DNA from: a virus
Direction: 5' to 3' (one strand)
Length of the DNA: 64,000 bases
Virus record (IMG/VR): IMGVR_UViG_3300025736_000023
Span: 1 to 64,000 of that record
In this document: piece after piece, positions 1 through 64,000 of the stretch
Position numbering within the stretch: position 1 is the stretch's first letter
How the letters are laid out: each line of letters begins with the position of its first letter
Notes under the pieces: model-generated
The model's input: the letters and a program-made list of their open reading frames with translations, nothing else
Database searches by the model: none
What the model was told of the DNA's origin: nothing
Made by a program: the position numbers and the translations under genes

Positions 1-2
1 AG

Positions 3-167
3 GTCGGGGAAGCGGTGCCGCGCTTGGGCATAGTGCTCAAGGATATTACTCGATTAGCGGACACACATGACCCAGGCCGTGAACAATGGCTGCTTGATGC
101 AATCTGTAACAAAGCCTGGGAAGGAATAAGGGAAATCATGGAGGAAAAGCATGTTCGTAATACCTAG
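3..167 (+). CDS. Partial hypothetical protein (C-terminal end)
   Basis: The frame starting at base 3 is open from the window edge to a TAG at 165-167 and encodes 54 residues ending EEKHVRNT. It is cut by the window start, so no start codon is visible. The following gene begins at 151 inside it, with the ribosome-binding site (GGAGG) lying within this frame, which is the coupling style used throughout this arm. The residues look like an ordinary charged helical protein C-terminus. I do not recognise the family. Confidence 0.6.
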   Translation, partial: VGEAVPRLGIVLKDITRLADTHDPGREQWLLDAICNKAWEGIREIMEEKHVRNT

Positions 168-354
168 ACTTAGTATCAAGGAGATCTCGCCCCTGTGCAA
201 CAAAGGTTGGCGAGTGGTGTTGGCTGAAGGTCGCTTTGTTGCCCAAGTTGTGATACTATTTGAGGACACAGCGAATCTTGCTGAAGCAGATTGGCATGGG
301 ATTAAAGGGGCTGAAATACCAACATATGTGAAAGTAGAGGCAGAACTGGAATGA
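151..354 (+). CDS. Small hypothetical protein, 67 aa
   Basis: ATG at 151 follows a good Shine-Dalgarno (GGAGGAAAAGC). The product begins MFVIPRLSIKEISPLC and ends in an acidic tail. It overlaps the previous frame by 17 nt and its TGA overlaps the ATG of the next gene (ATGA). No family is recognised; a small soluble early phage protein is the most that can be said. Confidence 0.6.
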   Translation: MFVIPRLSIKEISPLCNKGWRVVLAEGRFVAQVVILFEDTANLAEADWHGIKGAEIPTYVKVEAELE

Positions 355-521
355 CACTAAGTGATTGGCTATGGGGCGGGTGCTTAGCTCTGACTGTCTT
401 TGTGGGTCCCTGGCTAGTGTTGCACTACCTGACCAGGCGTCTCAGAAACGATCCGAGGCCCAATGGCAAGACAATAGATGATTGGATTTTACGTGGAGGG
501 AAAAAAGATGGATCTAGCTAA
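351..521 (+). CDS. Small single-pass membrane protein, 56 aa
   Basis: The ATG at 351 overlaps the previous stop as ATGA. The 56-residue product has one hydrophobic segment at about residues 6-28 (rich in W, L, V, G, including WLWGGCLALTVFVGPWLVL), followed by a basic stretch TRRLR. This fits a one-helix membrane protein with its positive side in the cytoplasm. It overlaps the next gene by 14 nt. The function is unknown; small inner-membrane proteins of this kind are common among phage early genes. Confidence 0.55.
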   Translation: MTLSDWLWGGCLALTVFVGPWLVLHYLTRRLRNDPRPNGKTIDDWILRGGKKDGSS

Positions 522-789
522 AAGATGCAGCGTCTTAGGATCTACAACACGGGTTAATATCTTAAACTTTCTTAGGGACAATAGCCCTGCCACTGTGCCA
601 ACCATTGGCATAGCACTTCTTGGATCTACATATGAACTTGTCTCTCTAAGAAGGCACTTAAAAATCTTATGCAGAGCTGGGTTTTGTGCCCGTCGCCGCA
701 TCGGTAGAGCATACAGCTACTACCTGACCGCTGACCGAGTACCTGTATTGCTGCAGGACATTCAGGAGCTTTTCGGTTTGCACAGTTGA
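508..789 (+). CDS. ArsR-like winged-helix DNA-binding protein
   Basis: The start is placed at ATG 508 because GGAGGG lies six bases upstream; an in-frame ATG at 478 lacks a comparable site. The 93-residue product has the layout of a small winged helix-turn-helix regulator. An N-terminal helix (KRCSVLGSTTRVNILNFLRD) is like the 'LGDPTRLRILRLL' helix of ArsR-type proteins. A recognition-helix region follows (YELVSLRRHLKILCRAGF), then a wing (RRRIGRAYSYYLT). No metal-binding cysteine pair is seen in alpha-3. It is a candidate transcriptional regulator of the phage. A promoter lies just downstream, so it may end its transcript here or be continuous with the next gene. Confidence 0.6.
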   Translation: MDLAKRCSVLGSTTRVNILNFLRDNSPATVPTIGIALLGSTYELVSLRRHLKILCRAGFCARRRIGRAYSYYLTADRVPVLLQDIQELFGLHS

Positions 790-799
790 AAACGGCAGT

Positions 800-828
800 T
801 TGCATAGTCGTGAGTTGTAGTGTATAAT
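800..828 (+). promoter_or_regulatory. Sigma70-like promoter for the replication operon
   Basis: TTGCAT at 800-805 and a perfect TATAAT at 823-828 are separated by exactly 17 bp. Transcription would start near 835, 26 nt before the GTG of the nuclease gene at 861. It is the strongest consensus promoter in the left arm and would drive the operon to 13005. Confidence 0.8.
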
Positions 829-860
829 AGACGCAGAGTTTAGAATCGCTTGGGGGGACT

Positions 861-2009
861 GTGAAACAATATCCTGTACACATTACGGATATGAGGGCTT
901 TTAAAAGCTGTAGACAGCTTTGGGATTTTACGTCACCACTCCGTCGCAACCTAACTCCTCGGTGGCCTAATAAACACCTCTGGGAAGGGACGGGGGTACA
1001 CATAGCATTTGGTAGATACTACGATCCTGATGATCCTTTCAACGCCGAAGCAGCAATGTTAGTTTTCAATAACTGGCTTATCCGCTCCTGGGCAGATCTG
1101 GAAGAGCAAGACCTTCCACCAGATCGCTGGGAAGATATCTTTCAAGCGGCAATGCAGACTACCGGTATCTTGCAGCACTACTTTGAGTGGGCACCTAAAC
1201 ACGACAAGTTTACCGCTCTAGGGACCGAGATTCCTTTTCGTATCCCTTTACCACTGTTCCCAGGCAAGCAAGTTTTCTATGAGGGCAAAGCCGATGGACT
1301 TGTACGCTGGGAAGATGGTATGTATTGGCTATTGGAGCATAAAACCACCAGTAGCTATCCAGATTTTAGTTTGCTGTTTTTAGACGAGCAGTGCATTTCT
1401 TACCAGTGGGCTGCACAAATAGATCACCGTTTCGAGGGTACGCGCCCTGTGGGAACGGTGTACAACTTTCTCTTCAAAGCTCTACCGACAATCCCACGGG
1501 TGCTAAAACGCGGTGGACTGTCTATAGCTAAGAACATTCGGACTACCTATGAGGTCTATCTAGCTGAGATAGAGAAACAAGGTCTCTCAGCGGCAAACTA
1601 CCAAGGTGTCTTGGCTCGACTAGCAGAGCAAGAGAATCCGTTTTTTAGGCGAGTACGAATTAAGCGACAGCCACGAGCGATGAAAACGTTTGGACAGCGT
1701 TTCATGAACACCATAGCTGAGATGGTTGATCCACAGATACCAATTGTCCCCTCCCCAAATTGGTGGTCTTGTAAGACTTGCCCGTTTAGGAGCCCTTGTG
1801 CTATGATAGCGAATGGATTTAGTCCTGAGCCACTATTGAAAGCAAACTACCGCAAGCGCGAAGCAATGCCCTCGCCGGTTCCCGAGAAGATCTGCCGCCG
1901 CTGTGGAGAGTGGAAACCACTAGAGGATTTTGCAAAAGATCACCGTTCTAAAGATGGCTTGCAGTCATGGTGTAGAGTTTGTAAAAGCAATAGAAGAAGG
2001 AGTAACTGA
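861..2009 (+). CDS. Cas4/RecB-like PD-(D/E)XK nuclease with C-terminal zinc finger
   Basis: A 382-residue protein starting at GTG 861 behind GGGGGG. The PD-(D/E)XK core is seen as D145 in GKADG and E159-H160-K161 in LLEHKTTSS. Cysteines in the segment CKTCPFRSPC near residue 300 resemble the iron-sulphur cysteines of Cas4/AddB-type nucleases. The last 40 residues form a separate four-cysteine finger (CRRCGEWKPLEDF...WCRVC), a module usually found on phage HNH endonucleases. The enzyme probably processes or resects DNA ends for recombination together with the Sak4-like ATPase downstream. The fold assignment is from motifs; the iron-sulphur cluster is inferred. Confidence 0.75.
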   Translation: MKQYPVHITDMRAFKSCRQLWDFTSPLRRNLTPRWPNKHLWEGTGVHIAFGRYYDPDDPFNAEAAMLVFNNWLIRSWADLEEQDLPPDRWEDIFQAAMQTTGILQHYFEWAPKHDKFTALGTEIPFRIPLPLFPGKQVFYEGKADGLVRWEDGMYWLLEHKTTSSYPDFSLLFLDEQCISYQWAAQIDHRFEGTRPVGTVYNFLFKALPTIPRVLKRGGLSIAKNIRTTYEVYLAEIEKQGLSAANYQGVLARLAEQENPFFRRVRIKRQPRAMKTFGQRFMNTIAEMVDPQIPIVPSPNWWSCKTCPFRSPCAMIANGFSPEPLLKANYRKREAMPSPVPEKICRRCGEWKPLEDFAKDHRSKDGLQSWCRVCKSNRRRSN

Positions 2010-2218
2010 TGGCTAACCTGTATGTAACTTTTAAGGTTCTAATCAGTGAAGATCAGTTTTCGTTTCAGTGTAAGCATACAGAATTGGAGCTACAGTTGAT
2101 GGCTCCAGAGCAACTGTTGACTCTGATAGATCCTGGCGAGATGCTGCTGGGAATCATGCACGCAGCGCTTGATGACTATGCTAGATTGCCAGAAAAAGAC
2201 GAAGAGGAAGAGGTATAA
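2009..2218 (+). CDS. Small acidic hypothetical protein, 69 aa
   Basis: Starts at ATG 2009, overlapping the nuclease stop (TGATG) by one base. The product mixes beta-like and helical segments and ends in an acidic run (EKDEEEEV). It lies in the replication operon between nuclease and recombinase genes. No family is recognised. Confidence 0.6.
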   Translation: MANLYVTFKVLISEDQFSFQCKHTELELQLMAPEQLLTLIDPGEMLLGIMHAALDDYARLPEKDEEEEV

Positions 2219-2463
2219 TGTCTACTCCTATAGCCCAAGATGAACTCGAAAATTACTTATTGGCAAAGTGTACTCACGAGATTGGCTTTGATGGTACCTC
2301 TGCTGTAGCTCTTCGGTTACTGCGTAAATATCGAGAAGCACTAGTGGAAGTTGTACTGTTGCACACAATAGCCAATGAGGCCCCTACTAATTTGACAGAG
2401 CAAATTTTTCGCACTGTAAAACAAGCGCTAACTCCGAATCCAAACACAGCGCAGGGGGCGTAG
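2218..2463 (+). CDS. Small hypothetical protein, 81 aa
   Basis: ATG 2218 overlaps the previous TAA by one base. The protein is helical with a conserved-looking central segment (VALRLLRKYREALVEVVLL) and no Cys cluster or membrane segment. It is translationally coupled to both neighbours. The function is unknown. Confidence 0.6.
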   Translation: MSTPIAQDELENYLLAKCTHEIGFDGTSAVALRLLRKYREALVEVVLLHTIANEAPTNLTEQIFRTVKQALTPNPNTAQGA

Positions 2464-2669
2464 TGAAAGGTGTTTTGGCATTAGAAACTGAGATTAGACG
2501 ATCTAGAACACGCTTGCTAAAATTGAGCAATGCTGGTAGACTAGGCGTGTCTCCCGAGGCTACAAGATGTATTGAGCGGTTGGCAGAACACCTGAAACAA
2601 GCGAGTTTACTAGCAGGTGCGTTACGACAATATGAAGTAGGGAGGCGCTCAAGCAGTGATATATTATAA
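2463..2669 (+). CDS. Small basic helical protein, 68 aa
   Basis: GTG 2463 overlaps the preceding TAG. The product is rich in Arg and Leu and predicted helical (ETEIRRSRTRLLKLSNAG). It overlaps the next gene by 14 nt. No motif identifies it. Confidence 0.55.
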   Translation: MKGVLALETEIRRSRTRLLKLSNAGRLGVSPEATRCIERLAEHLKQASLLAGALRQYEVGRRSSSDIL

Positions 2670-3546
2670 AGTAATGAACAAGGACGGCACTATATATCAT
2701 AGGGATCATAACGACGTTATTAAGGGGTCTTTACCTGTAAAACAAGAGGATGGGTACTGGATACCGGGTAAATGGATGCCTAAAATTCCAGGGGTAGCTG
2801 CAGGAGCTTTAGGCTACAGTGTCTTTACATTGCAACAGTTACCAAACTTTTTCTCGTCTGTGTTGTTTGAAGTAGAAGGACGCGGTGAGCACATAGAGGG
2901 AACATCTCAACTGTACTGGCAAGAGACTAGATTATTGCGCAGGATAGACTCCTGGTCTCTACGCGCTGCAAGTCTCTACGCTTGTGATTGTGCTGAGCAA
3001 GTGATGGACTTTTTTGTGCGCGAATACCCTCAAGAAAGGACTCCGCTAGAAGCTATTAGTTATACACGGGGCGGGAGTCTAACAGACGGAGAGCTAGAGT
3101 GCCTAGCTAAAGCAACTGCTGGTATCTGTACTAGGATTTTAATAGATCTGAAGGAAGTGTACTCGCATCGTAAACTGGCAGCCACGCAAGCTGCTAGTGC
3201 TGCAGCATTTGCTTGTGCAAGTGCGTATAGCATTGCTGCTGTACAGGAGGCTATGGATTATGCGCGGTTAGCCTTTCGACGCGAGGCTATAGCTCATGGA
3301 GATAGCGCTGCCGATGATCTTACAGATAAGAAGCCTATCATGTCCGTAATTGAAAAACAAATGTGGGATTGGCAAATGGCTAGGCTGCAAGATTATTTGG
3401 CCGATGGTACCATAGGTCCTGATGCGCCCTACGGCATGAAAGGTATTACTAGCCACACTAACAATATCAGACTAAAATATGGAGCTATGTGGAGAACGGC
3501 ACCAGAAGTCAAAGATCCATATGGAAATGAGGGGCACAAATGGTAA
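2656..3546 (+). CDS. Phage protein resembling the DUF7666 type
   Basis: A 296-residue protein from GTG 2656 (alternative ATG at 2674). The N-terminal 110 residues (KVMNKDGTIYHRD, then a segment ending FEVEGRGEHIEG...SWSLRAASLYACDCAEQVM) follow the pattern of phage proteins that start with a short beta domain and continue into an Ala/Trp/Arg-rich helical tail. Such a tail is seen at about residues 170-215 (AATQAASAAAFACASAYSIA). The family's function is not known to me. The gene overlaps the recombinase gene by 7 nt, so it belongs to the replication/recombination operon. The DUF assignment is from memory of the pattern. Confidence 0.5.
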   Translation: MIYYKVMNKDGTIYHRDHNDVIKGSLPVKQEDGYWIPGKWMPKIPGVAAGALGYSVFTLQQLPNFFSSVLFEVEGRGEHIEGTSQLYWQETRLLRRIDSWSLRAASLYACDCAEQVMDFFVREYPQERTPLEAISYTRGGSLTDGELECLAKATAGICTRILIDLKEVYSHRKLAATQAASAAAFACASAYSIAAVQEAMDYARLAFRREAIAHGDSAADDLTDKKPIMSVIEKQMWDWQMARLQDYLADGTIGPDAPYGMKGITSHTNNIRLKYGAMWRTAPEVKDPYGNEGHKW

Positions 3547-4367
3547 AGACATTAGGTCCAACAGCAGGTAGCACAAAACCGCATACCGTAAAACCAAACT
3601 ACAATATGCAGTTCTTTCGGTTTCTGGTTTATGGGCACATAGGAGTTGGCAAAACATACCTAATGGGTAGCATATGTGATGTGCCAGAGCTCTGCCCTAT
3701 TTTGTATTTAGACTCAGATATGGGCACTATGACTATATCAGACAGGGATATCGAAGTAGTTCCTATCAAATGTGCTAAGGATATTGAGGACGTAAACAAA
3801 TATGTCCGAGCGCACCCTGGAGAATACAAAACCGTAGTCCTCGATGGGCTGACGGCCTGTTACAATCAGATGATCCGGCTCCGTATGCTGGCCCCTGGGC
3901 GCACAAGCAATGAGGACCCATATGTACCAAGTCAGCGTGACTGGATGCACGGAACGTTCAGAATGCGTCTTGTACTTGATATGCTCAAAACTGCCCCAGT
4001 GAATTTCATAGCAACCGCAATGGTTGACATTCGAGCTAATGAAATCACACAAGCGCCGATGATCCGTCCGGGTTTGTCAAATAAGTTGGCTGGCGAGGTA
4101 GGGGCACTTTTTGATATCGTGGGGTACTTGACTGTAAAAATACAGATCAAGGAAAAAACTCGGCTACTACAGTTAGACCCGTTTGGAGGCCGGGCAGCTA
4201 AAAACAGAGCAATTTACCCCCTGCCTGCGGTGTTAGAACGCCCACACATGCACATTCTCTACGGGCGAGCCGTCCTTGGTCGCCCATTGGAGACACTACA
4301 AAAGGAGGCGGCAGAATTGGAACGAAAGCATCAGGCGCATATTCAATCCCTAATCACGAAGGAGTAA
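3540..4367 (+). CDS. Sak4-like RecA-fold ATPase (phage recombinase)
   Basis: A 275-residue P-loop protein with Walker A GHIGVGKT at residues 32-39 and a Walker B-like KTVVLDG near residue 100. It lacks the long C-terminal domain of cellular RecA. Length and motif spacing fit phage 'AAA_24' nucleotide-binding proteins of the Sak4 group, which act in single-strand annealing with a phage ssDNA-binding protein. The next gene, a DUF669-like protein three bases downstream, is the typical partner. Together with the Cas4-like nuclease at 861-2009 they form a plausible recombination module. Confidence 0.8.
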   Translation: MVKTLGPTAGSTKPHTVKPNYNMQFFRFLVYGHIGVGKTYLMGSICDVPELCPILYLDSDMGTMTISDRDIEVVPIKCAKDIEDVNKYVRAHPGEYKTVVLDGLTACYNQMIRLRMLAPGRTSNEDPYVPSQRDWMHGTFRMRLVLDMLKTAPVNFIATAMVDIRANEITQAPMIRPGLSNKLAGEVGALFDIVGYLTVKIQIKEKTRLLQLDPFGGRAAKNRAIYPLPAVLERPHMHILYGRAVLGRPLETLQKEAAELERKHQAHIQSLITKE

Positions 4368-4369
4368 TC

Positions 4370-4765
4370 ATGCCAATCTCAGTTAACATGACAGGGGTAG
4401 AAACTCGGCCCACACCGCTACCGCCTGGGTACTACAGGGCAGCCGTAAGCCAGTGCGAACAGAAAATCAGCAAGACCAACAACCCCTATGTCCTTTGGAC
4501 TTTTGGAGTTCTTGAGCCGGAGGAGTTTGTCGGTCGCAAGGCTTTCTTCAACACGAGTCTGCAGTCACACGCCCTTTGGAGTCTCAAGCGTGTTCTCCTG
4601 GCCTTTGGCTACGAAAAGGCCGATCTAGAAGGCCAGGTAGAATTTGAACCTAGTGACTTAATCGGCGTCGAATGTACACTCTCGGTGGTCGAAGACACGT
4701 GGGACGGCGAGACAACCGGCAAGGTAGACCAGGTTCTCGCAGCAGGATCCGAACTGATCATCTAG
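4370..4765 (+). CDS. DUF669-like ssDNA-binding protein
   Basis: A 131-residue protein with the order typical of DUF669: a beta segment with LPPGYYRAAV, then ISKTNNPYVLWTFGVLEPEEFVGRK, then a helix (ALWSLKRVLLAFGY) and a terminal GVECTLSVVED strand. DUF669 proteins are OB-fold-like ssDNA-binding proteins that accompany Sak4 recombinases in many phages. The gene follows the Sak4-like gene after 2 nt and has a visible AAGGAG site. Confidence 0.75.
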   Translation: MPISVNMTGVETRPTPLPPGYYRAAVSQCEQKISKTNNPYVLWTFGVLEPEEFVGRKAFFNTSLQSHALWSLKRVLLAFGYEKADLEGQVEFEPSDLIGVECTLSVVEDTWDGETTGKVDQVLAAGSELII

Positions 4766-4787
4766 ACTAGCCACAATCAATCACTCT

Positions 4788-4829
4788 TAGCAGCCTGAGC
4801 TTGCTGTTAGATTCAAGCTCAGGCTGCTA
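4788..4829 (+). other. Perfect 16-bp hairpin between operon halves
   Basis: A 16-bp perfect inverted repeat (4788-4803 with 4814-4829, arm core AGCAGCCTGAGCTTG) encloses a 10-nt loop. No T-tract follows on the plus strand (ACATCTAAAAACGGGG), so it is not a canonical intrinsic terminator. It sits in the only sizeable gap of the replication operon, 23 nt before the primase start. It may be a pause or attenuation site, an RNA-processing/stability hairpin, or a translational control element for the primase. Confidence 0.65.
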
Positions 4830-4848
4830 CATCTAAAAACGGGGTCCT

Positions 4849-7416
4849 ATGATTAACGATTGTGGTTTGCTCCTAGCGATCTTTGCTGACCTGGCTGCAT
4901 CTGAGTGGATAGAATTGTGTCTAGTTACCCAGGAAAGAAAAGGCCGCCAGTTATTCTTTAGTGATACTTTGCATCTGTTAGAGGCTGCCGAAGCTATTGG
5001 CGATAAAGAACACTGTTTTTTCGGTGTTGCGCCTAGAAAAAACCGTTCTGGCGTAGCCGAGAGCGTTGATCGCATCGGTGTTATTTGGGCAGACTTGGAT
5101 GCTAAAGATTTCAATGATGATAAAGCTGCGGCATTGGCTGCTGCAGACCTGTTGGTGCTGCCGCCATCATACATCATAGACTCGGGGCATGGCTATCATG
5201 CGTACTGGCTATTACAGGAGGCGGTAGCCGCAGAGGACGGTTGCGAGGTAGTTAGACTTGTAGGAACCTTACTTGGTGGGGGGCACGTAGGAGACCCTGC
5301 TAGGGTCATGCGGATACCCGGAACCTTCAACATTAAGGTTGAACCGTATGTCCCATGTACCGTAGTACGCAACAGACCGGAGCTGCGTTATAAATTAGAT
5401 GATATCATTGCAGCAACTCAGATATCTGATCCTACTCGCCGCAGCATTTTAACTGGAAAACCAGGGCCTAAAGCTAGGGATAAAACCCGCTCTGGTGTAG
5501 ACTGGCAAGCAGGCTCAGAACTCACCGATCTGCAAATGTCCGAATATGCTATGAAAGCGATTTGGGCGGAGCACATCATTGGAGAGAAATCAAGAGAGGA
5601 TAGTGGAAGATACTTAGATATCACTCTAAAAAAGCTGCAAACAAAGCAGCGGACTGCAAAAGCAGCTTATGATCCTAGCAGTTGCTTCTCTATGGCCGAT
5701 GATGCCTATTTTGTAGTGGGAATAGGTAAGAGGGGCAAACATGTAGTTTCTACCTTTACCTTTGAACCTAAGCGGTTGCTAGAGGGACCTGACGAGGACA
5801 TTTTTCTAGGGGACATTCACGCAGATGGTCGCATTTGGGAGGGGATACAGCTTCCTAAAAGTGCATTTCTCAGAGTGGATTCTTTAATGAAGAAGCTCGG
5901 GAAAGCCTCCTGGCAATGGTTAGGGACTGACACCGAGGTCAGATTTTTACTACCATTCATTATGAAACAATGGAAAGAGTTAGGAAGCCCTAGAGCAATA
6001 GCAACCTCTGTACTTGGAAGGCATGAAGATTATTGGGTAGCATCAGAGTACACGCTGAGTGCTACTGAAACGATGGATCGATACTCAGCTCCTATAGTCT
6101 ACTCTCCCACAGGCAGAGCAGGGCCAGCGCTAGATTACCCTCCAGGGTGTTCATTGCCTCTCTTAACAGAAATTCATGCTAAAATTTCCAAGATCAACGC
6201 TCCAGGAATTGTTTGGCCTATCCTAGGTTGGTTCATGGCTACCCCCTATAAACCCTTACTTAATGATGCCCGAATTCTAGTACCTCATTTGATACTGTAT
6301 GGTACCACAGGGGCCGGTAAAACGGCTACGCTAGAGTCCGCGTTCATGCCGCTATTGGGGTATCGCATACCAGCACACTCAGAAGATTGTAGTACCACGC
6401 CTTTTGTACTACTGTCTCTTCTATCTTCAACCAATGCAGTGCCGATAAGTTTAGCAGAGTTCCGACGGTCTACACTAGGAGAAGTATCTTGGCGCGCTCT
6501 GCTTCGCACTCTACTGCTGGCCTATGACGTGGGGCATGATTCACGGGGGCGACCTAATCAGACCACGGTAGACTACCCTTTACATGCGCCATTGGTACTA
6601 AGCGGAGAAGACGTGATATCTGACCCAGCTGTGCAACGGCGATCGATCGTCATTGGAATGACCCCTCGGGACATCGAAATGGGCACAGGGGCGTATGAAG
6701 CGTTTATGGATTTGATCTGCTTACCGCTATCACAGTTTGCTGCTCCCTATATACAGTACACTCTAACAGTATCGCAACAAGAGGCAACAGCTCAATGGAA
6801 CTCTGCTCTTCAGGAAGTAGCTTCTGTGATAGATTTTCCATTGACAGAACGAATACGCCGAAACCTGGCTACCGTCTTATTTGGAGCCCGTTCATATGAA
6901 ACTTTTATGCGGCTCCAAGGTGTTGTGCTAGAGGCAACCCCCGCAGAGCACTTCATTGCTCCGTTGGGCGAAGTTCAAGGAGTGTCTATGAAAAGAGGCT
7001 ACGTGTTATTGGATAGCTTCGTTGAGGAAGTTATCAACGAAGCTCAAAAAGCCAGCTCCCAGTTTGTGTACACTCTAGACCTGGAAGGCGTCTTATGGTT
7101 TCACTTAACTACGGCGTTGAAGTGGTGGCGCAAAGATCGGCTGGCTCGTAAGGAACCAGTTCTAGATAGCGCTGCTGTGAAACGCCAGTTGAGAGAGCTT
7201 TCCAAGGATTTGCCTGGGGAGGGACACTATGTTTGGGGGCCTACGAAGAAGGCCATAAGAGGAGGTGGTGGATCGCACAGAATGTATGGGCTACATATAG
7301 CTACCTGTTTTGAATTGGGTTTGGATGTACCAGATTCGCTGGACATTTTCCAGCAAACCATTACTTTCTCTGGGGGCTCAACTAGGATCCCCGGAAAAAT
7401 TGAGGAGGTTTCATGA
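4849..7416 (+). CDS. Primase-helicase (RepB-type AEP primase plus P-loop ATPase)
   Basis: An 855-residue two-domain replication protein. The N-terminal 200 residues carry archaeo-eukaryotic primase features: DLD at residues 82-84 (WADLDAKDF), then SGHGYHAYWLL, then a conserved arginine-rich turn RVMRIPGTFNIK as in RepB-type primases. A linker region follows. The C-terminal half has Walker A GTTGAGKT at 485-492 and a downstream region resembling phage and plasmid superfamily III/DUF927-type helicases. It would lay primers and unwind DNA for the polymerase encoded downstream. The ATG at 4849 is preceded by GGGG. Its stop overlaps the next gene (ATGA). Confidence 0.75.
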   Translation: MINDCGLLLAIFADLAASEWIELCLVTQERKGRQLFFSDTLHLLEAAEAIGDKEHCFFGVAPRKNRSGVAESVDRIGVIWADLDAKDFNDDKAAALAAADLLVLPPSYIIDSGHGYHAYWLLQEAVAAEDGCEVVRLVGTLLGGGHVGDPARVMRIPGTFNIKVEPYVPCTVVRNRPELRYKLDDIIAATQISDPTRRSILTGKPGPKARDKTRSGVDWQAGSELTDLQMSEYAMKAIWAEHIIGEKSREDSGRYLDITLKKLQTKQRTAKAAYDPSSCFSMADDAYFVVGIGKRGKHVVSTFTFEPKRLLEGPDEDIFLGDIHADGRIWEGIQLPKSAFLRVDSLMKKLGKASWQWLGTDTEVRFLLPFIMKQWKELGSPRAIATSVLGRHEDYWVASEYTLSATETMDRYSAPIVYSPTGRAGPALDYPPGCSLPLLTEIHAKISKINAPGIVWPILGWFMATPYKPLLNDARILVPHLILYGTTGAGKTATLESAFMPLLGYRIPAHSEDCSTTPFVLLSLLSSTNAVPISLAEFRRSTLGEVSWRALLRTLLLAYDVGHDSRGRPNQTTVDYPLHAPLVLSGEDVISDPAVQRRSIVIGMTPRDIEMGTGAYEAFMDLICLPLSQFAAPYIQYTLTVSQQEATAQWNSALQEVASVIDFPLTERIRRNLATVLFGARSYETFMRLQGVVLEATPAEHFIAPLGEVQGVSMKRGYVLLDSFVEEVINEAQKASSQFVYTLDLEGVLWFHLTTALKWWRKDRLARKEPVLDSAAVKRQLRELSKDLPGEGHYVWGPTKKAIRGGGGSHRMYGLHIATCFELGLDVPDSLDIFQQTITFSGGSTRIPGKIEEVS

Positions 7417-7856
7417 TTACCGGATTGTTCCCTATAGAGCTCTTAGCCGCCAAAAAGAGTGCAGAGCAACTTCAAGTGGCTTATGAAGAAGTGCTAGAAG
7501 AGGTATCAGAGGCTATCGCGGCTGAAACACGTTTGTTTGATGAGAGTATGCACGCCGGGCGGCAAAACCAATTTGGAGATGTTTCCTATGCACAGAGATG
7601 TTCTAGAGATCTAGCCAGAGCTATGAGTCTATTACATACAGAGAATCCCGAGGCGGATCTTTCAGTTACCGTCACTGTAGGCGATCTAGTTACAAATGCC
7701 TGTAGGTGGTGGGCTTGGCGAAAGGTCCAAGCAGATCAAGCTAATGAGACCCATGTCTATACCAGTTACTCAGAACCGGCCTTGGACAAGGAGCCAGAGC
7801 CAGAGCCAGAAAACAAACCAACAGGTCTCAGATCTCTACTGAAGAGACCGAAATGA
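7413..7856 (+). CDS. Hypothetical protein, 147 aa
   Basis: Starts at ATG 7413, overlapping the primase stop, and itself overlaps the polymerase start at 7853. The product has a helical N-terminal half and a Pro/Glu repeat linker (KEPEPEPENKP) before a basic tail (RSLLKRPK). The acidic-proline linker with a basic end suggests a small adaptor that touches DNA or a replisome partner. No family is recognised. Confidence 0.6.
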   Translation: MITGLFPIELLAAKKSAEQLQVAYEEVLEEVSEAIAAETRLFDESMHAGRQNQFGDVSYAQRCSRDLARAMSLLHTENPEADLSVTVTVGDLVTNACRWWAWRKVQADQANETHVYTSYSEPALDKEPEPEPENKPTGLRSLLKRPK

Positions 7857-10240
7857 AAAAGGACGCTGCACTTTGTGCAACTTGTCCTTTAGGGAACAGG
7901 GGGAGGCACGTGCCTCCCTTTGGTCCTGCAAAGGCTACAATAGCTTTTCTAGGTGAGGCTCCAGGCAACACTGAGGTTCGCGTAGGCAGGCCCTTCGTAG
8001 GAGAGAGTGGAAAGCTCCTTCGTGCCGCTATCTCCGCCTGTGGACGGGTACCATCAGAATTTTACTATACAAATGCCTGTAAGTGTCAGCTATCTAAAGA
8101 CAAGGCCATAGATGATAAGGCACTTGCTATCTGCAGTACCACCTTAAAAGAGGAGTTCCAATCCAGAGGTGTAGAGATCATCGTTGCGATGGGCAACTCT
8201 GCTATGCAAGGCTTGGGCCTTAGCACGCAGGGAATCACAAAGATGCAGGGGCGGCCATTAAAATGGCATGACTTCACAGTTTTCCCAATACTTCACCCAG
8301 CGTCAATTCTCCACCATCCAGATAACTGGGTTGACTTTGCAGACAATCTGGAAGAGGTGCTTAGAGAGGGTGGTCCTAGGCTTGAGCTTGCCCCAGCCTT
8401 TAGCAATTACGCAGTTTTGTCCACTGAGGGGGCAGTACGTTTTCTTACCTGGTTGAGACAGCAAACTTTCGTATACTTTGACATTGAGACTAGCAATCTC
8501 AATATCCTTGATACGACTATCTTGAGCATTGCGTTCACCTGTGGTTCAGACTATGTGGTCGTTCTGCCCAAAGCAGTTCTGGATCACGCGGATGTGCGGG
8601 CAGCATTACGCCGCGCCTGTGCAAATCCATCCCTAAAATGGTGTGGTCACAATGCTCAGTTTGACGTAGCCCGCTTGATCACTCAGTATAGGGCGCATCC
8701 CTACATTTCAGAGGACACTATCTTAGAGCACTTTGTACTAGATGAGCGCCTGGGCACCCACGGTCTAAAGCAACTGGCTATGAAACTTTTGCGGGTACCT
8801 GATTGGGAAGCAGATATCAAGAAGTGGATATCTAAAGAGCATAGCTCGTATGCATTGATTCCCGAGGAAAATCTATGGAGCTACAATGCCAAAGACGTAG
8901 CTTACGGCTATGACCTGCATCAACTCCTACGTCCCCAGGTAGCCTCCGAGGAAGATCTTGAACGGGTATATACAGAGCTGCTCATTCCAGGGACAAATGC
9001 CTTAGTAGATATGTCTGTACGAGGCGTCAAGATAGACATAGATAGGCTAAAGACTACACAGACTGAAGCGGAACAAACAATAGATAGGCTACGAACCGAA
9101 ATGCGGACGCTTGTTGATCTCCCTGAGTTCAATCCTAACTCGCCAAAGCAGGTTGGTCATATCCTGTACGACATATACAAAGCGCCACCATTCTCAAGGT
9201 CCAAATCACTGCCTATCGAGCTGATAGAGCCCGTAGCTGTACCGTATGGACGGAACGATAAAACTACAGCTAAAGATCAAATGGCACGTCTGGCGCAGCC
9301 AATCTACCCTTGCGCGCCGTTTGCTAGTTTAATGCTGAAGTACAAAAAAGCGCATCAATTGGTTAGCACCTATCTCAAGAATCTTCATCCCGAATCTGAT
9401 GGTAGGATACATCCAGGGCTCAAGCTCTTTGGCACAGTTACCGGGCGGCTGTCTGGTAGCAAGCCAAATGTATTGAATCTCACTAGGATCGGGCCGGTTC
9501 GAGGCTTAGTAGTGCCTGAGCCAGGCAACATTCTTCTTACTATTGACTACAAAGCGTCCGAGCTGCGTGTCTTGGCTGCTCTGGCTGGGTCTAAGGGACT
9601 TCTAGAATTGTTTAGAACAGGCGATGATCCACACAACTTTGTAGGAGAAAGCATTTATGGAGACAATTATGATGTTGAGAAACATCGAGTAGGTGTCAAG
9701 GGGATCAATTTTGGTGTCGCTTTTGGCCTAGGGATCCCTGGTATTGCTGCTATGCTAGGCGTTTCCTTCAGTGAAGCTAAAAGGATTCATAGCCTGGTCC
9801 TCAGACTGCTGGGCGTTGACGAATGGATGCAGCAACAGTTTCGGGATGTCAAAACAAGGCAATATGTTACTACACCTACGGGCCGCCGTAGACGCTTTCC
9901 ATTGATACTCTCTACATTATGGTCCAAAATCAAAAAGCAAGCGATCAACATGCCAGTGCAGAGCACAAGTCATGACTTGTGCTTACTAAGTTTGATTGAG
10001 ACCAACAAATGGCTCAAAGACTTTGGAGGCACCATTCTCTTCCCAACGCACGATTCATTGCTACTGGAGTTTCCTATAAAACACGTAGACGCAGTGGCCT
10101 CTCTAGTAACTAAGGAGATGCTGGATGCAGGTACCACTATTCTCGGAGACGATTTCACAGCAGCAGTTGACATCGCAGTCGGGTACTCTTATGACAAGAA
10201 AGATATGGGAAAATACATAATAGGGGGAGGGGCAACATGA
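7853..10240 (+). CDS. Uracil-DNA glycosylase / family A DNA polymerase fusion
   Basis: A 795-residue fusion. Residues about 1-175 are a family 4-type uracil-DNA glycosylase: CATC iron-sulphur cysteines at 8 and 11, GEAPG, GRPFVGESGKLL, further cysteines near 75-95, and a terminal HPASILHHP. Residues about 195-375 are a 3'-5' exonuclease with D210-I-E212, WCGHNAQFD and YNAKDVAYGYD. The rest is a family A polymerase: motif A DYKASELR (D565), motif B KGINFGVAFG, motif C HDSLL (D734). There is no 5' nuclease domain. UDG-like domains fused to phage PolA occur in SPO1-type phages, from memory. The design couples synthesis to uracil removal, or to control of modified bases. Confidence 0.88.
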   Translation: MKKDAALCATCPLGNRGRHVPPFGPAKATIAFLGEAPGNTEVRVGRPFVGESGKLLRAAISACGRVPSEFYYTNACKCQLSKDKAIDDKALAICSTTLKEEFQSRGVEIIVAMGNSAMQGLGLSTQGITKMQGRPLKWHDFTVFPILHPASILHHPDNWVDFADNLEEVLREGGPRLELAPAFSNYAVLSTEGAVRFLTWLRQQTFVYFDIETSNLNILDTTILSIAFTCGSDYVVVLPKAVLDHADVRAALRRACANPSLKWCGHNAQFDVARLITQYRAHPYISEDTILEHFVLDERLGTHGLKQLAMKLLRVPDWEADIKKWISKEHSSYALIPEENLWSYNAKDVAYGYDLHQLLRPQVASEEDLERVYTELLIPGTNALVDMSVRGVKIDIDRLKTTQTEAEQTIDRLRTEMRTLVDLPEFNPNSPKQVGHILYDIYKAPPFSRSKSLPIELIEPVAVPYGRNDKTTAKDQMARLAQPIYPCAPFASLMLKYKKAHQLVSTYLKNLHPESDGRIHPGLKLFGTVTGRLSGSKPNVLNLTRIGPVRGLVVPEPGNILLTIDYKASELRVLAALAGSKGLLELFRTGDDPHNFVGESIYGDNYDVEKHRVGVKGINFGVAFGLGIPGIAAMLGVSFSEAKRIHSLVLRLLGVDEWMQQQFRDVKTRQYVTTPTGRRRRFPLILSTLWSKIKKQAINMPVQSTSHDLCLLSLIETNKWLKDFGGTILFPTHDSLLLEFPIKHVDAVASLVTKEMLDAGTTILGDDFTAAVDIAVGYSYDKKDMGKYIIGGGAT

Positions 10241-10581
10241 GTTTGAAAAAGTATGGCGCAACGCTATTCGATCTAAGTCTAGTAAAAGCAGTGATATGTA
10301 CTGGGGAAGAAGGTCGTTTTCCTTTCAGGATATATTGGTCTATGGGTGGTCATATCGATATTACTGTCCAGCTCGCAAAGATGTTGCTAGACGATATCGA
10401 CTCCGAGCAAGAACCATACCCAGAACCGATCACCAATCTCGAAGCGCGATTCGAGAAACTGCTACTGGCAGCGAAGGCACTATGCGCAGACTGGGGCCGT
10501 AACCTATACGCTGCGTCGGCGCGGCAGCAGGTGGCTCGCTTTAGAGAAGTGATCGAGGAGGTATCCAGTGGAACTAAATGA
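10237..10581 (+). CDS. Hypothetical protein, 114 aa, paralogous to next gene
   Basis: Starts with ATGA overlap on the polymerase gene. The last 45 residues (RFEKLLLAAK...W...ARFREVIEEVSSG) match the next small gene (RFDRLLKAAK...W...LRQVIEEVS), so the two share a helical module. The N-terminal 65 residues are extra and beta-rich. The function is unknown. Confidence 0.55.
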   Translation: MSLKKYGATLFDLSLVKAVICTGEEGRFPFRIYWSMGGHIDITVQLAKMLLDDIDSEQEPYPEPITNLEARFEKLLLAAKALCADWGRNLYAASARQQVARFREVIEEVSSGTK

Positions 10582-10744
10582 TATGGTGCTGAAACGACAA
10601 GCTGAGAACGCCCTCCTCAAACAGCGCTTTGATAGACTATTGAAAGCGGCGAAGGAAACGGATGCAGCTTGGTGTGAAGGCTCGATACTCGCGTTGGGCA
10701 TGTCAGTGGATCATTTGAGACAAGTAATCGAGGAGGTATCATGA
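10568..10744 (+). CDS. Small helical protein, 58 aa, module duplicate
   Basis: GTG 10568 is chosen because GAGGAGG lies six bases upstream; an internal ATG at 10583 has no such site. The stop overlaps the next start (ATGA). Almost the whole protein is the module shared with the C-terminus of the previous gene: a helix RFDRLLKAAK, a Trp, and a second helix ending VIEEVS. It is too short for many gene finders but fits the overlap pattern on both sides. Confidence 0.6.
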   Translation: MELNDMVLKRQAENALLKQRFDRLLKAAKETDAAWCEGSILALGMSVDHLRQVIEEVS

Positions 10745-10953
10745 TCACACACAATGGAAAGAACTATCTGACGCCTAGAGAGGCAGCAAGAGCACTAGTG
10801 ATTCATCTTTCAACTGTATACAGTTGGTGTAAGCATCAACAGGTAGAATTGCTAGATCCGGAAGTGCTTCAGGAAGATGTTGTTTCAAAGTATCTAATAG
10901 AAGAGGAATCCCTTTATAATCGTCATCACCATGTATACTTGGAGACCTCATGA
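10741..10953 (+). CDS. Small helix-turn-helix protein (MerR/excisionase-like)
   Basis: A 70-residue protein beginning MITHNGKNYLTPREAARALVIHLSTVYSWCKHQQVEL. The TPREAARAL...STVYSWCK segment is the usual form of a MerR/excisionase-type helix-turn-helix ('LTVREAAELLGVSRSTVYRW'). It could be a transcriptional regulator or a DNA-architectural factor. It is coupled to both neighbours by ATGA overlaps. Confidence 0.65.
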   Translation: MITHNGKNYLTPREAARALVIHLSTVYSWCKHQQVELLDPEVLQEDVVSKYLIEEESLYNRHHHVYLETS

Positions 10954-11357
10954 GACTGCTAGTATTTGATCCTGGGGAAACTACCGGTTGGGCTTACTTG
11001 GCTTATGGCAAAATAGCAGGAGGATCATTCCACCTGTGGGCGCAGGTCAAGGACCTCATAGATTGCTACCAGCCGGACGTAGTGCTGTATGAGAGCTTTT
11101 ATCTTAGAGCAAGAGCCTCTAGATATTTGATTGGCAGTCCTCTGCTTACTGTACAGGTTATTGGAGTGATCCGATACTTGACAGATGAACTGGGTGCGGT
11201 CTCTGTTTCGCAGATGCCTGCCCAGAGAACTGGTATTTGGCTCAAGAGCCTAAAGGGCTTCGATCGACATGCACGAGATGCCGCAAAGCACGGGTTACGA
11301 TATCTTATCAAGAAAGGGCTCGCTGCAGGGTATAAAAGCTACAAAGGGAGGGGATAA
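10950..11357 (+). CDS. RuvC-like Holliday junction resolvase
   Basis: A 135-residue RNase H-fold protein. The first strand has the catalytic Asp in FDPGETTGWA, a central strand has VLYESF with the second acid, and the C-terminal DRHARDAAKHGLRYL supplies the final acidic pair, as in RuvC-type phage resolvases. The size is close to other phage RuvC-like proteins. It would resolve recombination intermediates or branched DNA before packaging. Confidence 0.75.
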   Translation: MRLLVFDPGETTGWAYLAYGKIAGGSFHLWAQVKDLIDCYQPDVVLYESFYLRARASRYLIGSPLLTVQVIGVIRYLTDELGAVSVSQMPAQRTGIWLKSLKGFDRHARDAAKHGLRYLIKKGLAAGYKSYKGRG

Positions 11358-11358
11358 C

Positions 11359-13005
11359 TTGGGCATACAAATCTCACTAGCGAAGCCAACACCGAGGTCC
11401 ACAGTTAAATTCCATGTACAGGGGACTTTACCCCCTGTGCTAAGTGCTTTCTTGGAGCGCGTTTCCGGCGTCAAGATTGAGGATGATGACGCTTGGGTGC
11501 CGAAGGAGCCTCGGTTACTTGAGCTTTTATTGAGAGATGTTGATTCTGTGCATCTCAATGAAGAGGTTCGTACATGGTATGAAACTCTTTTGACTTATGA
11601 GAGAAAAAGTATTGCCTTGACTAAGTTAGAGGATATGTCGTCTTTAGACGTTGATGAACGGTTAGTTGCATATCAGCGGGTGGGGGTAAACTTCATTCTC
11701 AAAACCAGAAGGTGTATTCTAGCAGACGATTCAGGCATGGGAAAAACAGCGCAAGCGATTGAGGCGATTGAATTGTCTGAGGAACATAAACGCATCTTGA
11801 TCGTGTGTACCAACTCAGCAAAGTGGTGGTGGAAGGACGAGATCGAAAAGTGGTTTCCTGGACAAGACCGCGTTGTAGTCGAAGCAGCCACTAGGAAAGA
11901 CGATTTCCAAGCCTATCAGGAGACTCAAGGATTCCTAATTATCAATTGGGAACTTGTTCGCTTGATGCCGGAATTGCGCGGCCTGGCCTGGCGTTGGATA
12001 GTGGCAGATGAGGCGCATAAGCTCAAGAATCGCAGCACAAAGACGTGGAAGGGTGTTAACAGTCTAATGACGAGGAGATTGCTACTACTCACAGCGTCTC
12101 CAATCTCCAATGAACCTGCAGATCTGTGGGCACTATTGCACTTGTTGTACCCAGACCGATATCGATCGTATCAACGTTTTTATGAGCTATACGTCAACTA
12201 TTTCATTGCTCGGAGTGGGTATAGAAAAATAAATCGATCTAACCCAGTTAGAAACGTAGACCTGTTACAACGTGAGATTGCTCCGATCCTGCTGCGTCGG
12301 GACTGGCAGGGCTACCGAGATACATTGCCCCCTCAAAACAAGGTCATGCCTCTGAAGCTGACCGCTGCACAGGGGGCAATGTACAAGACTATGGCTAAGA
12401 AAATGTATGCTATCTTAGAGGACGGCTCAGAAATTGAGGTCTTTAATGTAGGAGCTAAGATAGTTCGACTGCGCCAGATAGTCAGCACCACGGCTACGAT
12501 ACAGGCTGGTGACAGTTCCTCCAAACTTGATGCTGCTGTAGACATAATAGAAAACGCCCCAGGAGAGCAGTTTGTTGTCTTTGCTCTCTTTCGGGCCACT
12601 GTCTTAGCATTGCAAAAACGCCTTAGCAAGAAAAAGATTGTCTGTGGTACGATCCTTGGAGGACAGCCGCCTAGTGAGAGATACGAGATGATCAAAAGAT
12701 TCCAAGAGGGTGAAATTCAAGTTATTATCTCTACTGTGCAGGCGGGGGGAGAATCCATTACGCTAACTGCTTCGCATCAAGTGATCTTTATTGAGAAGCA
12801 CTATAGTTACACTGTACAACAGCAGGCGATCGGTCGGGTGGATCGTTTTGGGCAGACGCATCAGTGCTTGATTACAACCTTGCATTGCCCACACACGGTA
12901 GATGACCTGGTAGAAAAGATCGTGGCCTCCAAGAGCTCAATGGTAGATACCGTTCTACGAGGCAAGTTCTTTGAGAGCTTGCAAGATTCGTTGATGTTTC
13001 TATAA
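11359..13005 (+). CDS. SNF2-family DNA helicase/translocase
   Basis: The start is set at TTG 11359, one base after the previous stop and five bases after GGGAGGGG; an upstream ATG at 11269 lies inside the resolvase gene. The 548-residue product has Walker A DDSGMGKT at 123-130, DEAH at 217-220, LLLTASPISN (motif III), and C-terminal motifs VIISTVQAGGESITLT and QAIGRVDRFGQT (motifs V and VI). This is a compact Swi2/Snf2 ATPase as found in many phages. The role is probably in replication, recombination or restart. It is the last gene of the plus-strand left arm. Confidence 0.88.
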   Translation: MGIQISLAKPTPRSTVKFHVQGTLPPVLSAFLERVSGVKIEDDDAWVPKEPRLLELLLRDVDSVHLNEEVRTWYETLLTYERKSIALTKLEDMSSLDVDERLVAYQRVGVNFILKTRRCILADDSGMGKTAQAIEAIELSEEHKRILIVCTNSAKWWWKDEIEKWFPGQDRVVVEAATRKDDFQAYQETQGFLIINWELVRLMPELRGLAWRWIVADEAHKLKNRSTKTWKGVNSLMTRRLLLLTASPISNEPADLWALLHLLYPDRYRSYQRFYELYVNYFIARSGYRKINRSNPVRNVDLLQREIAPILLRRDWQGYRDTLPPQNKVMPLKLTAAQGAMYKTMAKKMYAILEDGSEIEVFNVGAKIVRLRQIVSTTATIQAGDSSSKLDAAVDIIENAPGEQFVVFALFRATVLALQKRLSKKKIVCGTILGGQPPSERYEMIKRFQEGEIQVIISTVQAGGESITLTASHQVIFIEKHYSYTVQQQAIGRVDRFGQTHQCLITTLHCPHTVDDLVEKIVASKSSMVDTVLRGKFFESLQDSLMFL

Positions 13006-13011
13006 TCGGAA

Positions 13012-13105
13012 AGCGGGGAGAGGCAGCCCTCCTCCCCGCTCTCACACGGCAAAGGCGGGGGGACCCTTACCTTGCCGTAAGCAAACAGGGTTTATTAGAC
13101 CCTGT
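13012..13105. terminator. Three-hairpin convergent terminator region
   Basis: Three hairpins lie between the converging operons. The first has a 9-bp stem (13012-13020 with 13032-13040, AGCGGGGAG). The second has a 7-bp stem with extension (13046-13052 with 13072-13078, ACGGCAA). The third has a 7-bp stem (13085-13091 with 13099-13105, ACAGGGT). On the minus strand the third is followed by TTTGCTTA, a T-rich run suited to ending the late operon. The first is GC-rich and follows the SNF2 stop by 6 bases. T-tracts are weak for both directions. Confidence 0.7.
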
Positions 13106-13111
13106 ATACTC

Positions 13112-13387
13112 CTACCACCACTTGTAGCCTGCCACGCCTATGCCCTTCTGGGTGTCATAGAGCTCAGCCGCGACGAGCGCATAAAATAGCACATTCCATA
13201 CTCGCTCGTACCAAACTAGAAACGCCGGATACGTTGCTGCGATCTCATTGCACGCCAGCAATGCGATGGCTACAACGAACGCAGCAAAGAGCGCCTTCGT
13301 TGTAGACAACCCCAACCTCTTCAACCAGTTCACAATTCGCTTTATGACCAGAGATCCAGCGACACCGAACACCATGAAGTCTTCCAT
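13112..13387 (-). CDS. Membrane protein, candidate holin
   Basis: The start is ATG at 13387 because GGAGGT lies just upstream; a TTG at 13399 precedes that site. The 91-residue product has at least two hydrophobic segments (about 5-18 and 29-50) and possibly a third near 60-80, with a WW end. It is the last gene of the late operon, next to another small membrane protein and a glycosidase, which is where lysis genes usually lie. Holin is therefore the best guess, from context and topology only. Confidence 0.5.
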   Translation of the reverse strand: MEDFMVFGVAGSLVIKRIVNWLKRLGLSTTKALFAAFVVAIALLACNEIAATYPAFLVWYERVWNVLFYALVAAELYDTQKGIGVAGYKWW

Positions 13388-13405
13388 CGTAACCTCCAAA
13401 CTAAA

Positions 13406-13660
13406 CTATTGGCCCCCCGATTGCCTACGAAGCCATGAAACATCTGTCTGTATCCCTGCTAATTGCACTTGAATATCCACAAAGGTATCTACTATGGTGT
13501 CGATTCTAATTATTTGTGCCTCTACAGTCTGAGTTACTGTATCTACTCGTTCCTGTAGCACTGCAAAAGCTGTAGTACACGCGATAATGACGGCGATAAT
13601 AGGAATCCAGAACTTGATGGACGCATGAGTGATAGAACCGTTGGCTTTAGTGCCTGGCAT
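13406..13660 (-). CDS. Small membrane protein with coiled coil (lysis-associated)
   Basis: An 84-residue protein with one hydrophobic segment (FWIPIIAVIIACTTAFAV, about residues 17-34) followed by a heptad-type amphipathic stretch (ERVDTVTQTVEAQIIRIDTIVDTFVDIQ). One membrane anchor plus an extended coiled coil is the layout of XhlA-type or spanin-like lysis proteins. No lipobox is seen. The function is inferred from position and topology. Confidence 0.5.
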   Translation of the reverse strand: MPGTKANGSITHASIKFWIPIIAVIIACTTAFAVLQERVDTVTQTVEAQIIRIDTIVDTFVDIQVQLAGIQTDVSWLRRQSGGQ

Positions 13661-13669
13661 GTTGTTCTC

Positions 13670-13927
13670 CTACCTCCAACCTTTACGTAGACGCTCTTGA
13701 TAGGTGCTTCGATCTATCCAGTCAGGTCGGCTTTTTACTCTGGTACCTCCTTCAAATCTAGTGCCAAGATTTTTATCCACTGCAGCCTCCCAAGTATCAA
13801 ATTTCAACCCGGCATATTTCGCCAGTTGTTCTGCCCAAGAGCCTATTAAGAATTCTACATCACACTCATGTACTCCGCTTCTCAGAATCGCAATAGCTAA
13901 AGCGGTGCGATACCTAGTTAGTGCCAC
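13670..13927 (-). CDS. Hypothetical protein, 85 aa
   Basis: Starts at GTG 13927, overlapping the glycosidase stop by 10 nt. The product is soluble and basic at its C-terminus (YQERLRKGWR), with one central Trp/Phe-rich segment. It lies between the glycosidase and the membrane proteins of the lysis region. No family is recognised. Confidence 0.5.
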   Translation of the reverse strand: MALTRYRTALAIAILRSGVHECDVEFLIGSWAEQLAKYAGLKFDTWEAAVDKNLGTRFEGGTRVKSRPDWIDRSTYQERLRKGWR

Positions 13928-14949
13928 CAGCTACCTTCTTGTGCATTCTTTGAGATACGATACGACAGTTTGATCAACGAAAGCCTAATCTCATTTGCTC
14001 GCTCAAGGTTCCCTTGCTCATACATTCGCTGCATTTCTTCTAACCACCATCTCAATTTATCCAGCAGGTGGATAAGATCTCCTTGCTCGTGCTCTGGCAA
14101 AGGCCCGGTATCCTGCGTGTGGATACTTAGCATATATTCTGCCAGTTTACGTGCGTTTGATTCGTCAAGATCGAAATCTATCCATTTCTTGCGCGCACCT
14201 GCAACAAAGATAAACGCAGCAGTGACATAGATGTCTTTCTGTATCTCTTCGTCAAACCATTGAAGCTGCGGGACATATTGCTCGAAATTGCCCTTGCAAT
14301 AGGTTTTCCAACCTGTTTCTGCTTTGTGAATTGGCGCTACACCACCGTCAATCCCAACCTCTCCTAGCAACAGCGGTGGGGGCTCAAACCGGGATACTTC
14401 TTTAATTGTATCGTAAAGCCACCGATAACGCAAACAGTGCGAGCCAGCACGGTCCATCATCGTTGGGGCACTGTATTCATGAGCAATAATGTAGTTAGCT
14501 TTCTGGAACATAGGAGCTAACTCCGCAACGTGTGAAGGATCAATGTGAGGCCAGCCAACACTAAATGCTCCTACACCATTCTGAAAACCGTTCTCGTGCA
14601 TCAACTCTGTCCAGCGTATAGTAAACTCAACAAGCATCAAGCGGAAAGTATGCTCACCTACAGGAGGCTCGTTTGGTCCTTGCCAGACCGTCACGTAGCG
14701 TCTAGCATCGTAAGTCCCCGCTAGACGCTCAAAGTATTCTTCAGCACCTTTTCGACCCTTCAGAATATATCGTAGTTCCTCACTATCTCCCCCAGGTAGA
14801 GGAGCCCTAGCAAGGATATTCACCTGGCCCTCAAAGGGATCTTTTTCTGGCGCTTCAATTAGCAGGCACCAGGCCGCCTGTGCTGACAGCACTACATCTT
14901 TGGCCCAAGAAGGTATCTTCTGAAATTGAAAAGCAAGTTTGGTGCTCAT
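13918..14949 (-). CDS. Clan GH-A-like glycoside hydrolase (candidate lysin)
   Basis: The start at ATG 14949 is chosen because it overlaps the upstream stop as ATGA. The 343-residue protein looks like a (beta/alpha)8 glycosidase. WQGPNEPP has the acid/base Glu (E94) in an NEP motif at the end of strand 4, and LLLGEVGIDG has the nucleophile Glu (E197) at strand 7. The last 100 residues are helical and may be a cell-binding or oligomer domain. Its place in the lysis cluster suggests that it cuts a host cell-wall or capsule glycan. A depolymerase on the particle is the alternative. The family number cannot be told by eye. Confidence 0.6.
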   Translation of the reverse strand: MSTKLAFQFQKIPSWAKDVVLSAQAAWCLLIEAPEKDPFEGQVNILARAPLPGGDSEELRYILKGRKGAEEYFERLAGTYDARRYVTVWQGPNEPPVGEHTFRLMLVEFTIRWTELMHENGFQNGVGAFSVGWPHIDPSHVAELAPMFQKANYIIAHEYSAPTMMDRAGSHCLRYRWLYDTIKEVSRFEPPPLLLGEVGIDGGVAPIHKAETGWKTYCKGNFEQYVPQLQWFDEEIQKDIYVTAAFIFVAGARKKWIDFDLDESNARKLAEYMLSIHTQDTGPLPEHEQGDLIHLLDKLRWWLEEMQRMYEQGNLERANEIRLSLIKLSYRISKNAQEGSWWH

Positions 14950-15881
14950 TCGATCACTTCCCATGCAGTGCCAGGGTAACATTCGGCTAGAATGTACCCT
15001 CCATATTGCATAATGAATATACGTCCACTCGACTCGACTTCGATGGCAATCATGTTAGAAAAAGCCAAACACGTAACCCAATCGCCATCATACTGTACAC
15101 GGAAGATGCCTGTCTCTGGGCGGCCAGCAGGAATGCGCCAGTTCTTTGGCCCCTCCGAGTTGTAGCCCTGTACCCACAATGCTACAGTGCCATTATGCGT
15201 TAGTGCTGCCCAATAAATCCGATGTTGCTGTATTACCAACAACACAGGGGGGTTCGTCTCCTCTTCCTCCAGACTGTGTTCCTCGATCATTTTTAACAAG
15301 AGCCACGGCAAACGCTCATTTGGATCCAGCGTTGCGGGCGGTTGTGGCATAGGGGGCCAGGTAGGTGTTGGTGGCTCCCATACGGTAGGAGTAGCAGACG
15401 GTCCCGGTGTAGGCGTGCTTGTTGGCTCTGGTGGTAGACTTGGACTAGGCGTTATTGTCGGTTCAGGGGAAGCCACAAATAATGTAAAAGGCCCTGACGA
15501 TGCACCCGGAGTGCTATTGAATTTGAATCTGGCTCGCTTACCACTCATCAGCATCACTGAGGCATTGCTAGGTCCTCGAATGCCCTCAATGCTAATAGGC
15601 CCACCGCTGTCAAGTACAAACTCGTACCACTGTCCAGCAATAACGGTAATAGAGTGCTTCCAAACCCCCTGTGCATCTGTTACCCAACAGCGGGTTTGCC
15701 AACAAAGGAGCTCACCAGGCACAGGGGGGTCTAGCTTGACTGTGCAGAGCGTGTTGGTTTGAGATTGGGCGGCGACTGTGTGAAATTTCTCAGACTGTGG
15801 ACCCCACCACCCTAACGTCCACCCGCCGAATAGTGCTAGTATCAGTAAGAGTGCCCAAAATATAGCCCAAAAGAGTTTCAT
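14946..15881 (-). CDS. Secreted/anchored protein with Thr-Pro linker
   Basis: A 311-residue protein. Residues 5-25 form a signal or membrane anchor (FWAIFWALLLILALFGGW). Residues about 40-130 are a beta domain with paired cysteines. Residues about 140-180 form a Thr/Pro-rich linker (TPSPSLPPEPTSTPTPGP). A C-terminal beta-rich domain follows. Such TP linkers are frequent in Chloroflexota surface proteins, a weak host hint. The gene is coupled to the glycosidase (ATGA overlap), so the pair may act together on the cell surface. Confidence 0.55.
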   Translation of the reverse strand: MKLFWAIFWALLLILALFGGWTLGWWGPQSEKFHTVAAQSQTNTLCTVKLDPPVPGELLCWQTRCWVTDAQGVWKHSITVIAGQWYEFVLDSGGPISIEGIRGPSNASVMLMSGKRARFKFNSTPGASSGPFTLFVASPEPTITPSPSLPPEPTSTPTPGPSATPTVWEPPTPTWPPMPQPPATLDPNERLPWLLLKMIEEHSLEEEETNPPVLLVIQQHRIYWAALTHNGTVALWVQGYNSEGPKNWRIPAGRPETGIFRVQYDGDWVTCLAFSNMIAIEVESSGRIFIMQYGGYILAECYPGTAWEVIE

Positions 15882-15901
15882 CTATTTGTCTCCAGTATAC
15901 A

Positions 15902-17071
15902 CTAGATTTTTTGTATTTCTACCCAAACCTGACAATTCTTACCCCCGCCTTCACTTCTTGCTTCACAGGTTATCTCTGTGCCTGCATTGAAAATAAACTC
16001 AGTTCCAGAAGGAACAGATAAACCTTCTCTTTTATTAGCATCAAACTGGTAAGTATCGAAGTATGTAGCCCCGCTATCAGCACTGAATCTAACATTCCAC
16101 CATTCTGTAGAAGCTGGTGCAAATGTAGCACCAACTATTCTAAATGGGAAATCCAGCTCGTCAGCAGCAAACACAGTAAGAGTGTTACCCCAAGCAACAC
16201 CAGCCCCCGAAGTTACAGTTTCTCCAACTAGATCATCCGGATCTATTGTAACAGCAAATTGTCCTCGTATATTACTCCAGAGATGGTCATTTACTTCATC
16301 ATCTACGTTCGTTTTGTTCCCGTGAAACAATACACTCCTAAAATGTTGTTCACTACCAGCGTCTAAGTTTAATGCAATTCCACTAGCATGGGAACACTCG
16401 CCTATATCTATGTCGTTAAATGTATTACCGTCTGAAGTAGCCCCAACAATCTGAATACCCTCAAGACATGAGTGTATGCGTAAATCCCTAAAACAAGATC
16501 GAGCAAAGTTATCAACCAGTATGCCTCTACAATAAGTAATGTTGCCAAGTATATCTACATCAATAACCTTGGCATGTTTGCCTGTTGTGGCATGATCTAA
16601 GTGTATGCAAGTCTTTATTGAACCTGCTAAATCCTCACCGACAAACTGGCACCGGGTAATTCTTGACCCGCCATGAGTCATAATTACACCGTTATTGCCT
16701 GTCCCTAGATGGAAGTTTAAATCTATCAGGGCCACCTTGCCTGTAAACTTCATTACTGCGGTAGCCGATCCATGAGTGTTCTCTATTTTAGCCCAATTCC
16801 TTTGTGAGCCTAGTAGAATATAGTTGCCGGTATATGTCGGATTGCCTGTGGTGTATATGTCGTAGTTGCTTGTATGAGGAGAAATCATTATTAGGGTACA
16901 GTCACCACCATCAGTTGAGGCTGCCGCTAATGCTGCTTGAATAGTGGTAAAAGCCCCACCCCATGTCTTTCCGTTAGTTCCTGCCCCATTTGGTGAAACA
17001 TAAAGAGTCTCAGTAACTGCTCTACCGATAATCCCTGCGCCTATTTCTGGTAGATGGCTTATAAATGCCAT
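15902..17071 (-). CDS. Right-handed beta-helix tail spike/fibre
   Basis: A 389-residue protein. After LYVSPNGAGTNGKTWGGAFTTIQAAL, the usual entry segment of pectate-lyase-like proteins, it shows repeated short strands (for example GVIMTHGGSRITRCQFVG, IQIVGATSDGNTFNDIDIG) typical of a parallel beta-helix. A C-terminal beta domain of about 100 residues may trimerise. It probably binds or trims host surface glycans. It is next to another fibre gene and downstream of the tail tip gene. Confidence 0.7.
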   Translation of the reverse strand: MAFISHLPEIGAGIIGRAVTETLYVSPNGAGTNGKTWGGAFTTIQAALAAASTDGGDCTLIMISPHTSNYDIYTTGNPTYTGNYILLGSQRNWAKIENTHGSATAVMKFTGKVALIDLNFHLGTGNNGVIMTHGGSRITRCQFVGEDLAGSIKTCIHLDHATTGKHAKVIDVDILGNITYCRGILVDNFARSCFRDLRIHSCLEGIQIVGATSDGNTFNDIDIGECSHASGIALNLDAGSEQHFRSVLFHGNKTNVDDEVNDHLWSNIRGQFAVTIDPDDLVGETVTSGAGVAWGNTLTVFAADELDFPFRIVGATFAPASTEWWNVRFSADSGATYFDTYQFDANKREGLSVPSGTEFIFNAGTEITCEARSEGGGKNCQVWVEIQKI

Positions 17072-17072
17072 T

Positions 17073-17855
17073 TTAGAACACTCTCCAATTTTCTGTGGTT
17101 TCCCATATAATTATAACGGAGTCTTCATCACTTAACAACTGGGTTAGCTCTCCATTTATCGTTTCTGCACCATTTCCGTCTATGGTTAAATCATTGCCAG
17201 AAGTGCCACAATTGGTGATGAAAAACCTTTGTCCATCAACCCCTACTGGCAAGGTTAGAGTCCAAGCACCACCATCAGTATCACAATAAATAGTATCGTC
17301 TGTAACTAGGGCAGTGTAGGTTGTGGTTACTCTAGTTGTGTTTACTACTCTACCACCACTTGTTTCAAGCGAAGTGTCTATTTTTAGGCCATTTAGCAGC
17401 GTTGTGGGCACACCAATTTCTAGAGTTTCAGCAGAGGCGTCTACGAAAATAGCAATTAATGTGTCTGTCTTTACTGTAAGGTCGCTATCTGTACTGGACC
17501 CACTATCATTATTGACTGTTAGTCCTTCGCCCAATATGATACTGCCAGAGTAGACCCTATCTACATTTTCAATTGTAGGGATACGATAGGTTACTCGATC
17601 ACCAGGATTGCCCATCAATTCTACCCAGACACTAGCATCTGCTGTAGCAGGGATACCCATGTTACGTGCTCGCACGGTCCTAGCAGAGTCTCCAAGCAGC
17701 CGAACGTAGACATAACCAGTTCTTCCTGGTACATCTACTATACCTACCGCATCTCCTAGGGTACCTGGCACAAAGCGGTGGGCAGGCTCTACATCATCAA
17801 ACAAGGCAGCCAGACTGCGTACCGCTCGTGCTTTTAGTGTTGCAAGTGTAGACAT
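17073..17855 (-). CDS. Tail fibre-like protein, 260 aa
   Basis: The C-terminal 80 residues (TTTYTALVTDDTIYCDTDGGAW, LPVGVDGQRFFITNCG, LTIDGNGAETINGE) follow a beta-strand pattern common at the ends of phage fibre proteins. The middle part has short repeated strands. The N-terminus (residues 1-60) is likely the particle-attachment part. It lies one base from the spike gene and two from the tip gene. Confidence 0.6.
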   Translation of the reverse strand: MSTLATLKARAVRSLAALFDDVEPAHRFVPGTLGDAVGIVDVPGRTGYVYVRLLGDSARTVRARNMGIPATADASVWVELMGNPGDRVTYRIPTIENVDRVYSGSIILGEGLTVNNDSGSSTDSDLTVKTDTLIAIFVDASAETLEIGVPTTLLNGLKIDTSLETSGGRVVNTTRVTTTYTALVTDDTIYCDTDGGAWTLTLPVGVDGQRFFITNCGTSGNDLTIDGNGAETINGELTQLLSDEDSVIIIWETTENWRVF

Positions 17856-17856
17856 G

Positions 17857-20800
17857 TTATGCCCCTATGCCTGGGCGTCGTAGATAGGCAAAGGCTACCA
17901 ACTGTAATTCTGTAGTCAATAGGCCAGTTTGGAAATCGATCGCGTTAGCTACAGCTTCCACAAAGAAACGCTTGTTGTCCCAAGCAAGTCCGTACCTGGT
18001 ATCTGCAGCAGCTAAACTAATTTGGATCCCGCCAAGATCCGCGAGATCTACGAAACTATAGTTCCCCAAGCATTTTATTACGACTCTCGGGTAGGTGTTG
18101 TTCTGTATTGAGAATAGCCCCTGAGCTAAGAACTCTGCCTCGTTTTGACTAGACAGTACGCACCCGCTTCTTGTTTGAATGCGCCCTCGATAGGTAGGAA
18201 GCTCTCCTGGATGATAGCCAATAACTGCGGTTGCTGTAGCCCCATCAAATGCAATTCCCTCGACACAAATTACACTAGTAACGGGTTCATCTACGAACTC
18301 AATTGTGAGGGGGGTTTCCCAGTCCAGAGTACCGAAAGTGTACGGCACAGGGAGATCAGCCCACAAATCGGCTTCAATGGTGTGCTGAGGATCGTTACAT
18401 ATAGATACTCTCCCAAACCTATCCACGATGATACGAGCAAAAACATCTTTAGCCAAACTGTCCATTTGTCTCCATAGTGCCCCACGACCAAAATCCTGAT
18501 ATTTCACCAAGTAGTCGGATGCCTTGTGGGAAATACTTTGCCATAGCTCATAGTAATAAGCTGGCAGAAAGACATCGGTAAGGCGCATTAGGGTACTGTT
18601 CCAAAGTAGCAGGTTCACGAAGGCATAGTTAGGAGTGAGTACATCCTGCTTGGTCCAATCGTCTGCTGTGGTTTCAGCCACATAATCTAGTGCCAGGCTA
18701 AAGTTGTCCCTGTTTTTCATGAGTGTCTGGACACCAGATGTTCGGAATCGTGTAACTCTAGTTTCTGGATCTTTGGTCACACTACCACCAATGATGTACC
18801 CTACATACTTGACTTCGGAACGATATTCTGGGGGTTCCTCAGAACCAAAATCATACCCGCCTAACTCCTCTTCGGCAAATAGAATAACCTGGGCACCTTC
18901 AGGGAAGTCAGCAATATCTACATCGGTGTAGACCTCAAATTCCGCGTTCCAGCCGCCCTCGGATACGCTTCCACTTAGATTCAAGACATTGAAGTTTGTA
19001 TAGGGGGCATTCTCACCTGTGCGCTCAAAAATGTGTACGTATCGGAAAGCGGGATGCCCTCTCCAAGTAGGAACACCTGTTTCTACTTGACACTCTACAC
19101 GAAATACACCCGCTGTTGCCCAGGTAATATCACCGGGGGTCTCTAAATTGGAAGATGGAACTCCTTCAGCGTCGTAAAACTTCCAAGACCACCACGCTGG
19201 CGGAGTGAGCGGGTTGACGTTGTAACTGTCCTTTGCTGTAAAGTATATGGACGCTGATCCATCCTCCAAAAAGGCGCATGTGGGAGGGCCTATGATTGGT
19301 ACACACATAGTATGTGCCGCTTGCATTGGAAAGTCTACATCCGCTGGTGTGATGTTCCAATCACGATACCAAATCAGCTTTGTGGGATCTCCAGGATCTA
19401 TAATCACCCTTGGGAATCTTGCCCACAACTCGATAACGTCATATATCTCAAAGAGGTCTCCAATAGCCCAATCAAGGTCATCTTGCTCTGCCACGTGGAG
19501 AGTAGCAGCACCTAACTCGTAGCGAAGACGCACTTTGCCTTTGTACACTCCTGCGCTAGTGTAGACTTTTACAGTCATTCCGTGTACACAAATGAGTCGT
19601 TCTCCTACTGAGTTGATATAAGTTACTTCGGTGCCACCCACACCTGGCGTAACGCTGTCTACTTCGCCACAGAATATCTTCTCTGGTTTATGCACAGCGA
19701 GGTAGTATTTCCCCCTGTGCGGATGGTTACGTGACGTTGATAGCCTGCCTGAAGGACCACCAGAAGTAACTGTGTCAATCAAGGTCAAACTATCTTCTAG
19801 GGTACCTTTATCGATTAATCCACCAGGCCAAGTCTGCTCTGCTTCTAACTCTCCCGAGAAAGTGACTCTACCTGTACGTGATCTATGGAACGTAATACCT
19901 GTCTCAGGTGGGTGTGGGGGATCAGGCGGATCATCATCTCGCCTGGTACCAATGTCACTGACACTATCTCCATCGCCTCCGCTCCAAAGTGCTCCCTCAA
20001 GCTCTTTCTTGAACTCTGTTCCACCTGGTGGGGCTGGAGGAATAAAGGCGTCAGTATGACCAAAGAGATTTAGAAAGGTAATAACGCCTGTATAGACCTT
20101 ATGCCAGATAGTGCCGCCAGGTTCTTGTGGTTTGTCAGGATCTTCAGGGTCAAATTCTGGATCGTCTGGAGGAAAAGGTTTGTATATATTCCATGGACGC
20201 GTATTACCCTGAAGGCCATCAAAGGTTAAAGAACCCTCTAAGGTTTTGAAATAAGGCGTCTTTGCTGGTGTGAGAGTACCAGAGAATGTGAGCTCCCCAG
20301 CAAGTTCTTTTGTGAATTTCTTAGCAGGAAACCCGAAACCGACTCCGGTGGGGCTAAGTCCTGGGCTGTCAAAACTGTCTGAAATGATGCCTGAGAATCC
20401 AGTGTGAATGTAATGTTTGGCGGCAAATAGGTCAGCACTGATTACGTTTGTTCCGTCCCAAGTGATGCCGGTGGGCTCACTGTCTGGACTAGAATAACAA
20501 TTGCTAACCGTGTTAGAGAATCCGACATGCAAATAATGTTTCTGGGAGGAAGCATCTGCACTAATTACATTGGCTCCGTCCCAAGAAATACCTGTTGGTT
20601 GCGTAAAAGGACTGCTATAGCTGTCTGAAATAGAGCTAGAAAACTGTACATGTTTGTAATGTCTATTTGCATTGTTATCTGCGCTTAGTACGTTTGCTCC
20701 GACATCCGTTGTTATTCCTTGTGGGTCTGTACTTGGGCTCCAATAGCTATCTGTAATTGCTGCTGAAAATCCACTGTGTTGATAATGCCTCATTTCGGCA

Positions 20801-21588
20801 TTATCTGCACTAATGGCGTTGTTTTTAAGTGTCCAAGCAATGCCTTGCGGGCTAGGGCCTGGTGAAGCATAACTAGTTATAATAACGCTAGACGATTCCA
20901 AGTGTAAATAATGCCTGGCTGCTAGAGAATCTGCACTGAGCATGTGCCATATGTTAGTGTAAAAATATCGCCCATCCCAAGTGATTCCAGTTGGAAAGGT
21001 ACTTGGGCTTGAATAACAATTGCTAATTGAGGCAGAAAAGCCTACGTGTAGATAGTGTTTATTGACAAGCGCGTCCGCACTAATAACGTTTGTGCCATCC
21101 CAAGTGATTCCAGTTGGGTCGGTACTTGGGCTTGAATAATAATTGCTAATTGAGGCAGAAAAGCCTACGTGTAGATAGTGCTTCGGGCCAGGAGCATTGT
21201 ATACACTAATAACGTTTGTGCCATCCCAAGTGATGCCAAAAGGATCTGGACTAGCATAGCTATTGCTAATTGAGGCGGAAAAGCCCGCGTGTAGATAGTG
21301 GCTCTGAACTGTAACGTTATCTGCACTAATAACGTTCTCATCATCCCAAGTGATGCCTCTAGGACCATACCAGGGGCTTGAATAACAATTGCTAATTGAG
21401 GCAGAAAAGCCCACGTGTAGATAGTGCTTATCATAATTCCTGTCTGCACTAATAACGTTTGTGCCATCCCAAGTGATCCCCATTGGGTTATTGAATGGGC
21501 TTGAATAGCTTTCGCTAATTGAGGCAGAAAAGCCTACGTGTAGATAGTGCTTATCGGCTTGTGCGTCCGCACTAATAACGTTTGCCAT
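17857..21588 (-). CDS. Tail tip protein with ten-copy propeller-like repeats
   Basis: A 1243-residue protein in three parts. Residues 3 to about 415 are ten repeats of about 40 residues (core NVISAD....KHYLHVGFS.SIS.SYSSP...P.GITWDGT), as in a beta-propeller or solenoid. Residues about 420-600 have GELTFSGTL-type repeats and Pro-rich linkers. The rest, about 640 residues, is a baseplate/tip-like region with a PKD-like segment and long beta domains, ending near an adhesion region. It follows the tape measure and two distal tail genes, so it is probably the central tip or host-recognition protein. The same two repeat classes recur in the gene at 39255-40367. Confidence 0.6.
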   Translation of the reverse strand: MANVISADAQADKHYLHVGFSASISESYSSPFNNPMGITWDGTNVISADRNYDKHYLHVGFSASISNCYSSPWYGPRGITWDDENVISADNVTVQSHYLHAGFSASISNSYASPDPFGITWDGTNVISVYNAPGPKHYLHVGFSASISNYYSSPSTDPTGITWDGTNVISADALVNKHYLHVGFSASISNCYSSPSTFPTGITWDGRYFYTNIWHMLSADSLAARHYLHLESSSVIITSYASPGPSPQGIAWTLKNNAISADNAEMRHYQHSGFSAAITDSYWSPSTDPQGITTDVGANVLSADNNANRHYKHVQFSSSISDSYSSPFTQPTGISWDGANVISADASSQKHYLHVGFSNTVSNCYSSPDSEPTGITWDGTNVISADLFAAKHYIHTGFSGIISDSFDSPGLSPTGVGFGFPAKKFTKELAGELTFSGTLTPAKTPYFKTLEGSLTFDGLQGNTRPWNIYKPFPPDDPEFDPEDPDKPQEPGGTIWHKVYTGVITFLNLFGHTDAFIPPAPPGGTEFKKELEGALWSGGDGDSVSDIGTRRDDDPPDPPHPPETGITFHRSRTGRVTFSGELEAEQTWPGGLIDKGTLEDSLTLIDTVTSGGPSGRLSTSRNHPHRGKYYLAVHKPEKIFCGEVDSVTPGVGGTEVTYINSVGERLICVHGMTVKVYTSAGVYKGKVRLRYELGAATLHVAEQDDLDWAIGDLFEIYDVIELWARFPRVIIDPGDPTKLIWYRDWNITPADVDFPMQAAHTMCVPIIGPPTCAFLEDGSASIYFTAKDSYNVNPLTPPAWWSWKFYDAEGVPSSNLETPGDITWATAGVFRVECQVETGVPTWRGHPAFRYVHIFERTGENAPYTNFNVLNLSGSVSEGGWNAEFEVYTDVDIADFPEGAQVILFAEEELGGYDFGSEEPPEYRSEVKYVGYIIGGSVTKDPETRVTRFRTSGVQTLMKNRDNFSLALDYVAETTADDWTKQDVLTPNYAFVNLLLWNSTLMRLTDVFLPAYYYELWQSISHKASDYLVKYQDFGRGALWRQMDSLAKDVFARIIVDRFGRVSICNDPQHTIEADLWADLPVPYTFGTLDWETPLTIEFVDEPVTSVICVEGIAFDGATATAVIGYHPGELPTYRGRIQTRSGCVLSSQNEAEFLAQGLFSIQNNTYPRVVIKCLGNYSFVDLADLGGIQISLAAADTRYGLAWDNKRFFVEAVANAIDFQTGLLTTELQLVAFAYLRRPGIGA
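20343..21582 (-). repeat. Ten tandem ~123-bp repeats in the tail tip gene
   Basis: The ten propeller-like units are also similar at DNA level in the 5' part of the gene (20990-21580). Strings such as GCACTAATAACGTTTGTGCC and TTGCTAATTGAGGCAGAAAA recur almost unchanged, while the variable segments between them differ. Unit number could change by recombination. Confidence 0.8.
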
Positions 21589-21590
21589 TA

Positions 21591-22058
21591 TTATGCCAGT
21601 TCAATCCGCAAACGTATTAGCCAGGTTTGACCGGCACGTTTTTCACCTTGATCAGACACCTTTCGGTTAAGATTCGTTCCTCCTGTTCTGTTGCGTACAC
21701 AGAACTCGTTCCAATAGTATTCAGCCTCACCGTCTGCGAAGGAGCTTCTAAAGTCTACTCTCTGTAAAGCTCCAGAAACAGGGTATCCTGCCTCCATTCC
21801 GTTATACTTGGTGTTCACGGCAGCCTGCAAACCCAGTTGAGCGCCTGCAGCAGCGGTGTCATCATCACCTACGCCAATCTCTGCATTGGAGTTATCGAAA
21901 TGGTTAGCATTTGCGCCAGTCATCAAGTCGAACAGTAGATTGATACCCGCGTGCAATCCACAGTTATGCTTGAATTCAGTCACATTGTAGGGCTCAGTAG
22001 CCCCTGTGATGTAACGCTCAATACGCCAGGAGGCTTTCCATTGCAATAGCTCCTTCAT
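21591..22058 (-). CDS. Distal tail/virion protein, 155 aa
   Basis: The segment with FKHNCGLHAGINLLFDLMTGA, FDNSNAEIGVGDDDTAAAG, NTKYNGMEAGYP and ending KVSDQGEKRAGQTWLIRLRIEL follows a pattern seen in small structural proteins of many phages. It shares its general plan (accessible DxxxGVGD/T region, then a GL or NA turn) with the 42124-42711 product. It sits between the tape measure/127-aa protein and the tail tip. The exact role is unknown. Confidence 0.55.
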   Translation of the reverse strand: MKELLQWKASWRIERYITGATEPYNVTEFKHNCGLHAGINLLFDLMTGANANHFDNSNAEIGVGDDDTAAAGAQLGLQAAVNTKYNGMEAGYPVSGALQRVDFRSSFADGEAEYYWNEFCVRNRTGGTNLNRKVSDQGEKRAGQTWLIRLRIELA

Positions 22059-22442
22059 TTATACAGCCTCCAGGTGAGTGAATCTAAAGGTGATATTGGT
22101 CCAGCCACCCATTGTAGGCGTGGCCTCGTCTGGTATTATAGGCCGGTGCATAACGGCAGAGTAGGTGGCATAGGTGTTATCTGGTCTTCGTGTGTTTATG
22201 TAGAGGCTGATAGAGGCGTCTGAGCCAAGGAAGGCTAACATAGTAACCCAGTCATTCCAGGATAGAAAATCGAAAACCCACTGGCACAGGGGGTACCCAT
22301 CGCCTACAGCAATTCCTGTACCTCCTGTGTGGACGACGGGAGTGTACACGAACGTTGTGCCGGTTGGTGGCGTATCAATAATATCTTCTATGTTGTCCAT
22401 ATCTGTTGATGAGGTATCTATTTTATACTCGTAAGTTGCCAT
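22059..22442 (-). CDS. Minor tail protein, 127 aa
   Basis: A beta-rich 127-residue protein located directly after the tape measure gene in transcription order, where distal tail or tail-tube-like proteins are expected. The C-terminus (MGGWTNITFRFTHLEAV) has the strand pattern of tail-tube-fold proteins. No specific family is recognised. Confidence 0.5.
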   Translation of the reverse strand: MATYEYKIDTSSTDMDNIEDIIDTPPTGTTFVYTPVVHTGGTGIAVGDGYPLCQWVFDFLSWNDWVTMLAFLGSDASISLYINTRRPDNTYATYSAVMHRPIIPDEATPTMGGWTNITFRFTHLEAV

Positions 22443-22446
22443 GTGC

Positions 22447-25400
22447 CTACCTCTTTAGTGTTTCTAACGCACGTTTGGAAGCATCTGCGATGGCCTCGTA
22501 AGAGGCTTCATAGGCAATCTCTCTAACTTGTTCTAGTGTTTCCTTAGAGGTGCCTGTAGGCAGGTTCCACGTATTTTGCTGTGTAATCTGAGTGGTCACT
22601 GTATTAGATGTGCTACCAAACTTTCCACCGTATGGAGGCTCTACAGGGTGGAATCTGTTATATGGTTCTCCTATGCGTCCTATAGGTGTAATTCCTCCTG
22701 GAGGCTCTACAGGATGGAATCTGTTATATGGTTCTCCTATGCGTACATCGTATCTGATATCTGGAGGCTCTACAGGATGGAATCTGTTATATGGTTCTCC
22801 TATGCGTACATCGTATCTGATATCTGGAGGCTCTACAGGATGGAATCTGTTATCGTAATCTTTTCTGGCCCATCTATCCCTAGCCTCTATATCTGTGTCA
22901 AATTGCCGATCTGCAACCGTTTTGAATAGCTGCTGATTCAAAGGACCAAAACGGCCTTCTAATGCACGAACAGTATCTGAATTGAGAACATACTCCTTGC
23001 CAGCCTCGCCTAGCCAGTATTTTCCAAAGACTGCATAGCCTCCTGTCTGTCGCCCCCAAGGACGAGTATACCCAGGTTCGTCTCCACCTAATCTAGGGCT
23101 ATCAGGTAGTTCAGGTATAGAATCAGCTAGGTCCTGTAGTTGATCCCAAATGTATTGGTAATCATCTAAAAATATCTCAACATCACGTAATAGCCTATCA
23201 TAATGATCCTGATAGGAACCCTCTAGTTCATCCCAATATCCAGCCAGTTTGCGTAGCGCTGCTAGGTGAGCATCCCGTACTAGCTGCTCTTCTTCCTCTA
23301 GTTCTGCGGCTAGTTGGGCTAGTTGTTTTTCGTACTGTGCCTTTCTCTTTTCGTGCGCCTGTTTGTTCCTCTCATCTTCAGCTTCCATTGCCGCTTCAAA
23401 CTGTAGCGCTGCGGTCTCTTCCTGGCGAGAAAACGCTTCGGCAGCCTGTTGCTTTGCGCGCTCATAATCTTCAGCGCGTCTCTCTGCGGATCTGGCATAG
23501 CTTTCGGCCTCCTGGCGTTGACTTTCCTCAAAGTGTTGCTGCTGCTGAACTCTCTGTTCTGCAAATCGCTCTCTCTCTTCTACTACTTGTTGCTCGTATG
23601 CTTCACGACGCAAGACACCTTCACGAGCAAAGTTCTCAGCAAGCTCTTGCCGCCGCAGTTCGTACTCGGCTTGCCGTTTTGCCTTCTGATCAGCATATCT
23701 AGTGGTCTCTTCAGCTACTTGTTCTGCATAGCGTGCTCGTTCCTCAGCAACACGCTCGTCATATTCTGCTTTACGATCGGCTTTACGCTCTTCGGCACGT
23801 TCTTTCTCTTCGGCAACCTGCTCTTCATACTCTTCCTGACGGCGTAATTTTTCCTCTGCCGCTTGTTCTTCTAATTCAGTTCTACGTTTCTCATACTCGT
23901 CTTGTCGTTGCTGTCTCTCTTTTTCTGCACGCTCATTCTCTTTTTGTATGCTCTCTTCATAATCTTCTTGTCGCTTACGGGCTGCTTTTTCAGCACGCTC
24001 TTTTTCTTCTTTTACTTGCTCTTCGTAGTCCTCGCGTCGCTGCTTCTTTTGGTCTGCATAGCGCTCTTTTTCCTCATTGACACGATCCTCGTAATCTTCC
24101 TGGCGTCGTCTTTTAGCATCAGCAAAATTCTCTTCTTCTTCTCTTGCGCGGTCTTCATAATCCTTTTTGCGTCTATCTTTGCCTATTTCATAATCTTCGT
24201 TTGCTTCATCTCGATTACGCGCAAAGTCTCGTAGCTCTTTCAAAAGACCTCGTGCATCCCTAGTACGGATGAGATCGTTTAAGCGGTCTCGGTGGTCCTG
24301 TTCCATTCGCTCCATACGGAGCAAGTGATCTTCGGCAGCGCGTTCATCTGCTTTCTGAGCTTTTTCTGCCAAGTCTGAAATCTTTTTTGCGTGTCGTTCT
24401 GCATCGTCCTCTATAGCATCTTGGTAATCTTTATCCAGGTCTTCAAGGCGCTTTGCATGATCCTCAGCATCATCAATAATGTCTTCGTTATAGTCCTTTA
24501 ATATGTCTGCTAATCTCTCGGCATGATTCTCAGCAGCTTCCTCTACAGCCTCATAATAGCTAGTCTCAAGATCTGCCAAACGCTCTGCATGTCGCGCCGC
24601 ATCATCTGCTAGAGTCTCTTGAAGATCTTTGGCAATATCTGCAAGGCGTTCTGCATGACGTTCCGCTGCATCTTCTACTTCCTCGTGATAACTGGTCTCT
24701 AGATCAGCAAGACGTTCGGCATGTTGTTCTGCATCGTCTAAGGCATCCTCTTGGTACTGTTTCTCTATATCTGCAAGGCGTTCTGCATGTTCCTCAGCAG
24801 CTTCACGAATTGCTGTCTGGTACTCTTCCTCTAACTGGACCAAGTTTTGTTGGTGATCCTCAGTTATCTGTTGCTGCTGTTGCTGATATTCCTCAATAGC
24901 TTGAATGTCAGCGTTACGCGCATCTTCGCCTAACTCTATCAATCTAGCGTTATGTTCTGCAGCGGTATCCTCTAGTTCCTTGAGGTGCGCTACCTCTGCA
25001 TCTGCGATTTTTAGACGGTAATCTTCAAGGGCACGAACCTCCTTAAAAGCATAGTCCTCTTCCGCTTTTTGTCTGCTAAGAGTATAGTCTGCTAATCGTT
25101 TTTCTCGACTAGCTGCGTATTTTTCCTCTAAATCAGTCTTGCGCTGCAGATGAGACTCTGTAGCATCTTCTTGCCATTCAGCCCAAGAGGTTTGTGCAGC
25201 AGCAATCTTCTCTTCGTTTCTTATATGCAGTTGGAGAATGTCATTTTCATATTTTTCTTGAAGATCAACAAGTTTATCGTTGAGCTCTTTTTGTGCTGCT
25301 GCATCTGGTGATACACCCATACCTGGGGGGAACATACCTTCTTGAGCATCCTTTTGGGCCTTCTCTATATCCTTCCATCCTCGCATCCAGCCTTCTTCTT

Positions 25401-27753
25401 CGCCACCCATCCGCCGTTCGGCAAAGGCATCTGCTGTTTCTTGGACGCTATCTCGAATAGCACTGTGTATTTTTGCTAGTTCTGCACCCTGAGAAATCCA
25501 AGTCTTATTCTCGCCCAGTATATCCTGAATTAACTTCTCACCTTCTTCAGTACGAGCCACCCAATCTCCATAGGGGGCTCCAGCGCGTTGCTTACGGAAT
25601 AAGTCATCAAACATTTGTTGAGTAACTTGAGATTCTTTTTCTAACTGTTCCCTAATACTTTTTTGACGTGTTGTAGCTGCGATAACACCAACGGCTATTG
25701 GAATCAACCCAGCAGCTACAGCACCCCAAGCAGCAAAGGAGGCCGCTCCTACTGCGCCTGCAGTGCCTACTGCAACACCAGTGCCTCCTGCAACTGCAGT
25801 TGTTGCTGCTGCTGATGCTACCTGAGCCGCAGTTATACTCTGCATTATAATAAAGTAACTGGCTACTGCTTGAGCCAACTGACCCATTGCAATAGCAATA
25901 CCGCCCAACACTAGACCACTACCTGCAGTAAGCATGGCTCCTGTAACTAGCATAGGATATTTATCTATTAAATCAGCAAGTTGCTGCATGACGCTAGAAA
26001 GCGTCTCCATAGCAGGTAATCCTGCTGTTACAAAATTCTGCCCCATATCCATGAGGGCTGCATCCCAGCGGGCGCGCATTCGTTTTGCACGCGAAGAGTC
26101 CTCACCTTCCCAGCGCGTCCACATTTGATCCCAAAGACTATGTGCTCCTTGCAATGCAGCGGTCTCTTCTTCAATAATGTTGATCCCTTCCTTCTGGCTT
26201 TTACGCATTTCCTCCATAAGAGTAATAAGGATAGGCACTTCACTAGCTCTTGCTATAGTAGCTATTAGAGCATTGCGCTGTGCAGCAGTCCAATCTTCAG
26301 TAACAGCTACTAGAAACTCAATATATCTGGCCAGAGTTATAGCTTCGTCTTCAGGAAAGGCAATATCTTTCCAAGACTCGCCTAGTTCCTCACTTAATCC
26401 AAGAGCCTCATTCATAGCATCGTTGTGGGCCTTTGTTGGCTTTAATAGATGAATAAACATCTGGTTCAATGCACGTCCTACACGGGTACCCTTTAGATTT
26501 GCATTTGCTAAGATACCAACCGTAGCAGTTAGCTCTTCAAAGGTTACTCCAAGCGCTGCAGCCATTGGTCCTGCATACGCAGCAGCATCACCGATGTCTG
26601 TAACGTTGGCAAAGCTCTTAGCAGATACAAAGTTAAGTACCTCAGCAATGTGCGCAACATCATCGAGGTCCATCCCAAAACCTTGCATAATGCCACCGGC
26701 GATCTCCGTTACTGAGCCTAACTGTACCATGTTCATCGAAGCAAGTTTCTGCAGATCAATGGTTTGTGCTAGAATTTCGTTAAGGTCTTCCTCAGTTTGG
26801 ATCACCACTCCTGTACCAGCAGCCCATAATCTCAAACCTTCAGCAAGTTCTGAAGGAGTGTACAATCCCAATGCTCTAGAACTATCCAGAATCTTCTCTT
26901 CTAAAACATCCTGCATCTCAGCTTGCATTTCCATAGCCATAGCTGCGCGGGTAGCTGCCTCATTGAAATCTAGGTAAGCTTCCGCAGCGGAAGTCATAAA
27001 CTGGACAATTTCTTTACCTGTCCTAGTCATAGATCGACCTACAGATTCAAGTCCGTAGCCCAACCTGCGTAAACCAAACCATTGTAGAGATGCTTGGTTC
27101 AATCCTTCATTAAATGCGTCGAACCAACTCTCTACTACAGGTTGGGTAGTCTGCATAGTCCGGGCGACTTTGGATATACCAGTCCAGAAATCAACATTAG
27201 TAGACCCGGCAGTACCACCTAATAGGGACATACCAGAAACTGCAGGGATACCAGTTTTACCAAGATTTACAATAATCTGTTGCAGCTTTTTAGCATCTTC
27301 CACCGCAGAATCGAAAACAACACTTCCCTGAGCTGAGATACGCTGGTATATTGCTCTTATCTTTGCTTCCATATCTGGTATGATAGACTGACCAACTATC
27401 TCATTTGAAGCCTTTCTAGCACTGTTAGTTAGCGGGTCGAAGACAGCCGCTCCAGCCCCAGTTATAACAGAGTAAAGATTCATAGTAGTGGTGCCCAAAG
27501 TGGCGACGCTACCTCTTACCTCATCTACTCGTTTTCTGTAATTACCGAACCGTCGAGTCTGAGAGGTGATGGACTTGTTGGTTATATCAAAAGCAGCCCC
27601 AAGGTCTCGCTCTGTTTCTGCGAGTACCTTGTTCGTTGCGTTGGCCTTTTCCAGAGTTTGTTCTAGGGTTTTAGCAATGGCTTTAGCCTTGCTATCTATA
27701 TTGCTCTCAATTAAATCTATCTCAAAGAGATATCTGGTTGTGTAATCAGCCAT
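22447..27753 (-). CDS. Tape measure protein, 1768 aa
   Basis: The largest gene, beginning one base into the previous stop (TAATG). Residues about 1-330 are helical. Residues about 330-560 are the conserved tape-measure core with AAAYAGPMAAALGVTFEELT and LKGTRVGRALNQMF. Residues 600-720 are hydrophobic (ALTAGSGLVLGGIAIAMG and SAAATTAVAGGTGVAVG). Residues about 840-1540 form an exceptionally long charged coiled coil with ~22-residue repeats (HAERLADLE..Y...VEDAAER, then RRQEDYEE..KEEKERA). Near the C-terminus are four copies of NRFHPVEPP. If length tracks tail length at about 0.15 nm per residue, the tail is near 260 nm. Confidence 0.88.
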   Translation of the reverse strand: MADYTTRYLFEIDLIESNIDSKAKAIAKTLEQTLEKANATNKVLAETERDLGAAFDITNKSITSQTRRFGNYRKRVDEVRGSVATLGTTTMNLYSVITGAGAAVFDPLTNSARKASNEIVGQSIIPDMEAKIRAIYQRISAQGSVVFDSAVEDAKKLQQIIVNLGKTGIPAVSGMSLLGGTAGSTNVDFWTGISKVARTMQTTQPVVESWFDAFNEGLNQASLQWFGLRRLGYGLESVGRSMTRTGKEIVQFMTSAAEAYLDFNEAATRAAMAMEMQAEMQDVLEEKILDSSRALGLYTPSELAEGLRLWAAGTGVVIQTEEDLNEILAQTIDLQKLASMNMVQLGSVTEIAGGIMQGFGMDLDDVAHIAEVLNFVSAKSFANVTDIGDAAAYAGPMAAALGVTFEELTATVGILANANLKGTRVGRALNQMFIHLLKPTKAHNDAMNEALGLSEELGESWKDIAFPEDEAITLARYIEFLVAVTEDWTAAQRNALIATIARASEVPILITLMEEMRKSQKEGINIIEEETAALQGAHSLWDQMWTRWEGEDSSRAKRMRARWDAALMDMGQNFVTAGLPAMETLSSVMQQLADLIDKYPMLVTGAMLTAGSGLVLGGIAIAMGQLAQAVASYFIIMQSITAAQVASAAATTAVAGGTGVAVGTAGAVGAASFAAWGAVAAGLIPIAVGVIAATTRQKSIREQLEKESQVTQQMFDDLFRKQRAGAPYGDWVARTEEGEKLIQDILGENKTWISQGAELAKIHSAIRDSVQETADAFAERRMGGEEEGWMRGWKDIEKAQKDAQEGMFPPGMGVSPDAAAQKELNDKLVDLQEKYENDILQLHIRNEEKIAAAQTSWAEWQEDATESHLQRKTDLEEKYAASREKRLADYTLSRQKAEEDYAFKEVRALEDYRLKIADAEVAHLKELEDTAAEHNARLIELGEDARNADIQAIEEYQQQQQQITEDHQQNLVQLEEEYQTAIREAAEEHAERLADIEKQYQEDALDDAEQHAERLADLETSYHEEVEDAAERHAERLADIAKDLQETLADDAARHAERLADLETSYYEAVEEAAENHAERLADILKDYNEDIIDDAEDHAKRLEDLDKDYQDAIEDDAERHAKKISDLAEKAQKADERAAEDHLLRMERMEQDHRDRLNDLIRTRDARGLLKELRDFARNRDEANEDYEIGKDRRKKDYEDRAREEEENFADAKRRRQEDYEDRVNEEKERYADQKKQRREDYEEQVKEEKERAEKAARKRQEDYEESIQKENERAEKERQQRQDEYEKRRTELEEQAAEEKLRRQEEYEEQVAEEKERAEERKADRKAEYDERVAEERARYAEQVAEETTRYADQKAKRQAEYELRRQELAENFAREGVLRREAYEQQVVEERERFAEQRVQQQQHFEESQRQEAESYARSAERRAEDYERAKQQAAEAFSRQEETAALQFEAAMEAEDERNKQAHEKRKAQYEKQLAQLAAELEEEEQLVRDAHLAALRKLAGYWDELEGSYQDHYDRLLRDVEIFLDDYQYIWDQLQDLADSIPELPDSPRLGGDEPGYTRPWGRQTGGYAVFGKYWLGEAGKEYVLNSDTVRALEGRFGPLNQQLFKTVADRQFDTDIEARDRWARKDYDNRFHPVEPPDIRYDVRIGEPYNRFHPVEPPDIRYDVRIGEPYNRFHPVEPPGGITPIGRIGEPYNRFHPVEPPYGGKFGSTSNTVTTQITQQNTWNLPTGTSKETLEQVREIAYEASYEAIADASKRALETLKR
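22634..22860 (-). repeat. 63-bp tandem repeats in the tape measure 3' end
   Basis: Copies begin at 22634, 22700, 22763 and 22826 on the plus strand (GGAGGCTCTACAGG...). The middle two 63-bp units appear identical, the first is 66 bp with a diverged end, and the last is partial. They encode the peptide unit NRFHPVEPPDIRYDVRIGEPY. Identity at DNA level points to recent expansion. Confidence 0.9.
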
Positions 27754-28247
27754 TAACCACCCCTAACAAGTTCAGCTAATTGGAAAACTAGATCCCCTTC
27801 TATAGCCTCAGCAAGCGCTTCTCTATAGCGCGGACCCACAGGGGCAATAGGTCGAGCAGGCATAAACCGTGTTCCTTCTTGGTGCCAAATAAATCTAGGA
27901 TCAGAGGTCCCGAAACGTAGTGTAAAGCTATTCGCCCCTAGAGGGATTTGCTCTACAACACCGCCACCCAGAAAAGACTCCTTAAAAGAGCCTGTTCGAT
28001 ACAGAATAGGGTGTTCTGGCGGAAAACCTAAGTACAATCGTTGAATAATCGTTGGAACAGCAAGAGAGAGCCACGGTGGGACTCCCTCTTCTGCAAACAT
28101 ACTTTCTATGTACTCTACATAATTACGGTGGGCTATCTCTGGAGCTATTTTGACAAAAGCACTAACTGCTCTTCCTGGTTTTGCTAATGTACGACTAAAA
28201 GCGCCTTTGGAAGAAGCGCTGGGTTTCCAGCCAATTGCAAACAGCAT
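27753..28247 (-). CDS. Virion morphogenesis / tail completion-like protein
   Basis: A 164-residue protein. The end has LYRTGSFKESFLGGG, LRFGTSDPRFIWHQEGT and FMPARPIAPVG, the usual run of phage virion-morphogenesis (gpG/HK97 gp10-type) proteins in which a Gly-rich loop and a MPARP motif close the fold. It stands between the tail chaperones and the tape measure, an uncommon but known place. The start overlaps nothing upstream; its TAA overlaps the tape measure ATG (TAATG). Confidence 0.6.
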   Translation of the reverse strand: MLFAIGWKPSASSKGAFSRTLAKPGRAVSAFVKIAPEIAHRNYVEYIESMFAEEGVPPWLSLAVPTIIQRLYLGFPPEHPILYRTGSFKESFLGGGVVEQIPLGANSFTLRFGTSDPRFIWHQEGTRFMPARPIAPVGPRYREALAEAIEGDLVFQLAELVRGG

Positions 28248-28253
28248 TGTGCT

Positions 28254-28553
28254 TTAGCCTCCTCTGGACTGAACTCCTGCAGGAGCCCCTTTCATCATGT
28301 CTTCTATGCGCCTTCTCCGCCAGGCAATAGTAGCCAAGTCCTCCAAAAGCCACTCTGGTTGCTCTAGCAGCCCTCCATGGAAAGGTAAGAATTTCCAATC
28401 CATAGCTTCGAGCAGATTCCAAATACGCCAAGATTCTATAGGGCTATGGAGATCCCATTCAGGCGGATCCTCTCCAGACGGTCTCTTTCTCTCTGTGAGC
28501 CAAACGAGCAACTTCTGGTCTAGTTCTTCTCGTCGTTTGGCTCTAGCGCTTCC
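28254..28553 (-). CDS. Tail assembly chaperone, -1 frameshift extension
   Basis: This frame has no convincing start of its own (only a TTG at 28511), but it is open upstream to 28553. There it meets the -1 frame of the preceding gene at a G5 run. Read through the shift, the junction is ...EETKG then GSARAKRREELDQKLLVWLTE, giving a longer second product as with lambda gpG/gpGT. The extension is rich in Trp and Arg (WRIWNLLEAMDW, RRRRIEDMMKG). It precedes the tape measure by one gene, the usual place. Confidence 0.7.
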   Translation of the reverse strand, partial: GSARAKRREELDQKLLVWLTERKRPSGEDPPEWDLHSPIESWRIWNLLEAMDWKFLPFHGGLLEQPEWLLEDLATIAWRRRRIEDMMKGAPAGVQSRGG

Positions 28554-28933
28554 CCCTTCGTCTCCTCGACGGATTCTTTAGCCGCTCGTTGGATGTCCCA
28601 ATGAGGGTTCAACTCAAAGACAATTTGCTCCCATTGAAACACCATCACATCGGGAAGTACTAGAAAGGCGTCTGTAGACATGTCTTCTTCGAGCTTCTTT
28701 ACACTTTTCCTGTGCTTAAATGTAGAAACAGACAAACAGGCAGGATAAGTATGCAACAACAGAAGTCGTGTTATCCTGGATTCAGAAGCCAGCTTTGTAT
28801 CAGTTACAGCGGGTAGAGTATACATCTGCGCTACTAGAACAGATCTATGGATTCCATCTGCTACTGTAGCCTGTCTTACCGTGATATCTACATTGTAGTT
28901 CTCGTCTTTGTAGGTCAGCACTTTTTGAGTCAT
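28520..28933 (-). CDS. Tail assembly chaperone (short form)
   Basis: A 137-residue protein located after the tail tube gene and before the tape measure, as expected for the first tail assembly chaperone. The product is mostly helical with an acidic C-terminus. The ATG at 28933 has AGGGGGA upstream. Ribosomes that slip near 28552-28556 would make the extended form. Confidence 0.65.
   Translation of the reverse strand: MTQKVLTYKDENYNVDITVRQATVADGIHRSVLVAQMYTLPAVTDTKLASESRITRLLLLHTYPACLSVSTFKHRKSVKKLEEDMSTDAFLVLPDVMVFQWEQIVFELNPHWDIQRAAKESVEETKGEALEPNDEKN
28549..28559 (-). promoter_or_regulatory. Candidate -1 ribosomal frameshift site
   Basis: On the minus strand the codons ACG AAG GGG GAA GCG contain a run of five G. 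A P-site GGG can re-pair perfectly one base back. The -1 frame has an upstream stop (TAA at the GCT AAA codons about 30 nt earlier) and is then open to 28254. It is not a textbook X XXY YYZ heptamer, so efficiency is uncertain. Confidence 0.55.
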
Positions 28934-28966
28934 AGGTCCCCCTCTTATCTAACGTCGAAACTTTGT

Positions 28967-29800
28967 CTAGTCCTTGTAGTCATACTCGATGATGATCTTA
29001 GCACCGTCATCAGGAGCGCCTGCGGAGATTGTTACCACTCCGTCGGTCTCTGTATAGGCTGCTACAACCCCATCAATGTATACTTGGATGAAACTGAGAG
29101 TCTGCAAGTGGGCACCTTGGGTGAGTGTAAATTCGTCTTCGATACCATCACCTTCAAAGGCATCCAACCAGAACTTGTATCTCGTCACAATCATCAGCAC
29201 AGGGGCCTTAGTAAAGCCGTGTGTCGCTGTCGAGAAGGACGTGCCAAACTCATCAAGAGTCACTGGGCTGGTGATGATACTATACGAGAACTCACCTACG
29301 GCTGCATCTTCCATCGTAGCCGGTCTTACTGCAGCCTCACACGAGAGTAACATGTAGGTTTGCCAGCACTTCTGGCCGAAGGTATCACTTCCTTCCTCAC
29401 TATCAATAGCTTCTCTGCAACCCCACAAGCATAGGGTTTCCTCACTCCCCTGCTTGTCAGTTGCCAGACCAACCCGTCTAGCCTTTGCAGATCCAAACGA
29501 CTCAGTGTCAGTGATCAGTGCAATGGCAGCCAAGTTTGTCTTGGTCACTCTGAGCTCTGCAGATGGGTTCTCAGTAGGCGGTAGCTGGAACGTATGGTAC
29601 GGCTGGTCGTCCCCTCGCGCCGTCACACGCTGGGGCTCTGGAACAGCTAGTGTAAGTGCCAAAGCACCACTGATCTGTACACCATCGTATGCCACTCCTG
29701 CCGCCGGGCTACCTGCTATTTGGATAGTCCCATCTGTGTCGCGCAATGCGACTCGCACCATCCTAAGACCTATTCCCGTAGAGATTTCATTCTGAGCCAT
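28967..29800 (-). CDS. Major tail (tube) protein
   Basis: A 277-residue, beta-rich protein starting MAQNEISTGIGLRMVRVALRD with AGGAGG upstream. Position between the tail terminator-like gene and the chaperone pair, and size, fit the tail tube subunit. The C-terminal ~60 residues (TLSFIQVYIDGVVAAYTETDGVV, then AGAPDDGAKIIIEYDY) look like an added beta-sandwich or fibronectin-like decoration domain. Confidence 0.7.
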   Translation of the reverse strand: MAQNEISTGIGLRMVRVALRDTDGTIQIAGSPAAGVAYDGVQISGALALTLAVPEPQRVTARGDDQPYHTFQLPPTENPSAELRVTKTNLAAIALITDTESFGSAKARRVGLATDKQGSEETLCLWGCREAIDSEEGSDTFGQKCWQTYMLLSCEAAVRPATMEDAAVGEFSYSIITSPVTLDEFGTSFSTATHGFTKAPVLMIVTRYKFWLDAFEGDGIEDEFTLTQGAHLQTLSFIQVYIDGVVAAYTETDGVVTISAGAPDDGAKIIIEYDYKD

Positions 29801-29803
29801 TTC

Positions 29804-30295
29804 CTAGCCTCCTTGTTTTACTACCCTGAACGCGTAACTGATCACCTCATATCCGACCGCAAAAGCCATATCATAACGATAGCCTGTGCGATCGTTGTAA
29901 GACAGAGAAAGGATACCCTGACCTTGCCCGGCTGCCAAATTCTGCATAAACACTGCTGGGCTCAGTATACTCATGATCTCCATGCGAGCTGTTCTAAGAT
30001 TACGGTATCCTCTGGCTCTGTCGTACACCCTTATTGAAACAAACTGGAAAAAGTGTTGTGCAATGTGGGGAGCAGGACGTTCCCCAGCATCTTGCACTGA
30101 GATTGTCAGTACCTTGTCGGTCTCTTCTGCATCCCTCCTTGTACTTACAGCCCCCGCCAAAACACTTTCAGTAACATCGCCTGCTTCCAATACATTATCC
30201 GCTCCTGAGACGACTAAAGCTCTCAAGTCGGTTGCCAAAGCGTTTGTTTTGAGAAAGTCCCAAACTAATTGGGCAGAATCAATTGATACTACCAC
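29804..30295 (-). CDS. Tail terminator-like protein
   Basis: The start is set at GTG 30295, six bases after AAGGAG, not the TTG at 30310 that precedes this site. The 163-residue product is alpha/beta with a central FVSIRVYDRARGYRNLRTARME and an ending TGYRYDMAFAVGYEVISYAFRV, a pattern like phage tail terminators or neck proteins. It lies directly before the tube gene, where the terminator is commonly found. Confidence 0.55.
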   Translation of the reverse strand: MVVSIDSAQLVWDFLKTNALATDLRALVVSGADNVLEAGDVTESVLAGAVSTRRDAEETDKVLTISVQDAGERPAPHIAQHFFQFVSIRVYDRARGYRNLRTARMEIMSILSPAVFMQNLAAGQGQGILSLSYNDRTGYRYDMAFAVGYEVISYAFRVVKQGG

Positions 30296-30494
30296 GCCCA
30301 GCTCCTTCAAGAGCGATTTGCCACTCTCTCATATTGCCACATATAGGGCAAACCATTCGTACTACCACATAGCTCTCAGCTACAGCCACCTGCACGGTCG
30401 TAGTTATTGACCAGCATATTCCGCAGCGGAAAACCCCAACCTTGTCTGCACTCGGTACAACTAAACTGTCTATTTGAGGCTCACTCACGCTCAT
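30279..30494 (-). CDS. Small zinc-ribbon protein, 71 aa
   Basis: Two CxxC pairs (FRCGICWSI and MVCPICGNMREW) separated by about 28 residues form a probable zinc ribbon. The ATG at 30494 has GAGGTGG upstream, and the gene overlaps neighbours by 14 and 17 nt, which fits the operon's packing. The second knuckle resembles the one in the 52141 gene (HCPSCSRWNEW). Confidence 0.55.
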   Translation of the reverse strand: MSVSEPQIDSLVVPSADKVGVFRCGICWSITTTVQVAVAESYVVVRMVCPICGNMREWQIALEGAGRGSIN

Positions 30495-30861
30495 CTAAAA
30501 CCACCTCATGCTTATAGGCATATTGTCCAGCATAAGCCACTCGGAACGTTCTTTTTATTGACGAACTTTGCTGTGTTGCTACAACTATATCTCTTGTTAA
30601 CATACGAGTTGCATCGTATGGAGCCAATAGCGCCCAACCATAGTACCCTACAGGGTGCTCTCCACGTAATGCTGCTGCGTATGGAGTCTCCTCACGGGGG
30701 GCTCCTCTAGCCCCTACAGGTTGAATACGCCCAACGAAACTAAAAGTGACTTCTTCATCATCAGGCGTGCGTCCTTCCCGGTATATTACAACGTCCCAAG
30801 GATCATCATTGATGATCTTGAGTGTATTTCGCTTTCTAACAACCAGGTTTACAGGTGTCAT
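30481..30861 (-). CDS. Head-tail connector-like protein, 126 aa
   Basis: A beta-rich protein (MTPVNLVVRKRNTLKII..., then RVAYAGQYAYKHEVVL) between two connector-region genes. Its ATG overlaps the upstream stop (ATGA). Size and position suggest a head-tail stopper-type protein, but no motif is decisive. Confidence 0.45.
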   Translation of the reverse strand: MTPVNLVVRKRNTLKIINDDPWDVVIYREGRTPDDEEVTFSFVGRIQPVGARGAPREETPYAAALRGEHPVGYYGWALLAPYDATRMLTRDIVVATQQSSSIKRTFRVAYAGQYAYKHEVVLDERE

Positions 30862-31559
30862 CTCGCTATAGCTATCCCAGATCCGCCATACTTGCCCTCA
30901 ACACCTCGATGCAAGCGTTGAGTTGTTGCCAAAAGATTACCAGGTATAAAATGAGCTGTCAATTTTTGAAGCCCCTCAGCATAGTCAGCCTCTAAAGCGG
31001 ACTCATTCATACGGGCTTGCAAGTATACCGCTGTCGTCAGATCTGCAATGATATCAAGGTCCTCATCAGGGAGAGTATCATACCCATCTTCAGCAGTGTT
31101 CAAAACATGAAGCGCTGCGTAGACGATCTCTAGATCATCATCTCCAGCAGATGCGGGAGTTGGGAAAATTATCAACGTTTTATTACGCTGTACCCAAGTC
31201 CCTTTCGTAGCCCGTATATGGGCACTTTGATTGATGTTGTCAATAACTCTATCCGAAGGCATGTGATATCTGGAAGTGCGATTCAGCAAGTACATTTGCT
31301 CGGCACCAGCGCGCATTTCGGCGAACAACTGTCCCGAGGCCCACCAATCGCACTCTAGCACCCACAGACAGTTGAGAGCTGACAGATCATATTCCTCTTC
31401 ATCTGCAATGGTGGATATCTTAGTAGATGCTACTACAGGATTATACCTAGAATACTCTCGAACTGCATTTGCAATCATTCGATCCAGGCATTCGGTAGCA
31501 ATCGTTTCAGTTGTGATGCGATCAGTAGTTACAGCGGTACGGATTACCGTTATCAGCAC
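30858..31559 (-). CDS. Head-tail adaptor-like protein, 233 aa
   Basis: Starts at GTG 31559, overlapping the upstream glycosyltransferase end. The helical N-terminus (ECLDRMIANAVREYSRYNP) followed by a beta region (VASTKISTIADEEEYDLSAL) and a helical C-terminus (IIADLTTAVYLQARMNESALEADYAEGL) is the pattern of phage gp6/gp15-type connector subunits that dock under the portal. It is the first structural gene after the head cluster. Confidence 0.6.
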   Translation of the reverse strand: MLITVIRTAVTTDRITTETIATECLDRMIANAVREYSRYNPVVASTKISTIADEEEYDLSALNCLWVLECDWWASGQLFAEMRAGAEQMYLLNRTSRYHMPSDRVIDNINQSAHIRATKGTWVQRNKTLIIFPTPASAGDDDLEIVYAALHVLNTAEDGYDTLPDEDLDIIADLTTAVYLQARMNESALEADYAEGLQKLTAHFIPGNLLATTQRLHRGVEGKYGGSGIAIAR

Positions 31560-32125
31560 CTAGTACCCCCTGCGTTAAAAGTAGCATAGAAAGCGTTCTG
31601 TCGCTCTTGTCTTACAATGGTTTTGTAGTGAAGCAATAAGCAATCATCTGGTGCCCTAATAAATGTTTCATACGGCGCTATAGGCCGTTCATGAAGCGCG
31701 CCAGCGAATCTGTAACCGCTACGAAATATCCTTGGGTGCCATTCGTAGGTATTTTTCCCGATTGGCTGTTTCCCTACGAGATTGTGTCTCCGAATCCAAA
31801 CGCCCCCTGTGCCCTGGAGTGGCTGCCAGTATGCTATCCATGAAAGCAACCTAACCGTAGGCAACTCGTCTGCATCAATCTGCAGTACCCATGGAGTAGT
31901 CACAAAGGCTAATCCTACATTTCTAGCTTCTCCGAACCCTCGCTCCATTGTAGTATGACACACACGAGCACCCAAATTCAAGGCTTCTTCTACTGTGCCA
32001 TCTACTGACCCGGTATCTGTAACGATAATCTCATGAACATGGGGGGCTACTCTTGATAGTAATCCATAGATAAATCCTTCTTCATTCTTTGTAAGAACGT
32101 GTAAGCTGAGTTTACTTGGCAGCAT
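31553..32125 (-). CDS. Family 2-type glycosyltransferase (GT-A)
   Basis: ATG at 32125 is used because AGGA precedes it and it avoids overlap with the upstream gene. The 190-residue product has the GT2 order: SLHVLTKNEEGFIYGLL, EIIVTDTGSVDGTVE, GEARNVGLAF, and the metal-binding DAD in WVLQIDADELP. It is a short 'SPBc2-type' glycosyltransferase. It stands between the capsid and connector genes with another glycosyltransferase upstream, so virion proteins are the likely targets. Confidence 0.8.
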   Translation of the reverse strand: MLPSKLSLHVLTKNEEGFIYGLLSRVAPHVHEIIVTDTGSVDGTVEEALNLGARVCHTTMERGFGEARNVGLAFVTTPWVLQIDADELPTVRLLSWIAYWQPLQGTGGVWIRRHNLVGKQPIGKNTYEWHPRIFRSGYRFAGALHERPIAPYETFIRAPDDCLLLHYKTIVRQERQNAFYATFNAGGTRC

Positions 32126-32132
32126 AATTATC

Positions 32133-34001
32133 CTACTTTTTTTTGTGCCAAACACCTTGAAGGGTACGTCCACGTTTACGTTGCACCAAACCCCTAGCCT
32201 CTACCGTTTTGTACACTCTACCATGCAGGAAACTACGATTAGTCCCATACTCCTCTAAAATACAAGACTCGGAAGAAAGAATGTCCATCCAGTTACCATG
32301 TCTTAGAAGTCTTGCGCGTTTAGCATAATACTTAGGATAGTACACTGATGGTACCGAAAAAAGCACTTGAGGGACTATACCCAACTGGTTTCGTATTTGT
32401 AGAGCTATTTCTTTATTGCCTAACTGTTGTAGTACCCCCATACTGGCGCAGACTGCAGGCATTGTCACGCCAGATCGATGGAGCACAGGGGGGTCTAACA
32501 AACCTTTGGTGCAAGATATTAACTTTGGAGCGTTCACACCTCTGGCTGCAAGTTTCTCACGCGCAGTCTCCAAGTTTTCCGGTGCAACAATCCCTACAAC
32601 CTCATAACCCCGCTGTATAAGACCCTTGTATAGAATTCCTTCTCCTACACCCATATCCCAAACAGGCCCAGGTGCGGGTATTAGCTTTGTAAACCAATCA
32701 AAGAAACCAGTATGATCTGCAACTGTCTCATTAGGGGCGTTAGGTATGCGGCTGTTCCGAACGCTAGAGTCTGCAGGGCTAACACCCTCTATTATGTCAA
32801 GCAGTTTTCTCCCTACACTAGCAGGGCCATGTTCTCTTGCGAACCATTGAGCAGCCCGTTGCCCCTTCTGGTACGCTTCCTCTCTATGATTATACACCCA
32901 GCGCATCGTTTCAATTAGTTCATCCCAATCTGGGAGATACCAGTTCCCTCCTAGTGGCGAGTCCTCTGTTTTACCTGTTTGAATTGGAAAGGTGTACTGT
33001 GGATCACACATCGGGATGAGTCCGGTATTGTTTGATAGAATTGTGGGTAGCCCAGTAGCTATAGCTTCCCGAGGGGGCATTCCAAAACCCTCCCCTTTGG
33101 ATGCAAACACCATAGCATCCGCGTTGTGCATCCAATCTAACATCTTTTGAGGAAACCAATCGGCGCTGATAATGCTGACTCTTGGATCGTTACCTGTGCC
33201 TGGAAGCTGGTTTTCCCCCCAACCGAAATACCCCAAACGGGTCTTGAATTCAAATCTAACATTAGGATATTGCTTCAGTGGAAACGCTTTTTTGAAGGCA
33301 TCCAGAGTTTCCAAAGGGGATTTTCGCCCTGATAATGTTCCAAAAGTGATAAAAGTGAACGTGTCTTTAGGTTCTCTCTTCGTTGCTGTATGATACATTG
33401 GATTGATTGACAGCGGCGACACCACTACTGGAGCAGTCACAAACTGTTCAAATACATCTTTACAATAACTACAAGGAACTACTAGCAAATCAACCTCTCC
33501 ACAGTCATGCTTCCATTCAGGTAAGTTTACTAGCGGGTCGTCTGACTCGTACATGGTCAACCCTATTCTATAGGGAGTAGGTAGCTTCTTGAATTCTCCT
33601 GGAGTTGCCATACAAATGCCGACTCTGTGTGCTCGCTGTTCTGGCTTCCGCAGCATTGCTATAGTCTCAGGCAAAAGTCCCTCTTTGGACATGAACCAAC
33701 ATTGATTCACAGATATTTGACAACCCACGCTCGTTAGTGCATGTATCATGTTCTCAGCAGCAGTTGCGTAACCGTCTCCCATACTGAATGGGCTCAACCA
33801 GTAAACATGAGTTCCTTCAGGAGTCTTCCAAAGCAGATCCTTAGAATCTTCAAGATCATCCAGATCGGCCTTTCGTCGTGTGTTCATCCAAATAGCGTCT
33901 AGGTAGCTGACTTCTTCCGGGACCTTCAACCAAACGCCCGGAAGAAGCCAACTTCCATGAGGAGCTACTTGTGTAACCCCTGTGCTGTTACGTACTCGCA
34001 T
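32133..34001 (-). CDS. GT4-type glycosyltransferase fused to a methyltransferase-like domain
   Basis: A 622-residue two-domain protein. Residues about 60-410 are a GT-B glycosyltransferase with TFGTLSGRKSPLETLDAF and the EGFGMPPREAIATGLPTI motif holding the conserved acid of GT4 enzymes. Residues about 430-610 have PVWDMGVGEGILYKGLIQRG, an SAM-binding glycine-rich loop, in a class I methyltransferase-like fold. The fusion could add a sugar and methylate it. The gene is immediately downstream of the major capsid gene in the transcript. Confidence 0.75.
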   Translation of the reverse strand: MRVRNSTGVTQVAPHGSWLLPGVWLKVPEEVSYLDAIWMNTRRKADLDDLEDSKDLLWKTPEGTHVYWLSPFSMGDGYATAAENMIHALTSVGCQISVNQCWFMSKEGLLPETIAMLRKPEQRAHRVGICMATPGEFKKLPTPYRIGLTMYESDDPLVNLPEWKHDCGEVDLLVVPCSYCKDVFEQFVTAPVVVSPLSINPMYHTATKREPKDTFTFITFGTLSGRKSPLETLDAFKKAFPLKQYPNVRFEFKTRLGYFGWGENQLPGTGNDPRVSIISADWFPQKMLDWMHNADAMVFASKGEGFGMPPREAIATGLPTILSNNTGLIPMCDPQYTFPIQTGKTEDSPLGGNWYLPDWDELIETMRWVYNHREEAYQKGQRAAQWFAREHGPASVGRKLLDIIEGVSPADSSVRNSRIPNAPNETVADHTGFFDWFTKLIPAPGPVWDMGVGEGILYKGLIQRGYEVVGIVAPENLETAREKLAARGVNAPKLISCTKGLLDPPVLHRSGVTMPAVCASMGVLQQLGNKEIALQIRNQLGIVPQVLFSVPSVYYPKYYAKRARLLRHGNWMDILSSESCILEEYGTNRSFLHGRVYKTVEARGLVQRKRGRTLQGVWHKKK

Positions 34002-34022
34002 CTCTAAGTCCCCCCGATACGA

Positions 34023-35225
34023 CTACTCTGCGACGGTAATAGTTGAGTACAGTTCCGAGACCACCATTTTCTTGGCGTTTCGAGTTCGCACGTTTCGCGT
34101 CCATTTATCAACGTTCACATACGCGCCCGGCAGAGTTGCATCAGAAGGTCCCAAGGTCTCTGCATAGACTAGCGGCATAGGCGAAAGCGGGATATATGGT
34201 GCAAAAACGTAGCCAGTATCGATAGTGCTTCGGGGATAGCACCCCATAATCCCTCTGGTTGCTGGGATATATGGAGTCATGTACACGTCCCAGAAGCCCT
34301 CCACACGACCTACAAATTCCACTCCGGATATTGAACGAGGCCCCGGCGGTGTCATTCGTTCTGCGGGTTTCCAAGTTGCTGACTTCATCAGATAGGTGAT
34401 GACAGTGCGCCCGCCAATAACCCAGTCCGAGTTACGATATCGCTGGGTATAGATCAGGCTCTCGGCGTCGATAAGCGCGTGATGAAGCGTCTCGTACCAC
34501 TCCCGGTTAGATTGTCCAGTAGGTACAGTCCAGCTCCAATCTACGTTACCGGCTCCTGCACCATTTAGAATCTCTCGAAGGCTACGGTACTCAAGCTCTC
34601 TGAGGATCTCTTCGGCGCACTGATTTACCAACTCGGATTCGACGTCGATATTCAGCGCCCCACGAGCGTCCTCTTGAACCTCAGTAGACCAACTAGCGTT
34701 CAGGATATCCTTGGTGGCAGTAACAGTCTCTTTGGTGATCTCCATCTTAATGCGGTTAGGTACCTCGTTCTCACCCTTGAACGCATAATCGCTGTCCATC
34801 ACCGTAGTGCTGGTCTCGGGATCAACATCCTCGCGCTTGAAATCCATGTAAAAGATTTGCATCACGCCACCAGATGACAAAGGCATCGGCTGGATTGAGG
34901 CGATCTTTGCCAGGATCAACTGCGGGAACACCTTGCGCACAATCGGCAAAGCGTACTTCACAGGCAGAGCGACATCAGTTGTCATCGTCTGCTCCATGAC
35001 GTTGCTGCCAGCACTAATTATACTCTGGTTCTCAAACAGAATCGCCATGGTCTCCCACATCTTCTGCGGGATTGCCTCCATGGGATTTCTCTTAGTTCCT
35101 GTGCCCAAGAGCCACTCCCATTTGCCCACTAGGGCATCTAGATAGGCTCTACGGCCAGCCAGGAAATCCTTATAAGACGCACCTACATCCACAACCGACA
35201 TATCTGGAACATTTCCTCTATTCAC
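34023..35225 (-). CDS. Major capsid protein (HK97 fold, T4 gp23-like)
   Basis: The start is placed at GTG 35225, five bases after AAGGAGG; an ATG at 35240 would put this site inside the gene. The 400-residue product contains ALPIVRKVFPQLILAKIASIQPM and a following IFYMDFK strand, resembling the gp23-type capsid core (LPLVR..P.LIA....VQPM), then a long spine helix region and P-domain-like AEEILRELEYRSLREIL. It follows the protease/scaffold gene, as usual. The gp23 relation is inferred from these motifs. Confidence 0.75.
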   Translation of the reverse strand: MNRGNVPDMSVVDVGASYKDFLAGRRAYLDALVGKWEWLLGTGTKRNPMEAIPQKMWETMAILFENQSIISAGSNVMEQTMTTDVALPVKYALPIVRKVFPQLILAKIASIQPMPLSSGGVMQIFYMDFKREDVDPETSTTVMDSDYAFKGENEVPNRIKMEITKETVTATKDILNASWSTEVQEDARGALNIDVESELVNQCAEEILRELEYRSLREILNGAGAGNVDWSWTVPTGQSNREWYETLHHALIDAESLIYTQRYRNSDWVIGGRTVITYLMKSATWKPAERMTPPGPRSISGVEFVGRVEGFWDVYMTPYIPATRGIMGCYPRSTIDTGYVFAPYIPLSPMPLVYAETLGPSDATLPGAYVNVDKWTRNVRTRNAKKMVVSELYSTITVAE

Positions 35226-35257
35226 TGTAGCCTCCTTCATGTACCTGTATAAATAGA

Positions 35258-36643
35258 TTACCCAGCCAAGCGCATGAGCGCGATTTGACCCTCAGTGAAT
35301 GTGACCGGATCCTCGCTCTCGTCAGTATTGCTATCGTCCTCTTCTCCGTCAGCCTTAAACTTGGCTATCCCTTTCGCAGTGCCTACACCAGGTGATCTAG
35401 ACAAAGCGCGCATTAGAGCTACTTCTCGTACTGCCTTCAGTGTTGCAGGAATTTCCTCTACCGAGGTTACACTTTCCTTCAAAGCGGCAGCAATTTCGCG
35501 GCCAACACCAATCTGTGCCGCCTGTTCAATTGCCAAGGACAGCTCCAGTGCGGCTACTTGTGCAATAGTGTCCTCAGTAGGCTCCTGGGTCTCCAACAAA
35601 GTATCTCTCTCTGTGGTAACTGTCTCAAGAGCCGCCGTTGCTGTATCGAGAGATTCCTGAAGGGTTTCACTGTGACCGGTCGCAACCTCTAAAGCCGTTG
35701 CAACATGATCATCCAGCAAGTCCTTCCGCTTTTCGATAAGCATCTCCAGAGTTAGTTCCTCCCAATTGATCTCCATGACCTTCTCCTCCTCTTTTTCAGT
35801 GGGTTTCCACACTGGAAACACCATCGCTGATTCAAGCACTTTAACTAGACCTGCTCCGGTTATGCCCGCCTGATCGCACATGTCAATTCCTTGGATCTTA
35901 GCGGTTTGCATCTCCTCTATGTAACCATAATCCTCTCCTTCTCCGTCTCCACCATCTTCAGAACTAAGACTGTGCATAATACTATGCACCTCTGACATAC
36001 GTACAGAGGACTCCCCCATTACTTCATCGTAAAGCAGGGTAATTACATCTTTTCCTTCAGATGTAGGTGAAATATACCCATGATACCGGATCTCGGGGCC
36101 ATCTCGCCATAATTCTCCTTTGATTTTTCCGATAGGATTCTTTGTGTCCGAGGTGAAGATGGACCCTCCAGCGCTACCATGCTTATTGTACATCGTTACA
36201 GTGTGACCAAGCTCCATGAACTTGTTGGTGTTCTCCATGCAAAGCTCATTGAATTCTGGAGCGTAATACCGTTCATAGCCAGTCCCTAACTGGCTAACAA
36301 CAAAGTCAATCAGGGCTATTCCCTCAAAATTGAATCCTTCCCTAAGAGCCTTATCGAGGGATTGCTCTTCGAGCCATGTTACTGGCTTACTTATTCTGGC
36401 CTCATATGTGGGGAAAGCTGCCATAGCCTCATGTGATTTACTCCATTTGCCATCTTTTGCTTTGCGATAGCCTGCTTGGTACAACGATTTGCCCATTACT
36501 CCGTGGGCTTGTCTATAAGCGGCGCCTTCGTCCTGTGTCTTCTTTAGAACGCTATTGAAGACTTCAATGAATTGATTTAGGAATTCTTGGGGTATTCCTT
36601 TACCGGCCAACTTCCGAGGAACTGTATTCTTCTTGAATGGCAT
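35258..36643 (-). CDS. ChaB-like / capsid maturation protease / scaffold fusion
   Basis: A 461-residue protein with three parts. Residues about 18-55 (LNQFIEVFNSVLKKT...AYRQAHGVM) look like a ChaB-type helical domain. Residues about 100-300 look like a prohead protease: GIALIDFVVSQ, then GHTVTMYNKHGSAGG with a His, then ESSVRMSEVHS with a Ser. Residues about 310-460 are highly helical and acidic, like an internal scaffold. It lies between portal and capsid genes, the normal place for both functions. The domain calls are by motif and order, not by search. Confidence 0.6.
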   Translation of the reverse strand: MPFKKNTVPRKLAGKGIPQEFLNQFIEVFNSVLKKTQDEGAAYRQAHGVMGKSLYQAGYRKAKDGKWSKSHEAMAAFPTYEARISKPVTWLEEQSLDKALREGFNFEGIALIDFVVSQLGTGYERYYAPEFNELCMENTNKFMELGHTVTMYNKHGSAGGSIFTSDTKNPIGKIKGELWRDGPEIRYHGYISPTSEGKDVITLLYDEVMGESSVRMSEVHSIMHSLSSEDGGDGEGEDYGYIEEMQTAKIQGIDMCDQAGITGAGLVKVLESAMVFPVWKPTEKEEEKVMEINWEELTLEMLIEKRKDLLDDHVATALEVATGHSETLQESLDTATAALETVTTERDTLLETQEPTEDTIAQVAALELSLAIEQAAQIGVGREIAAALKESVTSVEEIPATLKAVREVALMRALSRSPGVGTAKGIAKFKADGEEDDSNTDESEDPVTFTEGQIALMRLAG

Positions 36644-38052
36644 TATTCATCTCCTTCTGGTTCAACAGTTGGTTTTGGTTTCGGAGCTGCCGCAATTCTG
36701 TCTATCTCTATCTTGGACATTCTTAAATGTCTTGTCTGAATAAATTCAGAGTCTACCAGACCTAATGCCAGAAGTTTTTCATCTGCTTCGGCAAAGTTCT
36801 TAGTTGCAGCACTCCCTTCCAACACATCTGCCCAAGAGGGAGTAGGCCACATAATGATAAGCTCAACGCTGTTTGGATCTATCCCTAGTAAAACTAATTG
36901 GAGCTTGATAGTGTGCTCAATAGCCTCACTCAGCATAGACTGAATTCTTCGCAGTATTCGCAAAAAGCGCCTGTCCTGCTGTTGCAGAGTAGCCTTCGCA
37001 TTGATGTCACGTTCCAAACCTAAGTGTGCTTTGGGTACTCTTAGAGATGTCATTACTTTGTTCTGGTAATACTCAATTGGCGAGAGATTCAAAAAGCCTG
37101 AATTGGCCGTATCAAGTATCTTAACATCTGTCTGGCCTGGATACGCCCGACCGCCAATATCGTGCATTGCCCGACCAATGTAAATGTCCTTCACAACAGA
37201 GAGCTCGTCCTTACCTTTTACTCCCGAGGCAATTGCTCTAGTAGTAAGAGATGTAGCGAAGGTATTGATATATGCTTCGGCCTCTTTCGGAGTTTTACCA
37301 GTAACATCTAAAATAAAGAGCAATCTAGCAAAGGCTCTAGTCAGCCAGTTGATGACTAGAGCTTCTTCCATTGCCTGCCACTTTTTCCAAGCTGTACGTG
37401 CTGTAGAGAGCAATGAGCGACCATACACTCTAGAGCCAGAACGGTTCCAACGTATGTGCTCTATCTGATAAGGGTACCACCAGGCAACTCTCTGATTGGT
37501 GCCGGGGCGGTACTGTTCAAAAGCGGCCTCTCCAGGCTTTGTACCCTCAAGCAATAGCCCAGCATCGTTTTCATTTCGGAACATCGACACAGGGGGCATG
37601 TACATTAAGCGAACTAACAGTAGATTCTTATCGATAATGTACTGCAAAAACGTATCACCATACAGTATCGTGTCCCTGGCTATTGCATACGCTTTTTCTC
37701 TCCATCTAGTGCGTTTGATAACCTCTTCTACGACTGTACTATGCTCCTTTCCCTCTTGAAATACAATCGTGAAAGCGCCCTTAGAGCCGTCTTCTGAGTT
37801 TACAGAGTTATCTGCCAGAATATCTAGTGCCGAAGCAACTTCATCTACGGTATCATCCATCTCCAAAGCGTCAGAATAGACGGCCATACGCTTTGAATCT
37901 ATCTCAAAGAAGACACCTTTGAGCTTGCCTACTGTAGCCTGAGTAACACCTACAGTGGACGTAGCATTAGGTTTAGGAGTCTCTGGACGGGCTTTTTTTC
38001 GTACTTTAGCCCATACTTTTCTTAGCCAACTAGGTTGTTTCTGGTCAAGCAT
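36643..38052 (-). CDS. Portal protein (T4 gp20-like)
   Basis: A 469-residue protein with a typical portal layout: an N-terminal basic region, VDEVASALDILADNSVN (as in gp20-type portals), a wing with YGDTFLQYII, a GRSLLSTARTAWKKWQAMEEALVINWLTRA stem region, and the helix NKVMTSLRVPKAHLGLERD. It is followed in transcription order by the protease/scaffold and capsid genes. Its TAA overlaps the next ATG (TAATG) with AAGGAG just upstream. Confidence 0.8.
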   Translation of the reverse strand: MLDQKQPSWLRKVWAKVRKKARPETPKPNATSTVGVTQATVGKLKGVFFEIDSKRMAVYSDALEMDDTVDEVASALDILADNSVNSEDGSKGAFTIVFQEGKEHSTVVEEVIKRTRWREKAYAIARDTILYGDTFLQYIIDKNLLLVRLMYMPPVSMFRNENDAGLLLEGTKPGEAAFEQYRPGTNQRVAWWYPYQIEHIRWNRSGSRVYGRSLLSTARTAWKKWQAMEEALVINWLTRAFARLLFILDVTGKTPKEAEAYINTFATSLTTRAIASGVKGKDELSVVKDIYIGRAMHDIGGRAYPGQTDVKILDTANSGFLNLSPIEYYQNKVMTSLRVPKAHLGLERDINAKATLQQQDRRFLRILRRIQSMLSEAIEHTIKLQLVLLGIDPNSVELIIMWPTPSWADVLEGSAATKNFAEADEKLLALGLVDSEFIQTRHLRMSKIEIDRIAAAPKPKPTVEPEGDE

Positions 38053-38070
38053 GTATTACTTTCCTAAGAT

Positions 38071-38334
38071 TTACAGTCTTAGCGGCACATTCGTTGGCAA
38101 CTCTGGACACACGGTACCAAACCAGTTGAACGCATCTTCAGACTCAACCACGCGCCACGTCAGCACGTCTTCCCGAATGAGCGCTGCAACCTCCTGTAGC
38201 TTCTGGCCGTCCGTTTTGTCCATCGCCTCAACAACCCTCATTGCCGCCGCGTCGATCTCGACAGTGCGGTGAGCACTCCCGACCGGTATATAGGTGGCTT
38301 CGCCATCGACAATGACCGGGTGTCCTACCTCCAC
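38071..38334 (-). CDS. Hypothetical head-region protein, 87 aa
   Basis: Starts at GTG 38334, overlapping the upstream stop by 10 nt. The product begins with a beta-strand segment (GHPVIVDGEATYIPVGSAHRTVEI) and continues helical. It lies just before the portal gene. No family is recognised. Confidence 0.5.
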   Translation of the reverse strand: MEVGHPVIVDGEATYIPVGSAHRTVEIDAAAMRVVEAMDKTDGQKLQEVAALIREDVLTWRVVESEDAFNWFGTVCPELPTNVPLRL

Positions 38335-38900
38335 ATCAAACTTGACGCTGCCCGAATATTTACTGTGCCAGTATTGGTCACTAGCGCCTGTACTGTCACA
38401 CCCACCAATAGCGGCGTGTTAGCTGCCAGTGCCTCAGCCGTAGCTAGTGCCGCGCACGTTTTCTGTCCACACAGCAGTGTAACAGGTGCGTCTGTAGATA
38501 CCGGCACTGCCGCTACTCTTAATTCGGTATCAGTTAACCCACCTGTGGTTACAGGGAACGTCGCTTGATCACTAGCAATAACAACAGGCTGAGATGCGGC
38601 CATGATCTTCTGGCCCAAGGTAGCAATTCTAGCAGCAAATAGAGTCACCAAGCCGCGTAGTTTACCACTAATGGTTCCATCAGCGTCAGTTACAATAGCA
38701 GCATCTGTAACGGTACCCTGCACAGCAGCGATAGCTGCAACATCTGTACCAGAGCCTCCTATTGCATTCTCTATAGCTCTCAGTCTAGATAGAACTGTAT
38801 ACGTAGTAGGAACTGCTACAACTTCTCCTAACACATCATTATCATTGTTATCAATTAGCTGTACTAAACCTGATGGTTCTCTTTCCGGTATGACTGCCAT
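38325..38900 (-). CDS. Virion-associated protein, 191 aa
   Basis: The motif KIMAASQPVVIASDQATFPVT (residues about 98-118) is a short segment I associate with phage and cyanophage structural proteins ('SLPVVIASDQS..PV'). The C-terminus (LVGVTVQALVTNTGTVNIRA) is beta-rich. The ATG at 38900 has GGAGGACACC directly upstream. A decoration or fibre-base role is likely. Confidence 0.5.
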   Translation of the reverse strand: MAVIPEREPSGLVQLIDNNDNDVLGEVVAVPTTYTVLSRLRAIENAIGGSGTDVAAIAAVQGTVTDAAIVTDADGTISGKLRGLVTLFAARIATLGQKIMAASQPVVIASDQATFPVTTGGLTDTELRVAAVPVSTDAPVTLLCGQKTCAALATAEALAANTPLLVGVTVQALVTNTGTVNIRAASSLMWR

Positions 38901-38943
38901 GGTGTCCTCCTATTTGAGTATCGATGAATGCGCAGCTTCCCAA

Positions 38944-39249
38944 TTACCTTCGACCTTTTATTAAAAAGAAACATTCTAAGACCTTGCCCCCTGTTGTGAA
39001 CTTGATCTCAATTCGATAAGTATGATCGTCGGTAAGCGACTTTACCACAGGTGTAGTGATTACATCACCGCTGATAGTAGTAGCACCACTTAGTATCTCA
39101 GCGGTTACATCTTTATAAGAATCAGATACGTCATAAGCCTTGACCTCGGCGTTAGAGGGTATAGCTCCCCATGGCGTCGTCGTAAGCGCATAAGGAATCT
39201 CTTCATCTTGGCCTTGTCGAATATCAATTTCGACCACCTGTAACCTCAT
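38944..39249 (-). CDS. Small beta-rich virion protein, 101 aa
   Basis: The sequence has the strand pattern DVTAEILSG...SGDVITTPVVKSLTDDHTYRIEIKFTTGG, common in small phage structural proteins of unknown role. It lies between the repeat protein and the 191-aa virion protein. AAAGGTAG precedes its ATG. Confidence 0.5.
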   Translation of the reverse strand: MRLQVVEIDIRQGQDEEIPYALTTTPWGAIPSNAEVKAYDVSDSYKDVTAEILSGATTISGDVITTPVVKSLTDDHTYRIEIKFTTGGKVLECFFLIKGRR

Positions 39250-39254
39250 AATTA

Positions 39255-40367
39255 CTACCTTTCCGCCAAAGTCAGCCCACTAGTACGTGAATTCAATGTT
39301 AACGTCTCCTTACGTATGGCTAACGTCAAATAGATGTACTCTCCCCCAGTGGTTAAAGCCGCACTCAGTGTGCCTATAAAAGTTATCGCGCCTGTTGCAT
39401 TCCTAGTGGCTTTGGTCAGCAAGGTACCTACAAAAGTTGAGGCACCACCGAGAAGTTCTGTAGGTGGTTTAACTAGCGTGCCAATAAAAGTTACCGTGCC
39501 GGATAGAGCTTTCTTTGCCTTGCAATATAGGGCACCTGTTGGAGCAAATGTACCAATAAGTGCTTGTGTAGTTGCAGTGAATAAAGTACCTACAAAAGTG
39601 AGCTCCCCTAAATAACTTTTAGAAGATGCTTTTGCTAGATGACCAATGAGCGTAAGTGCTCCTACAACAGCTTTTTGCGCTTCTTTTATTAAAGAGCCTG
39701 TAGGAGTTATTGCTCCTAATACTGTCTCATCGTACTCTGTAGCTTGGTATCGTCCGTCCCAGGTAATACCTTGAGGGACTGCCAGTGGAGACTGGTAACT
39801 ATTGCTGATTGTGTCAGAGAACCCAGAATGCAAGTAATGACGGTCTGCGGTACTGTCTGTACTAAGAACATTTGTCCCATCCCAGGAAATACCTCTAGGC
39901 CCCGAAGATGGACTACTATAGCTAGCAGCTATACTTGTAGAAAAACCATTATGCTTATAGTGTTTTGCTTCATCACCATCGATACTAATAACGTTAGTAT
40001 TATCCCAGGTAATGCCTGTTGGTGAGGTAGATGGGCTACTATAGCTGCTATCCAAAACCGCCGAAAAGCTTATGTGTTTGTAATGTTTGGCCACATCGCT
40101 GTCTGCACTAATGACGTTCGTTCCGTCCCAGGTTATGCCTCTTGGCCATGTGGACGGACTGGAATAGCTGGCTGTTATGCTTGCAGAAAAGCCACTGTGT
40201 TTGTAGTGTGAACGAGTAAACACAACAGCACTAAGAACGTTTGTGCCATCCCATGTAATTCCAGTAGAATCTTGCTCGAAAGAATAGCTCTCACTGATTG
40301 TGTCAGAGAACCCAGAATGCTTAAAATGTTTTTCATTCCAATCCACACTAATGACATTGTAGGCCAT
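39255..40367 (-). CDS. Propeller-repeat protein sharing repeats with the tail tip
   Basis: A 370-residue protein. Residues 4 to about 205 are five ~40-residue repeats with core KHY.HSGFS.SI..SYSSP...P.GITWDGTNVIS, the same class as the ten copies in the gene at 17857-21588. Residues about 210-345 are seven ~19-residue repeats with core G.LTFIGTL. It lies in the head region, far from the tail tip gene. It could be a capsid decoration or whisker that mimics the tip's binding repeats, or a second fibre. The function is inferred from the repeats only. Confidence 0.6.
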   Translation of the reverse strand: MAYNVISVDWNEKHFKHSGFSDTISESYSFEQDSTGITWDGTNVLSAVVFTRSHYKHSGFSASITASYSSPSTWPRGITWDGTNVISADSDVAKHYKHISFSAVLDSSYSSPSTSPTGITWDNTNVISIDGDEAKHYKHNGFSTSIAASYSSPSSGPRGISWDGTNVLSTDSTADRHYLHSGFSDTISNSYQSPLAVPQGITWDGRYQATEYDETVLGAITPTGSLIKEAQKAVVGALTLIGHLAKASSKSYLGELTFVGTLFTATTQALIGTFAPTGALYCKAKKALSGTVTFIGTLVKPPTELLGGASTFVGTLLTKATRNATGAITFIGTLSAALTTGGEYIYLTLAIRKETLTLNSRTSGLTLAER

Positions 40368-40369
40368 TA

Positions 40370-40951
40370 TTAGATTGGTACCTCAATCCAGTGTTGTTGT
40401 ACCAAATTACAGTCTGCCCAGACATCTAACCCAGCCGCATGAGCTCGATCGCAAAAGTCAAAGTCCTCTGTTCGGACTATAAATCCCTGCTCGTCGTACA
40501 CACACTGGAACCAAGGATCATGAATAATGTCAAATACAGTCCGATGAATCAACAAGCCTGCACAACCCACAACAACATTAGGCCCCTGGAGTCCGACTAA
40601 GGGGCGGTGTTGCACATAAGCTCCCTTACCATCGCGGTCTAATACCATCAGACCTATTTCGTTACCCTTCATGGAGGGGTGTGGAGCAGAGACAATTAGC
40701 TGCTTATGGACCAACAGCTTCTGAATAGTTCGGTCCTGTGGTACACAGTCTGAATCCAACAGAAACATGTGTGAGCAGTCTGTAGCTAAAAAGCGCCTTA
40801 CCTGCTCACAGCGAGCGTGTTGCAACGGATTAGGTGTCCTTACTATTTGGACTTCAACATCTGGTGCAAGCTGAGTAAACGCACGCAGCAACCACTCTAC
40901 GGTAGCTGCGTGCATATGCCCCTTAGTCGCTACAGAGATACACACTCTCAT
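40370..40951 (-). CDS. GT-A fold glycosyltransferase-like protein
   Basis: A 193-residue protein with the acceptor/donor segments of a GT2-like enzyme: FLLDSDCVP holds a DxD-type metal site, VVGCAGLLIHRTVF is the usual loop before the catalytic acid, and VRTEDFDFCDRAHAAGLDVW matches the 'EDxxFxxRxxxxG' motif. It is shorter than most GT2 proteins. It starts within a run of virion genes. Confidence 0.7.
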   Translation of the reverse strand: MRVCISVATKGHMHAATVEWLLRAFTQLAPDVEVQIVRTPNPLQHARCEQVRRFLATDCSHMFLLDSDCVPQDRTIQKLLVHKQLIVSAPHPSMKGNEIGLMVLDRDGKGAYVQHRPLVGLQGPNVVVGCAGLLIHRTVFDIIHDPWFQCVYDEQGFIVRTEDFDFCDRAHAAGLDVWADCNLVQQHWIEVPI

Positions 40952-40955
40952 AGTG

Positions 40956-41441
40956 CTATCGGCGTCTCGGGGTAAGCGACTTGCCTGTCTTAGCTACAAG
41001 GGTAGCCATTGGTTTCAGGCGCTTATTGATCCCTCTAACGCGACTAGCAGGATCTAGAGCATCCCTATCCTCCTGTGATATAGCAATACCCGCTCCTTGC
41101 TTGGCTACAATAGCCTGAAGCCGTGCTGGATCGAGCACTACCTCTTCAGATTCGTCGTTGTCGATACGCCATTGCTCCATAAGAGCGTCCGCCTCAACAG
41201 CAGTAACCTCTTCCATGTCAGGGCTTGCAAGGTAGCGATCGGCCACCCCATCGTCCAATAGGATCAAGCAAAATTCATGATCCTGACCCATTCCAATGCC
41301 ACCAGAATACGCCCCTGTACCGTTGATCCCACAGGGGCCTAGCCCTGAGCGATCTACCTCCTGCGCATTGTAAGGAGAGGGATAGACCATCATATCCTCT
41401 CCCACGCCACCACGCCGAATCTTAACTTTTACTATTCTCAT
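40956..41441 (-). CDS. Hypothetical protein, 161 aa
   Basis: A GAGG site precedes the ATG. The N-terminal half has a Gly-rich segment (GLGPCGINGTGAYSGGIGMG) and an acidic middle; the end is basic (KSLTPRRR). It is directly downstream of the homing endonuclease insertion in the late transcript. No family is recognised. Confidence 0.5.
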   Translation of the reverse strand: MRIVKVKIRRGGVGEDMMVYPSPYNAQEVDRSGLGPCGINGTGAYSGGIGMGQDHEFCLILLDDGVADRYLASPDMEEVTAVEADALMEQWRIDNDESEEVVLDPARLQAIVAKQGAGIAISQEDRDALDPASRVRGINKRLKPMATLVAKTGKSLTPRRR

Positions 41442-41486
41442 CTACCTCAGCCTCCAATAGTTATATACTATGTAAATTAGCCGCCC

Positions 41487-41515
41487 TTGACAATTGGTTA
41501 CGTTCATGGTATTCT
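41487..41515 (+). promoter_or_regulatory. Promoter of the homing endonuclease gene
   Basis: TTGACA (41487-41492, perfect consensus), 17-bp spacer, TATTCT (41510-41515). It points opposite to the late operon and ends 24 bp before the endonuclease ATG at 41539, with GGAAGG as ribosome-binding site. It would let the gene be expressed independently of the late transcript. Confidence 0.75.
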
Positions 41516-41538
41516 AGTTACAAAAGGAAGGTGAACTT

Positions 41539-42108
41539 ATGTCTAAAAAGACTGTCCCTGTCAGTAAAATTTGTCCTGTCTGTAAGAAAGAGTTTTTTGT
41601 ATGCCCACCCGGACGATCTAGTAGATATTATGCACCTAACAAACAAGTTTGCTGTTCTCGTACTTGTGCTTTTAAAGGGCGCTTCCGTCGTAGCCAGCAG
41701 TGTAAGCTACTTTTACCTACTGAAGCTTCATATATCGCAGGCTTCCTAGACGGTGACGGTTCTATTATGCTCTATAAGAGAGAACGTAAAGCCGCATTAA
41801 GAGTGTCTTTTGCTAACTGCAAACGTGAGATCCTTGATTGGATACTGCTTAAAACTGGTGTAGGTAACGTAATTGAGAAACCTATTCATGATGCAAAACA
41901 TAAACCAGCTTTCCTACTCTTTATAAACTCTGGTGCTGCATTATCTTTACTCGTACAGCTACTACAATATCTCACTATCAAGCGGCCTCAAGCAGAACTC
42001 GCTATTTGGTTCCAAGAGCGCAAAAGTGATCCAGCTATTAGCTCTAAGACAGATTGGCAACGGAAGGCTAAAGCTAAAATGCAAAGCCTAAATCGGCGGG
42101 GCAGATAA
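41539..42108 (+). CDS. LAGLIDADG homing endonuclease with zinc finger
   Basis: A 189-residue protein on the strand opposite to all surrounding genes. Residues about 12-45 carry a four-cysteine-type finger (CPVCKKEF ... CCSRTCAFKG). Residues about 60-160 form a single LAGLIDADG motif domain: YIAGFLDGDGSIML with the catalytic acid, then later strands. Single-motif proteins act as homodimers. It lies alone between 41441 and 42124 in a stretch where the late operon is otherwise contiguous. There is no intron or split gene around it, so it is a free-standing element. The 42124 fibre gene and the 40956 gene are its neighbours and one may carry the target site. Confidence 0.88.
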   Translation: MSKKTVPVSKICPVCKKEFFVCPPGRSSRYYAPNKQVCCSRTCAFKGRFRRSQQCKLLLPTEASYIAGFLDGDGSIMLYKRERKAALRVSFANCKREILDWILLKTGVGNVIEKPIHDAKHKPAFLLFINSGAALSLLVQLLQYLTIKRPQAELAIWFQERKSDPAISSKTDWQRKAKAKMQSLNRRGR

Positions 42109-42123
42109 AACCCCAATAGACGA

Positions 42124-42711
42124 CTAACCACCAGCAGTAACAGTAAGCCGATAGGTGTACTCGATCGAATCACCGTTCTCCACGTTTATTGCACTGAATA
42201 CATGTCTATCTAGCAATGTTACACCGGTTGACGCATTAAACAGACCGTGTTCAGTAATTGCCTTTGTAGTAGTGTAAGCAATAGTACCTACGCTTTCATA
42301 GATGTTATGTGCATTCTCTACCTGTGTACCAGCCGATCGAGCTTCGCCATCTGTAGTCTCAATGTCCGTGTCTCCAACAACAGCCGGTGTAGTACCAACC
42401 CCTGAATCGTGATACTTGAAATCGCCCCAGATAGATGACTCAGCAATAAGCTGATCCACCATAAGATCCACAAACGCTGTAGTAACGACTCGAAGGCTGA
42501 CTAGTCCAAAATCGATAATCTCTCCATTAGCCTTTCGTACTTGAATGGATAGTCGCCCAATAAAGCCTGAGAGATTCAATACCCTAAAGAGCAGTACCCG
42601 CCAACCTTTGAGCAAGTTAGGCAGGTTACGTATCTTCCAATCTAGCCCAGCTTTGGGAGCTCTAATAGTTCTAGTGCGTATTGCCCCACTAAATCCAACG
42701 TGGCTTTCCAT
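42124..42711 (-). CDS. Virion protein, 195 aa (fibre-like)
   Basis: A 195-residue protein with a long segment DFGLVSLRVVTTAFVDLMVDQL, then FKYHDSGVGTTPAVVGDTDIET and SVGTIAYTTTKAITEHGLFNAS, ending DRHVFSAINVENGDSIEYTYRLTV. This pattern is common in small structural proteins of many tailed phages and resembles the 21591 gene in plan. It is probably a fibre or decoration subunit. Its transcript continues across the endonuclease region. Confidence 0.6.
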   Translation of the reverse strand: MESHVGFSGAIRTRTIRAPKAGLDWKIRNLPNLLKGWRVLLFRVLNLSGFIGRLSIQVRKANGEIIDFGLVSLRVVTTAFVDLMVDQLIAESSIWGDFKYHDSGVGTTPAVVGDTDIETTDGEARSAGTQVENAHNIYESVGTIAYTTTKAITEHGLFNASTGVTLLDRHVFSAINVENGDSIEYTYRLTVTAGG

Positions 42712-42722
42712 ATTACTATCTC

Positions 42723-42848
42723 CTATTTCTTTCCAATGGGGACACCGCGAGGACCGTTGCCCTTACCGCGTCCTAGTCCCTGACCCTTGCCACCACTCCT
42801 GATCTTGCCTCCTGGACAGGATGGATACGTTGTTTTCTTCTTAGCCAT
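42723..42848 (-). CDS. Very small basic Gly/Lys-rich protein, 41 aa
   Basis: The ATG at 42848 overlaps the aminotransferase stop by 8 nt. The product starts MAKKKTTYPSCPGGKI and is rich in Gly and Lys, with a repeated G(K/R)G pattern (GGKGQGLGRGKG). I have a memory of similar short proteins in phages but know no function. The basic, Gly-rich sequence suits DNA, RNA or virion interior binding. Confidence 0.55.
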   Translation of the reverse strand: MAKKKTTYPSCPGGKIRSGGKGQGLGRGKGNGPRGVPIGKK

Positions 42849-44019
42849 TATCAGCGACTCCTTTACTGATTTCTAACGAGTATTTTACACAATGCCGAAT
42901 CACTTCACAAACCCTAGCAACGTCAGCTTGATTCATAGCCATTCCAGTAGGCAGAACAATAGTTCTACTAGCCACCTCCTCTGTCCTTGGGAGCTCCCAA
43001 TGTCGCTGGCTGTAAGGTCTTGCTTCGTGACAGGGAGGTGAAAAGTACCGCCGGGCTAAAATGTTCTCTGCCCAAAGCGCTTTTGCAAGCGTATCAGCAG
43101 ATAATCCCTCTTTCAATACTTCTATGACAACATATTGATAATTGCTATTCCCTCCTAAAGGATACACCCTAATGCCAGATATGTCAAGTCCTTCAGAGTA
43201 AATAGTAAAGTTAGCATAGTTATGATCAATAAATGTAGGCACACCAGTAAGGTTCATCACGCCTACAGCGGCGTGTAATTCGCTTAGTTTAGCGTTAATG
43301 CCTAGTCCGTATACAGAATGATCCCCAGGTTTATCGCCAGCGAAACCGAAATTGCGTAATTCTCTAAGTTTCAGAGTTAAACTGGGACTATTTGTGGTTA
43401 TTGCACCGCCCTCAATGCTGTTGAAGAACTTTGTTGCATGGAATGAAAAGACCTCACAAGCTCCATAATTTCCTATTCTATCCCAGCTAGGTCCACAGAG
43501 AAAAGCATGTGCAGCATCAAAGAACAGAGGCAATCCGTGTCTCCCTGCGATCTCAGTTAGTTCCTTGGGGGCACAGGGGGTACCCCACACATGTACTCCT
43601 AATATCCCGACAGTACGATCGGTAATTTTCTTCTCTACATCGATGGGATCAAGCACGTGTGTTTTTGGGTCAATGTCCGCAAAGATTGGCGTGTACCCTT
43701 GCCAGGCCAGTGCGTGTGGAGTAGCTATAAAAGTGAAAGATGGCATGATCACCTCGCCGAGCTTTGGCATTAACGCTCTAGCAGCAATCATCAAACCCAA
43801 GGTACCGTTAGCTACAGCCACACTCCAAGGTACCGACAGTTTATTACACAATTGAGCCTCGAACTGCTGTACCTGCACTCCATTGTTGGTAAGCCACTGA
43901 CTCTCTAGCACGCTCTTAAAAACTCTTAATAGCATATCGTGGTGTACCATGTTAGGGCGGCCCACATGCTTGGGCTTTTCAAACGCTGGTTCGCCACCAA
44001 AGATAGCTAGTTTTTTCAT
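42841..44019 (-). CDS. DegT/DnrJ/EryC1-family sugar aminotransferase
   Basis: A 392-residue PLP-dependent enzyme. ESQWLTNNGVQVQQFEAQL and VAVANGTLGLMIAARAL are the usual start, then DPKTHVLDP, LFFDAAHAFLCGPSW, and the Schiff-base Lys in FSFHATKFFNSIEGGAI. RNFGFAGDKPG and GLGINAKLSELHAAVG complete the family's signature. Such enzymes transfer an amino group to a keto-sugar nucleotide. The acyltransferase gene next in line would then acylate the amine, so the pair could make an N-acyl amino sugar. Confidence 0.85.
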   Translation of the reverse strand: MKKLAIFGGEPAFEKPKHVGRPNMVHHDMLLRVFKSVLESQWLTNNGVQVQQFEAQLCNKLSVPWSVAVANGTLGLMIAARALMPKLGEVIMPSFTFIATPHALAWQGYTPIFADIDPKTHVLDPIDVEKKITDRTVGILGVHVWGTPCAPKELTEIAGRHGLPLFFDAAHAFLCGPSWDRIGNYGACEVFSFHATKFFNSIEGGAITTNSPSLTLKLRELRNFGFAGDKPGDHSVYGLGINAKLSELHAAVGVMNLTGVPTFIDHNYANFTIYSEGLDISGIRVYPLGGNSNYQYVVIEVLKEGLSADTLAKALWAENILARRYFSPPCHEARPYSQRHWELPRTEEVASRTIVLPTGMAMNQADVARVCEVIRHCVKYSLEISKGVADNG

Positions 44020-44022
44020 GTC

Positions 44023-44598
44023 TTATCCTGTATCCGCCTCTAATGTTGGGGGCATAGATGTTTCTAGCATTCGCCTTCGGTATATCTCTTGTTCAAGCAG
44101 CTTCTCTAGTTCTAAGACACGCTCTTTAGGACGTTCTCTTATATATCTAACAGGACTCCCAGCGTAAATAGACCACGGCAGCAAAGTAGTGTTTTGTAAC
44201 ACTAGGGACATAGCACCTACAACGACGCCATCAGGTATAAACACGCCAGGTAGAATGACTGAGTTAGCACCAACCATGCAGTGCCGACCAATCTCTACCC
44301 GAGAGCGGATTGCTACCCTAAAAGGAGCTGGAATAGCTGCGCCTAACAAACTTGCTCCTGAAATGTCCTCTGTCCCTGTGAAAATGCGTACTCCACTGGA
44401 CAGAGTAGAATAGTCGCCTATGGAGCACTCTCCACCACCTGTTATGGATGCAAACGACGCAATATGCACATAATTGCCCAGGAGGGTCCATCGCTTGCTA
44501 ACAATGAACACAAAGTCATCTATGATGATATTATGCCCCCAAACGATGTTTTCAGGGTATGCTAGTTTTGCTAAAGGGAATATCTTATTGTCTAGCAT
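44023..44598 (-). CDS. Hexapeptide-repeat (LbH) acyltransferase
   Basis: Start at ATG 44598 (TTG at 44613 would put GGAG inside the gene). The 191-residue product shows the turns of a left-handed beta-helix (IVWGHNIIIDDFVFIV, ASITGGGECSIGDYSTLSSG, VEIGRHCMVGANSVILPGVFIPDG), ending with a catalytic-type segment and a helical C-terminus that could trimerise. It is adjacent to the sugar aminotransferase, so acylation of an amino sugar (for example an N-acetyl group from acetyl-CoA) is the natural inference. The exact sugar is unknown. Confidence 0.8.
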   Translation of the reverse strand: MLDNKIFPLAKLAYPENIVWGHNIIIDDFVFIVSKRWTLLGNYVHIASFASITGGGECSIGDYSTLSSGVRIFTGTEDISGASLLGAAIPAPFRVAIRSRVEIGRHCMVGANSVILPGVFIPDGVVVGAMSLVLQNTTLLPWSIYAGSPVRYIRERPKERVLELEKLLEQEIYRRRMLETSMPPTLEADTG

Positions 44599-45646
44599 GA
44601 AGAAGCACTCCAAATCTAGTAACCCACTGCTGCGCTAATACTGTATAATCATGAACTTGCTCTTCAGCTTGTGCCTGCAATTGTATTTTGTACAATTCAG
44701 GATTTAGCAGGAGATCACTAGCTGCATTTGCAAAAGCTAGTTGCCATTCTCCCTTACGCGGGACAACAGTACCGGTGCGCCCTTGAATTACTCTCTCTGG
44801 CAAAGCGCTTAGATCAGTAACAACTAGCGCGTTTCTTGCTGCAGCACACTCCATAGCCGCCATACAACACATCTCAGGAGATGCAGGACTACCTGGGAGT
44901 AACATCACCTGGCTCTGTAACTGCTCTTCAATAAGCTGATTTCTGGGAACATATCCCAAATAGGTGATCCCTTCAACTCCAGTTATACCAACATCTGTAG
45001 CCCCAACCCAGAAGGGATCCCCAAGGTGTATCCCCCATAACTCCATACCGCCTGTAACGTGTAATGTAGCCCAAGGTACTCTCTTACGGATCAAGGGCCA
45101 AATTGTAACTAGAGAGCGTAAACCACGCTCAGGCACACTACAGTAAACACACCTACCACGTACTTTAGATAAACTGCGCCTACTGTAGCCTAAATAATGA
45201 ATACCTGCATTGCTCAACAAGTACAGACTCTCATCTATAGGGTGCTGCTGTTGAAAACGTGCCTTCTGATGCTCACTGATCACAATAACTAATTGGACAT
45301 CTCCTGCACTGACATAGGCAGGTAAGTTAGGGATGGCTGGGTCGCAACAAAAGATAGCTTTGACAGGGGCGACCATACCCTTAAGAGCATTAGGAAAACG
45401 CAAAGCAATAACTACGTCAAATTCCTCGTTGAATCGTTCGGGACCCTCGATAGTTCGCCATTCCACACCCCTATGCTCATGTGCATGAGTCCCAGGGATA
45501 TAGATACGTACATTGTGCCCTAACTTTGCCAAAGCAAAAGCATACTGCACCATCGCACCCTCGGAGCCCCCGTCGTCACCCATATCGTAAGATCTGCCTG
45601 AGAAGTGTGCAGGTCGGCCTGTCTTGTATACAAAAGCTATGCGCAT
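44585..45646 (-). CDS. GT4-type glycosyltransferase
   Basis: A 353-residue GT-B protein: MRIAFVYKTGRPAHFSGRSYDMGDDGGSEGAMVQYAFALAKLG as the N-domain, ISEHQKARF, and the C-domain signature VMLLPGSPASPEMCCMAAMECAAARNALVVTDLSALPE, where the Glu in MECAAA takes the place of the conserved acid. It overlaps the acyltransferase gene. It is part of a run from 42841 to 49184 devoted to sugar chemistry. Confidence 0.8.
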   Translation of the reverse strand: MRIAFVYKTGRPAHFSGRSYDMGDDGGSEGAMVQYAFALAKLGHNVRIYIPGTHAHEHRGVEWRTIEGPERFNEEFDVVIALRFPNALKGMVAPVKAIFCCDPAIPNLPAYVSAGDVQLVIVISEHQKARFQQQHPIDESLYLLSNAGIHYLGYSRRSLSKVRGRCVYCSVPERGLRSLVTIWPLIRKRVPWATLHVTGGMELWGIHLGDPFWVGATDVGITGVEGITYLGYVPRNQLIEEQLQSQVMLLPGSPASPEMCCMAAMECAAARNALVVTDLSALPERVIQGRTGTVVPRKGEWQLAFANAASDLLLNPELYKIQLQAQAEEQVHDYTVLAQQWVTRFGVLLHARQ

Positions 45647-46689
45647 TGGTCCTTCTTTCTCAAAAGTACAGACGCCACTTGGACGTTCACTCCCTTAGCG
45701 AATACTGGGGGCGCTTGAGCCTTAATAGGCCAATCATTCCAATCATTTCTAGCAAAGTCTGCTGGCTGACAAAGAGTGGCAATATCTCTAAAGGGGGTAA
45801 CTAGACGAGCATAAACCGAGCTCTCATCATAAATACGTCGTCCAGTAGTTTTACCGGGATACTCTTCATACCCTTTACCAAAATCAAAGGTGATTGCCAA
45901 TAACCCATTAGGTTTCAACACTCTTAGCATCTCTGAAACAGCTTTGCCATCCTCTGGAATATGCTTAATGCAAGCCGTGCAAATAACGTCGTCAAAACTG
46001 TTGTTTTCAAATGGAAGATTAGTTGCATCCGCCGCTTGAACGTGTATTCCTGGTCCCGGCTTGATCTGTACTGTACTGATATCTATGGCAGTAACGGAAG
46101 CTCCCATACTCGATAGATAGGTAGGGAGTATACTTTCCCTGGTACCAACATCTAATATCTTGTGATTTTGTACAACCCCCAAGAAGATTGTGGCTCTGAT
46201 ATGCTCCCATTGGCGCATTAGGGGCATTTTATTGTCCCCAAAACCCTTAAGCGTAGCTGATTCTTTAGCGAAGCAAAACTCTCGAAAGTCCTGCTCTAAG
46301 TAGCCCCCCGAGACACAATCAAGATCGATCCAAGGTCTAAGAGTTGACATCCAATTCACCTTATTTATATGGCACTCATCCGCCGCGCCTCCGAGATGAA
46401 AATCAGCAAACTGTACCCAAACTCGCCTCTTGCCTTCTCTCCACCAGTTGGCAAGACGGTGCCAACCATCTAACACTACCAGGCAATGCTTACAGATGAT
46501 GATAGGAGACGCTTCTAATTCTCCACTATGATACTTTCTCACGCCAGACCAATCAGTGCATGGATGGCACCTGAAGTTGATCCACTCGATAGGCCACAAC
46601 CTGGCCTCAGTGACCTCTATTTCAGCACCGTCGTACATTGCTCTAGGCATGATCATACTGGCGATATTGTTTTGGTATTGGAGCTCCAT
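45637..46689 (-). CDS. ParB-like / SAM methyltransferase fusion
   Basis: The start is uncertain: ATG 46689 is used here, since a GTG at 46782 would overlap the upstream gene by 140 nt and no strong ribosome-binding site is seen at either. Residues about 1-110 contain SPIIICKHCLVVLDGWHRLANWW, like the ParB/sulfiredoxin nucleotide-binding 'GxHRL' fold. The second part has a class I methyltransferase: KILDVGTRESILPTYLSS, TAIDIS, and FDDVICTACIKHIPEDGKAVSEMLRVLKPNG, a type 11 motif IV region. A role in sugar or protein methylation within the glycosylation cluster is possible. Confidence 0.6.
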   Translation of the reverse strand: MELQYQNNIASMIMPRAMYDGAEIEVTEARLWPIEWINFRCHPCTDWSGVRKYHSGELEASPIIICKHCLVVLDGWHRLANWWREGKRRVWVQFADFHLGGAADECHINKVNWMSTLRPWIDLDCVSGGYLEQDFREFCFAKESATLKGFGDNKMPLMRQWEHIRATIFLGVVQNHKILDVGTRESILPTYLSSMGASVTAIDISTVQIKPGPGIHVQAADATNLPFENNSFDDVICTACIKHIPEDGKAVSEMLRVLKPNGLLAITFDFGKGYEEYPGKTTGRRIYDESSVYARLVTPFRDIATLCQPADFARNDWNDWPIKAQAPPVFAKGVNVQVASVLLRKKDQCA

Positions 46690-47398
46690 GCTTTCGGAAT
46701 ATGTAGGGCATCGATTTTTTGTGGCTGTCCAAAAATGCTTTATTTCTCTTGTGCCATTGATGGTACCCTGTAATGTCGTCACATGTTAGCAGGTGATACC
46801 CAGCATCCGTTAGACACCAGCCAAAATCGCAATCGTTAGCATTTGCCCCTGGAATGAGCTCATCCCAACCGCCCACGTCATGCCAAGCCTGTAGAGGAAT
46901 AATCACATTAGCACCTAAAATAGCTCTACAGGACGGCAAGAGTTTGTAGTCAAACCAGTTCTTTCCATGTACTCCTAGTCGGTGATCTGCCCTAGCTTTA
47001 GAGCGGTCTCCTGACTTTGGTATCCAATCGTACCGGCCTGCTAATACCCGCTTACGATACTTGGCGATGTGCCTATAGGCGTTCTCAATAGCGTCGGGAG
47101 AGAATAGAATGTCCCCATCTGTGTACCAAATGTGGGTGGTTGCTCCAGGTACTGCTTTAGTACCTATATTCAATGTGGCTGCTACCCCAAGTGGGAGAAT
47201 ACCTCCAGTGAACACATGCCTTACATGAAAGGCACGACTGTTCGCAATAGATAGTGCCCTAATTGGGTCTGTACTAGCATCATCTGCAACGACTAGAGTG
47301 AAGTCTCTCCTAGTTTGTAGCGACCATGCTTTGATCGATTCTTGGACGTGGTCTATTCGGTTGTGAACTGCCATAACTACACTAATATGTTTAACCAT
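46643..47398 (-). CDS. GT2-type glycosyltransferase, single domain
   Basis: The start at ATG 47398 is chosen because it overlaps the upstream TAA by 8 nt, the same geometry as other pairs here. The 251-residue product has HISVVMAVHNRIDHVQESIKAW, VVADDASTDP, the DxD in IWYTDGDILFSPD, and a late GWDELIPGANANDCDFGWCL with the catalytic acid. It is a normal-length GT-A glycosyltransferase. Confidence 0.82.
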   Translation of the reverse strand: MVKHISVVMAVHNRIDHVQESIKAWSLQTRRDFTLVVADDASTDPIRALSIANSRAFHVRHVFTGGILPLGVAATLNIGTKAVPGATTHIWYTDGDILFSPDAIENAYRHIAKYRKRVLAGRYDWIPKSGDRSKARADHRLGVHGKNWFDYKLLPSCRAILGANVIIPLQAWHDVGGWDELIPGANANDCDFGWCLTDAGYHLLTCDDITGYHQWHKRNKAFLDSHKKSMPYIFRKHGAPIPKQYRQYDHA

Positions 47399-49184
47399 CT
47401 GACTTTGGGCCTCCTTTGAAACTAGGGGTGATATAGATATCATCGCCTTCGCCCCATATTTGTAATCCAACTGACGCCAAATCGTGTTTTGCAGCGATAT
47501 AATGGACATTTTCTACAAGCGTCTGACGATTGGCCACCTGATTTCTATCATGATACACATGATAGCCATGTACCAACCTGGTGAAGATGACAGGATATCC
47601 TGCAAGTTGGGCTCGAATGCTTAACTCACAATCTTGTCCTCCATGAGTGACCATATTTTCATCAAAGCCTCCTAATTCAGTATAGATATTCCTTGGAAAT
47701 AGCAACACATCAGCGAAAAGTGCAGCAGCATACTGCGTTTGTGGGGCACCCTCAAACAGTTCTGGAGAATCTAGCACTCTAGGGTCGGTCCCAATAAGCC
47801 CTTTGGTACGCCCCCCAAATTGAGCCGGGGGCAACGTGCCCTCTACGATCTTGTCCCAATTGGTGTAGATATCATAGGGCCGGATGTGCATTGGGAGCAT
47901 CCAATCATACTGTCCTGCAATTATAGCCTGCGGATTAGCCAGCCGCAAGTTATTAAGGTGCTCTAGTGACGTAGGCTCTAATAGGATATCTGACCCCAAG
48001 AGCAAGAACGCATCTCCACGAGCGATCGCACAACCTCGATTGTATGCTAACGATGCTCGATAACCTTTATGAGGTTGCCAACGATACTGTATTGCAAAGC
48101 GGTCTTGAAACTCTAATAGCACACCAAGAGGGCTATCTACTGAACCATCGTCCGTTACAACTACTTCAATTGGTGCATGATAGTGTTCTAGATTCCGATC
48201 GAGAGCACACAGAGCAAGATATAGATTGTCGCGCCTGTTGTACACAGGCAAAACCACTGAAAGAGAGAAGTTACTGGGCTTAACTGCACGTACAGGCTCC
48301 AATGCAGCGGACTGCACAGGAACCTGCACAGGGGGGATAATCTCTACCGGTTCGTGCGTAGCTATTGCAGGTACTGATACAGGCGTTCCATCGGACATTG
48401 TTGGAGACAGATTGAACAGATGCTCATCGCTGCTGTAACCTACAAATTGACTTCTCAGACGCTCACGGTTTTTTAGGGAATACTTCTCAACCCACTCAAC
48501 GCCCGATCCGTGCTCATAGTGATATAGTGTAGCTTTGGGCTGGTAAATTACTTTATACCCAGCTTCTCTAACCCGCCAACAAAAGTCGATGTCCTCGAAG
48601 TTGCCCCCTGTGTAGCCCTCGTCGAGACCTCCGAAGTCATTCCATATGGAGCGCCGAATTAGCGCGCAAGCGAAGGTGATAGCGTTAAGTTCTCTACGTT
48701 TAGCTGCATTAACCGAATCGGCTGGTTGGTTTCGGAATGGGTGATAGGGCATACCGTCTACCGTTCGCGCAACCCCAGCGTGCTGTACCGTTAAGCGAAT
48801 GCCAGGCTCCTTCGTATCAGGATAGAGCAAGCGAGCTCCTACAATACCTACGTTAGGATCATTGTCTAGTTCTTCAGCCATAGCCTGTAGCCAACCTGGT
48901 AGCGGTTCAATATCTGAGTTTAGTAGACAGACGTACTCTGATGGCGGTATCTGAGCTACTGCCCAGTTGTTTATCTCAGCATACCCTTTTCTTGTGCGCA
49001 TTTTGAAGACAGTGGCCAACCCTTTCTCAACAAGTTCATCCAAATAGTCCTGCAGCTCAGTCTGCGGAGAGCAATCATCGGCTATGTAGATGGTGTGCGG
49101 GCGCATAGTACGCTCGACTAAGGCTGGAATACATCGTTTTATGTGATGTACTCCATTGAACGTAGGAATAACAATAGGTATCAC
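47391..49184 (-). CDS. Tandem GT2 glycosyltransferase (two GT-A domains)
   Basis: The start at GTG 49184 follows GAGGGGGG; a TTG at 49202 would put this site inside. The 597-residue protein has two GT2 domains. The first has IPIVIPTFNGVHHIKRCIPAL, YIADDCSPQ, CLLNSDIEPLPGWL and GGNFEDIDFCWRVREAGY. The second has SVVLPVYNRRDNLYLALCAL, VTDDGSVDS, LLLGSDILLEP and THGGQDCELSIRAQLAGY. Two enzymes in one chain suggest that it adds two sugars or builds a repeating unit. It is the first gene after the terminase. Confidence 0.85.
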   Translation of the reverse strand: MIPIVIPTFNGVHHIKRCIPALVERTMRPHTIYIADDCSPQTELQDYLDELVEKGLATVFKMRTRKGYAEINNWAVAQIPPSEYVCLLNSDIEPLPGWLQAMAEELDNDPNVGIVGARLLYPDTKEPGIRLTVQHAGVARTVDGMPYHPFRNQPADSVNAAKRRELNAITFACALIRRSIWNDFGGLDEGYTGGNFEDIDFCWRVREAGYKVIYQPKATLYHYEHGSGVEWVEKYSLKNRERLRSQFVGYSSDEHLFNLSPTMSDGTPVSVPAIATHEPVEIIPPVQVPVQSAALEPVRAVKPSNFSLSVVLPVYNRRDNLYLALCALDRNLEHYHAPIEVVVTDDGSVDSPLGVLLEFQDRFAIQYRWQPHKGYRASLAYNRGCAIARGDAFLLLGSDILLEPTSLEHLNNLRLANPQAIIAGQYDWMLPMHIRPYDIYTNWDKIVEGTLPPAQFGGRTKGLIGTDPRVLDSPELFEGAPQTQYAAALFADVLLFPRNIYTELGGFDENMVTHGGQDCELSIRAQLAGYPVIFTRLVHGYHVYHDRNQVANRQTLVENVHYIAAKHDLASVGLQIWGEGDDIYITPSFKGGPKSDG

Positions 49185-49194
49185 GATCCCCCCT

Positions 49195-51024
49195 CTAGGC
49201 AAACATAACTGGAACGAATATCTTTTTCGGCTCTGGAATTGTTTCTGGATCTACACCGGCTGCTATTGCTGCAGCAACCTGCATAGCATGAATCTTATTC
49301 TCTGCTAAAGCGTCGTATTTTGCATATGGATCCGTCTCATTAGGCGCAAGTAATCCAGCATTTGGGGCTCTACTAGGCGTAAATTCGTGCGCCTGAGCTT
49401 GGATTAACTCTGTAGATATCTGTGCCTCCCAGCCTTTAGCTAGGGTTCGGCAACCTTCTAGAGCATCCAGTCCGTCGTCGTATGCGCCCATCGGCCACTC
49501 GGTCAGCTCTTTCTTGAGCTCTGTCTGTCCATCTTCCAAGATTAACAAATAGCCGTTAAGAAGGTCCGGCTGTAGGGAATCAATGCGCATTTTCTTATTA
49601 GATAGCTGGTTATATGGCTCTACCGGTAGATAAATGCCCTCTTCCATAGATCGGCGTGCTGATTCCGTTGCAAACAACGCCTGGAAAGCGTTTTTTTCGA
49701 TTCTCCAACGAGCAATAGGATATTGTTTGGCATGTTTGTTCTGCGCATTGATGATTTGATTCGGAGGGCGCCGTTTGATATCTGCAACGATGGTAAACAT
49801 TTGCCGGGTGGGTGCTTTAGCAACCAGAATGATTGCTGAAAAGTCTGATCTAGTGGTAGATCCCATACTGGGGTCAGTAAAGCCAAATATAGCACACGTA
49901 CTAAGCTCGACTGCAGGCGCACCATCGGTGGGTACCAACCATATGCTTGCTGTTTCCTGTCTATGTTCCATGCGGAAGGTTTGCCACTCCTTGAAAAGCC
50001 TACTTTCTGGGTCTACAGGCTCATTCTGTAACTCTGTAGCGAATGTAGCAGAACCGCCTGATACTCTAGTAAGCATCAAATCATAGTAGCTAAAAGCCTC
50101 CGGCCAGGCGGACTCCGCGCCCTTGAGCATATCGGCCTTGTTCTGAACAAAGAAGGCATGAGCTGTCTTCTCCTTATCGGGGTCGGCAATGTTGGTAACT
50201 AACTCGGTCCATTGATCCCACAAGTCTTGATTCTCAGCCCAAGATACCACAGCACGGTATAGCCTGGAGTGGAACATAGGGTTGGCTTCAAGATTTTTGA
50301 GCAGACAATCAAAGTGGAGGAAGTTGCCTACCACGAACACCTTAGTATCAGACCAACCGGCGTTCATAACAGAGCGCCAGAACCATTTGCGGTGGGCCTC
50401 TCTTCGAGTTGCCGACTGGACCCCTTCTAGGTTCTCCGAGTCGTCTACAATAATCAGGTCTGGGCGGTACTGCAGGAACTTGCGTCCTCGTATCTTCATT
50501 CTTGCGCCCAAGGCGATTAGCTTCACCCTGTTGGCAGTGGTGATATCGTCCTCTTGCCACTTTGCACCCTGGAGATCCCCGAAGTCCTCCTTGATGCGGT
50601 CGTTGTGCTCTATCTCATCTTTGATAGTAGCAAGCTGTTGTTTGGCCTGGGTATGTGCGTCTGAGATGATTACAATGAACCGGCGCTTTTTAAAGCAGAC
50701 GGTCCACAGGGGGAGGGCCAACGTGGTTGTAGTCGTTTTACCGAAACCACGAGGCCACACTAGAGCGTTATTGACCTTGCCTGGGGCAGCCATTGCGCTC
50801 TGCATAGTACGATAGGTCTCTTTGTGCAAGGGTGCAGGTGTGCAATCGAAGTGGTTGGGTAGGTAGAATCTGGCAAAAAACTCAAGATCTATCTCAGCCA
50901 GCAGCATCCACAGCTCTTGAGCAGGTGGCCTATCAAGATGGCCGCTCTGGGCCAGAGCCTCTAGCGAAAAGTTCCGCTGAAGGGCCTCTCGTATAAGAAT
51001 GAGGTCATTTGTAGTTAGTTCCAT
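49195..51024 (-). CDS. terL: Terminase large subunit
   Basis: A 609-residue protein. The N-terminal ATPase has Walker A PRGFGKTT at residues 91-98 and Walker B IIVDDSE at 191-197. The nuclease domain has D384 in FGFTDPSMGS and a later acidic motif YDDGLDALEG. It packages DNA into the prohead with the preceding terminase-small-like protein. Its ATG is immediately preceded by the second copy of a 20-bp repeat. Confidence 0.9.
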   Translation of the reverse strand: MELTTNDLILIREALQRNFSLEALAQSGHLDRPPAQELWMLLAEIDLEFFARFYLPNHFDCTPAPLHKETYRTMQSAMAAPGKVNNALVWPRGFGKTTTTTLALPLWTVCFKKRRFIVIISDAHTQAKQQLATIKDEIEHNDRIKEDFGDLQGAKWQEDDITTANRVKLIALGARMKIRGRKFLQYRPDLIIVDDSENLEGVQSATRREAHRKWFWRSVMNAGWSDTKVFVVGNFLHFDCLLKNLEANPMFHSRLYRAVVSWAENQDLWDQWTELVTNIADPDKEKTAHAFFVQNKADMLKGAESAWPEAFSYYDLMLTRVSGGSATFATELQNEPVDPESRLFKEWQTFRMEHRQETASIWLVPTDGAPAVELSTCAIFGFTDPSMGSTTRSDFSAIILVAKAPTRQMFTIVADIKRRPPNQIINAQNKHAKQYPIARWRIEKNAFQALFATESARRSMEEGIYLPVEPYNQLSNKKMRIDSLQPDLLNGYLLILEDGQTELKKELTEWPMGAYDDGLDALEGCRTLAKGWEAQISTELIQAQAHEFTPSRAPNAGLLAPNETDPYAKYDALAENKIHAMQVAAAIAAGVDPETIPEPKKIFVPVMFA

Positions 51025-51025
51025 A

Positions 51026-51079
51026 TTACCGTTTATTATCTGTGTGCTGTGTCACTAAGGCGTCGTCCAGCATGGTCAT
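51026..51079 (-). CDS. Possible 17-residue leader peptide before terL
   Basis: ATG at 51079 overlaps the previous stop (ATGA) and the frame ends just before the terL ATG. The peptide ends TDNKR, the same five residues as the terminase small-like protein, because of the 20-bp repeat. Translation is uncertain, but it would carry ribosomes to the terL start. Confidence 0.3.
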   Translation of the reverse strand: MTMLDDALVTQHTDNKR

Positions 51080-51222
51080 ACCCCCAGCCACCACCGCAAG
51101 GACAGTACAAACGCCTGCAGCGTTCCAACCATGATGAATACTATGAGGGCTACTATCCCTAGCGCGAACACGACGCGCATTACATCCCGACACCGCTCTC
51201 CAAAGCGCTCTGCCTTGTTCAT
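51076..51222 (-). CDS. Small single-pass membrane protein, 48 aa
   Basis: The frame MNKAERFGERCRDVM continues into a hydrophobic segment (VVFALGIVALIVFIMVGTL, about residues 17-35) and ends LRWWLGV. It lies inside the 249-bp unit between the 20-bp repeats and fills the gap between the terminase genes. Its ribosome-binding site is weak (TTGGG). It could be a cargo gene captured there. Confidence 0.5.
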   Translation of the reverse strand: MNKAERFGERCRDVMRVVFALGIVALIVFIMVGTLQAFVLSLRWWLGV

Positions 51223-51274
51223 CCCAACCGCCAGCGCATCAGTAGTTGTACATTGTCCTGTAAAATCATTTTAA

Positions 51275-51841
51275 TTACCGTTTATTATCTGTGATCTGGA
51301 TACCAGTCATTTCAAACATCAGGGCACGGAGAGTGGGCACAGGGGCTCCACTGGCTAATGTAGTCGTTTCGCCTTGTGGTAGGGCGGTAGCACCTTTCAT
51401 AGGCAGAGCACCGATCGATTGCTGAATAGCGACAAACTCTCGGAGCATTTTCCAGTAGGCGGCGATGGCTGTATCCAAGTATGGAATCCGTTCGAGACGT
51501 GATTTCTCTATGTTTATTACCGCACCCATGCGGTCTGAAGACAACCGCAATAAGCGCTCCATTTCACCTAGCGCATCAACTTTGATAGAGAGATTGTTAT
51601 ATTTTGCTTGCAGAATGGACATTTCAAGAATGTCATCCGCAGGAATGCTATCGAGGTACGTATAGATGTCAGCAACAGGTATGATGACGTTCTTGGTTTC
51701 CCGCATGAAAGAGAAGATCCTTGGTGGAGACCAGCAGGAACACAAAAGCTCCCTAACCTCCTGTTCGTAGGGAGCAATGCTCTCGGGAACAGCGAGAGGG
51801 ACAAGCGCATTATTTTCTGCGTCTAGGATTTCGACTTTCAT
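51275..51841 (-). CDS. Terminase small subunit-like protein
   Basis: A 188-residue helical protein immediately upstream of the terminase large subunit region. The N-terminal part (EQEVRELLCSCWSPPRIFSFM) may be a helix-turn-helix-like DNA-binding segment, and the middle is long helices. Size and position fit a small terminase subunit. No motif proves it. Confidence 0.5.
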   Translation of the reverse strand: MKVEILDAENNALVPLAVPESIAPYEQEVRELLCSCWSPPRIFSFMRETKNVIIPVADIYTYLDSIPADDILEMSILQAKYNNLSIKVDALGEMERLLRLSSDRMGAVINIEKSRLERIPYLDTAIAAYWKMLREFVAIQQSIGALPMKGATALPQGETTTLASGAPVPTLRALMFEMTGIQITDNKR

Positions 51842-51862
51842 ATACTTTATGTCTTAAGAGGC

Positions 51863-52144
51863 TTAGTCAGGCTGCTCTGAGAGCCGCCAGCTCGCAAAAG
51901 TATCTGCTATTGGTACACAGCCCATACCACCGTGTATAGAGTTGCCGTAGTGATAGCAAACAACCCCTGCCTGCCAATCAACTACTCGCAATATCGGCAC
52001 ACCGTGCTTTACGCCGTTCTCCCATCGTGGGTAGATTTTCGTTAGAGTCATTTGGGTGTCAGTGGCAGGCTTAGTGTTAGAGTCTGGTATACATCCACAG
52101 ACCATAATCAGTATCAAAACAATCAAGGCCAATCGGTTTCTCAT
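51863..52144 (-). CDS. Small secreted or lipoprotein-like protein, 93 aa
   Basis: The ATG at 52144 overlaps the upstream stop (ATGA) with AAGGAAA upstream. The N-terminus is a signal-type helix (RLALIVLILIMVCGC) with a lipobox-like VCGC. The mature part has two Cys (GVVCYHYG and GGMGCVPI) that could pair. It may be exported to the host surface, for example for superinfection exclusion; that is a guess from topology. Confidence 0.5.
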   Translation of the reverse strand: MRNRLALIVLILIMVCGCIPDSNTKPATDTQMTLTKIYPRWENGVKHGVPILRVVDWQAGVVCYHYGNSIHGGMGCVPIADTFASWRLSEQPD

Positions 52145-52571
52145 TTTCCTTGCTCCGGCGGGTTCCATTCATTCCATCTGCTACAACTTGGACAGTGAAC
52201 GTATATGCGGCCATCTTTGAAAACAGCTACTCGATCTAGTGTTTGCATAAATGCTGCAGTAAGGTCTTTAGTTAGAACGGCTCCACACATTATACAGCAC
52301 CATACAGAGGCCACAGCAGGGTCAGTTTCTACAGCTCTATATGCGGCTACGAATTCTGGGTCCTGCATCCACCGTTTCAGTACCTCCTCGTGTGTGATAT
52401 TTCTCTTGGGCGACGGCGGCTCGGGCTTGGGCGGATCCCACCAAAAGTCAGGCGGGGGGCGCTGGCTCCCATTAGTAGCAAACCAACGATCATCATATGC
52501 CCTTACACACTTTTCAACATCATCACCCCAACGTGCATAGATGCAACTCCCCCGGACGGGCTATTGCTCAT
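52141..52571 (-). CDS. Zinc-ribbon protein, apparently frameshifted at a G5 run
   Basis: The C-terminal 75 residues from ATG 52368 hold two CxxC pairs (CCIMCG and HCPSCSRW), a zinc ribbon. But the frame stays open and coding-like upstream (SCIYARWGDDVEKCVRAYDDRW and NITHEEVLKRWMQDPEF) to about 52555 with no good start. An ATG at 52571 (MSNSPSG) leads into a run of five G at 52549-52553 in a frame that joins this one by a -1 shift. In the same frame, a GTG at 52587 with a strong site (AAGGGGGG) is closed after 8 codons by a TAG. This is either a sequencing error of one base in a homopolymer, a programmed shift, or a recent mutation. The full product would be about 143 residues. Confidence 0.6.
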
Positions 52572-52608
52572 TAGGTCTTTGCCACACAATTCCCCCCTTT
52601 AAGACATC

Positions 52609-52729
52609 AGCGGCTGGCGGGAATTGCACCCGCCATTTACCCTAGCGCCGCTATCTAGCAAGCCCTGACTCGGGCTGATCCTGCTACGGCGGTGGGCTGG
52701 AGTTGCACCAGCCGTGCCTTTGCACCGCC
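52609..52729 (-). ncRNA. Three tandem structured hairpins in the late-operon leader
   Basis: Elements at 52609-52652, 52656-52686 and 52688-52729 each have an outer stem (6, 5 and 7 bp) that stacks on an inner hairpin (6, 5 and 6 bp) with little or no gap on one side and a 5-12 nt bulge on the other. In the two outer elements the inner loop is 7 nt and nearly the same (TGCAATT and TGCAACT on the minus strand). The geometry resembles the acceptor/T-arm half of a tRNA. The minus-strand promoter at 52758-52786 would transcribe all three as the first 150 nt of the late mRNA. No poly-U follows. The function is unknown. Confidence 0.65.
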
Positions 52730-52757
52730 CATTTGTGCCTTCCCAGGTAATACACAT

Positions 52758-52786
52758 AGTATAGCACAGGTTGAGTGGGAATACAA
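52758..52786 (-). promoter_or_regulatory. Late-operon promoter (sigma70-like, extended -10)
   Basis: On the minus strand TTGTAT (52786-52781), a 17-bp spacer and TATACT (52763-52758) preceded by TGC, an extended -10. Transcription would start near 52751. It is the only good minus-strand promoter I see before the 39-kb late operon. Confidence 0.7.
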
Positions 52787-53133
52787 GGCGCGGTGGAAGG
52801 AGACGAAATAGTTGCACTAAATGTACACATTGCTAAAAGTTGCTGGAGTTTGTGAGAGAGAGGCCATACCGCTTTCAGCACCCCACCCCAGTTTTTATCA
52901 CTCGCTTACTGTTTATACCTGCTATCACACATACATGCGGACATGATACCATTACCTTGCACTCGACCAGCTCAAAGACATTATGTAAATAGAACAAATG
53001 TAGTAGGCATATATACCTAGACGCCTAGGCCAAAGAGCCTAGAGAAATATAGGTAAAATGGCGGATGTGAAAATGGCCACGCTATGGTAGGATGTGAATG
53101 CAATGATCGATACACTCAAATGAAAGGGGCAAC
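52787..53133. other. Divergent control region, no gene
   Basis: About 350 bp without a credible reading frame, between the late promoter and the first right-arm gene. It is AT-rich in part and contains the operator module at 53004-53096. No CRISPR or tRNA is seen. Confidence 0.7.
53004..53096 (+). promoter_or_regulatory. Operator module A (three palindromic sites)
   Basis: Three near-palindromes start at 53004 (TAGGCATATATACCTA), 53026 (TAGGCCAAAGAGCCTA) and 53050 (TAGGTAAAATGGCGGATG), spaced 22 and 24 bp. The third continues into GCGGATGTG, a string shared with the other modules, and then TATGGTAGGATGTG at 53083-53096. It precedes the gene at 53134 and probably controls the first right-arm unit. 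Confidence 0.7.
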
Positions 53134-53352
53134 ATGGTGCTAGATACACCTACTGAGACAAACTTGGCAACCTTGCAGGACGCGCTATTGATAGCACATC
53201 GCACATTAGAGATACTTGAGCAGCACGAGGATAAGGACATAGCTGCCGACTCTTATGCCAACCTGATCAAGGTTGTGAACATGCTTGATAATACAGATAC
53301 ACTGATCAGATGGGCCGGATACCTTGCCCATCGCAAGGACCCCAAGCCATAA
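53134..53352 (+). CDS. Hypothetical protein, 72 aa
   Basis: Starts at ATG 53134 behind AAAGGGGCAAC. The protein is helical and acidic (LQDALLIAHRTLEILEQHEDKD). It is the first gene after operator module A. Function unknown. Confidence 0.6.
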   Translation: MVLDTPTETNLATLQDALLIAHRTLEILEQHEDKDIAADSYANLIKVVNMLDNTDTLIRWAGYLAHRKDPKP

Positions 53353-53382
53353 TCAATACATTCTAGCATACTATAAGGACAG

Positions 53383-53409
53383 TATGTTAGGATGTGGGAA
53401 TTATCCCAC
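53383..53409 (+). promoter_or_regulatory. Regulatory repeat with 6-bp inverted repeat
   Basis: TATGTTAGGATGTG (53383-53396) matches TATGGTAGGATGTG in module A exactly 300 bp upstream. It overlaps an inverted repeat GTGGGA/TCCCAC (53394-53399 with 53404-53409). It lies just before the gene at 53432 and may be a secondary promoter or operator. Confidence 0.4.
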
Positions 53410-53431
53410 TATAGCATAATGGAGGGATAAA

Positions 53432-53611
53432 GTGAACAAACAAGATCGCGTGGCATTGCGTCCTATCGTTCGTGGACTACGAGAACTCAAGCGTATTATA
53501 GAGATGAACGGCTCCAATAGCGGTAAAATACCCGCTATCAATGCAACTATGGGTGAGTATGCTGCAAGTCTAGCAGATGCAATTCTAGACGTTATGATGG
53601 GCAAGCAATAA
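53432..53611 (+). CDS. Hypothetical protein, 59 aa
   Basis: GTG 53432 is preceded by GGAGGG six bases upstream. The product is helical with VRGLRELKRIIEMNG and ends MMGKQ. It is short but has a good start site and no competing frame. Function unknown. Confidence 0.6.
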   Translation: MNKQDRVALRPIVRGLRELKRIIEMNGSNSGKIPAINATMGEYAASLADAILDVMMGKQ

Positions 53612-53633
53612 CGCAGTAACACAAGGGGGCATC

Positions 53634-53846
53634 ATGTCAACCTGGACTGACGCGGCAGAGTATGCCACAAGACAGGCTTGCTTGTCTTTGGGTAACTTTA
53701 CTGAGGGAGCCTATACGTATGCGATGCACCTTGCTCGGTTTGGTCATACTCACACACTACGCGAGTTTGCGGCTGCTGTTGCAAACGTTCCTGCTAGGTA
53801 CATTCGTATACGTGAGGTTTGCGATTATCTGTTAGGTGACGATTAG
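53634..53846 (+). CDS. Hypothetical protein A, 70 aa (paralogue of 57847 gene)
   Basis: The leader GTAACACAAGGGGGCATCATG precedes it. The sequence AEYATRQACLSLG...AMHLARF...LREFAAAVANVPARYIRIREVCDYL aligns through its length with the product at 57847-58083. A pair of helices around the RYIRIRE core is the shared feature. The role is unknown. Confidence 0.65.
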   Translation: MSTWTDAAEYATRQACLSLGNFTEGAYTYAMHLARFGHTHTLREFAAAVANVPARYIRIREVCDYLLGDD

Positions 53847-53870
53847 GGACGTATAGCACAAGGGAGAATC

Positions 53871-54227
53871 ATGCCAAAGAAAGAACAAACGTTTCATGGT
53901 TGGGGCTGCTATTTCGGAATGCCGGGATACATGCCCATATCAGGGTGTTTTCACAAGACAAAAGCTGGCGCTATGTCCGACGCAACAAATGAGAAACGCC
54001 GCTTCCTAGATGATACCTTTGATATAGACGAGCAGCGACATAGTTACCGTTGCGATGGTAACGTTAGACGGGACTGGGGATATACCTTGGAGCCTCGGTG
54101 CGAGTTGGGTTATGGTGGCGCCGATTATCGTATCACTGTTGAACCGGTACAATGCCCATACTCTGACCTAGGGCCAGACCAGATCAACTCACTTGAGGAA
54201 TACGGCTGTTATAGTTTAGATCAATAA
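53871..54227 (+). CDS. Hypothetical protein, 118 aa
   Basis: Starts after AAGGGAGAATC. It is aromatic and Cys-rich (HGWGCYFGMPGYM; SYRCDGN; EYGCYSLDQ) with no clear zinc knuckle spacing. No family is recognised. Confidence 0.55.
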   Translation: MPKKEQTFHGWGCYFGMPGYMPISGCFHKTKAGAMSDATNEKRRFLDDTFDIDEQRHSYRCDGNVRRDWGYTLEPRCELGYGGADYRITVEPVQCPYSDLGPDQINSLEEYGCYSLDQ

Positions 54228-54249
54228 CACGGTAACACAAGGGGGCATC

Positions 54250-54522
54250 ATGACCAGACAGCGAGTAACACGTAAGTACCTTGAGACTCTGACCGACCAG
54301 TTGAACGATGTCCTAGGCCGACCTATGGCGTCCTATGAACTAGGCCGAATCAACCTAGACTATGCGTCCTGCTATGGTGGTTATGCGTTGCGAGAGATCG
54401 ACAACGACAAAGGCGGGGAAACATTCTACTGGCCTAGATGGTCACGAGTCTCAGCCCGTGAGATGGAAGCATACCTGCTAGGTCAACTCGACCTAGTACG
54501 TCTACAGAGCTGGGAGAAATAG
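54250..54522 (+). CDS. Hypothetical protein B, 90 aa (paralogue of 56107 gene)
   Basis: Same leader as the 53634 gene (GTAACACAAGGGGGCATC). The plan is a helix (LETLTDQLNDVLGRP), a beta part with GGYALREI, an aromatic patch (FYWPRWSR), and a C-terminal helix (REMEAYLLGQLDLVRLQ). The 56107 product has the same order. Small proteins of this plan are frequent in phages; function unknown to me. Confidence 0.65.
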   Translation: MTRQRVTRKYLETLTDQLNDVLGRPMASYELGRINLDYASCYGGYALREIDNDKGGETFYWPRWSRVSAREMEAYLLGQLDLVRLQSWEK

Positions 54523-54524
54523 TC

Positions 54525-54725
54525 ATGCCAATGAGCAGGCTATCCTCGGTGGGTGCTGGTCCTTGGCGGGTTGTTTTGTTTACTCTTAGTAGGGATTGTT
54601 GGTTTATTGAGCATGAAGTAACGTGCAGACGCAGGAGCATAAAGCCGGAGAAAAGCGGCGACTACTGGAATAGAGCACAAGAGGAATGTGACAGACTCAA
54701 CGCACTACTAGCAGAGAAGGGATAG
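54525..54725 (+). CDS. Hypothetical protein C, 66 aa (paralogue of 56496 gene)
   Basis: It begins two bases after the previous stop (TAGTCATG). The strands GPWRVVLF and CWFIEHEVT and the helix RAQEECDRLNALL match the 56496 product (GPWRVDLW, YWHIEHEIT, EAQAECQRRNALL). Function unknown. Confidence 0.65.
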   Translation: MPMSRLSSVGAGPWRVVLFTLSRDCWFIEHEVTCRRRSIKPEKSGDYWNRAQEECDRLNALLAEKG

Positions 54726-54727
54726 TC

Positions 54728-54979
54728 ATGCAAACGCAACAGACCAAAGTATGCCAAGAGTTTGACGATAACTACAACTTAGTTGTAGACTCATGCGAGG
54801 TTGAACATATCCTGACAAACTACGTGTGTCCTGACGATAGGGACGACTACGGTAGTCTATTTGTCAAAGTCGGGGAGGGTGAATATCTTGAAATATGGGG
54901 GTCAGAACACCAAGTCCCCTGGGTTGACATAACATATTATCGAGTCCAGATAGCAGATGGTAGCGGTAGTCAACAGTAA
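54728..54979 (+). CDS. Hypothetical protein, 83 aa
   Basis: Begins two bases after the previous stop (TAGTCATG). The product has CEVEHILTNYVCPDDRDDYGSLFVKVGEGEYLEIWG...PWVDITYYRV, a pattern I associate with small phage proteins of unknown role. Its stop lies inside the first CAGTAACAAACTG repeat of the origin-like region. Confidence 0.6.
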   Translation: MQTQQTKVCQEFDDNYNLVVDSCEVEHILTNYVCPDDRDDYGSLFVKVGEGEYLEIWGSEHQVPWVDITYYRVQIADGSGSQQ

Positions 54980-55238
54980 CAAACTGCCCGCTATAGAATC
55001 ACTTTTGGAAAGTGTGTCAGCTTGACAAATTATACAGTAAACGACTTGTTATAGAGTCTAGGTCAGCAGTAACAAACTGCACACCTAGTAGGGGCGCTAT
55101 AGTCACATTCCGTTATTCCATTTTTGTTCCCATAATTCTTAAGATTGTTACTATTCTTTATCAAGTTACTTAAGAATACGAAATGGAATAACGGAATCCC
55201 ACTACAGTTTATTACTGTGAGAAAACAGTAACAAACCG
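54974..55238. repeat. CAGTAACAAACTG repeats
   Basis: CAGTAACAAACTG occurs at 54974-54986 and 55067-55079, a variant CAGTAACAAACCG at 55226-55238, and a related palindromic form CAGTTTATTACTG at 55205-55217. Each has CAGT/ACTG arms. They flank the first inverted repeat and may be binding sites for a replication or regulatory protein. Confidence 0.65.
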
Positions 55239-55410
55239 TATATAGTAATAGTAAGAGTATATATATATAATTTTATTCCATTATTCCATTATTCCATTTT
55301 AAGCGTATAGGTACGTAGCAAAACGAGCGTTATGTCAAGTAGATATTTATATATATATGTTTTTCTCTCTCTATACACACAAAATGGAATAATGGAATAA
55401 TGGAATAAAA
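55107..55410. other. Candidate replication origin: iteron inverted repeats
   Basis: First inverted repeat: a 17-bp perfect arm at 55107-55123 pairs with 55181-55197 (core CCGTTATTCCATTT), with an inner 9-bp pair ATTCTTAAG (55135-55143 with 55169-55177). Second: a 30-bp perfect arm at 55271-55300 pairs with 55381-55410; each arm holds three tandem copies of TTATTCCA. The 80-bp loop and the flanks are AT-rich with TATATATA runs. The surrounding 54980-55626 has no credible gene. The set of iterons, inverted repeats and AT-rich DNA fits an origin. A regulatory or recombination site is the alternative. Confidence 0.65.
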
Positions 55411-55626
55411 CTCTATACTGTCGTGTTTAGTACATCCTTTACAGTCTAATCCACTTTAACCATGCGAAACTCGGCGGGTGTAACATGTAAACCCAGCTAT
55501 ACAGTCTATACTATATCCCCACACAAACCACAGTAAAACACACGGGGGCCACAAGGCCCCACTCACGACCCGACATAGAGGGTACTACCAGCGCGGTTTG
55601 CGATGGTAAGCAGAGGAGGTACTGAG

Positions 55627-55878
55627 ATGTACGCAAGATACGGACACCCGAACGATGACTACATCGCGGCGATGTCGCGCGAGCCATCGCGAGTAACGGA
55701 GGACGGGAAATTCGTCGATGAAACCCATGTCATGAGCTTTCATCACGGAGAAATGCCCGCTTTCGCTAGCAAGGAGTTCGCGACACTAGAGAAGGCGCGA
55801 CAGTACGCGCGCGACGAGCTTGGCATTGTTCGCTGGCGCGACTTCCAAGGCCAGTTCACGAACGAGCCAAACTCATAA
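55627..55878 (+). CDS. Hypothetical protein, 83 aa
   Basis: The start at ATG 55627 has GAGGAGG seven bases upstream; an ATG-less extension to 55603 is not needed. The protein has a strand-turn pattern with YARYGHPNDDYIAAMSREPS and a helix EKARQYARDELG. It lies just right of the origin-like region. Base use is GC-richer than its neighbours. Function unknown. Confidence 0.6.
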   Translation: MYARYGHPNDDYIAAMSREPSRVTEDGKFVDETHVMSFHHGEMPAFASKEFATLEKARQYARDELGIVRWRDFQGQFTNEPNS

Positions 55879-55892
55879 TCTCTCGATAGCCT

Positions 55893-55922
55893 ACTGAGTC
55901 GGAGCGGAGGTTCCGACTCAGT
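55893..55922 (+). terminator. 11-bp hairpin after the 55627 gene
   Basis: ACTGAGTCGGA (55893-55903) pairs with 55912-55922 across an 8-nt loop, 15 bases after the stop codon. There is no T-tract, so it may be a terminator of non-standard kind or an mRNA-end hairpin. Confidence 0.5.
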
Positions 55923-55958
55923 GGGGTGGCGAGTGACAACACACACGGGAGGATTGAG

Positions 55959-56006
55959 ATGGTTAAGCGAGAGGCAGAGCGCGAGCGACAAGACACAGTA
56001 AACTAA
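55959..56006 (+). CDS. Possible micropeptide, 15 aa
   Basis: ATG 55959 has GGGAGG eight bases upstream and the frame MVKREAERERQDTVN is closed at 56006. The peptide is highly charged. It is too short to be sure; the good start site is the only support. Confidence 0.25.
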   Translation: MVKREAERERQDTVN

Positions 56007-56024
56007 CATAGAGGAGCCAGCATA

Positions 56025-56066
56025 ATGCCCGCTATCACAGGTTGCGTTGGTATACAGAGCTGGTAG
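56025..56066 (+). CDS. Possible micropeptide, 13 aa
   Basis: ATG 56025 follows GAGGAG by eight bases and the frame MPAITGCVGIQSW ends at 56066. It is the second such mini-frame in this 230-bp gap. Together they may be leader peptides for the gene at 56107. Confidence 0.25.
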   Translation: MPAITGCVGIQSW

Positions 56067-56106
56067 TCTTGAGAGACTTTGAGTCCACACACTAAGGGGG
56101 TTAATT

Positions 56107-56379
56107 ATGAGCACCACACGTCTTAGTAAAGTATCCATAGACGCCCTAGTACACCAATTAAATGTCGCATTTAAAGTTAGGGGTACGCCGATATATCTTG
56201 GTGTAACCTATTGCAAGAGTCTGGGGTATAGCTTGTTTAGAGCTACTGGCACAGGCGGATGGTCTCCCTATTGGCCGTCATACAGACAAACGGGTGTGCC
56301 TGTAAAAGAGATGTGGGCATTTCTGACCGGTCAGATCGAATTGCTCAAGCTGTTAGAACAAAAAGAACGCTCAGACTAG
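56107..56379 (+). CDS. Hypothetical protein B', 90 aa (paralogue of 54250 gene)
   Basis: It repeats the plan of the 54250 product: IDALVHQLNVAFKVRG, then GYSLFRATG, PYWPSYR, and KEMWAFLTGQIELLKLLEQ. AAGGGGG precedes the ATG. Its TAG lies inside the first palindrome of operator module B. Confidence 0.65.
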   Translation: MSTTRLSKVSIDALVHQLNVAFKVRGTPIYLGVTYCKSLGYSLFRATGTGGWSPYWPSYRQTGVPVKEMWAFLTGQIELLKLLEQKERSD

Positions 56380-56460
56380 GCCAAAATGCCTACTTAACTC
56401 TAGGCCAAATGGCGGATGTGACAATTGCGATAGTATGCTAGTATGCTAGTATGTTAGTGC
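56376..56460 (+). promoter_or_regulatory. Operator module B (paired palindromes)
   Basis: Palindromes start at 56377 (TAGGCCAAAATGCCTA) and 56401 (TAGGCCAAATGGC), 24 bp apart, followed by GCGGATGTGACA and a run of TAGTATGCTAGTATG repeats ending GTTAGTGC at 56460. The first overlaps the stop codon of the gene upstream. It precedes the gene at 56496 and probably controls it. Confidence 0.75.
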
Positions 56461-56495
56461 AGCGCAAGGAAAACGAAAACACAAGGAGAATAATC

Positions 56496-56699
56496 ATGGC
56501 AAGGACTGGATTATCATGGCAGGGCATTGGCCCGTGGCGAGTTGACTTGTGGAACGAGAGCGAGTATTGGCATATCGAACACGAAATAACGGGTGAACGT
56601 GAGAGGAGAGGCCCCTGGATGTGGTCTGGCGGCGTCAATTACTTTGACGAAGCACAGGCAGAGTGTCAAAGACGCAACGCACTATTGAAAGAGGTATAG
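56496..56699 (+). CDS. Hypothetical protein C', 67 aa (paralogue of 54525 gene)
   Basis: The start at ATG 56496 has AAGGAG eight bases upstream. GIGPWRVDLW, EYWHIEHEITGE and DEAQAECQRRNALL match the 54525 product. It is the first gene behind operator module B. Confidence 0.65.
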   Translation: MARTGLSWQGIGPWRVDLWNESEYWHIEHEITGERERRGPWMWSGGVNYFDEAQAECQRRNALLKEV

Positions 56700-56701
56700 T
56701 C

Positions 56702-57016
56702 ATGTCAACGCAAGCACTGGAGCTATTTGTCGAGGAAAACTATCTCAACGCAACAGAGGGGTACAGAATGGGCGACAGTGGAGTATACTCTGTAGGGGAT
56801 AGGTCACGCGGGGATGTTTACCGCTATGCGCAGAAAGAGTATGGACGGTGCCAGAGTACAGTGTACCTTGACACAGAGAAGGGTGCCAAAGCGATAGGTT
56901 GGGTATTCCAAAAGCGAGCCAAGTATGAGGACTGTAACGAAACGTTTCTTATGGAAACTTGGGTAACGGTGCACACTGCAAAGCCAACAGTAACAACCGA
57001 GTATCATTATCTGTAA
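56702..57016 (+). CDS. Hypothetical protein, 104 aa
   Basis: Begins two bases after the previous stop (TAGTCATG). The C-terminal region GWVFQKRAKYEDCNETFLMETWVTVH is a pattern I have seen in small phage proteins of unknown role. The rest is soluble and aromatic. Confidence 0.6.
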   Translation: MSTQALELFVEENYLNATEGYRMGDSGVYSVGDRSRGDVYRYAQKEYGRCQSTVYLDTEKGAKAIGWVFQKRAKYEDCNETFLMETWVTVHTAKPTVTTEYHYL

Positions 57017-57030
57017 CACAAAGGGGCAAA

Positions 57031-57264
57031 GTGGTTACAATGATCAAGCGCATAGAGGTTGACGGCGTGTCCTATGAGTTATTCCAGTCAAATGATGGAC
57101 GTTACTGCTTTAGGGGTATGGACGTAGAGTCTGGCGAAAACATTCTAAACCAGATCAAAATCTTTACCAGCTATGAGCAGGGCATAGCATACCATAAAGC
57201 CCTAGTGAGTGAGGCACAGGGCCTAGTATCACAGTTTAGACATGCAAAAAGGAGGACAACATGA
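57031..57264 (+). CDS. Hypothetical protein, 77 aa
   Basis: GTG 57031 is chosen because AAAGGGGCAAA precedes it with the same spacing as other genes of this arm; ATG 57040 is the alternative. The product is a small beta-alpha protein (IEVDGVSYELFQSNDGRYCFRG). Its stop overlaps the next ATG. Confidence 0.55.
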   Translation: MVTMIKRIEVDGVSYELFQSNDGRYCFRGMDVESGENILNQIKIFTSYEQGIAYHKALVSEAQGLVSQFRHAKRRTT

Positions 57265-57830
57265 TCGAGGTTACAGTTACAAACTATCACGGCGAGCTCT
57301 GTATACAGCAGATGACAATCGACTTTGACCGACCAGTTAAAACATACACCTATCGGCCTACAGGTGTCCCCGTTGACAAGGACAACATGTGGATGCTAGG
57401 TTGCCAAGCCGCCTATCAGGGACGTGGGCGCTACTTTGTTACTCAGTCGAGGCCGCACCCGCCACGGTCACAAGATATTTACTTGGAAGACTGGGAGCGA
57501 ATGGTAGCAACCGCCACACACCATCGCAGTATTGACCCACCTGGCAGATGTGGCGCAGACTGGCAGTGGCAGTGGTTTCACGGTTATTGGAAAAAGGCAC
57601 CAAAAGAGGCTATTGTGCCAACCGCGTTGGATAGTCTACTCGACGCTGCGCGAGAGATTGCCGAGACTCCAACATGGTACTATAGTACAGTTAGACACAC
57701 CCTTTGCTGCTCATACTGTGGGGTTTACATGCCAACGGACGCAAGACACCCTGAGTGGTTACGAGATCCGAGCAACCATAGCGAGTCCTGTATCTGGCGC
57801 AAACTTGCAACAGCAGTACAACAGCTATAA
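57261..57830 (+). CDS. Zinc-binding protein Z, 189 aa
   Basis: The C-terminal part has CCSYCG, followed by NHSESCIW, a C-x2-C ... H-x4-C type knuckle within the last 60 residues, preceded by a helix LDSLLDAAREI. The 60710 product shares this module (YCTKC, NHDELCPW). The N-terminal 110 residues are different. Probably a zinc-stabilised protein-binding or nucleic-acid-binding domain; function unknown. Confidence 0.6.
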   Translation: MIEVTVTNYHGELCIQQMTIDFDRPVKTYTYRPTGVPVDKDNMWMLGCQAAYQGRGRYFVTQSRPHPPRSQDIYLEDWERMVATATHHRSIDPPGRCGADWQWQWFHGYWKKAPKEAIVPTALDSLLDAAREIAETPTWYYSTVRHTLCCSYCGVYMPTDARHPEWLRDPSNHSESCIWRKLATAVQQL

Positions 57831-57846
57831 TAACAAAGGGGGCAAC

Positions 57847-58083
57847 ATGTCAGATGATATTATGTCAATGAAAAGTAAATACATGATAGCAGCAGATTGG
57901 GCAACAGATGAGGCATACTCGGTGCTAACAAATACAACCGAGGCTATTTACAACCAAGCACGACACCTAGCAAAGTTTAGCAGACTCCAAGACCTTAGAG
58001 AGTTGGCGGTATCTGTAGCACATGTCAAAGGGCGCTATGTGCGCGTTCGTCAACTGGCCGAATGGCTAAGAGATTTGTCCTAA
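57847..58083 (+). CDS. Hypothetical protein A', 78 aa (paralogue of 53634 gene)
   Basis: The ATG at 57847 follows AAAGGGGGCAAC. The sequence ADWATDEAYSVL...ARHLAKF...LRELAVSVAHVKGRYVRVRQLAEWL aligns with the 53634 product. It ends the unit begun at module B. Confidence 0.65.
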   Translation: MSDDIMSMKSKYMIAADWATDEAYSVLTNTTEAIYNQARHLAKFSRLQDLRELAVSVAHVKGRYVRVRQLAEWLRDLS

Positions 58084-58098
58084 GTAGAACGTTTGTAC

Positions 58099-58173
58099 TA
58101 GGCCAAAATGCTTATTTAACTCTAGGCATTTATGCCGATGTGCAAAGTGCGAATCTCTGTTAGTCTGTTAGTG
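58099..58173 (+). promoter_or_regulatory. Operator module C (paired palindromes)
   Basis: Palindromes start at 58099 (TAGGCCAAAATGCTTA) and 58123 (TAGGCATTTATGCCGA), 24 bp apart, followed by GATGTGC and ending GTTAGTCTGTTAGTGCG. It precedes the gene at 58211. Confidence 0.75.
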
Positions 58174-58210
58174 CGTCGGAAAAACGTCAAGTATACGATA
58201 GGAGTAAAAC

Positions 58211-58618
58211 ATGAGCGCGTTTGTAGTTTCTGCTAAGACAGTAGGGAACATTGCAGGTTACGTATTCGCGACTAACGGGCGCAAAGAAATGTTGCAGAGA
58301 CAGGGCATTGATCTAAGCGGCGGCTACGACCAAGCTATTACGCGGTTTAGCCGCCAGCTAGAGCACATGAACCGAGAAGCCGTATATTACCGATATGGTG
58401 AGGCCGACGACCTTGTAACGCGGCAACTAGAGGAACTTGAGCTTCACTCTCCAAGTACAACCGGTGCGTTTAAATCTATAAATTGCTATCTGTACCAGTG
58501 TGCCGAAGGAAACGTACCTGATAGGACGCTATTCAAAGCACTCGACAAGCTCCGACATGACCTAGCTTTCACAATAGCAACCGATACTGAGGAGTACAAA
58601 ACAGGAGCCTGGGAATAA
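58211..58618 (+). CDS. Hypothetical protein, 135 aa
   Basis: First gene behind module C, with AGGAG upstream. The sequence (SAFVVSAKTVGNIAGYVF ... INCYLYQCAEGNVPD) follows a pattern of small phage proteins I recognise without a function: an N-terminal helix, then a core with YRYGE and a YLYQC segment. Confidence 0.6.
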   Translation: MSAFVVSAKTVGNIAGYVFATNGRKEMLQRQGIDLSGGYDQAITRFSRQLEHMNREAVYYRYGEADDLVTRQLEELELHSPSTTGAFKSINCYLYQCAEGNVPDRTLFKALDKLRHDLAFTIATDTEEYKTGAWE

Positions 58619-58648
58619 CCAAGGACATCATAGTATAGGAGAAATAAC

Positions 58649-58963
58649 ATGGCAACGCGTAATTTCTGGCTGGAAGCGTTTGTAGATGGACGGAAAACCA
58701 CCCTCACAGGGGGGCCACAAGCCAAAGACGGCGGTATGGCCATCAACCTGTACGTCAGGCACAAAGGCAGCAGTGTTAGGGCCTTGCGTCTGGACTGTCT
58801 TGCTGGCGTAGATGGGAAGCTGTTTATCCTCGTAGACACAGGCAGGGACTCCACTATGCTCATCCCCCTTGTGGAGGTGGATAGGGAGACACTGCCAGAC
58901 GTTCAATTGTCTTCCTCGGATGGTGTCAGTCGCCTAACTGCTCGGCTTGTATCTGAGCGATAG
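58649..58963 (+). CDS. Hypothetical protein, 104 aa
   Basis: A beta-rich protein: FWLEAFVDGRKTTLTGGPQAKDGGMAINLYVRH, then LRLDCLAGVDGKLFILVD. This pattern of 'DGRKT..GGP..KDGG' occurs in many small phage proteins of unknown role. AGGAG precedes the ATG. Confidence 0.6.
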   Translation: MATRNFWLEAFVDGRKTTLTGGPQAKDGGMAINLYVRHKGSSVRALRLDCLAGVDGKLFILVDTGRDSTMLIPLVEVDRETLPDVQLSSSDGVSRLTARLVSER

Positions 58964-58976
58964 GAGTATAAGAGGC

Positions 58977-59309
58977 ATGAACAGGATCAAGGGTACATTT
59001 ATGCGCCATATGTACAAAGACGGGAGCCCAAATAAGCTGCTGGCGCAAGAGGCTACCATATTTGACGGTGTGTTCGCAGTGTACAAGGAGGGGCCATACA
59101 CGAACAACTGGCATGTTGATCATACCCCTACAGGCTTAGTCTGTACTAGGGTGCCTAGAAAAAAGGACGCAGTAGCTATAGTCAGGGCCTTGTTAGCTAT
59201 ACCCCTTGGTTGGCAAACTACCGACAGGGACAAACTGACAGTACGCATGGACAAGGTTGAAAACTGTATGGGGCTATATCGCAAGGCTATACAAGTTAGG
59301 GCAGAGTAA
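58977..59309 (+). CDS. Hypothetical protein D, 110 aa (paralogue of 62122 N-terminus)
   Basis: The start at ATG 58977 follows GGAG; an upstream frame extension lacks a site. The segment IKGTFMRH ... FAVYKEG...HTPTGLVC...DAVAIVRALL matches the first half of the 62122 product. Function unknown. Confidence 0.6.
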   Translation: MNRIKGTFMRHMYKDGSPNKLLAQEATIFDGVFAVYKEGPYTNNWHVDHTPTGLVCTRVPRKKDAVAIVRALLAIPLGWQTTDRDKLTVRMDKVENCMGLYRKAIQVRAE

Positions 59310-59323
59310 AGGGGGCTATAAGC

Positions 59324-59617
59324 ATGGCTAAGATACAAGTGTGGTACAATGACGGCGATTTACTCGCTGGGGACGACGTAGACAACTATGATCTGGACTT
59401 GTCCTGCAACGCATACGAGGCGCAGGTATTGGCCAGACTCCAAGAGGAATACCCAACAGCAGAGATAGAGATAGTGCGCAACCGCAACATGACAGGTTAT
59501 TGTCCATCTCCAGAATACAACGGGCGGTCTGACAGTCAAGACGGTGCAGACATAGAGTATCTCGACGCGGAAGTGTACGAGACGTATGCTTGGCTAACAC
59601 GATTGGGGGAAATGTAA
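59324..59617 (+). CDS. Hypothetical protein, 97 aa
   Basis: Starts after AAAGGGGGC. The product has a beta start (IQVWYNDGDLL), an acidic middle and a helix (LARLQEEYPTAEIEIV). No family is recognised. Confidence 0.55.
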   Translation: MAKIQVWYNDGDLLAGDDVDNYDLDLSCNAYEAQVLARLQEEYPTAEIEIVRNRNMTGYCPSPEYNGRSDSQDGADIEYLDAEVYETYAWLTRLGEM

Positions 59618-59618
59618 A

Positions 59619-59801
59619 ATGGATCTCTTTGAGACCCTAGCAAGAATAGACATACCTCGGTGGCTACTAAGCATGGCAGTCGCCCATACCGTTGCTTCCA
59701 TGTTGTGGGGCAATCATGATAGAAAAATGGTCCTCCTGCTGAGGGGCATAGCCTGTATAGGGGTGGCTATCCTACTTATGCTCATGGAGGGCATACGATG
59801 A
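59619..59801 (+). CDS. Small membrane protein, 60 aa
   Basis: Two hydrophobic segments (LLSMAVAHTVASMLWG and MVLLLRGIACIGVAILLMLME). It begins one base after the previous stop and overlaps the next start by 4 nt. It is probably an inner-membrane protein. Confidence 0.6.
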   Translation: MDLFETLARIDIPRWLLSMAVAHTVASMLWGNHDRKMVLLLRGIACIGVAILLMLMEGIR

Positions 59802-60223
59802 ACAAGCGACTAGATCAGCTTGTCAAAGTATCCGATTTACTGTTCGAGGCAAGGCAGATTTTAAGACGCTACGACGAAGAGGCTGCTGGCAGGACTGAAA
59901 AGGACTGGGCACTTGACCAAAGGCAGGCTATAGACGATGTGAGACGAGAGGTTGTGAACCACTGGTCTGCTAACAGGCACCGACTGCAAGCAGACACAAC
60001 GTCACAACCTAACCCCCCTGTGCCCCTTGACGATATGGTAAACAACGTCGTGCCCTGGGTAACGTGGGTAGCATGGAAACGGCAGGTATGGGAGAGAATA
60101 TCACTGATTACATGCGGGCAAGTAGACGAGGTAGGTATACCAGAGTCGATCTTAGCACGCTGGTTCGGAAAAGGTGTTTGCGTATACTGTGCCGCCCAAC
60201 TAGCTTTGGAATGGCCGTTCTAG
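59798..60223 (+). CDS. Hypothetical protein, 141 aa
   Basis: ATGA overlap at its start. Helical, with a Trp-rich middle (WVTWVAWKRQVWERISLI) and two Cys near the end (GVCVYC). Its TAG is the first base triplet of operator module D. Confidence 0.6.
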   Translation: MNKRLDQLVKVSDLLFEARQILRRYDEEAAGRTEKDWALDQRQAIDDVRREVVNHWSANRHRLQADTTSQPNPPVPLDDMVNNVVPWVTWVAWKRQVWERISLITCGQVDEVGIPESILARWFGKGVCVYCAAQLALEWPF

Positions 60224-60302
60224 GCATAAATGCCTAGATCGAAATAGGCATTTATGCGGATGCGCACGGTGCAAAATTGTGCTATGCTGTTAGTGCGCCG
60301 GT
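60220..60302 (+). promoter_or_regulatory. Operator module D (paired palindromes)
   Basis: TAGGCATAAATGCCTA (60221-60236) is a near-perfect palindrome. The second, TAGGCATTTATGCGGA, starts at 60245, 24 bp later. GATGCGCA and TATGCTGTTAGTGCGCCGG follow. It is the cleanest copy and precedes the gene at 60340. Confidence 0.8.
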
Positions 60303-60339
60303 AAACTAACTCACTATTACTACACTATGGAGACTACAA

Positions 60340-60687
60340 ATGACTTTCAAAGAATGGATCATAGCTACCTTGGGGCCACAAGGCTCAGATGATGGTACGG
60401 GACATCTTGATGATCTGGCAACACTTGGAGCTACAAATGGGTTTGCTGGTATCACCATGTACAGTGATACTACCAAGCTGTACAACGAGTATGAGAGTGA
60501 ACTATGGGAGATGCTAAAGCATATGGCTCAAGAAATGGGCTACCCTAGTGTGCTTAATCTCCTGGTAACGACTGTTAGTGGGTACGATATTGAAACCCAT
60601 TGGCAATTCAAGAATCTAGTGATATGGATCTGTGCAGAAAAGATCGCCGCTGACTACTGTGATAACCGTGGACCTCGGCCTTGGTGA
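60340..60687 (+). CDS. Hypothetical protein, 115 aa
   Basis: First gene behind module D, with TGGAG upstream. The product has an N-terminal FKEWIIATLGPQGSDDGT and a later YSDTTKLYNEYESELWEMLKHMAQEMG. This plan is familiar from phage proteins of unknown role. Confidence 0.6.
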   Translation: MTFKEWIIATLGPQGSDDGTGHLDDLATLGATNGFAGITMYSDTTKLYNEYESELWEMLKHMAQEMGYPSVLNLLVTTVSGYDIETHWQFKNLVIWICAEKIAADYCDNRGPRPW

Positions 60688-60709
60688 TTGAAATATAAAG
60701 GAGACTAAC

Positions 60710-61141
60710 ATGAGACCTGGTGAGCATGAATACTTGTTGCGCGTGCGGTGTCTGAACGAAATGTGCAACGCGGAAGCTACTGCTATTATTGCTAGTGAGG
60801 TTAGAAATCGTAGTGACATTCTGTACCGCGAGGGGTGGACTCGCCTGCACAGTAGGGGCTGGTTGTGTCCCACGTGTAGTGAGGCAATTGTGAGCTACAA
60901 TCACGAGGCCCTAGCCCAACTTGTTAAGGCTGCAAGAGAGCTGACAAGATGGCCCACCTTGCATCAAGGACCAGCATCAGGCGGCTGGTATTGTACTAAA
61001 TGTAAGGCTCAGGTTGCTGACGACGTGGGTATTAACTGGTTGGGTGATGAAAACAATCATGATGAACTCTGCCCTTGGCGTCTAGCTAAAGAGGCGCTTG
61101 CTAACCTAGATAATCCTGGTTACTCTACCAAAGGAGACTAG
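60710..61141 (+). CDS. Zinc-binding protein Z', 143 aa
   Basis: Two knuckles: CLNEMC and LCPTCSE in the first half, then a second unit WYCTKCKAQ ... NHDELCPW that matches the end of the 57261 product. The leader AAAGGAGACTAACATGAGACCTG is shared with the next gene. Probably a zinc-stabilised binding protein. Confidence 0.6.
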   Translation: MRPGEHEYLLRVRCLNEMCNAEATAIIASEVRNRSDILYREGWTRLHSRGWLCPTCSEAIVSYNHEALAQLVKAARELTRWPTLHQGPASGGWYCTKCKAQVADDVGINWLGDENNHDELCPWRLAKEALANLDNPGYSTKGD

Positions 61142-61142
61142 C

Positions 61143-61361
61143 ATGAGACCTGACGAATCAATTAACTACTTGCAAGCGGCCATAAACTCTGTTGAAGCGC
61201 TTGGGTACTATGCGAACAAAGGCGCTGAGGAATACGCACAGAAAGCACAAGAAGAGGCCAAGTGTTATGCCCTAGTCTCAATTGCTCAGTCATTAGCGAC
61301 GCTGGCAGAGGCCGCGTCATGGGATATAGAGGAAAGGAAACGTACTGCAAATGGGGCTTAA
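61143..61361 (+). CDS. Hypothetical protein, 72 aa
   Basis: A helical, Ala-rich protein (EYAQKAQEEAKCYALVSIAQSLATLAEAAS). It starts one base after the previous stop with AAAGGAGACTAGC overlapping that stop. Function unknown. Confidence 0.55.
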   Translation: MRPDESINYLQAAINSVEALGYYANKGAEEYAQKAQEEAKCYALVSIAQSLATLAEAASWDIEERKRTANGA

Positions 61362-61385
61362 TTTGATTTGGGCAAGGAGACTAGC

Positions 61386-61661
61386 ATGAAGGTTATTACA
61401 AATGGACACAGCAGACCATTACTCACGTTGCAAGAGCTCCCGCTTACAAAGCAAAGATTATATGATGACACTTGCTATAAGGGACCAGAGTTTGTAAAGT
61501 ACAAGGGCACATACTATCCTATCTCATGGTTGATAGATGTAACCTTTGAACCACAATATCAAGGTTGGGATGCTTTTATGATATTGGGAGATTTTACTGT
61601 CATGTTGCTAAAAGATGATCCCATTGATTGTGACCACGTGATCATGGGAAGGACTAATTGA
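61386..61661 (+). CDS. Hypothetical protein, 91 aa
   Basis: The start at ATG 61386 follows AAGGAGACTAGC, the leader repeated here three times. A mixed beta/alpha product with YKGTYYPISWLIDVTFE. No family recognised. Confidence 0.55.
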   Translation: MKVITNGHSRPLLTLQELPLTKQRLYDDTCYKGPEFVKYKGTYYPISWLIDVTFEPQYQGWDAFMILGDFTVMLLKDDPIDCDHVIMGRTN

Positions 61662-61662
61662 C

Positions 61663-61869
61663 ATGAGCTTGTATGACTATCTGATCTCTCAGATCATCGC
61701 GGCCCATGATTACCCATTCTACGCTTTGATCATGGCGGCTATGCGCAAAGCAGACACTCATAACACGATCCGCCTCAAGTCAGTGTTTCCTAACACTTGG
61801 CAGGAACTCCAAGATAGATACAATGCACCTGCTGGACGCTTGCCAGGTGAGCTCACAAACGATGACTGA
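61663..61869 (+). CDS. Hypothetical protein, 68 aa
   Basis: Starts one base after the previous stop. Small helical protein beginning MSLYDYLISQIIAAHDYPFY. It overlaps the next gene by 8 nt. Confidence 0.5.
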   Translation: MSLYDYLISQIIAAHDYPFYALIMAAMRKADTHNTIRLKSVFPNTWQELQDRYNAPAGRLPGELTNDD

Positions 61870-62113
61870 TCCAGACCGTATGTATATCGGTATTGGAGAT
61901 TGTGAGTCACTACCGATCACGGCGGCAGGTGTCCAGATAGGAGACCTTATCGCCAGTACCCTAGACTGGCGAATAGGAGGCAAAGTCATTAGTGTTGGCA
62001 CGATTTTTCACAATCCACTGATCGTGTGGATAGTGGAGACTCACAGGGGCAAGCAAGAGCTTATTTTTGAAGGCAACGCCCGTGTTCCTGGGCTACCTGG
62101 TATAGAGTTTTAG
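61862..62113 (+). CDS. Hypothetical protein, 83 aa
   Basis: ATG 61862 overlaps the previous gene by 8 nt. A beta-rich protein with IGIGDCESLPITAAGVQIGD and later strands. Function unknown. Confidence 0.5.
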   Translation: MTDPDRMYIGIGDCESLPITAAGVQIGDLIASTLDWRIGGKVISVGTIFHNPLIVWIVETHRGKQELIFEGNARVPGLPGIEF

Positions 62114-62121
62114 GGGGTACT

Positions 62122-62919
62122 ATGACACTCAAACCGATTAAAGGCACGTTCGAGAGAGTAATTATCAAAGAATATTGCGACAATTTTCCCGATCTCCCGC
62201 ACACCTATAGCCAAGTACCTAGCCGACAGACACAAGAGGCTAGGATTTACGCCGAACACTTTGCAGTATACAAAAGAGATGAAAGAGCCTCTGACTGGCA
62301 GTGGGAACTTTACCACGCTCCGACCGGATGCCCCCTGACAGCTTGTGGCCGCTTGAAAGATTGTGTTGCTGTAATCAAAGCCTTACTTGAAATAGACCTT
62401 CCATGGGAGGAGCCTGATAGGGAAAACTGGGAGACGCTAAACAAGGAACGGCCTCACCTGCACACTGCTTTTAGGGATGCACTCGAAGTTAAGGCTCCCG
62501 CTGGGCCTAGCCGTGGGCATATACGAAAGGTTCCTGCGGCCTATGGGACTTTGGCGTCTGCAATGGAAAACCACAATTCCTACTGTCCATACGCTCAAGC
62601 CTACAAATCATTATGGGAGCAAGACCCCTTTCACATTATAACAATAGCTACAATCAGAGAGCGCATACGCTTTGAAATTGCGGAGGAGCTGATTGACGCT
62701 GCTTACTCTGCTCAGGAAGCATACGATGACATTATGAACTATCCTTGCAACGGTGTCTACTGCCTGAGGATGGGTACGCCTCTAAATGGCAGAGCGCAAC
62801 GAGCGATTATGCACTGGGCGAAGGCACACGGTATGATACAGCCGACTGCAACTGGCGGTAACGAAACGGGCAAAGTAGCAAAAAACATAGCCGCTCATAA
62901 CGTTCAACTTGACAGTTAA
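62122..62919 (+). CDS. Hypothetical protein D', 265 aa (fusion with extra domain)
   Basis: Residues 1 to about 125 match the 58977 product (IKGTFERV, FAVYKRD, HAPTGCPL, CVAVIKALLEI). The remaining ~140 residues form a separate helical domain with MENHNSYCPYAQAY and LIDAAYSAQEAYDDIM. Function unknown. Confidence 0.6.
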   Translation: MTLKPIKGTFERVIIKEYCDNFPDLPHTYSQVPSRQTQEARIYAEHFAVYKRDERASDWQWELYHAPTGCPLTACGRLKDCVAVIKALLEIDLPWEEPDRENWETLNKERPHLHTAFRDALEVKAPAGPSRGHIRKVPAAYGTLASAMENHNSYCPYAQAYKSLWEQDPFHIITIATIRERIRFEIAEELIDAAYSAQEAYDDIMNYPCNGVYCLRMGTPLNGRAQRAIMHWAKAHGMIQPTATGGNETGKVAKNIAAHNVQLDS

Positions 62920-63207
62920 AAGGCGCTTATAACGTGCCAAGTGGCAGACGAAACGGCGCTGGGGGACTCTCTAAGCTGATATAAGTGGTAAAGTAGGGCT
63001 GTAATGGGTAAACTCGTTTCACTTTGTTATATCGCAATATACCAGTATAAAATGCACGTAGACTGCAACGCACAGGGTGGCTTTTTAGAACCCGCACACT
63101 TTAGAAGCTCAAACCCTATACAGCTATACCCTTTGCGCACAGCGCGCCGCTAGGAGCATCCTAGAGCCGTTTGCGATTTTAGCACTAAAAGGAGACAGAT
63201 ACAGACA
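62920..63207 (+). other. Intergenic region with promoter, no gene
   Basis: 288 bp without a credible frame. It holds the promoter at 63024-63051, short GC-rich segments and no operator palindrome of the TAGGCA type. Confidence 0.6.
63024..63051 (+). promoter_or_regulatory. Sigma70-like promoter, right end
   Basis: TTGTTA (63024-63029), 16-bp spacer, TATAAA (63046-63051). It would start transcription near 63058, 150 nt before the gene at 63208. Confidence 0.55.
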
Positions 63208-63351
63208 ATGATTGATCAAAGTGTACTTGACTGGATCAAGGAGCTGGAAGATCGCCTGGAAAAGACACTGGAAATAGTAGCAACTCTTACTGAGGTAGTT
63301 GAAACGCTGGCACAGTCAGTGTACCTATGGGATCAGCATAGTGGAGTGTAA
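63208..63351 (+). CDS. Small coiled-coil-like protein, 47 aa
   Basis: ATG 63208 after AAAGGAG with a long spacing (11 nt). The product is one long helix (LDWIKELEDRLEKTLEIVATLTEVVETL) ending in YLWDQHSGV. It may be a dimerising helper for the following DNA-binding protein. Confidence 0.5.
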   Translation: MIDQSVLDWIKELEDRLEKTLEIVATLTEVVETLAQSVYLWDQHSGV

Positions 63352-63352
63352 A

Positions 63353-63799
63353 ATGACAACCAACAGACTGACTGCGAACATTGAGCTGGATTACAACTGC
63401 CTGGATGTACGGAATGCTGCGATGTATTCGGGCATTGGGGCAATGCAGCTACGTAAGTACATCCGTGCGGGGGTGTTACCTGGGTCGCTGCGTGCTCCAG
63501 TAGACAATCCTACAGGTCATCTGAAGTATTGGATAAGCATAGACGATCTAGATGTGTTTGTCGCCGCCCGAAAAGCACGTAAGATCAGTAGAGGTATATC
63601 GGTGCGCTTCAGGGGCCGAATATGCTATAAGGCGCAACGCATTAAGGGCGTTATTTCTATGCTCAGAAAGTCTGAGGTAGCACAAGCACTCCCTGCCAGC
63701 TCTAGTACAACTATAGCGTTACTCACTGACTTGGTTGCAGAGCTAATGTCCGAACATATTGAGCGGGTTGCAAAGGAGATATCAGATGAACAGGCGTGA
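63353..63799 (+). CDS. Helix-turn-helix DNA-binding protein, 148 aa
   Basis: The start at ATG 63353 is one base after the previous stop. The N-terminal 60 residues (CLDVRNAAMYSGIGAMQLRKYIRAGVLPGSLR...YWISIDDLDVFVAARKA) match an excisionase/MerR-type helix-turn-helix ('VKEAAEYLGVS...RRLIRRGELPA'), followed by a basic helix and a C-terminal helical part. It is a candidate for the protein that binds the TAGGCA operators of this arm; this is inferred from position only. Confidence 0.65.
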   Translation: MTTNRLTANIELDYNCLDVRNAAMYSGIGAMQLRKYIRAGVLPGSLRAPVDNPTGHLKYWISIDDLDVFVAARKARKISRGISVRFRGRICYKAQRIKGVISMLRKSEVAQALPASSSTTIALLTDLVAELMSEHIERVAKEISDEQA

Positions 63800-64000
63800 T
63801 TGGGCTGCGCAATTAGCGCAAAATGGTGTCGTAACAGTGTTGCAGGTGGTACGAAAGCCGAATGTTTGCGTGGGTGTGCGATGTGGTGCTTGGGAGGGTG
63901 TACGCTACCTAAAAGTTCGGGGCTTCGGGTTCGCGAAGTACAACCCGAATGATATAGGGACCCTCCCATGGAACAGCCAGTTGGGGATCAACAAGGCTAG
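63786..64000 (+). CDS. Partial hypothetical protein (N-terminal end)
   Basis: ATG 63786 overlaps the previous gene by 14 nt with AAGGAG upstream. The frame is open to the window end (71 codons and two bases). The product is basic with VVRKPNVCVGVRCGAWEG. No family recognised. Confidence 0.5.
   Translation, partial: MNRRDWAAQLAQNGVVTVLQVVRKPNVCVGVRCGAWEGVRYLKVRGFGFAKYNPNDIGTLPWNSQLGINKA

Follow-up and report, generated by a model that had tools for sequence, protein, structure and literature searches.

RNase P binds its substrates along the acceptor-T stack and measures from the elbow, which it clamps (PMC4919913). The enzyme also cleaves model hairpins made of the acceptor stem, T stem and T-loop alone, and two phage RNAs, C4 and M3, are known RNase P substrates (PMC11143913). 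Among reduced tRNAs, the minimal tRNAs of nematode and mite mitochondria keep the anticodon arm, with the D or the T arm absent (PMC2797822). HK022 offers a known case of a structured RNA soon after a phage promoter, as its putL lies just downstream of PL (PMC9378689). Here, we analyzed the late-operon leader of a phage in a 64-kb window, meaning the whole stretch of DNA that was analyzed, which is contained in a 67.7-kb IMG/VR virus record. A sequence-only reading of this DNA had proposed three tandem structures behind the late promoter, each with the geometry of a tRNA reduced to its acceptor and T arm, and had offered a put-like antiterminator as one idea for their role.

Structured elements in the late-operon leader

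The late operon occupies the minus strand and runs leftwards (Table 1). A late promoter does stand ahead of the elements, as that reading had claimed. The promoter is of the sigma-70 type with an extended -10 and is also present in a relative, L005, where it lies upstream of terS; the two promoters have TGTGCTATACT and the TTG-17 spacing in common. From this promoter, we infer a minus-strand transcript across the elements.

Table 1. Predicted features from the late promoter to TerL in the window
Feature	Position	Strand	Details
Late promoter	52758..52786	-	TTGTAT, 17 nt, TATACT, extended -10 TGTGC; expected +1 at ~52751; from sequence
Element A, mini-tRNA-like	52688..52729	-	GGCGGTG caaAGgcac GGCTGG-TGCAACT-CCAGCC CACCGCC
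Element B, bulged hairpin	52656..52686	-	10 pairs; loop GAGUCA, not a T-loop
Element C, mini-tRNA-like	52608..52653	-	TAGCGGC gctAGggtaaa TGGCGGG-TGCAATT-CCCGCCA GCCGCTG
Possible ribosome-binding site of first cassette gene	52592..52597	-	GGGGGG; sequence motif
Cassette gene, zinc-ribbon-like (CxxC pairs)	52141..52587	-	possible GTG start at 52587; in-frame TAG at 52561-52563, coding-like frame after it
Cassette gene, small lipoprotein-like protein	51863..52168	-	phrog_3224
terS-like gene	51275..51841	-	homologue in L005 begins directly at the late promoter
TerL	49195..51024	-	

Elements A and C were found to have the layout proposed in the sequence-only reading: an outer stem, a bulge on the 5' side and an inner hairpin stacked on the 3' side, where neither element has a single unpaired base. 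Element A folds into an outer stem of 7 bp, a 9-nt bulge and an inner stem of 6 bp closed by the loop UGCAACU; the corresponding values for element C are 7 bp (one of them G-U), 11 nt and 7 bp, with the loop UGCAAUU. The predicted folds have energies of -23 kcal/mol apiece. Both elements thus share the T-arm loop UGCAAYU, which conforms to the T-loop pattern UNCRANN and sits on a stem continuous with the acceptor-like stem, as in a tRNA elbow. Their 5' bulges resemble a tRNA D-loop (NNN-AG), with the AG at the same position in each and matched to T-loop residues 55-56 of the UGC loop. The AG played no part in choosing A and C, and because both bulges read AGG they contain GG as well as AG. Aligned with each other, A and C were identical in 30 of 44 columns and showed three pairs in which both bases had changed and one broken pair. 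Slid controls showed no such double changes, and 57 of 500 shuffles reached the same count, which with two rows is a weak control.

Element B differs from its neighbors. Its hairpin is weaker than those of A and C, and one minihelix with at least 10 pairs was present in 8% of shuffled leaders, so B could have arisen by chance and is possibly only a spacer. The proposal of three tandem elements therefore holds for A and C and not for B. Likewise, the description as a tRNA reduced to acceptor and T arm suits A and C, given their D-loop-like bulge, the T-loop covariation and the recurrence in other phages described below; B is not clearly a member.

We compared A and C with chance expectation in several ways. 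In a structure-only scan of both strands of the window (128 kb of strand), C and A ranked first by number of pairs and by G+C pairs. None of 4000 dinucleotide shuffles of the leader held two elements with at least 13 pairs. The T-arm 11-mer GGTKCRANTCC occurred in the window in A and C only, with 0.37 occurrences expected. The folding energy of the whole leader was ordinary (z -1.5).

Other identities for the leader were considered and rejected. A 25-aa open reading frame from 52732 has a possible Shine-Dalgarno sequence; however, we found no coding-like frame across the elements among the reading frames examined. Neither ARAGORN nor Rfam reported a tRNA gene, with a four-arm cloverleaf and an anticodon arm, anywhere in the 64-kb window, and the negative ARAGORN result led us to discard complete tRNAs or a tandem of tRNA remnants as an explanation of the leader. 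No leader element matched an Rfam family at the gathering threshold, nor did the comparable elements of other phages. Type III toxin-antitoxin repeats (a promoter, repeats and a small gene) were dropped, since the elements are not near-identical and the gene has no toxin match.

We scanned viral and genome collections with TerL for homologous leaders suitable for covariation analysis. These scans gave two further contigs carrying the leader region at 100% identity, no divergent homologue, and one relative without the leader, L005/L063 (two contigs). The latter is the closest different relative, with a TerL 79% identical over the alignment, 9 kb of alignable operon and the same late promoter; its terS starts at about +1. 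In L005 (9463-9471), the terS ATG follows the -10 box by ~6 nt, and the message is apparently leaderless. Relative to L005, the window adds ~900 nt between the promoter and terS, comprising the structured elements and two cassette genes. Two other relatives, with TerL ~50% identical, have leaders that share no sequence with that of the window. The 370-nt leader of L061 had an ordinary energy, no Rfam match and one 10-pair bulged hairpin within chance. GGTKCRANTCC did not occur in the L005 and L061 records, and the remainder of the window's own record held no further elements.

We made several other observations in and around this region. In the first cassette gene, no ATG, GTG or TTG follows the in-frame TAG until 52368, and the TAG is found unchanged in the two contigs that are identical in this region; the gene may be read through, begin at an unusual start or be decaying. 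Close to the two cassette ends (~52606-52616 and 51846-51856), we noted ATGTCTTAA and, as its reverse complement, TTAAGACAT. Upstream of the late promoter, a block at 52979-53073 has 75% identity to L005 and many GGCCTA/TAGGC motifs, which may be operators that serve a divergent control region. Further along the late operon, glycosyltransferase-, methyltransferase- and aminotransferase-like genes are found on the minus strand (42841-49202 and 32133-34001), part of them between TerL and the portal gene. In one of the relatives with TerL ~50% identical, an HNH-like frame (L062:1332-2000) reaches and overlaps the start of TerL.

Minihelices and a proposed elbow pairing in other phages

We searched IMG/VR with the A hairpin, the tandem pair and the C hairpin. 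These searches returned many phage tRNA genes with a UGCAAYU loop, along with many contexts that ARAGORN did not call. Across 449 distinct phage tRNAs, the D-loop covaried with T-loop base 55: GG was present in 231 of the 234 tRNAs with U55 and absent from 153 of the 178 with G55, typically with AG in its place. If our residue numbering is right, G18-U55 would be swapped for A18-G55 in the variant, with G19-C56 retained. This variant elbow (a UGC T-loop with an AG D-loop) was common in phage tRNA arrays, with tRNA genes in L007, L020-L055 and others. Three contexts with a C-type hairpin (L100, L111 and L118) looked like tRNAs that ARAGORN had failed to call; their D arms are odd, and some encode ACCA.

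About a dozen unrelated IMG/VR phages carried elements with an acceptor-like stem, a D-loop-like bulge and a T arm, with no D stem and no anticodon arm. GGTGCAAYTCC hairpins occurred in 65 distinct contexts not called as tRNAs by ARAGORN, and these were enriched, relative to swapped flanks, in contiguous outer stems accompanied by a bulge of 5-20 nt. Outer stems of at least 5 bp were found in 12 contexts versus 3.8 with swapped flanks, a count reached in 0 of 500 permutations, and stems of at least 6 bp in 6 versus 1.2. A structure-only scan of 1.53 Mb of loci gave 199 minihelices, 31 of which had a UNNRANN loop (6.2 expected); unselected elements with a canonical UUC loop (L098/L099, L151, L163 and L009) were among these. 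A descriptor scan without a bulge rule yielded 45 distinct elements versus 2 in reversed sequence; as in the other counts, the loci were partly chosen by their UGC T arm, orthologous copies were included and thresholds were set during the work, after looking. The acceptor and T stack, for which ~12 bp would be expected of an RNase P substrate, comprised 13 pairs in A, 13-14 in C and 11-14 in the other elements, a range partly due to the search threshold.

The bulge tracked the T-loop in these minihelices as well. In the descriptor scan, elements with a UGC T-loop had AG in 12 cases and GG alone in none, and those with a UUC T-loop had GG in 8 and AG alone in 2. An AGYR bulge motif was present in 10 of 14 UGC elements versus 0 of 8 UUC elements in a hand-made list (Fisher p 0.0017). 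Examples of such D-loop-like bulges, joined directly to the acceptor stem, are aatAGcatcg, aatAGcaatca, gacAGcgta, accGGgactg and aatGGctgtagtt. Because this matching of UGC with AG and of UUC with GG is the same as in full phage tRNAs, it supports a folded tRNA elbow in the minihelices.

In the other phages, the elements lay between genes on the coding strand, and most started 0-11 nt from the upstream stop codon or ran a few nt into it. Multiple copies in a gene-element-gene arrangement among small genes were present in L205 (three), L206 (two) and L207 (two) and in none of the reversed controls. By contrast, element A in the window follows a promoter and not a stop codon, and a tandem arrangement was seen in no other phage; pattern scans for a second tandem pair gave none, with matches mostly to tRNA arrays. 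A CCA past the acceptor strand was encoded in 1 of 24 elements, and the base ahead of the element (N-1) showed no preference for U. No annotated relatives were found for the other element-bearing phages or for L009. The literature searched, which leaves out most subscription papers, contained no description of such a class. Taken on their fold, loop and bulge and not on a phylogeny of their own, A and C very probably belong to this recurring mini-tRNA-like class.

Possible function of the elements

The acceptor-T stack and the elbow residues are kept, the decoding parts are lost and the elements elsewhere sit after stop codons, so a processing or end-defining signal fits. Elements A and C would be tandem mini-tRNA-like RNAs with an acceptor-like and T-arm stack of 13-14 pairs, lacking the D stem and anticodon arm, and the D-loop-like bulge of 9-11 nt between the 5' acceptor strand and the T arm would form a tRNA-type elbow with the T-loop. 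Host RNase P would clamp this elbow, measure along the acceptor-T stack and cut at the 5' base of the element. Cleavage there would detach the RNA upstream from that downstream, and the downstream message, which here contains the cassette genes and the late operon, would begin with a structured, protected 5' end. Transcription, the action of RNase P (or RNase Z) and a benefit to the phage are things that we infer. We hold the explanation as a whole, class membership together with a processing or end-defining signal, to have somewhat less than an even chance of being right. RNase P-type processing as the function is, by our analysis, a more tentative assignment. That ~40-nt mini-tRNAs consisting of an acceptor stem, a D-loop and a T arm punctuate polycistronic phage mRNA via RNase P, with two of them defining the late 5' end of this phage, is possible and, in our judgment, rather doubtful.

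Several other roles would be compatible with part of these data. The elements could form structured ends that shield mRNA from exonucleases or from RNase E/J without any RNase P cut, at the 5' end here and at the 3' end of the upstream gene elsewhere. Very stable short folds at the extreme 5' end, and the placement of elements between genes in other phages, would suit such a role; however, stability alone fails to account for the correlation of D-loop and T-loop, which calls for an elbow, and we regard protection without cleavage as unlikely. That correlation also weighs against functionless remains of tRNA genes that have lost their D and anticodon arms. UGCAAYU T arms are frequent in phage tRNA genes, and incomplete tRNA-like sequences occur in the same collection, but both tandem copies have kept their stems intact, with differences that are compensated, and similarly short middle parts recur in unrelated phages with the D-loop of the bulge still matched to the T-loop, which leaves decay quite improbable. 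Nor would the matching, or intact stems on the coding strand, be required of a DNA-level site that marks a boundary or target where small gene cassettes insert, much as integrases use the 3' halves of tRNAs. The A/C pair does open a cassette absent from L005. In L104, L107 and L109, a mini element is kept behind the same 241-242-aa gene and the next gene differs between relatives, and L017 has such a hairpin shortly behind an integrase-like gene. No integrase was identified adjoining the pair in the window, however, and we give this reading little credence.

The put-like antiterminator suggested in the sequence-only reading, a nascent RNA that binds RNA polymerase so that terminators are ignored along the 39-kb operon, has in its favor tandem structured elements directly past a promoter and ahead of a very long operon, much as putL is placed in HK022. 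By contrast, the L005/L063 relative has the same promoter and no leader, which argues against an obligatory antiterminator; among the rivals, this one is the least compatible with a leaderless relative. In addition, putRNA is described as a V-shaped RNA of ~70 nt that comprises two stem-loops and a triplex (PMC9378689); that description mentions no T-loop, and the leader does not have this fold. Comparable elements in other phages sit between genes after stop codons, and no Rfam match was found. We therefore disfavor a put-like antiterminator needed for the operon and consider such a role improbable. Less probable again is a decoy that titrates a host elbow-binding factor, such as RNase P, a tRNA-modifying enzyme or a tRNA-targeting defense. 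Elbow features are retained with all decoding parts gone, as a decoy might require, but the copies are few and embedded in mRNAs, and we see no indication of a specific target.

Should the class prove real, phages would carry a kind of tRNA-like RNA that has been overlooked and escapes standard tRNA and Rfam searches. Such an RNA would represent a naturally occurring minimal RNase P substrate, and it would become possible to ask directly if phages cut their own messages with a tRNA-processing enzyme. The covariation of D-loop and T-loop offers both a simple search rule and simple mutants.

Comparison with known systems

HK022 putRNA is, like the elements described here, a structured RNA shortly behind a phage promoter, although it belongs to early operons and folds differently. 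C4 RNA (P1/P7) and M3 RNA are likewise short structured phage RNAs inside longer phage transcripts. C4 is an antisense regulator and an Rfam family, and that family gave no match to the window elements. The punctuation of mitochondrial polycistronic RNA by tRNAs also relies on tRNA-like units that separate genes and lie on the coding strand; however, it uses true tRNAs, whereas the phage elements cannot decode. The RNase P model substrates (McClain/Altman, cited in PMC11143913) share with A and C a continuous acceptor-T stack closed by a T-loop and the lack of an anticodon arm. These substrates are synthetic, and the phage elements add a D-loop-like bulge matched to the T-loop, without an encoded CCA. 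The minimal tRNAs of nematode and mite mitochondria (PMC2797822) are also tRNA-derived folds without some arms, but the phage elements are reduced in the opposite direction, keeping the T arm and dispensing with the anticodon arm.

Follow-up and report, generated by a model that had tools for sequence, protein, structure and literature searches.

An inverted octamer array as a putative replication origin in a metagenomic tailed phage

The DNA analysed here (the window, 64,000 nucleotides) makes up most of a virus record of 67,693 bases. The last 100 bases of the record match its positions 46-145, so that the end repeats part of the start, as expected of a circular or terminally redundant genome. 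The window encodes a terminase, a primase-helicase, a family A polymerase, a Sak4-like protein and an SNF2-type helicase, and its DNA gave no DNA match to named phages. The features considered below are collected in Table 1.

Table 1. Positions in the window of the putative origin, its repeats and the replication genes discussed in the text.
Feature	Position	Strand	Remarks
Primase-helicase, 855 aa, candidate initiator	4849..7416	+	N-terminal primase match; P-loop at about 485-492
Family A DNA polymerase (the phage's own polymerase)	7853..10240	+	N-terminal uracil-DNA glycosylase domain
CAGTAACAAACTG copy 1	54974..54986	+	exact
Intergenic region with putative origin	54980..55602		37% GC; 26% in 55241-55420
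CAGTAACAAACTG copy 2	55067..55079	+	exact
Pair A left arm	55107..55123	+	17 bp, perfect; one TTATTCCA (55113)
Pair A right arm	55181..55197	-	one inverted TTATTCCA (55184)
CAGTAATAAACTG	55205..55217	-	one mismatch to CAGTAACAAACTG
CAGTAACAAACCG	55226..55238	+	one mismatch to CAGTAACAAACTG
TA run beside pair B left arm	55259..55270		inverted match to 55347-55358
Pair B left arm	55271..55300	+	30 bp, perfect; three tandem TTATTCCA (55273, 55281, 55289)
TA run in pair B spacer	55347..55358		candidate melting element
CTCTCTCT then TATACACACA	55365..55381		just inside pair B right arm
Pair B right arm	55381..55410	-	three inverted TTATTCCA (55385, 55393, 55401)

Two spaced inverted repeats lie within 55107-55410, with gaps of 57 nt (pair A) and 80 nt (pair B), and the repeat of pair B can be extended to 47 nt at 89%. 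Each arm of pair A contains the octamer TTATTCCA once, and each arm of pair B contains it three times in tandem. Pair A is bracketed by four CAGTAACAAACTG-type copies, two on either side, and runs of TATATATATA occur beside the left arm of pair B and within its spacer. A GA/CT tract like that beside the right arm of pair B is found again in related elements. The initial annotation had described a gene-free stretch with two perfect inverted repeats (arms of 17 and 30 bp), about eight iteron copies in mirror orientation, further repeats around the first pair and runs in AT-rich DNA. All of this is borne out: both repeats could be placed exactly, eight copies of TTATTCCA make up the two pairs, the flanking repeats are the CAGTAACAAACTG copies (two exact, two with one mismatch), the runs are those of TATATATATA, and no ORF of at least 60 aa is listed in 54980-55602.

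The element is far above chance. There are nine copies of TTATTCCA in the window against 2.2 expected, a number reached in none of 100 shuffles; eight of them fall in 55113-55408, and the copy at 57079 is the only one elsewhere. Scored as spaced inverted repeats (gap 25-150), pair B reaches 32 and pair A 17, compared to maxima of 10-15 from 25 dinucleotide shuffles of the whole window. The element is present once in the virus record.

The cumulative GC skew has its minimum at 52973 and its maximum at 13023, both at coding strand switches. The minimum, which had been proposed as a check on the origin, lies 2.1-2.4 kb from the element and would fit an origin near 55 kb; it is confounded by the coding strand, however, and because it coincides with a strand switch it lends weak support.

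Two IMG/VR contigs share an identical terminase with the window. One of them runs up to window base 55098, the start of pair A; the end of the other maps to about 53126, so both stop short of the element on the side facing it. A related phage, G001, matches the window at 77% in the terminase and 71% in the primase-helicase. It has two inverted pairs, period-8 repeats and a TA run in the syntenic place, flanked by genes homologous to 54728-54979 and 56702-57016 of the window, but its octamer is TTATTTGA/TTATTTTA/TTATTTCA and not TTATTCCA. The two-pair layout is therefore kept while the word drifts, as seen in one independent comparison, that of the window with G001. A scan for spaced inverted repeats ranked the element first in G000, G001, G005, G006 and G007, and found no element of this kind in G011 and G012; weaker versions were read by eye in G008 and G009. 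Conservation in related phages, the other check proposed, gave a divided answer: the closer relative G001 keeps the element, whereas it is missing from the more distant G011, whose terminase matches at 51% and whose similarity to the primase-helicase is limited to the C-terminal part (28%).

From their gene content, G005, G006, G007 and G009 appear to infect archaea. ORFs resembling clamp, clamp-loader and TFB genes were spotted by eye in the records of these archaeal-type viruses, and a PHROG search of G009 hit a DNA polymerase and an ATP-dependent ligase. Although these four carry the same octamer, no homologue of the window primase-helicase was detectable in them. An MCM protein was considered as their initiator and rejected, the only matches being below cut-off and in an ORF read as clamp-loader-like.

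The candidate initiator in the window has a PHROG primase match of 3e-12, and a relative has a RepB_primase match below the cut-off. A Pfam search matched it to no family, DUF927 models included, and a PDB profile search gave no relevant match. Alignment with P4 alpha by hhalign gave 0.5% probability, covering the P-loop only, and the AlphaFold model, built from four sequences, was poor (mean pLDDT 36). Since Pfam gave no match, P4 alpha could not be aligned and the model was poor, a DNA-binding C-terminal domain in this protein is a guess. A similarity was found to the primase of Halorubrum virus CGphi46 (tblastn 3e-16; hhalign 99.4% over columns 433-699; also 1e-19), and on this similarity the helicase region of CGphi46 is homologous to that of the 855-aa protein. 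On the circular map of the 67.7-kb record, the gene (4.8-7.4 kb) lies about 17 kb from the element (55.1-55.4 kb).

Among the open-access papers listed by literature searches, none describes this element in such phages in its title or opening abstract lines. The element was compared with known origin systems. Passages of PMC4234260 describe an experimentally shown origin in the Sulfolobus plasmid pRN1, with a 21-nt stem and a 58-nt loop. This 100-bp stem-loop, 3' of the replication gene, is required and remains functional in another position, and its structure is kept though its sequence is not; the same passages propose this form of origin for phage BIP-1 and say that pRN1 is without iteron structure. 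As far as these passages go, the stem-loop origins of pRN1 and of the Bordetella phages BIP-1 and BPP-1 resemble the window element in combining a spaced inverted repeat with a primase-helicase and in keeping structure as sequence drifts, and their stem of about 20 bp and loop of about 60 nt are matched by the arm and gap lengths of pairs A and B. The window differs in having two pairs, with arms of one or three octamers rather than two units spaced by 9 bp, and in the distance to its primase-helicase gene. The pRN1-type protein consists of an archaeo-eukaryotic primase, an SF3 helicase and a winged helix; of such features, the PHROG primase match and a P-loop were seen in the window protein. 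In the sequences themselves, BPP-1 (L332 1108-1211) has 22-bp arms of two tandem 9-mers and a 60-nt gap, downstream of the primase, and the arm of pRN1 (L331 5084-5183) has TGTCCA twice, 9 bp apart.

In passages of PMC6092414 and PMC7581432, the PICI/SaPI origin consists of two iteron sets around an AT-rich region, bound by Rep. Those of PMC7581432 add that SaPI Rep binds the iterons via its C-terminal domain, that the iterons lie 3' of rep, and that SaPIbov1 Rep belongs to the DUF927 group. The window likewise has two sets of short iterons around an AT-rich centre, and G008, a phage whose element contains TTATTCCA, has a gene for a DUF927 helicase with a weak match (0.0015) to a solved pathogenicity-island protein. 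The window differs in being a tailed phage with its own polymerase and not a satellite, in that its site is not immediately 3' of the replication gene, and in that its own protein matches no DUF927 model. The record of phage P4 annotates, in crr 3' of alpha, two 120-bp units of 8-bp repeats arranged ++/-- with one additional + copy. The repeats of about 9 bp spacing, their arrangement and the presence of the unit twice are all reminiscent of the window, but the arms of crr are not perfect inverted repeats, and at profile level alpha (Toprim, D5_N) resembles the window protein only in a P-loop.

CGphi46 offers a parallel in both protein and layout: three tandem 9-mers face three inverted ones (one copy with a mismatch) across 64 nt. 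This intergenic element has the best score in its genome (25) and is without annotation in its record. It shares with the window the 3+3 inverted tandem iterons and the homologous helicase region, and differs in its GC-richer 9-bp iteron, its position directly 3' of the primase gene and its single inverted pair. In an IMG/VR contig (L222), a PriCT_2/DUF3987 gene is likewise followed by an inverted pair, about 80 bp beyond its 3' end. Ten further named primase loci were examined, and in the 2-5 kb around each none was positive in a strict test for tandem plus inverted copies; a comparable layout is absent from eight of the ten. The remaining two, also negative in the strict test, are Loktanella phage pCB2051-A, in which two long inverted pairs lie 3' of the primase, accompanied by GA tracts and a TA run, and HrTV-DL1, with GTAACGG copies in both orientations 3' of the primase. 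For HrTV-DL1, passages of PMC10544981 name the primase-helicase and do not describe a viral origin. No comparable element was seen in Rollin, UAntarctica, Oceanotoga UFV02, RHph_TM3_14A, VA-RY-3, Lana or PMBT3, the region covered stopping short of the ends in RHph_TM3_14A, VA-RY-3 and UAntarctica; VA-RY-3 has a T-rich inverted pair that looks like chance. In Pseudomonas phage Rollin (L246 1-700), tandem TTTGCATAC copies adjoin repeated palindromes of the form AAAAGGTAGTAACTTGCTACCTTTT or nearly so, possibly another origin design.

The replication origin claimed in the initial annotation is the best-supported reading of the element, in view of its syntenic conservation, the layout linked to primase-helicases and the published origins, as described in passages of PMC6092414 and PMC4234260. 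By analogy with these systems, the element is probably an origin of the inverted-iteron (stem-loop) type, working bidirectionally, with the 855-aa primase-helicase assembling on the octamers. The protein would bind the octamers, most likely via its C-terminal domain. Because the tandem copies on one arm point towards those on the other, the protein would form two rings arranged head to head. They would melt the AT-rich spacer, where the primase part would prime, and the family A polymerase of the phage would extend, presumably both ways. The smaller pair A may be a second binding site, comparable to P4 crr with its unit present twice. The origin reading is favoured by the rarity of the element and by the recurrence of the layout next to the primase-helicase genes of other replicons, one of which has a homologous helicase. 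Against it count the distance from the presumed initiator gene, the lack of the element in G011 and of the layout at most of the further named primase loci, the archaeal-type viruses without an initiator homologue, and the unsupported DNA-binding fold in the 855-aa protein. The distant initiator gene and the octamer shared with archaeal-type viruses that have no detectable homologous initiator are what make this case unusual.

The element may instead have a cruciform or regulatory role. It could be a hairpin that controls the early gene run, as a cis-acting RNA or through transcription, with the pairs serving as RNA stems, an attenuator or a terminator. Both pairs do give strong folds whichever strand is taken (z -6.7 to -10.4), and the region has six promoter-like matches against 2.4 in shuffles and three terminator-like matches against 0.4. 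Such folding is nevertheless common to any long inverted repeat, and pairing alone does not need arms that consist of one word in tandem; moreover, the loops are 57-80 nt long, Rfam gave no family at its own cut-off (the best hits were miRNA models, far below theirs), and unrelated replicons have the same layout 3' of primase genes. We therefore regard this explanation as unlikely. Operators and centromere-like sites also have groups of short repeats to the left and right of a spacer, and a repressor, looping factor or partition protein acting on the octamer clusters would fit that likeness and the additional CAGTAAYAAACTG sites either side of pair A. Family scans recognised no partition gene near the site, and there is no second TTATTCCA cluster in the window, since the octamer is otherwise absent apart from the copy at 57079; a role of this kind seems quite improbable. 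A mobile or dispersed palindromic repeat without a role in replication, as suggested by Chitinophaga solisilvae O9, which accounts for 22 of the 41 genome stretches matching the inverted TTATTNNA pattern, with octamer-flanked hairpins in many places, is very improbable here, given that the element occurs once in its record, is syntenic in G001 with an altered word, and has a spacer that is not itself a tight hairpin, unlike those of Chitinophaga. In that bacterium, the hairpins flanked by inverted TTATTTGA-type octamers (L275, L279, L280 and 19 further loci) form a dispersed repeat family.

Most tailed phages known only from metagenomes have unmapped origins, and a sequence rule (tandem 8-9-mers, inverted, 55-115 nt apart) led to putative origins in several viruses, an isolated haloarchaeal virus among them. 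The tandem 9-mers of BPP-1 and the repeated TGTCCA of pRN1, the latter a single six-base repeat, suggest that two published origin classes may be the same. We put forward, tentatively and with some doubt, that the stem-loop (pRN1, BPP-1) and iteron (P4, PICI, SaPI) origins are one type, in which primase-helicases read tandem iterons that are inverted and follow each other in steps of 8-9 bp. This type would occur widely in the tailed viruses of both bacteria and archaea, with a TTATTnnA word family common to otherwise unrelated viruses and with word positions 6-7 changing with the initiator. If so, initiator specificity could be tested by pairing iterons with C-terminal domains, using sister phages with differing octamers.

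The spread of the octamer and the layout was followed in IMG/VR. By our own reading, six of the 54 loci with tandem TTATTCCA are non-coding and have an inverted partner (L009, L017, L028, L029, L034 and L049). The strict test was positive only in L009, L028 and L029, in 1,435,732 bases of other loci that had been preselected for TTATTCCA patterns. The pattern ATTATTCCA-N60-90-TGGAATAAT was tried and set aside: it returned 109 stretches, almost all of them coding DNA that fits the pattern by chance, and among the matches listed the only conspicuous ones were tandem elements found before. Two scans, each for a double inverted TTATTnnA pair, found 4 and 14 loci. Nine from the second scan look real, several of them being the same sequence or record, and include a TTATTACA group adjoining terminase genes; the other five look like AT-rich or coding chance. 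Of 15 spacers, 9 contain a GAGAG/CTCTC tract where 2.06 would be expected; the tract had been noticed before it was tested, and some spacers of the set are near-duplicates or paired entries from one genome. In an 8-kb contig (L049 2140-2225), tandem inverted TTATTCCA-type copies face one or two copies across a short spacer. Inverted TTATTACA pairs, 110 nt apart and with AT-rich spacers, were also seen in a bacterial MAG of an uncultured Prevotellaceae (L285 and L295).
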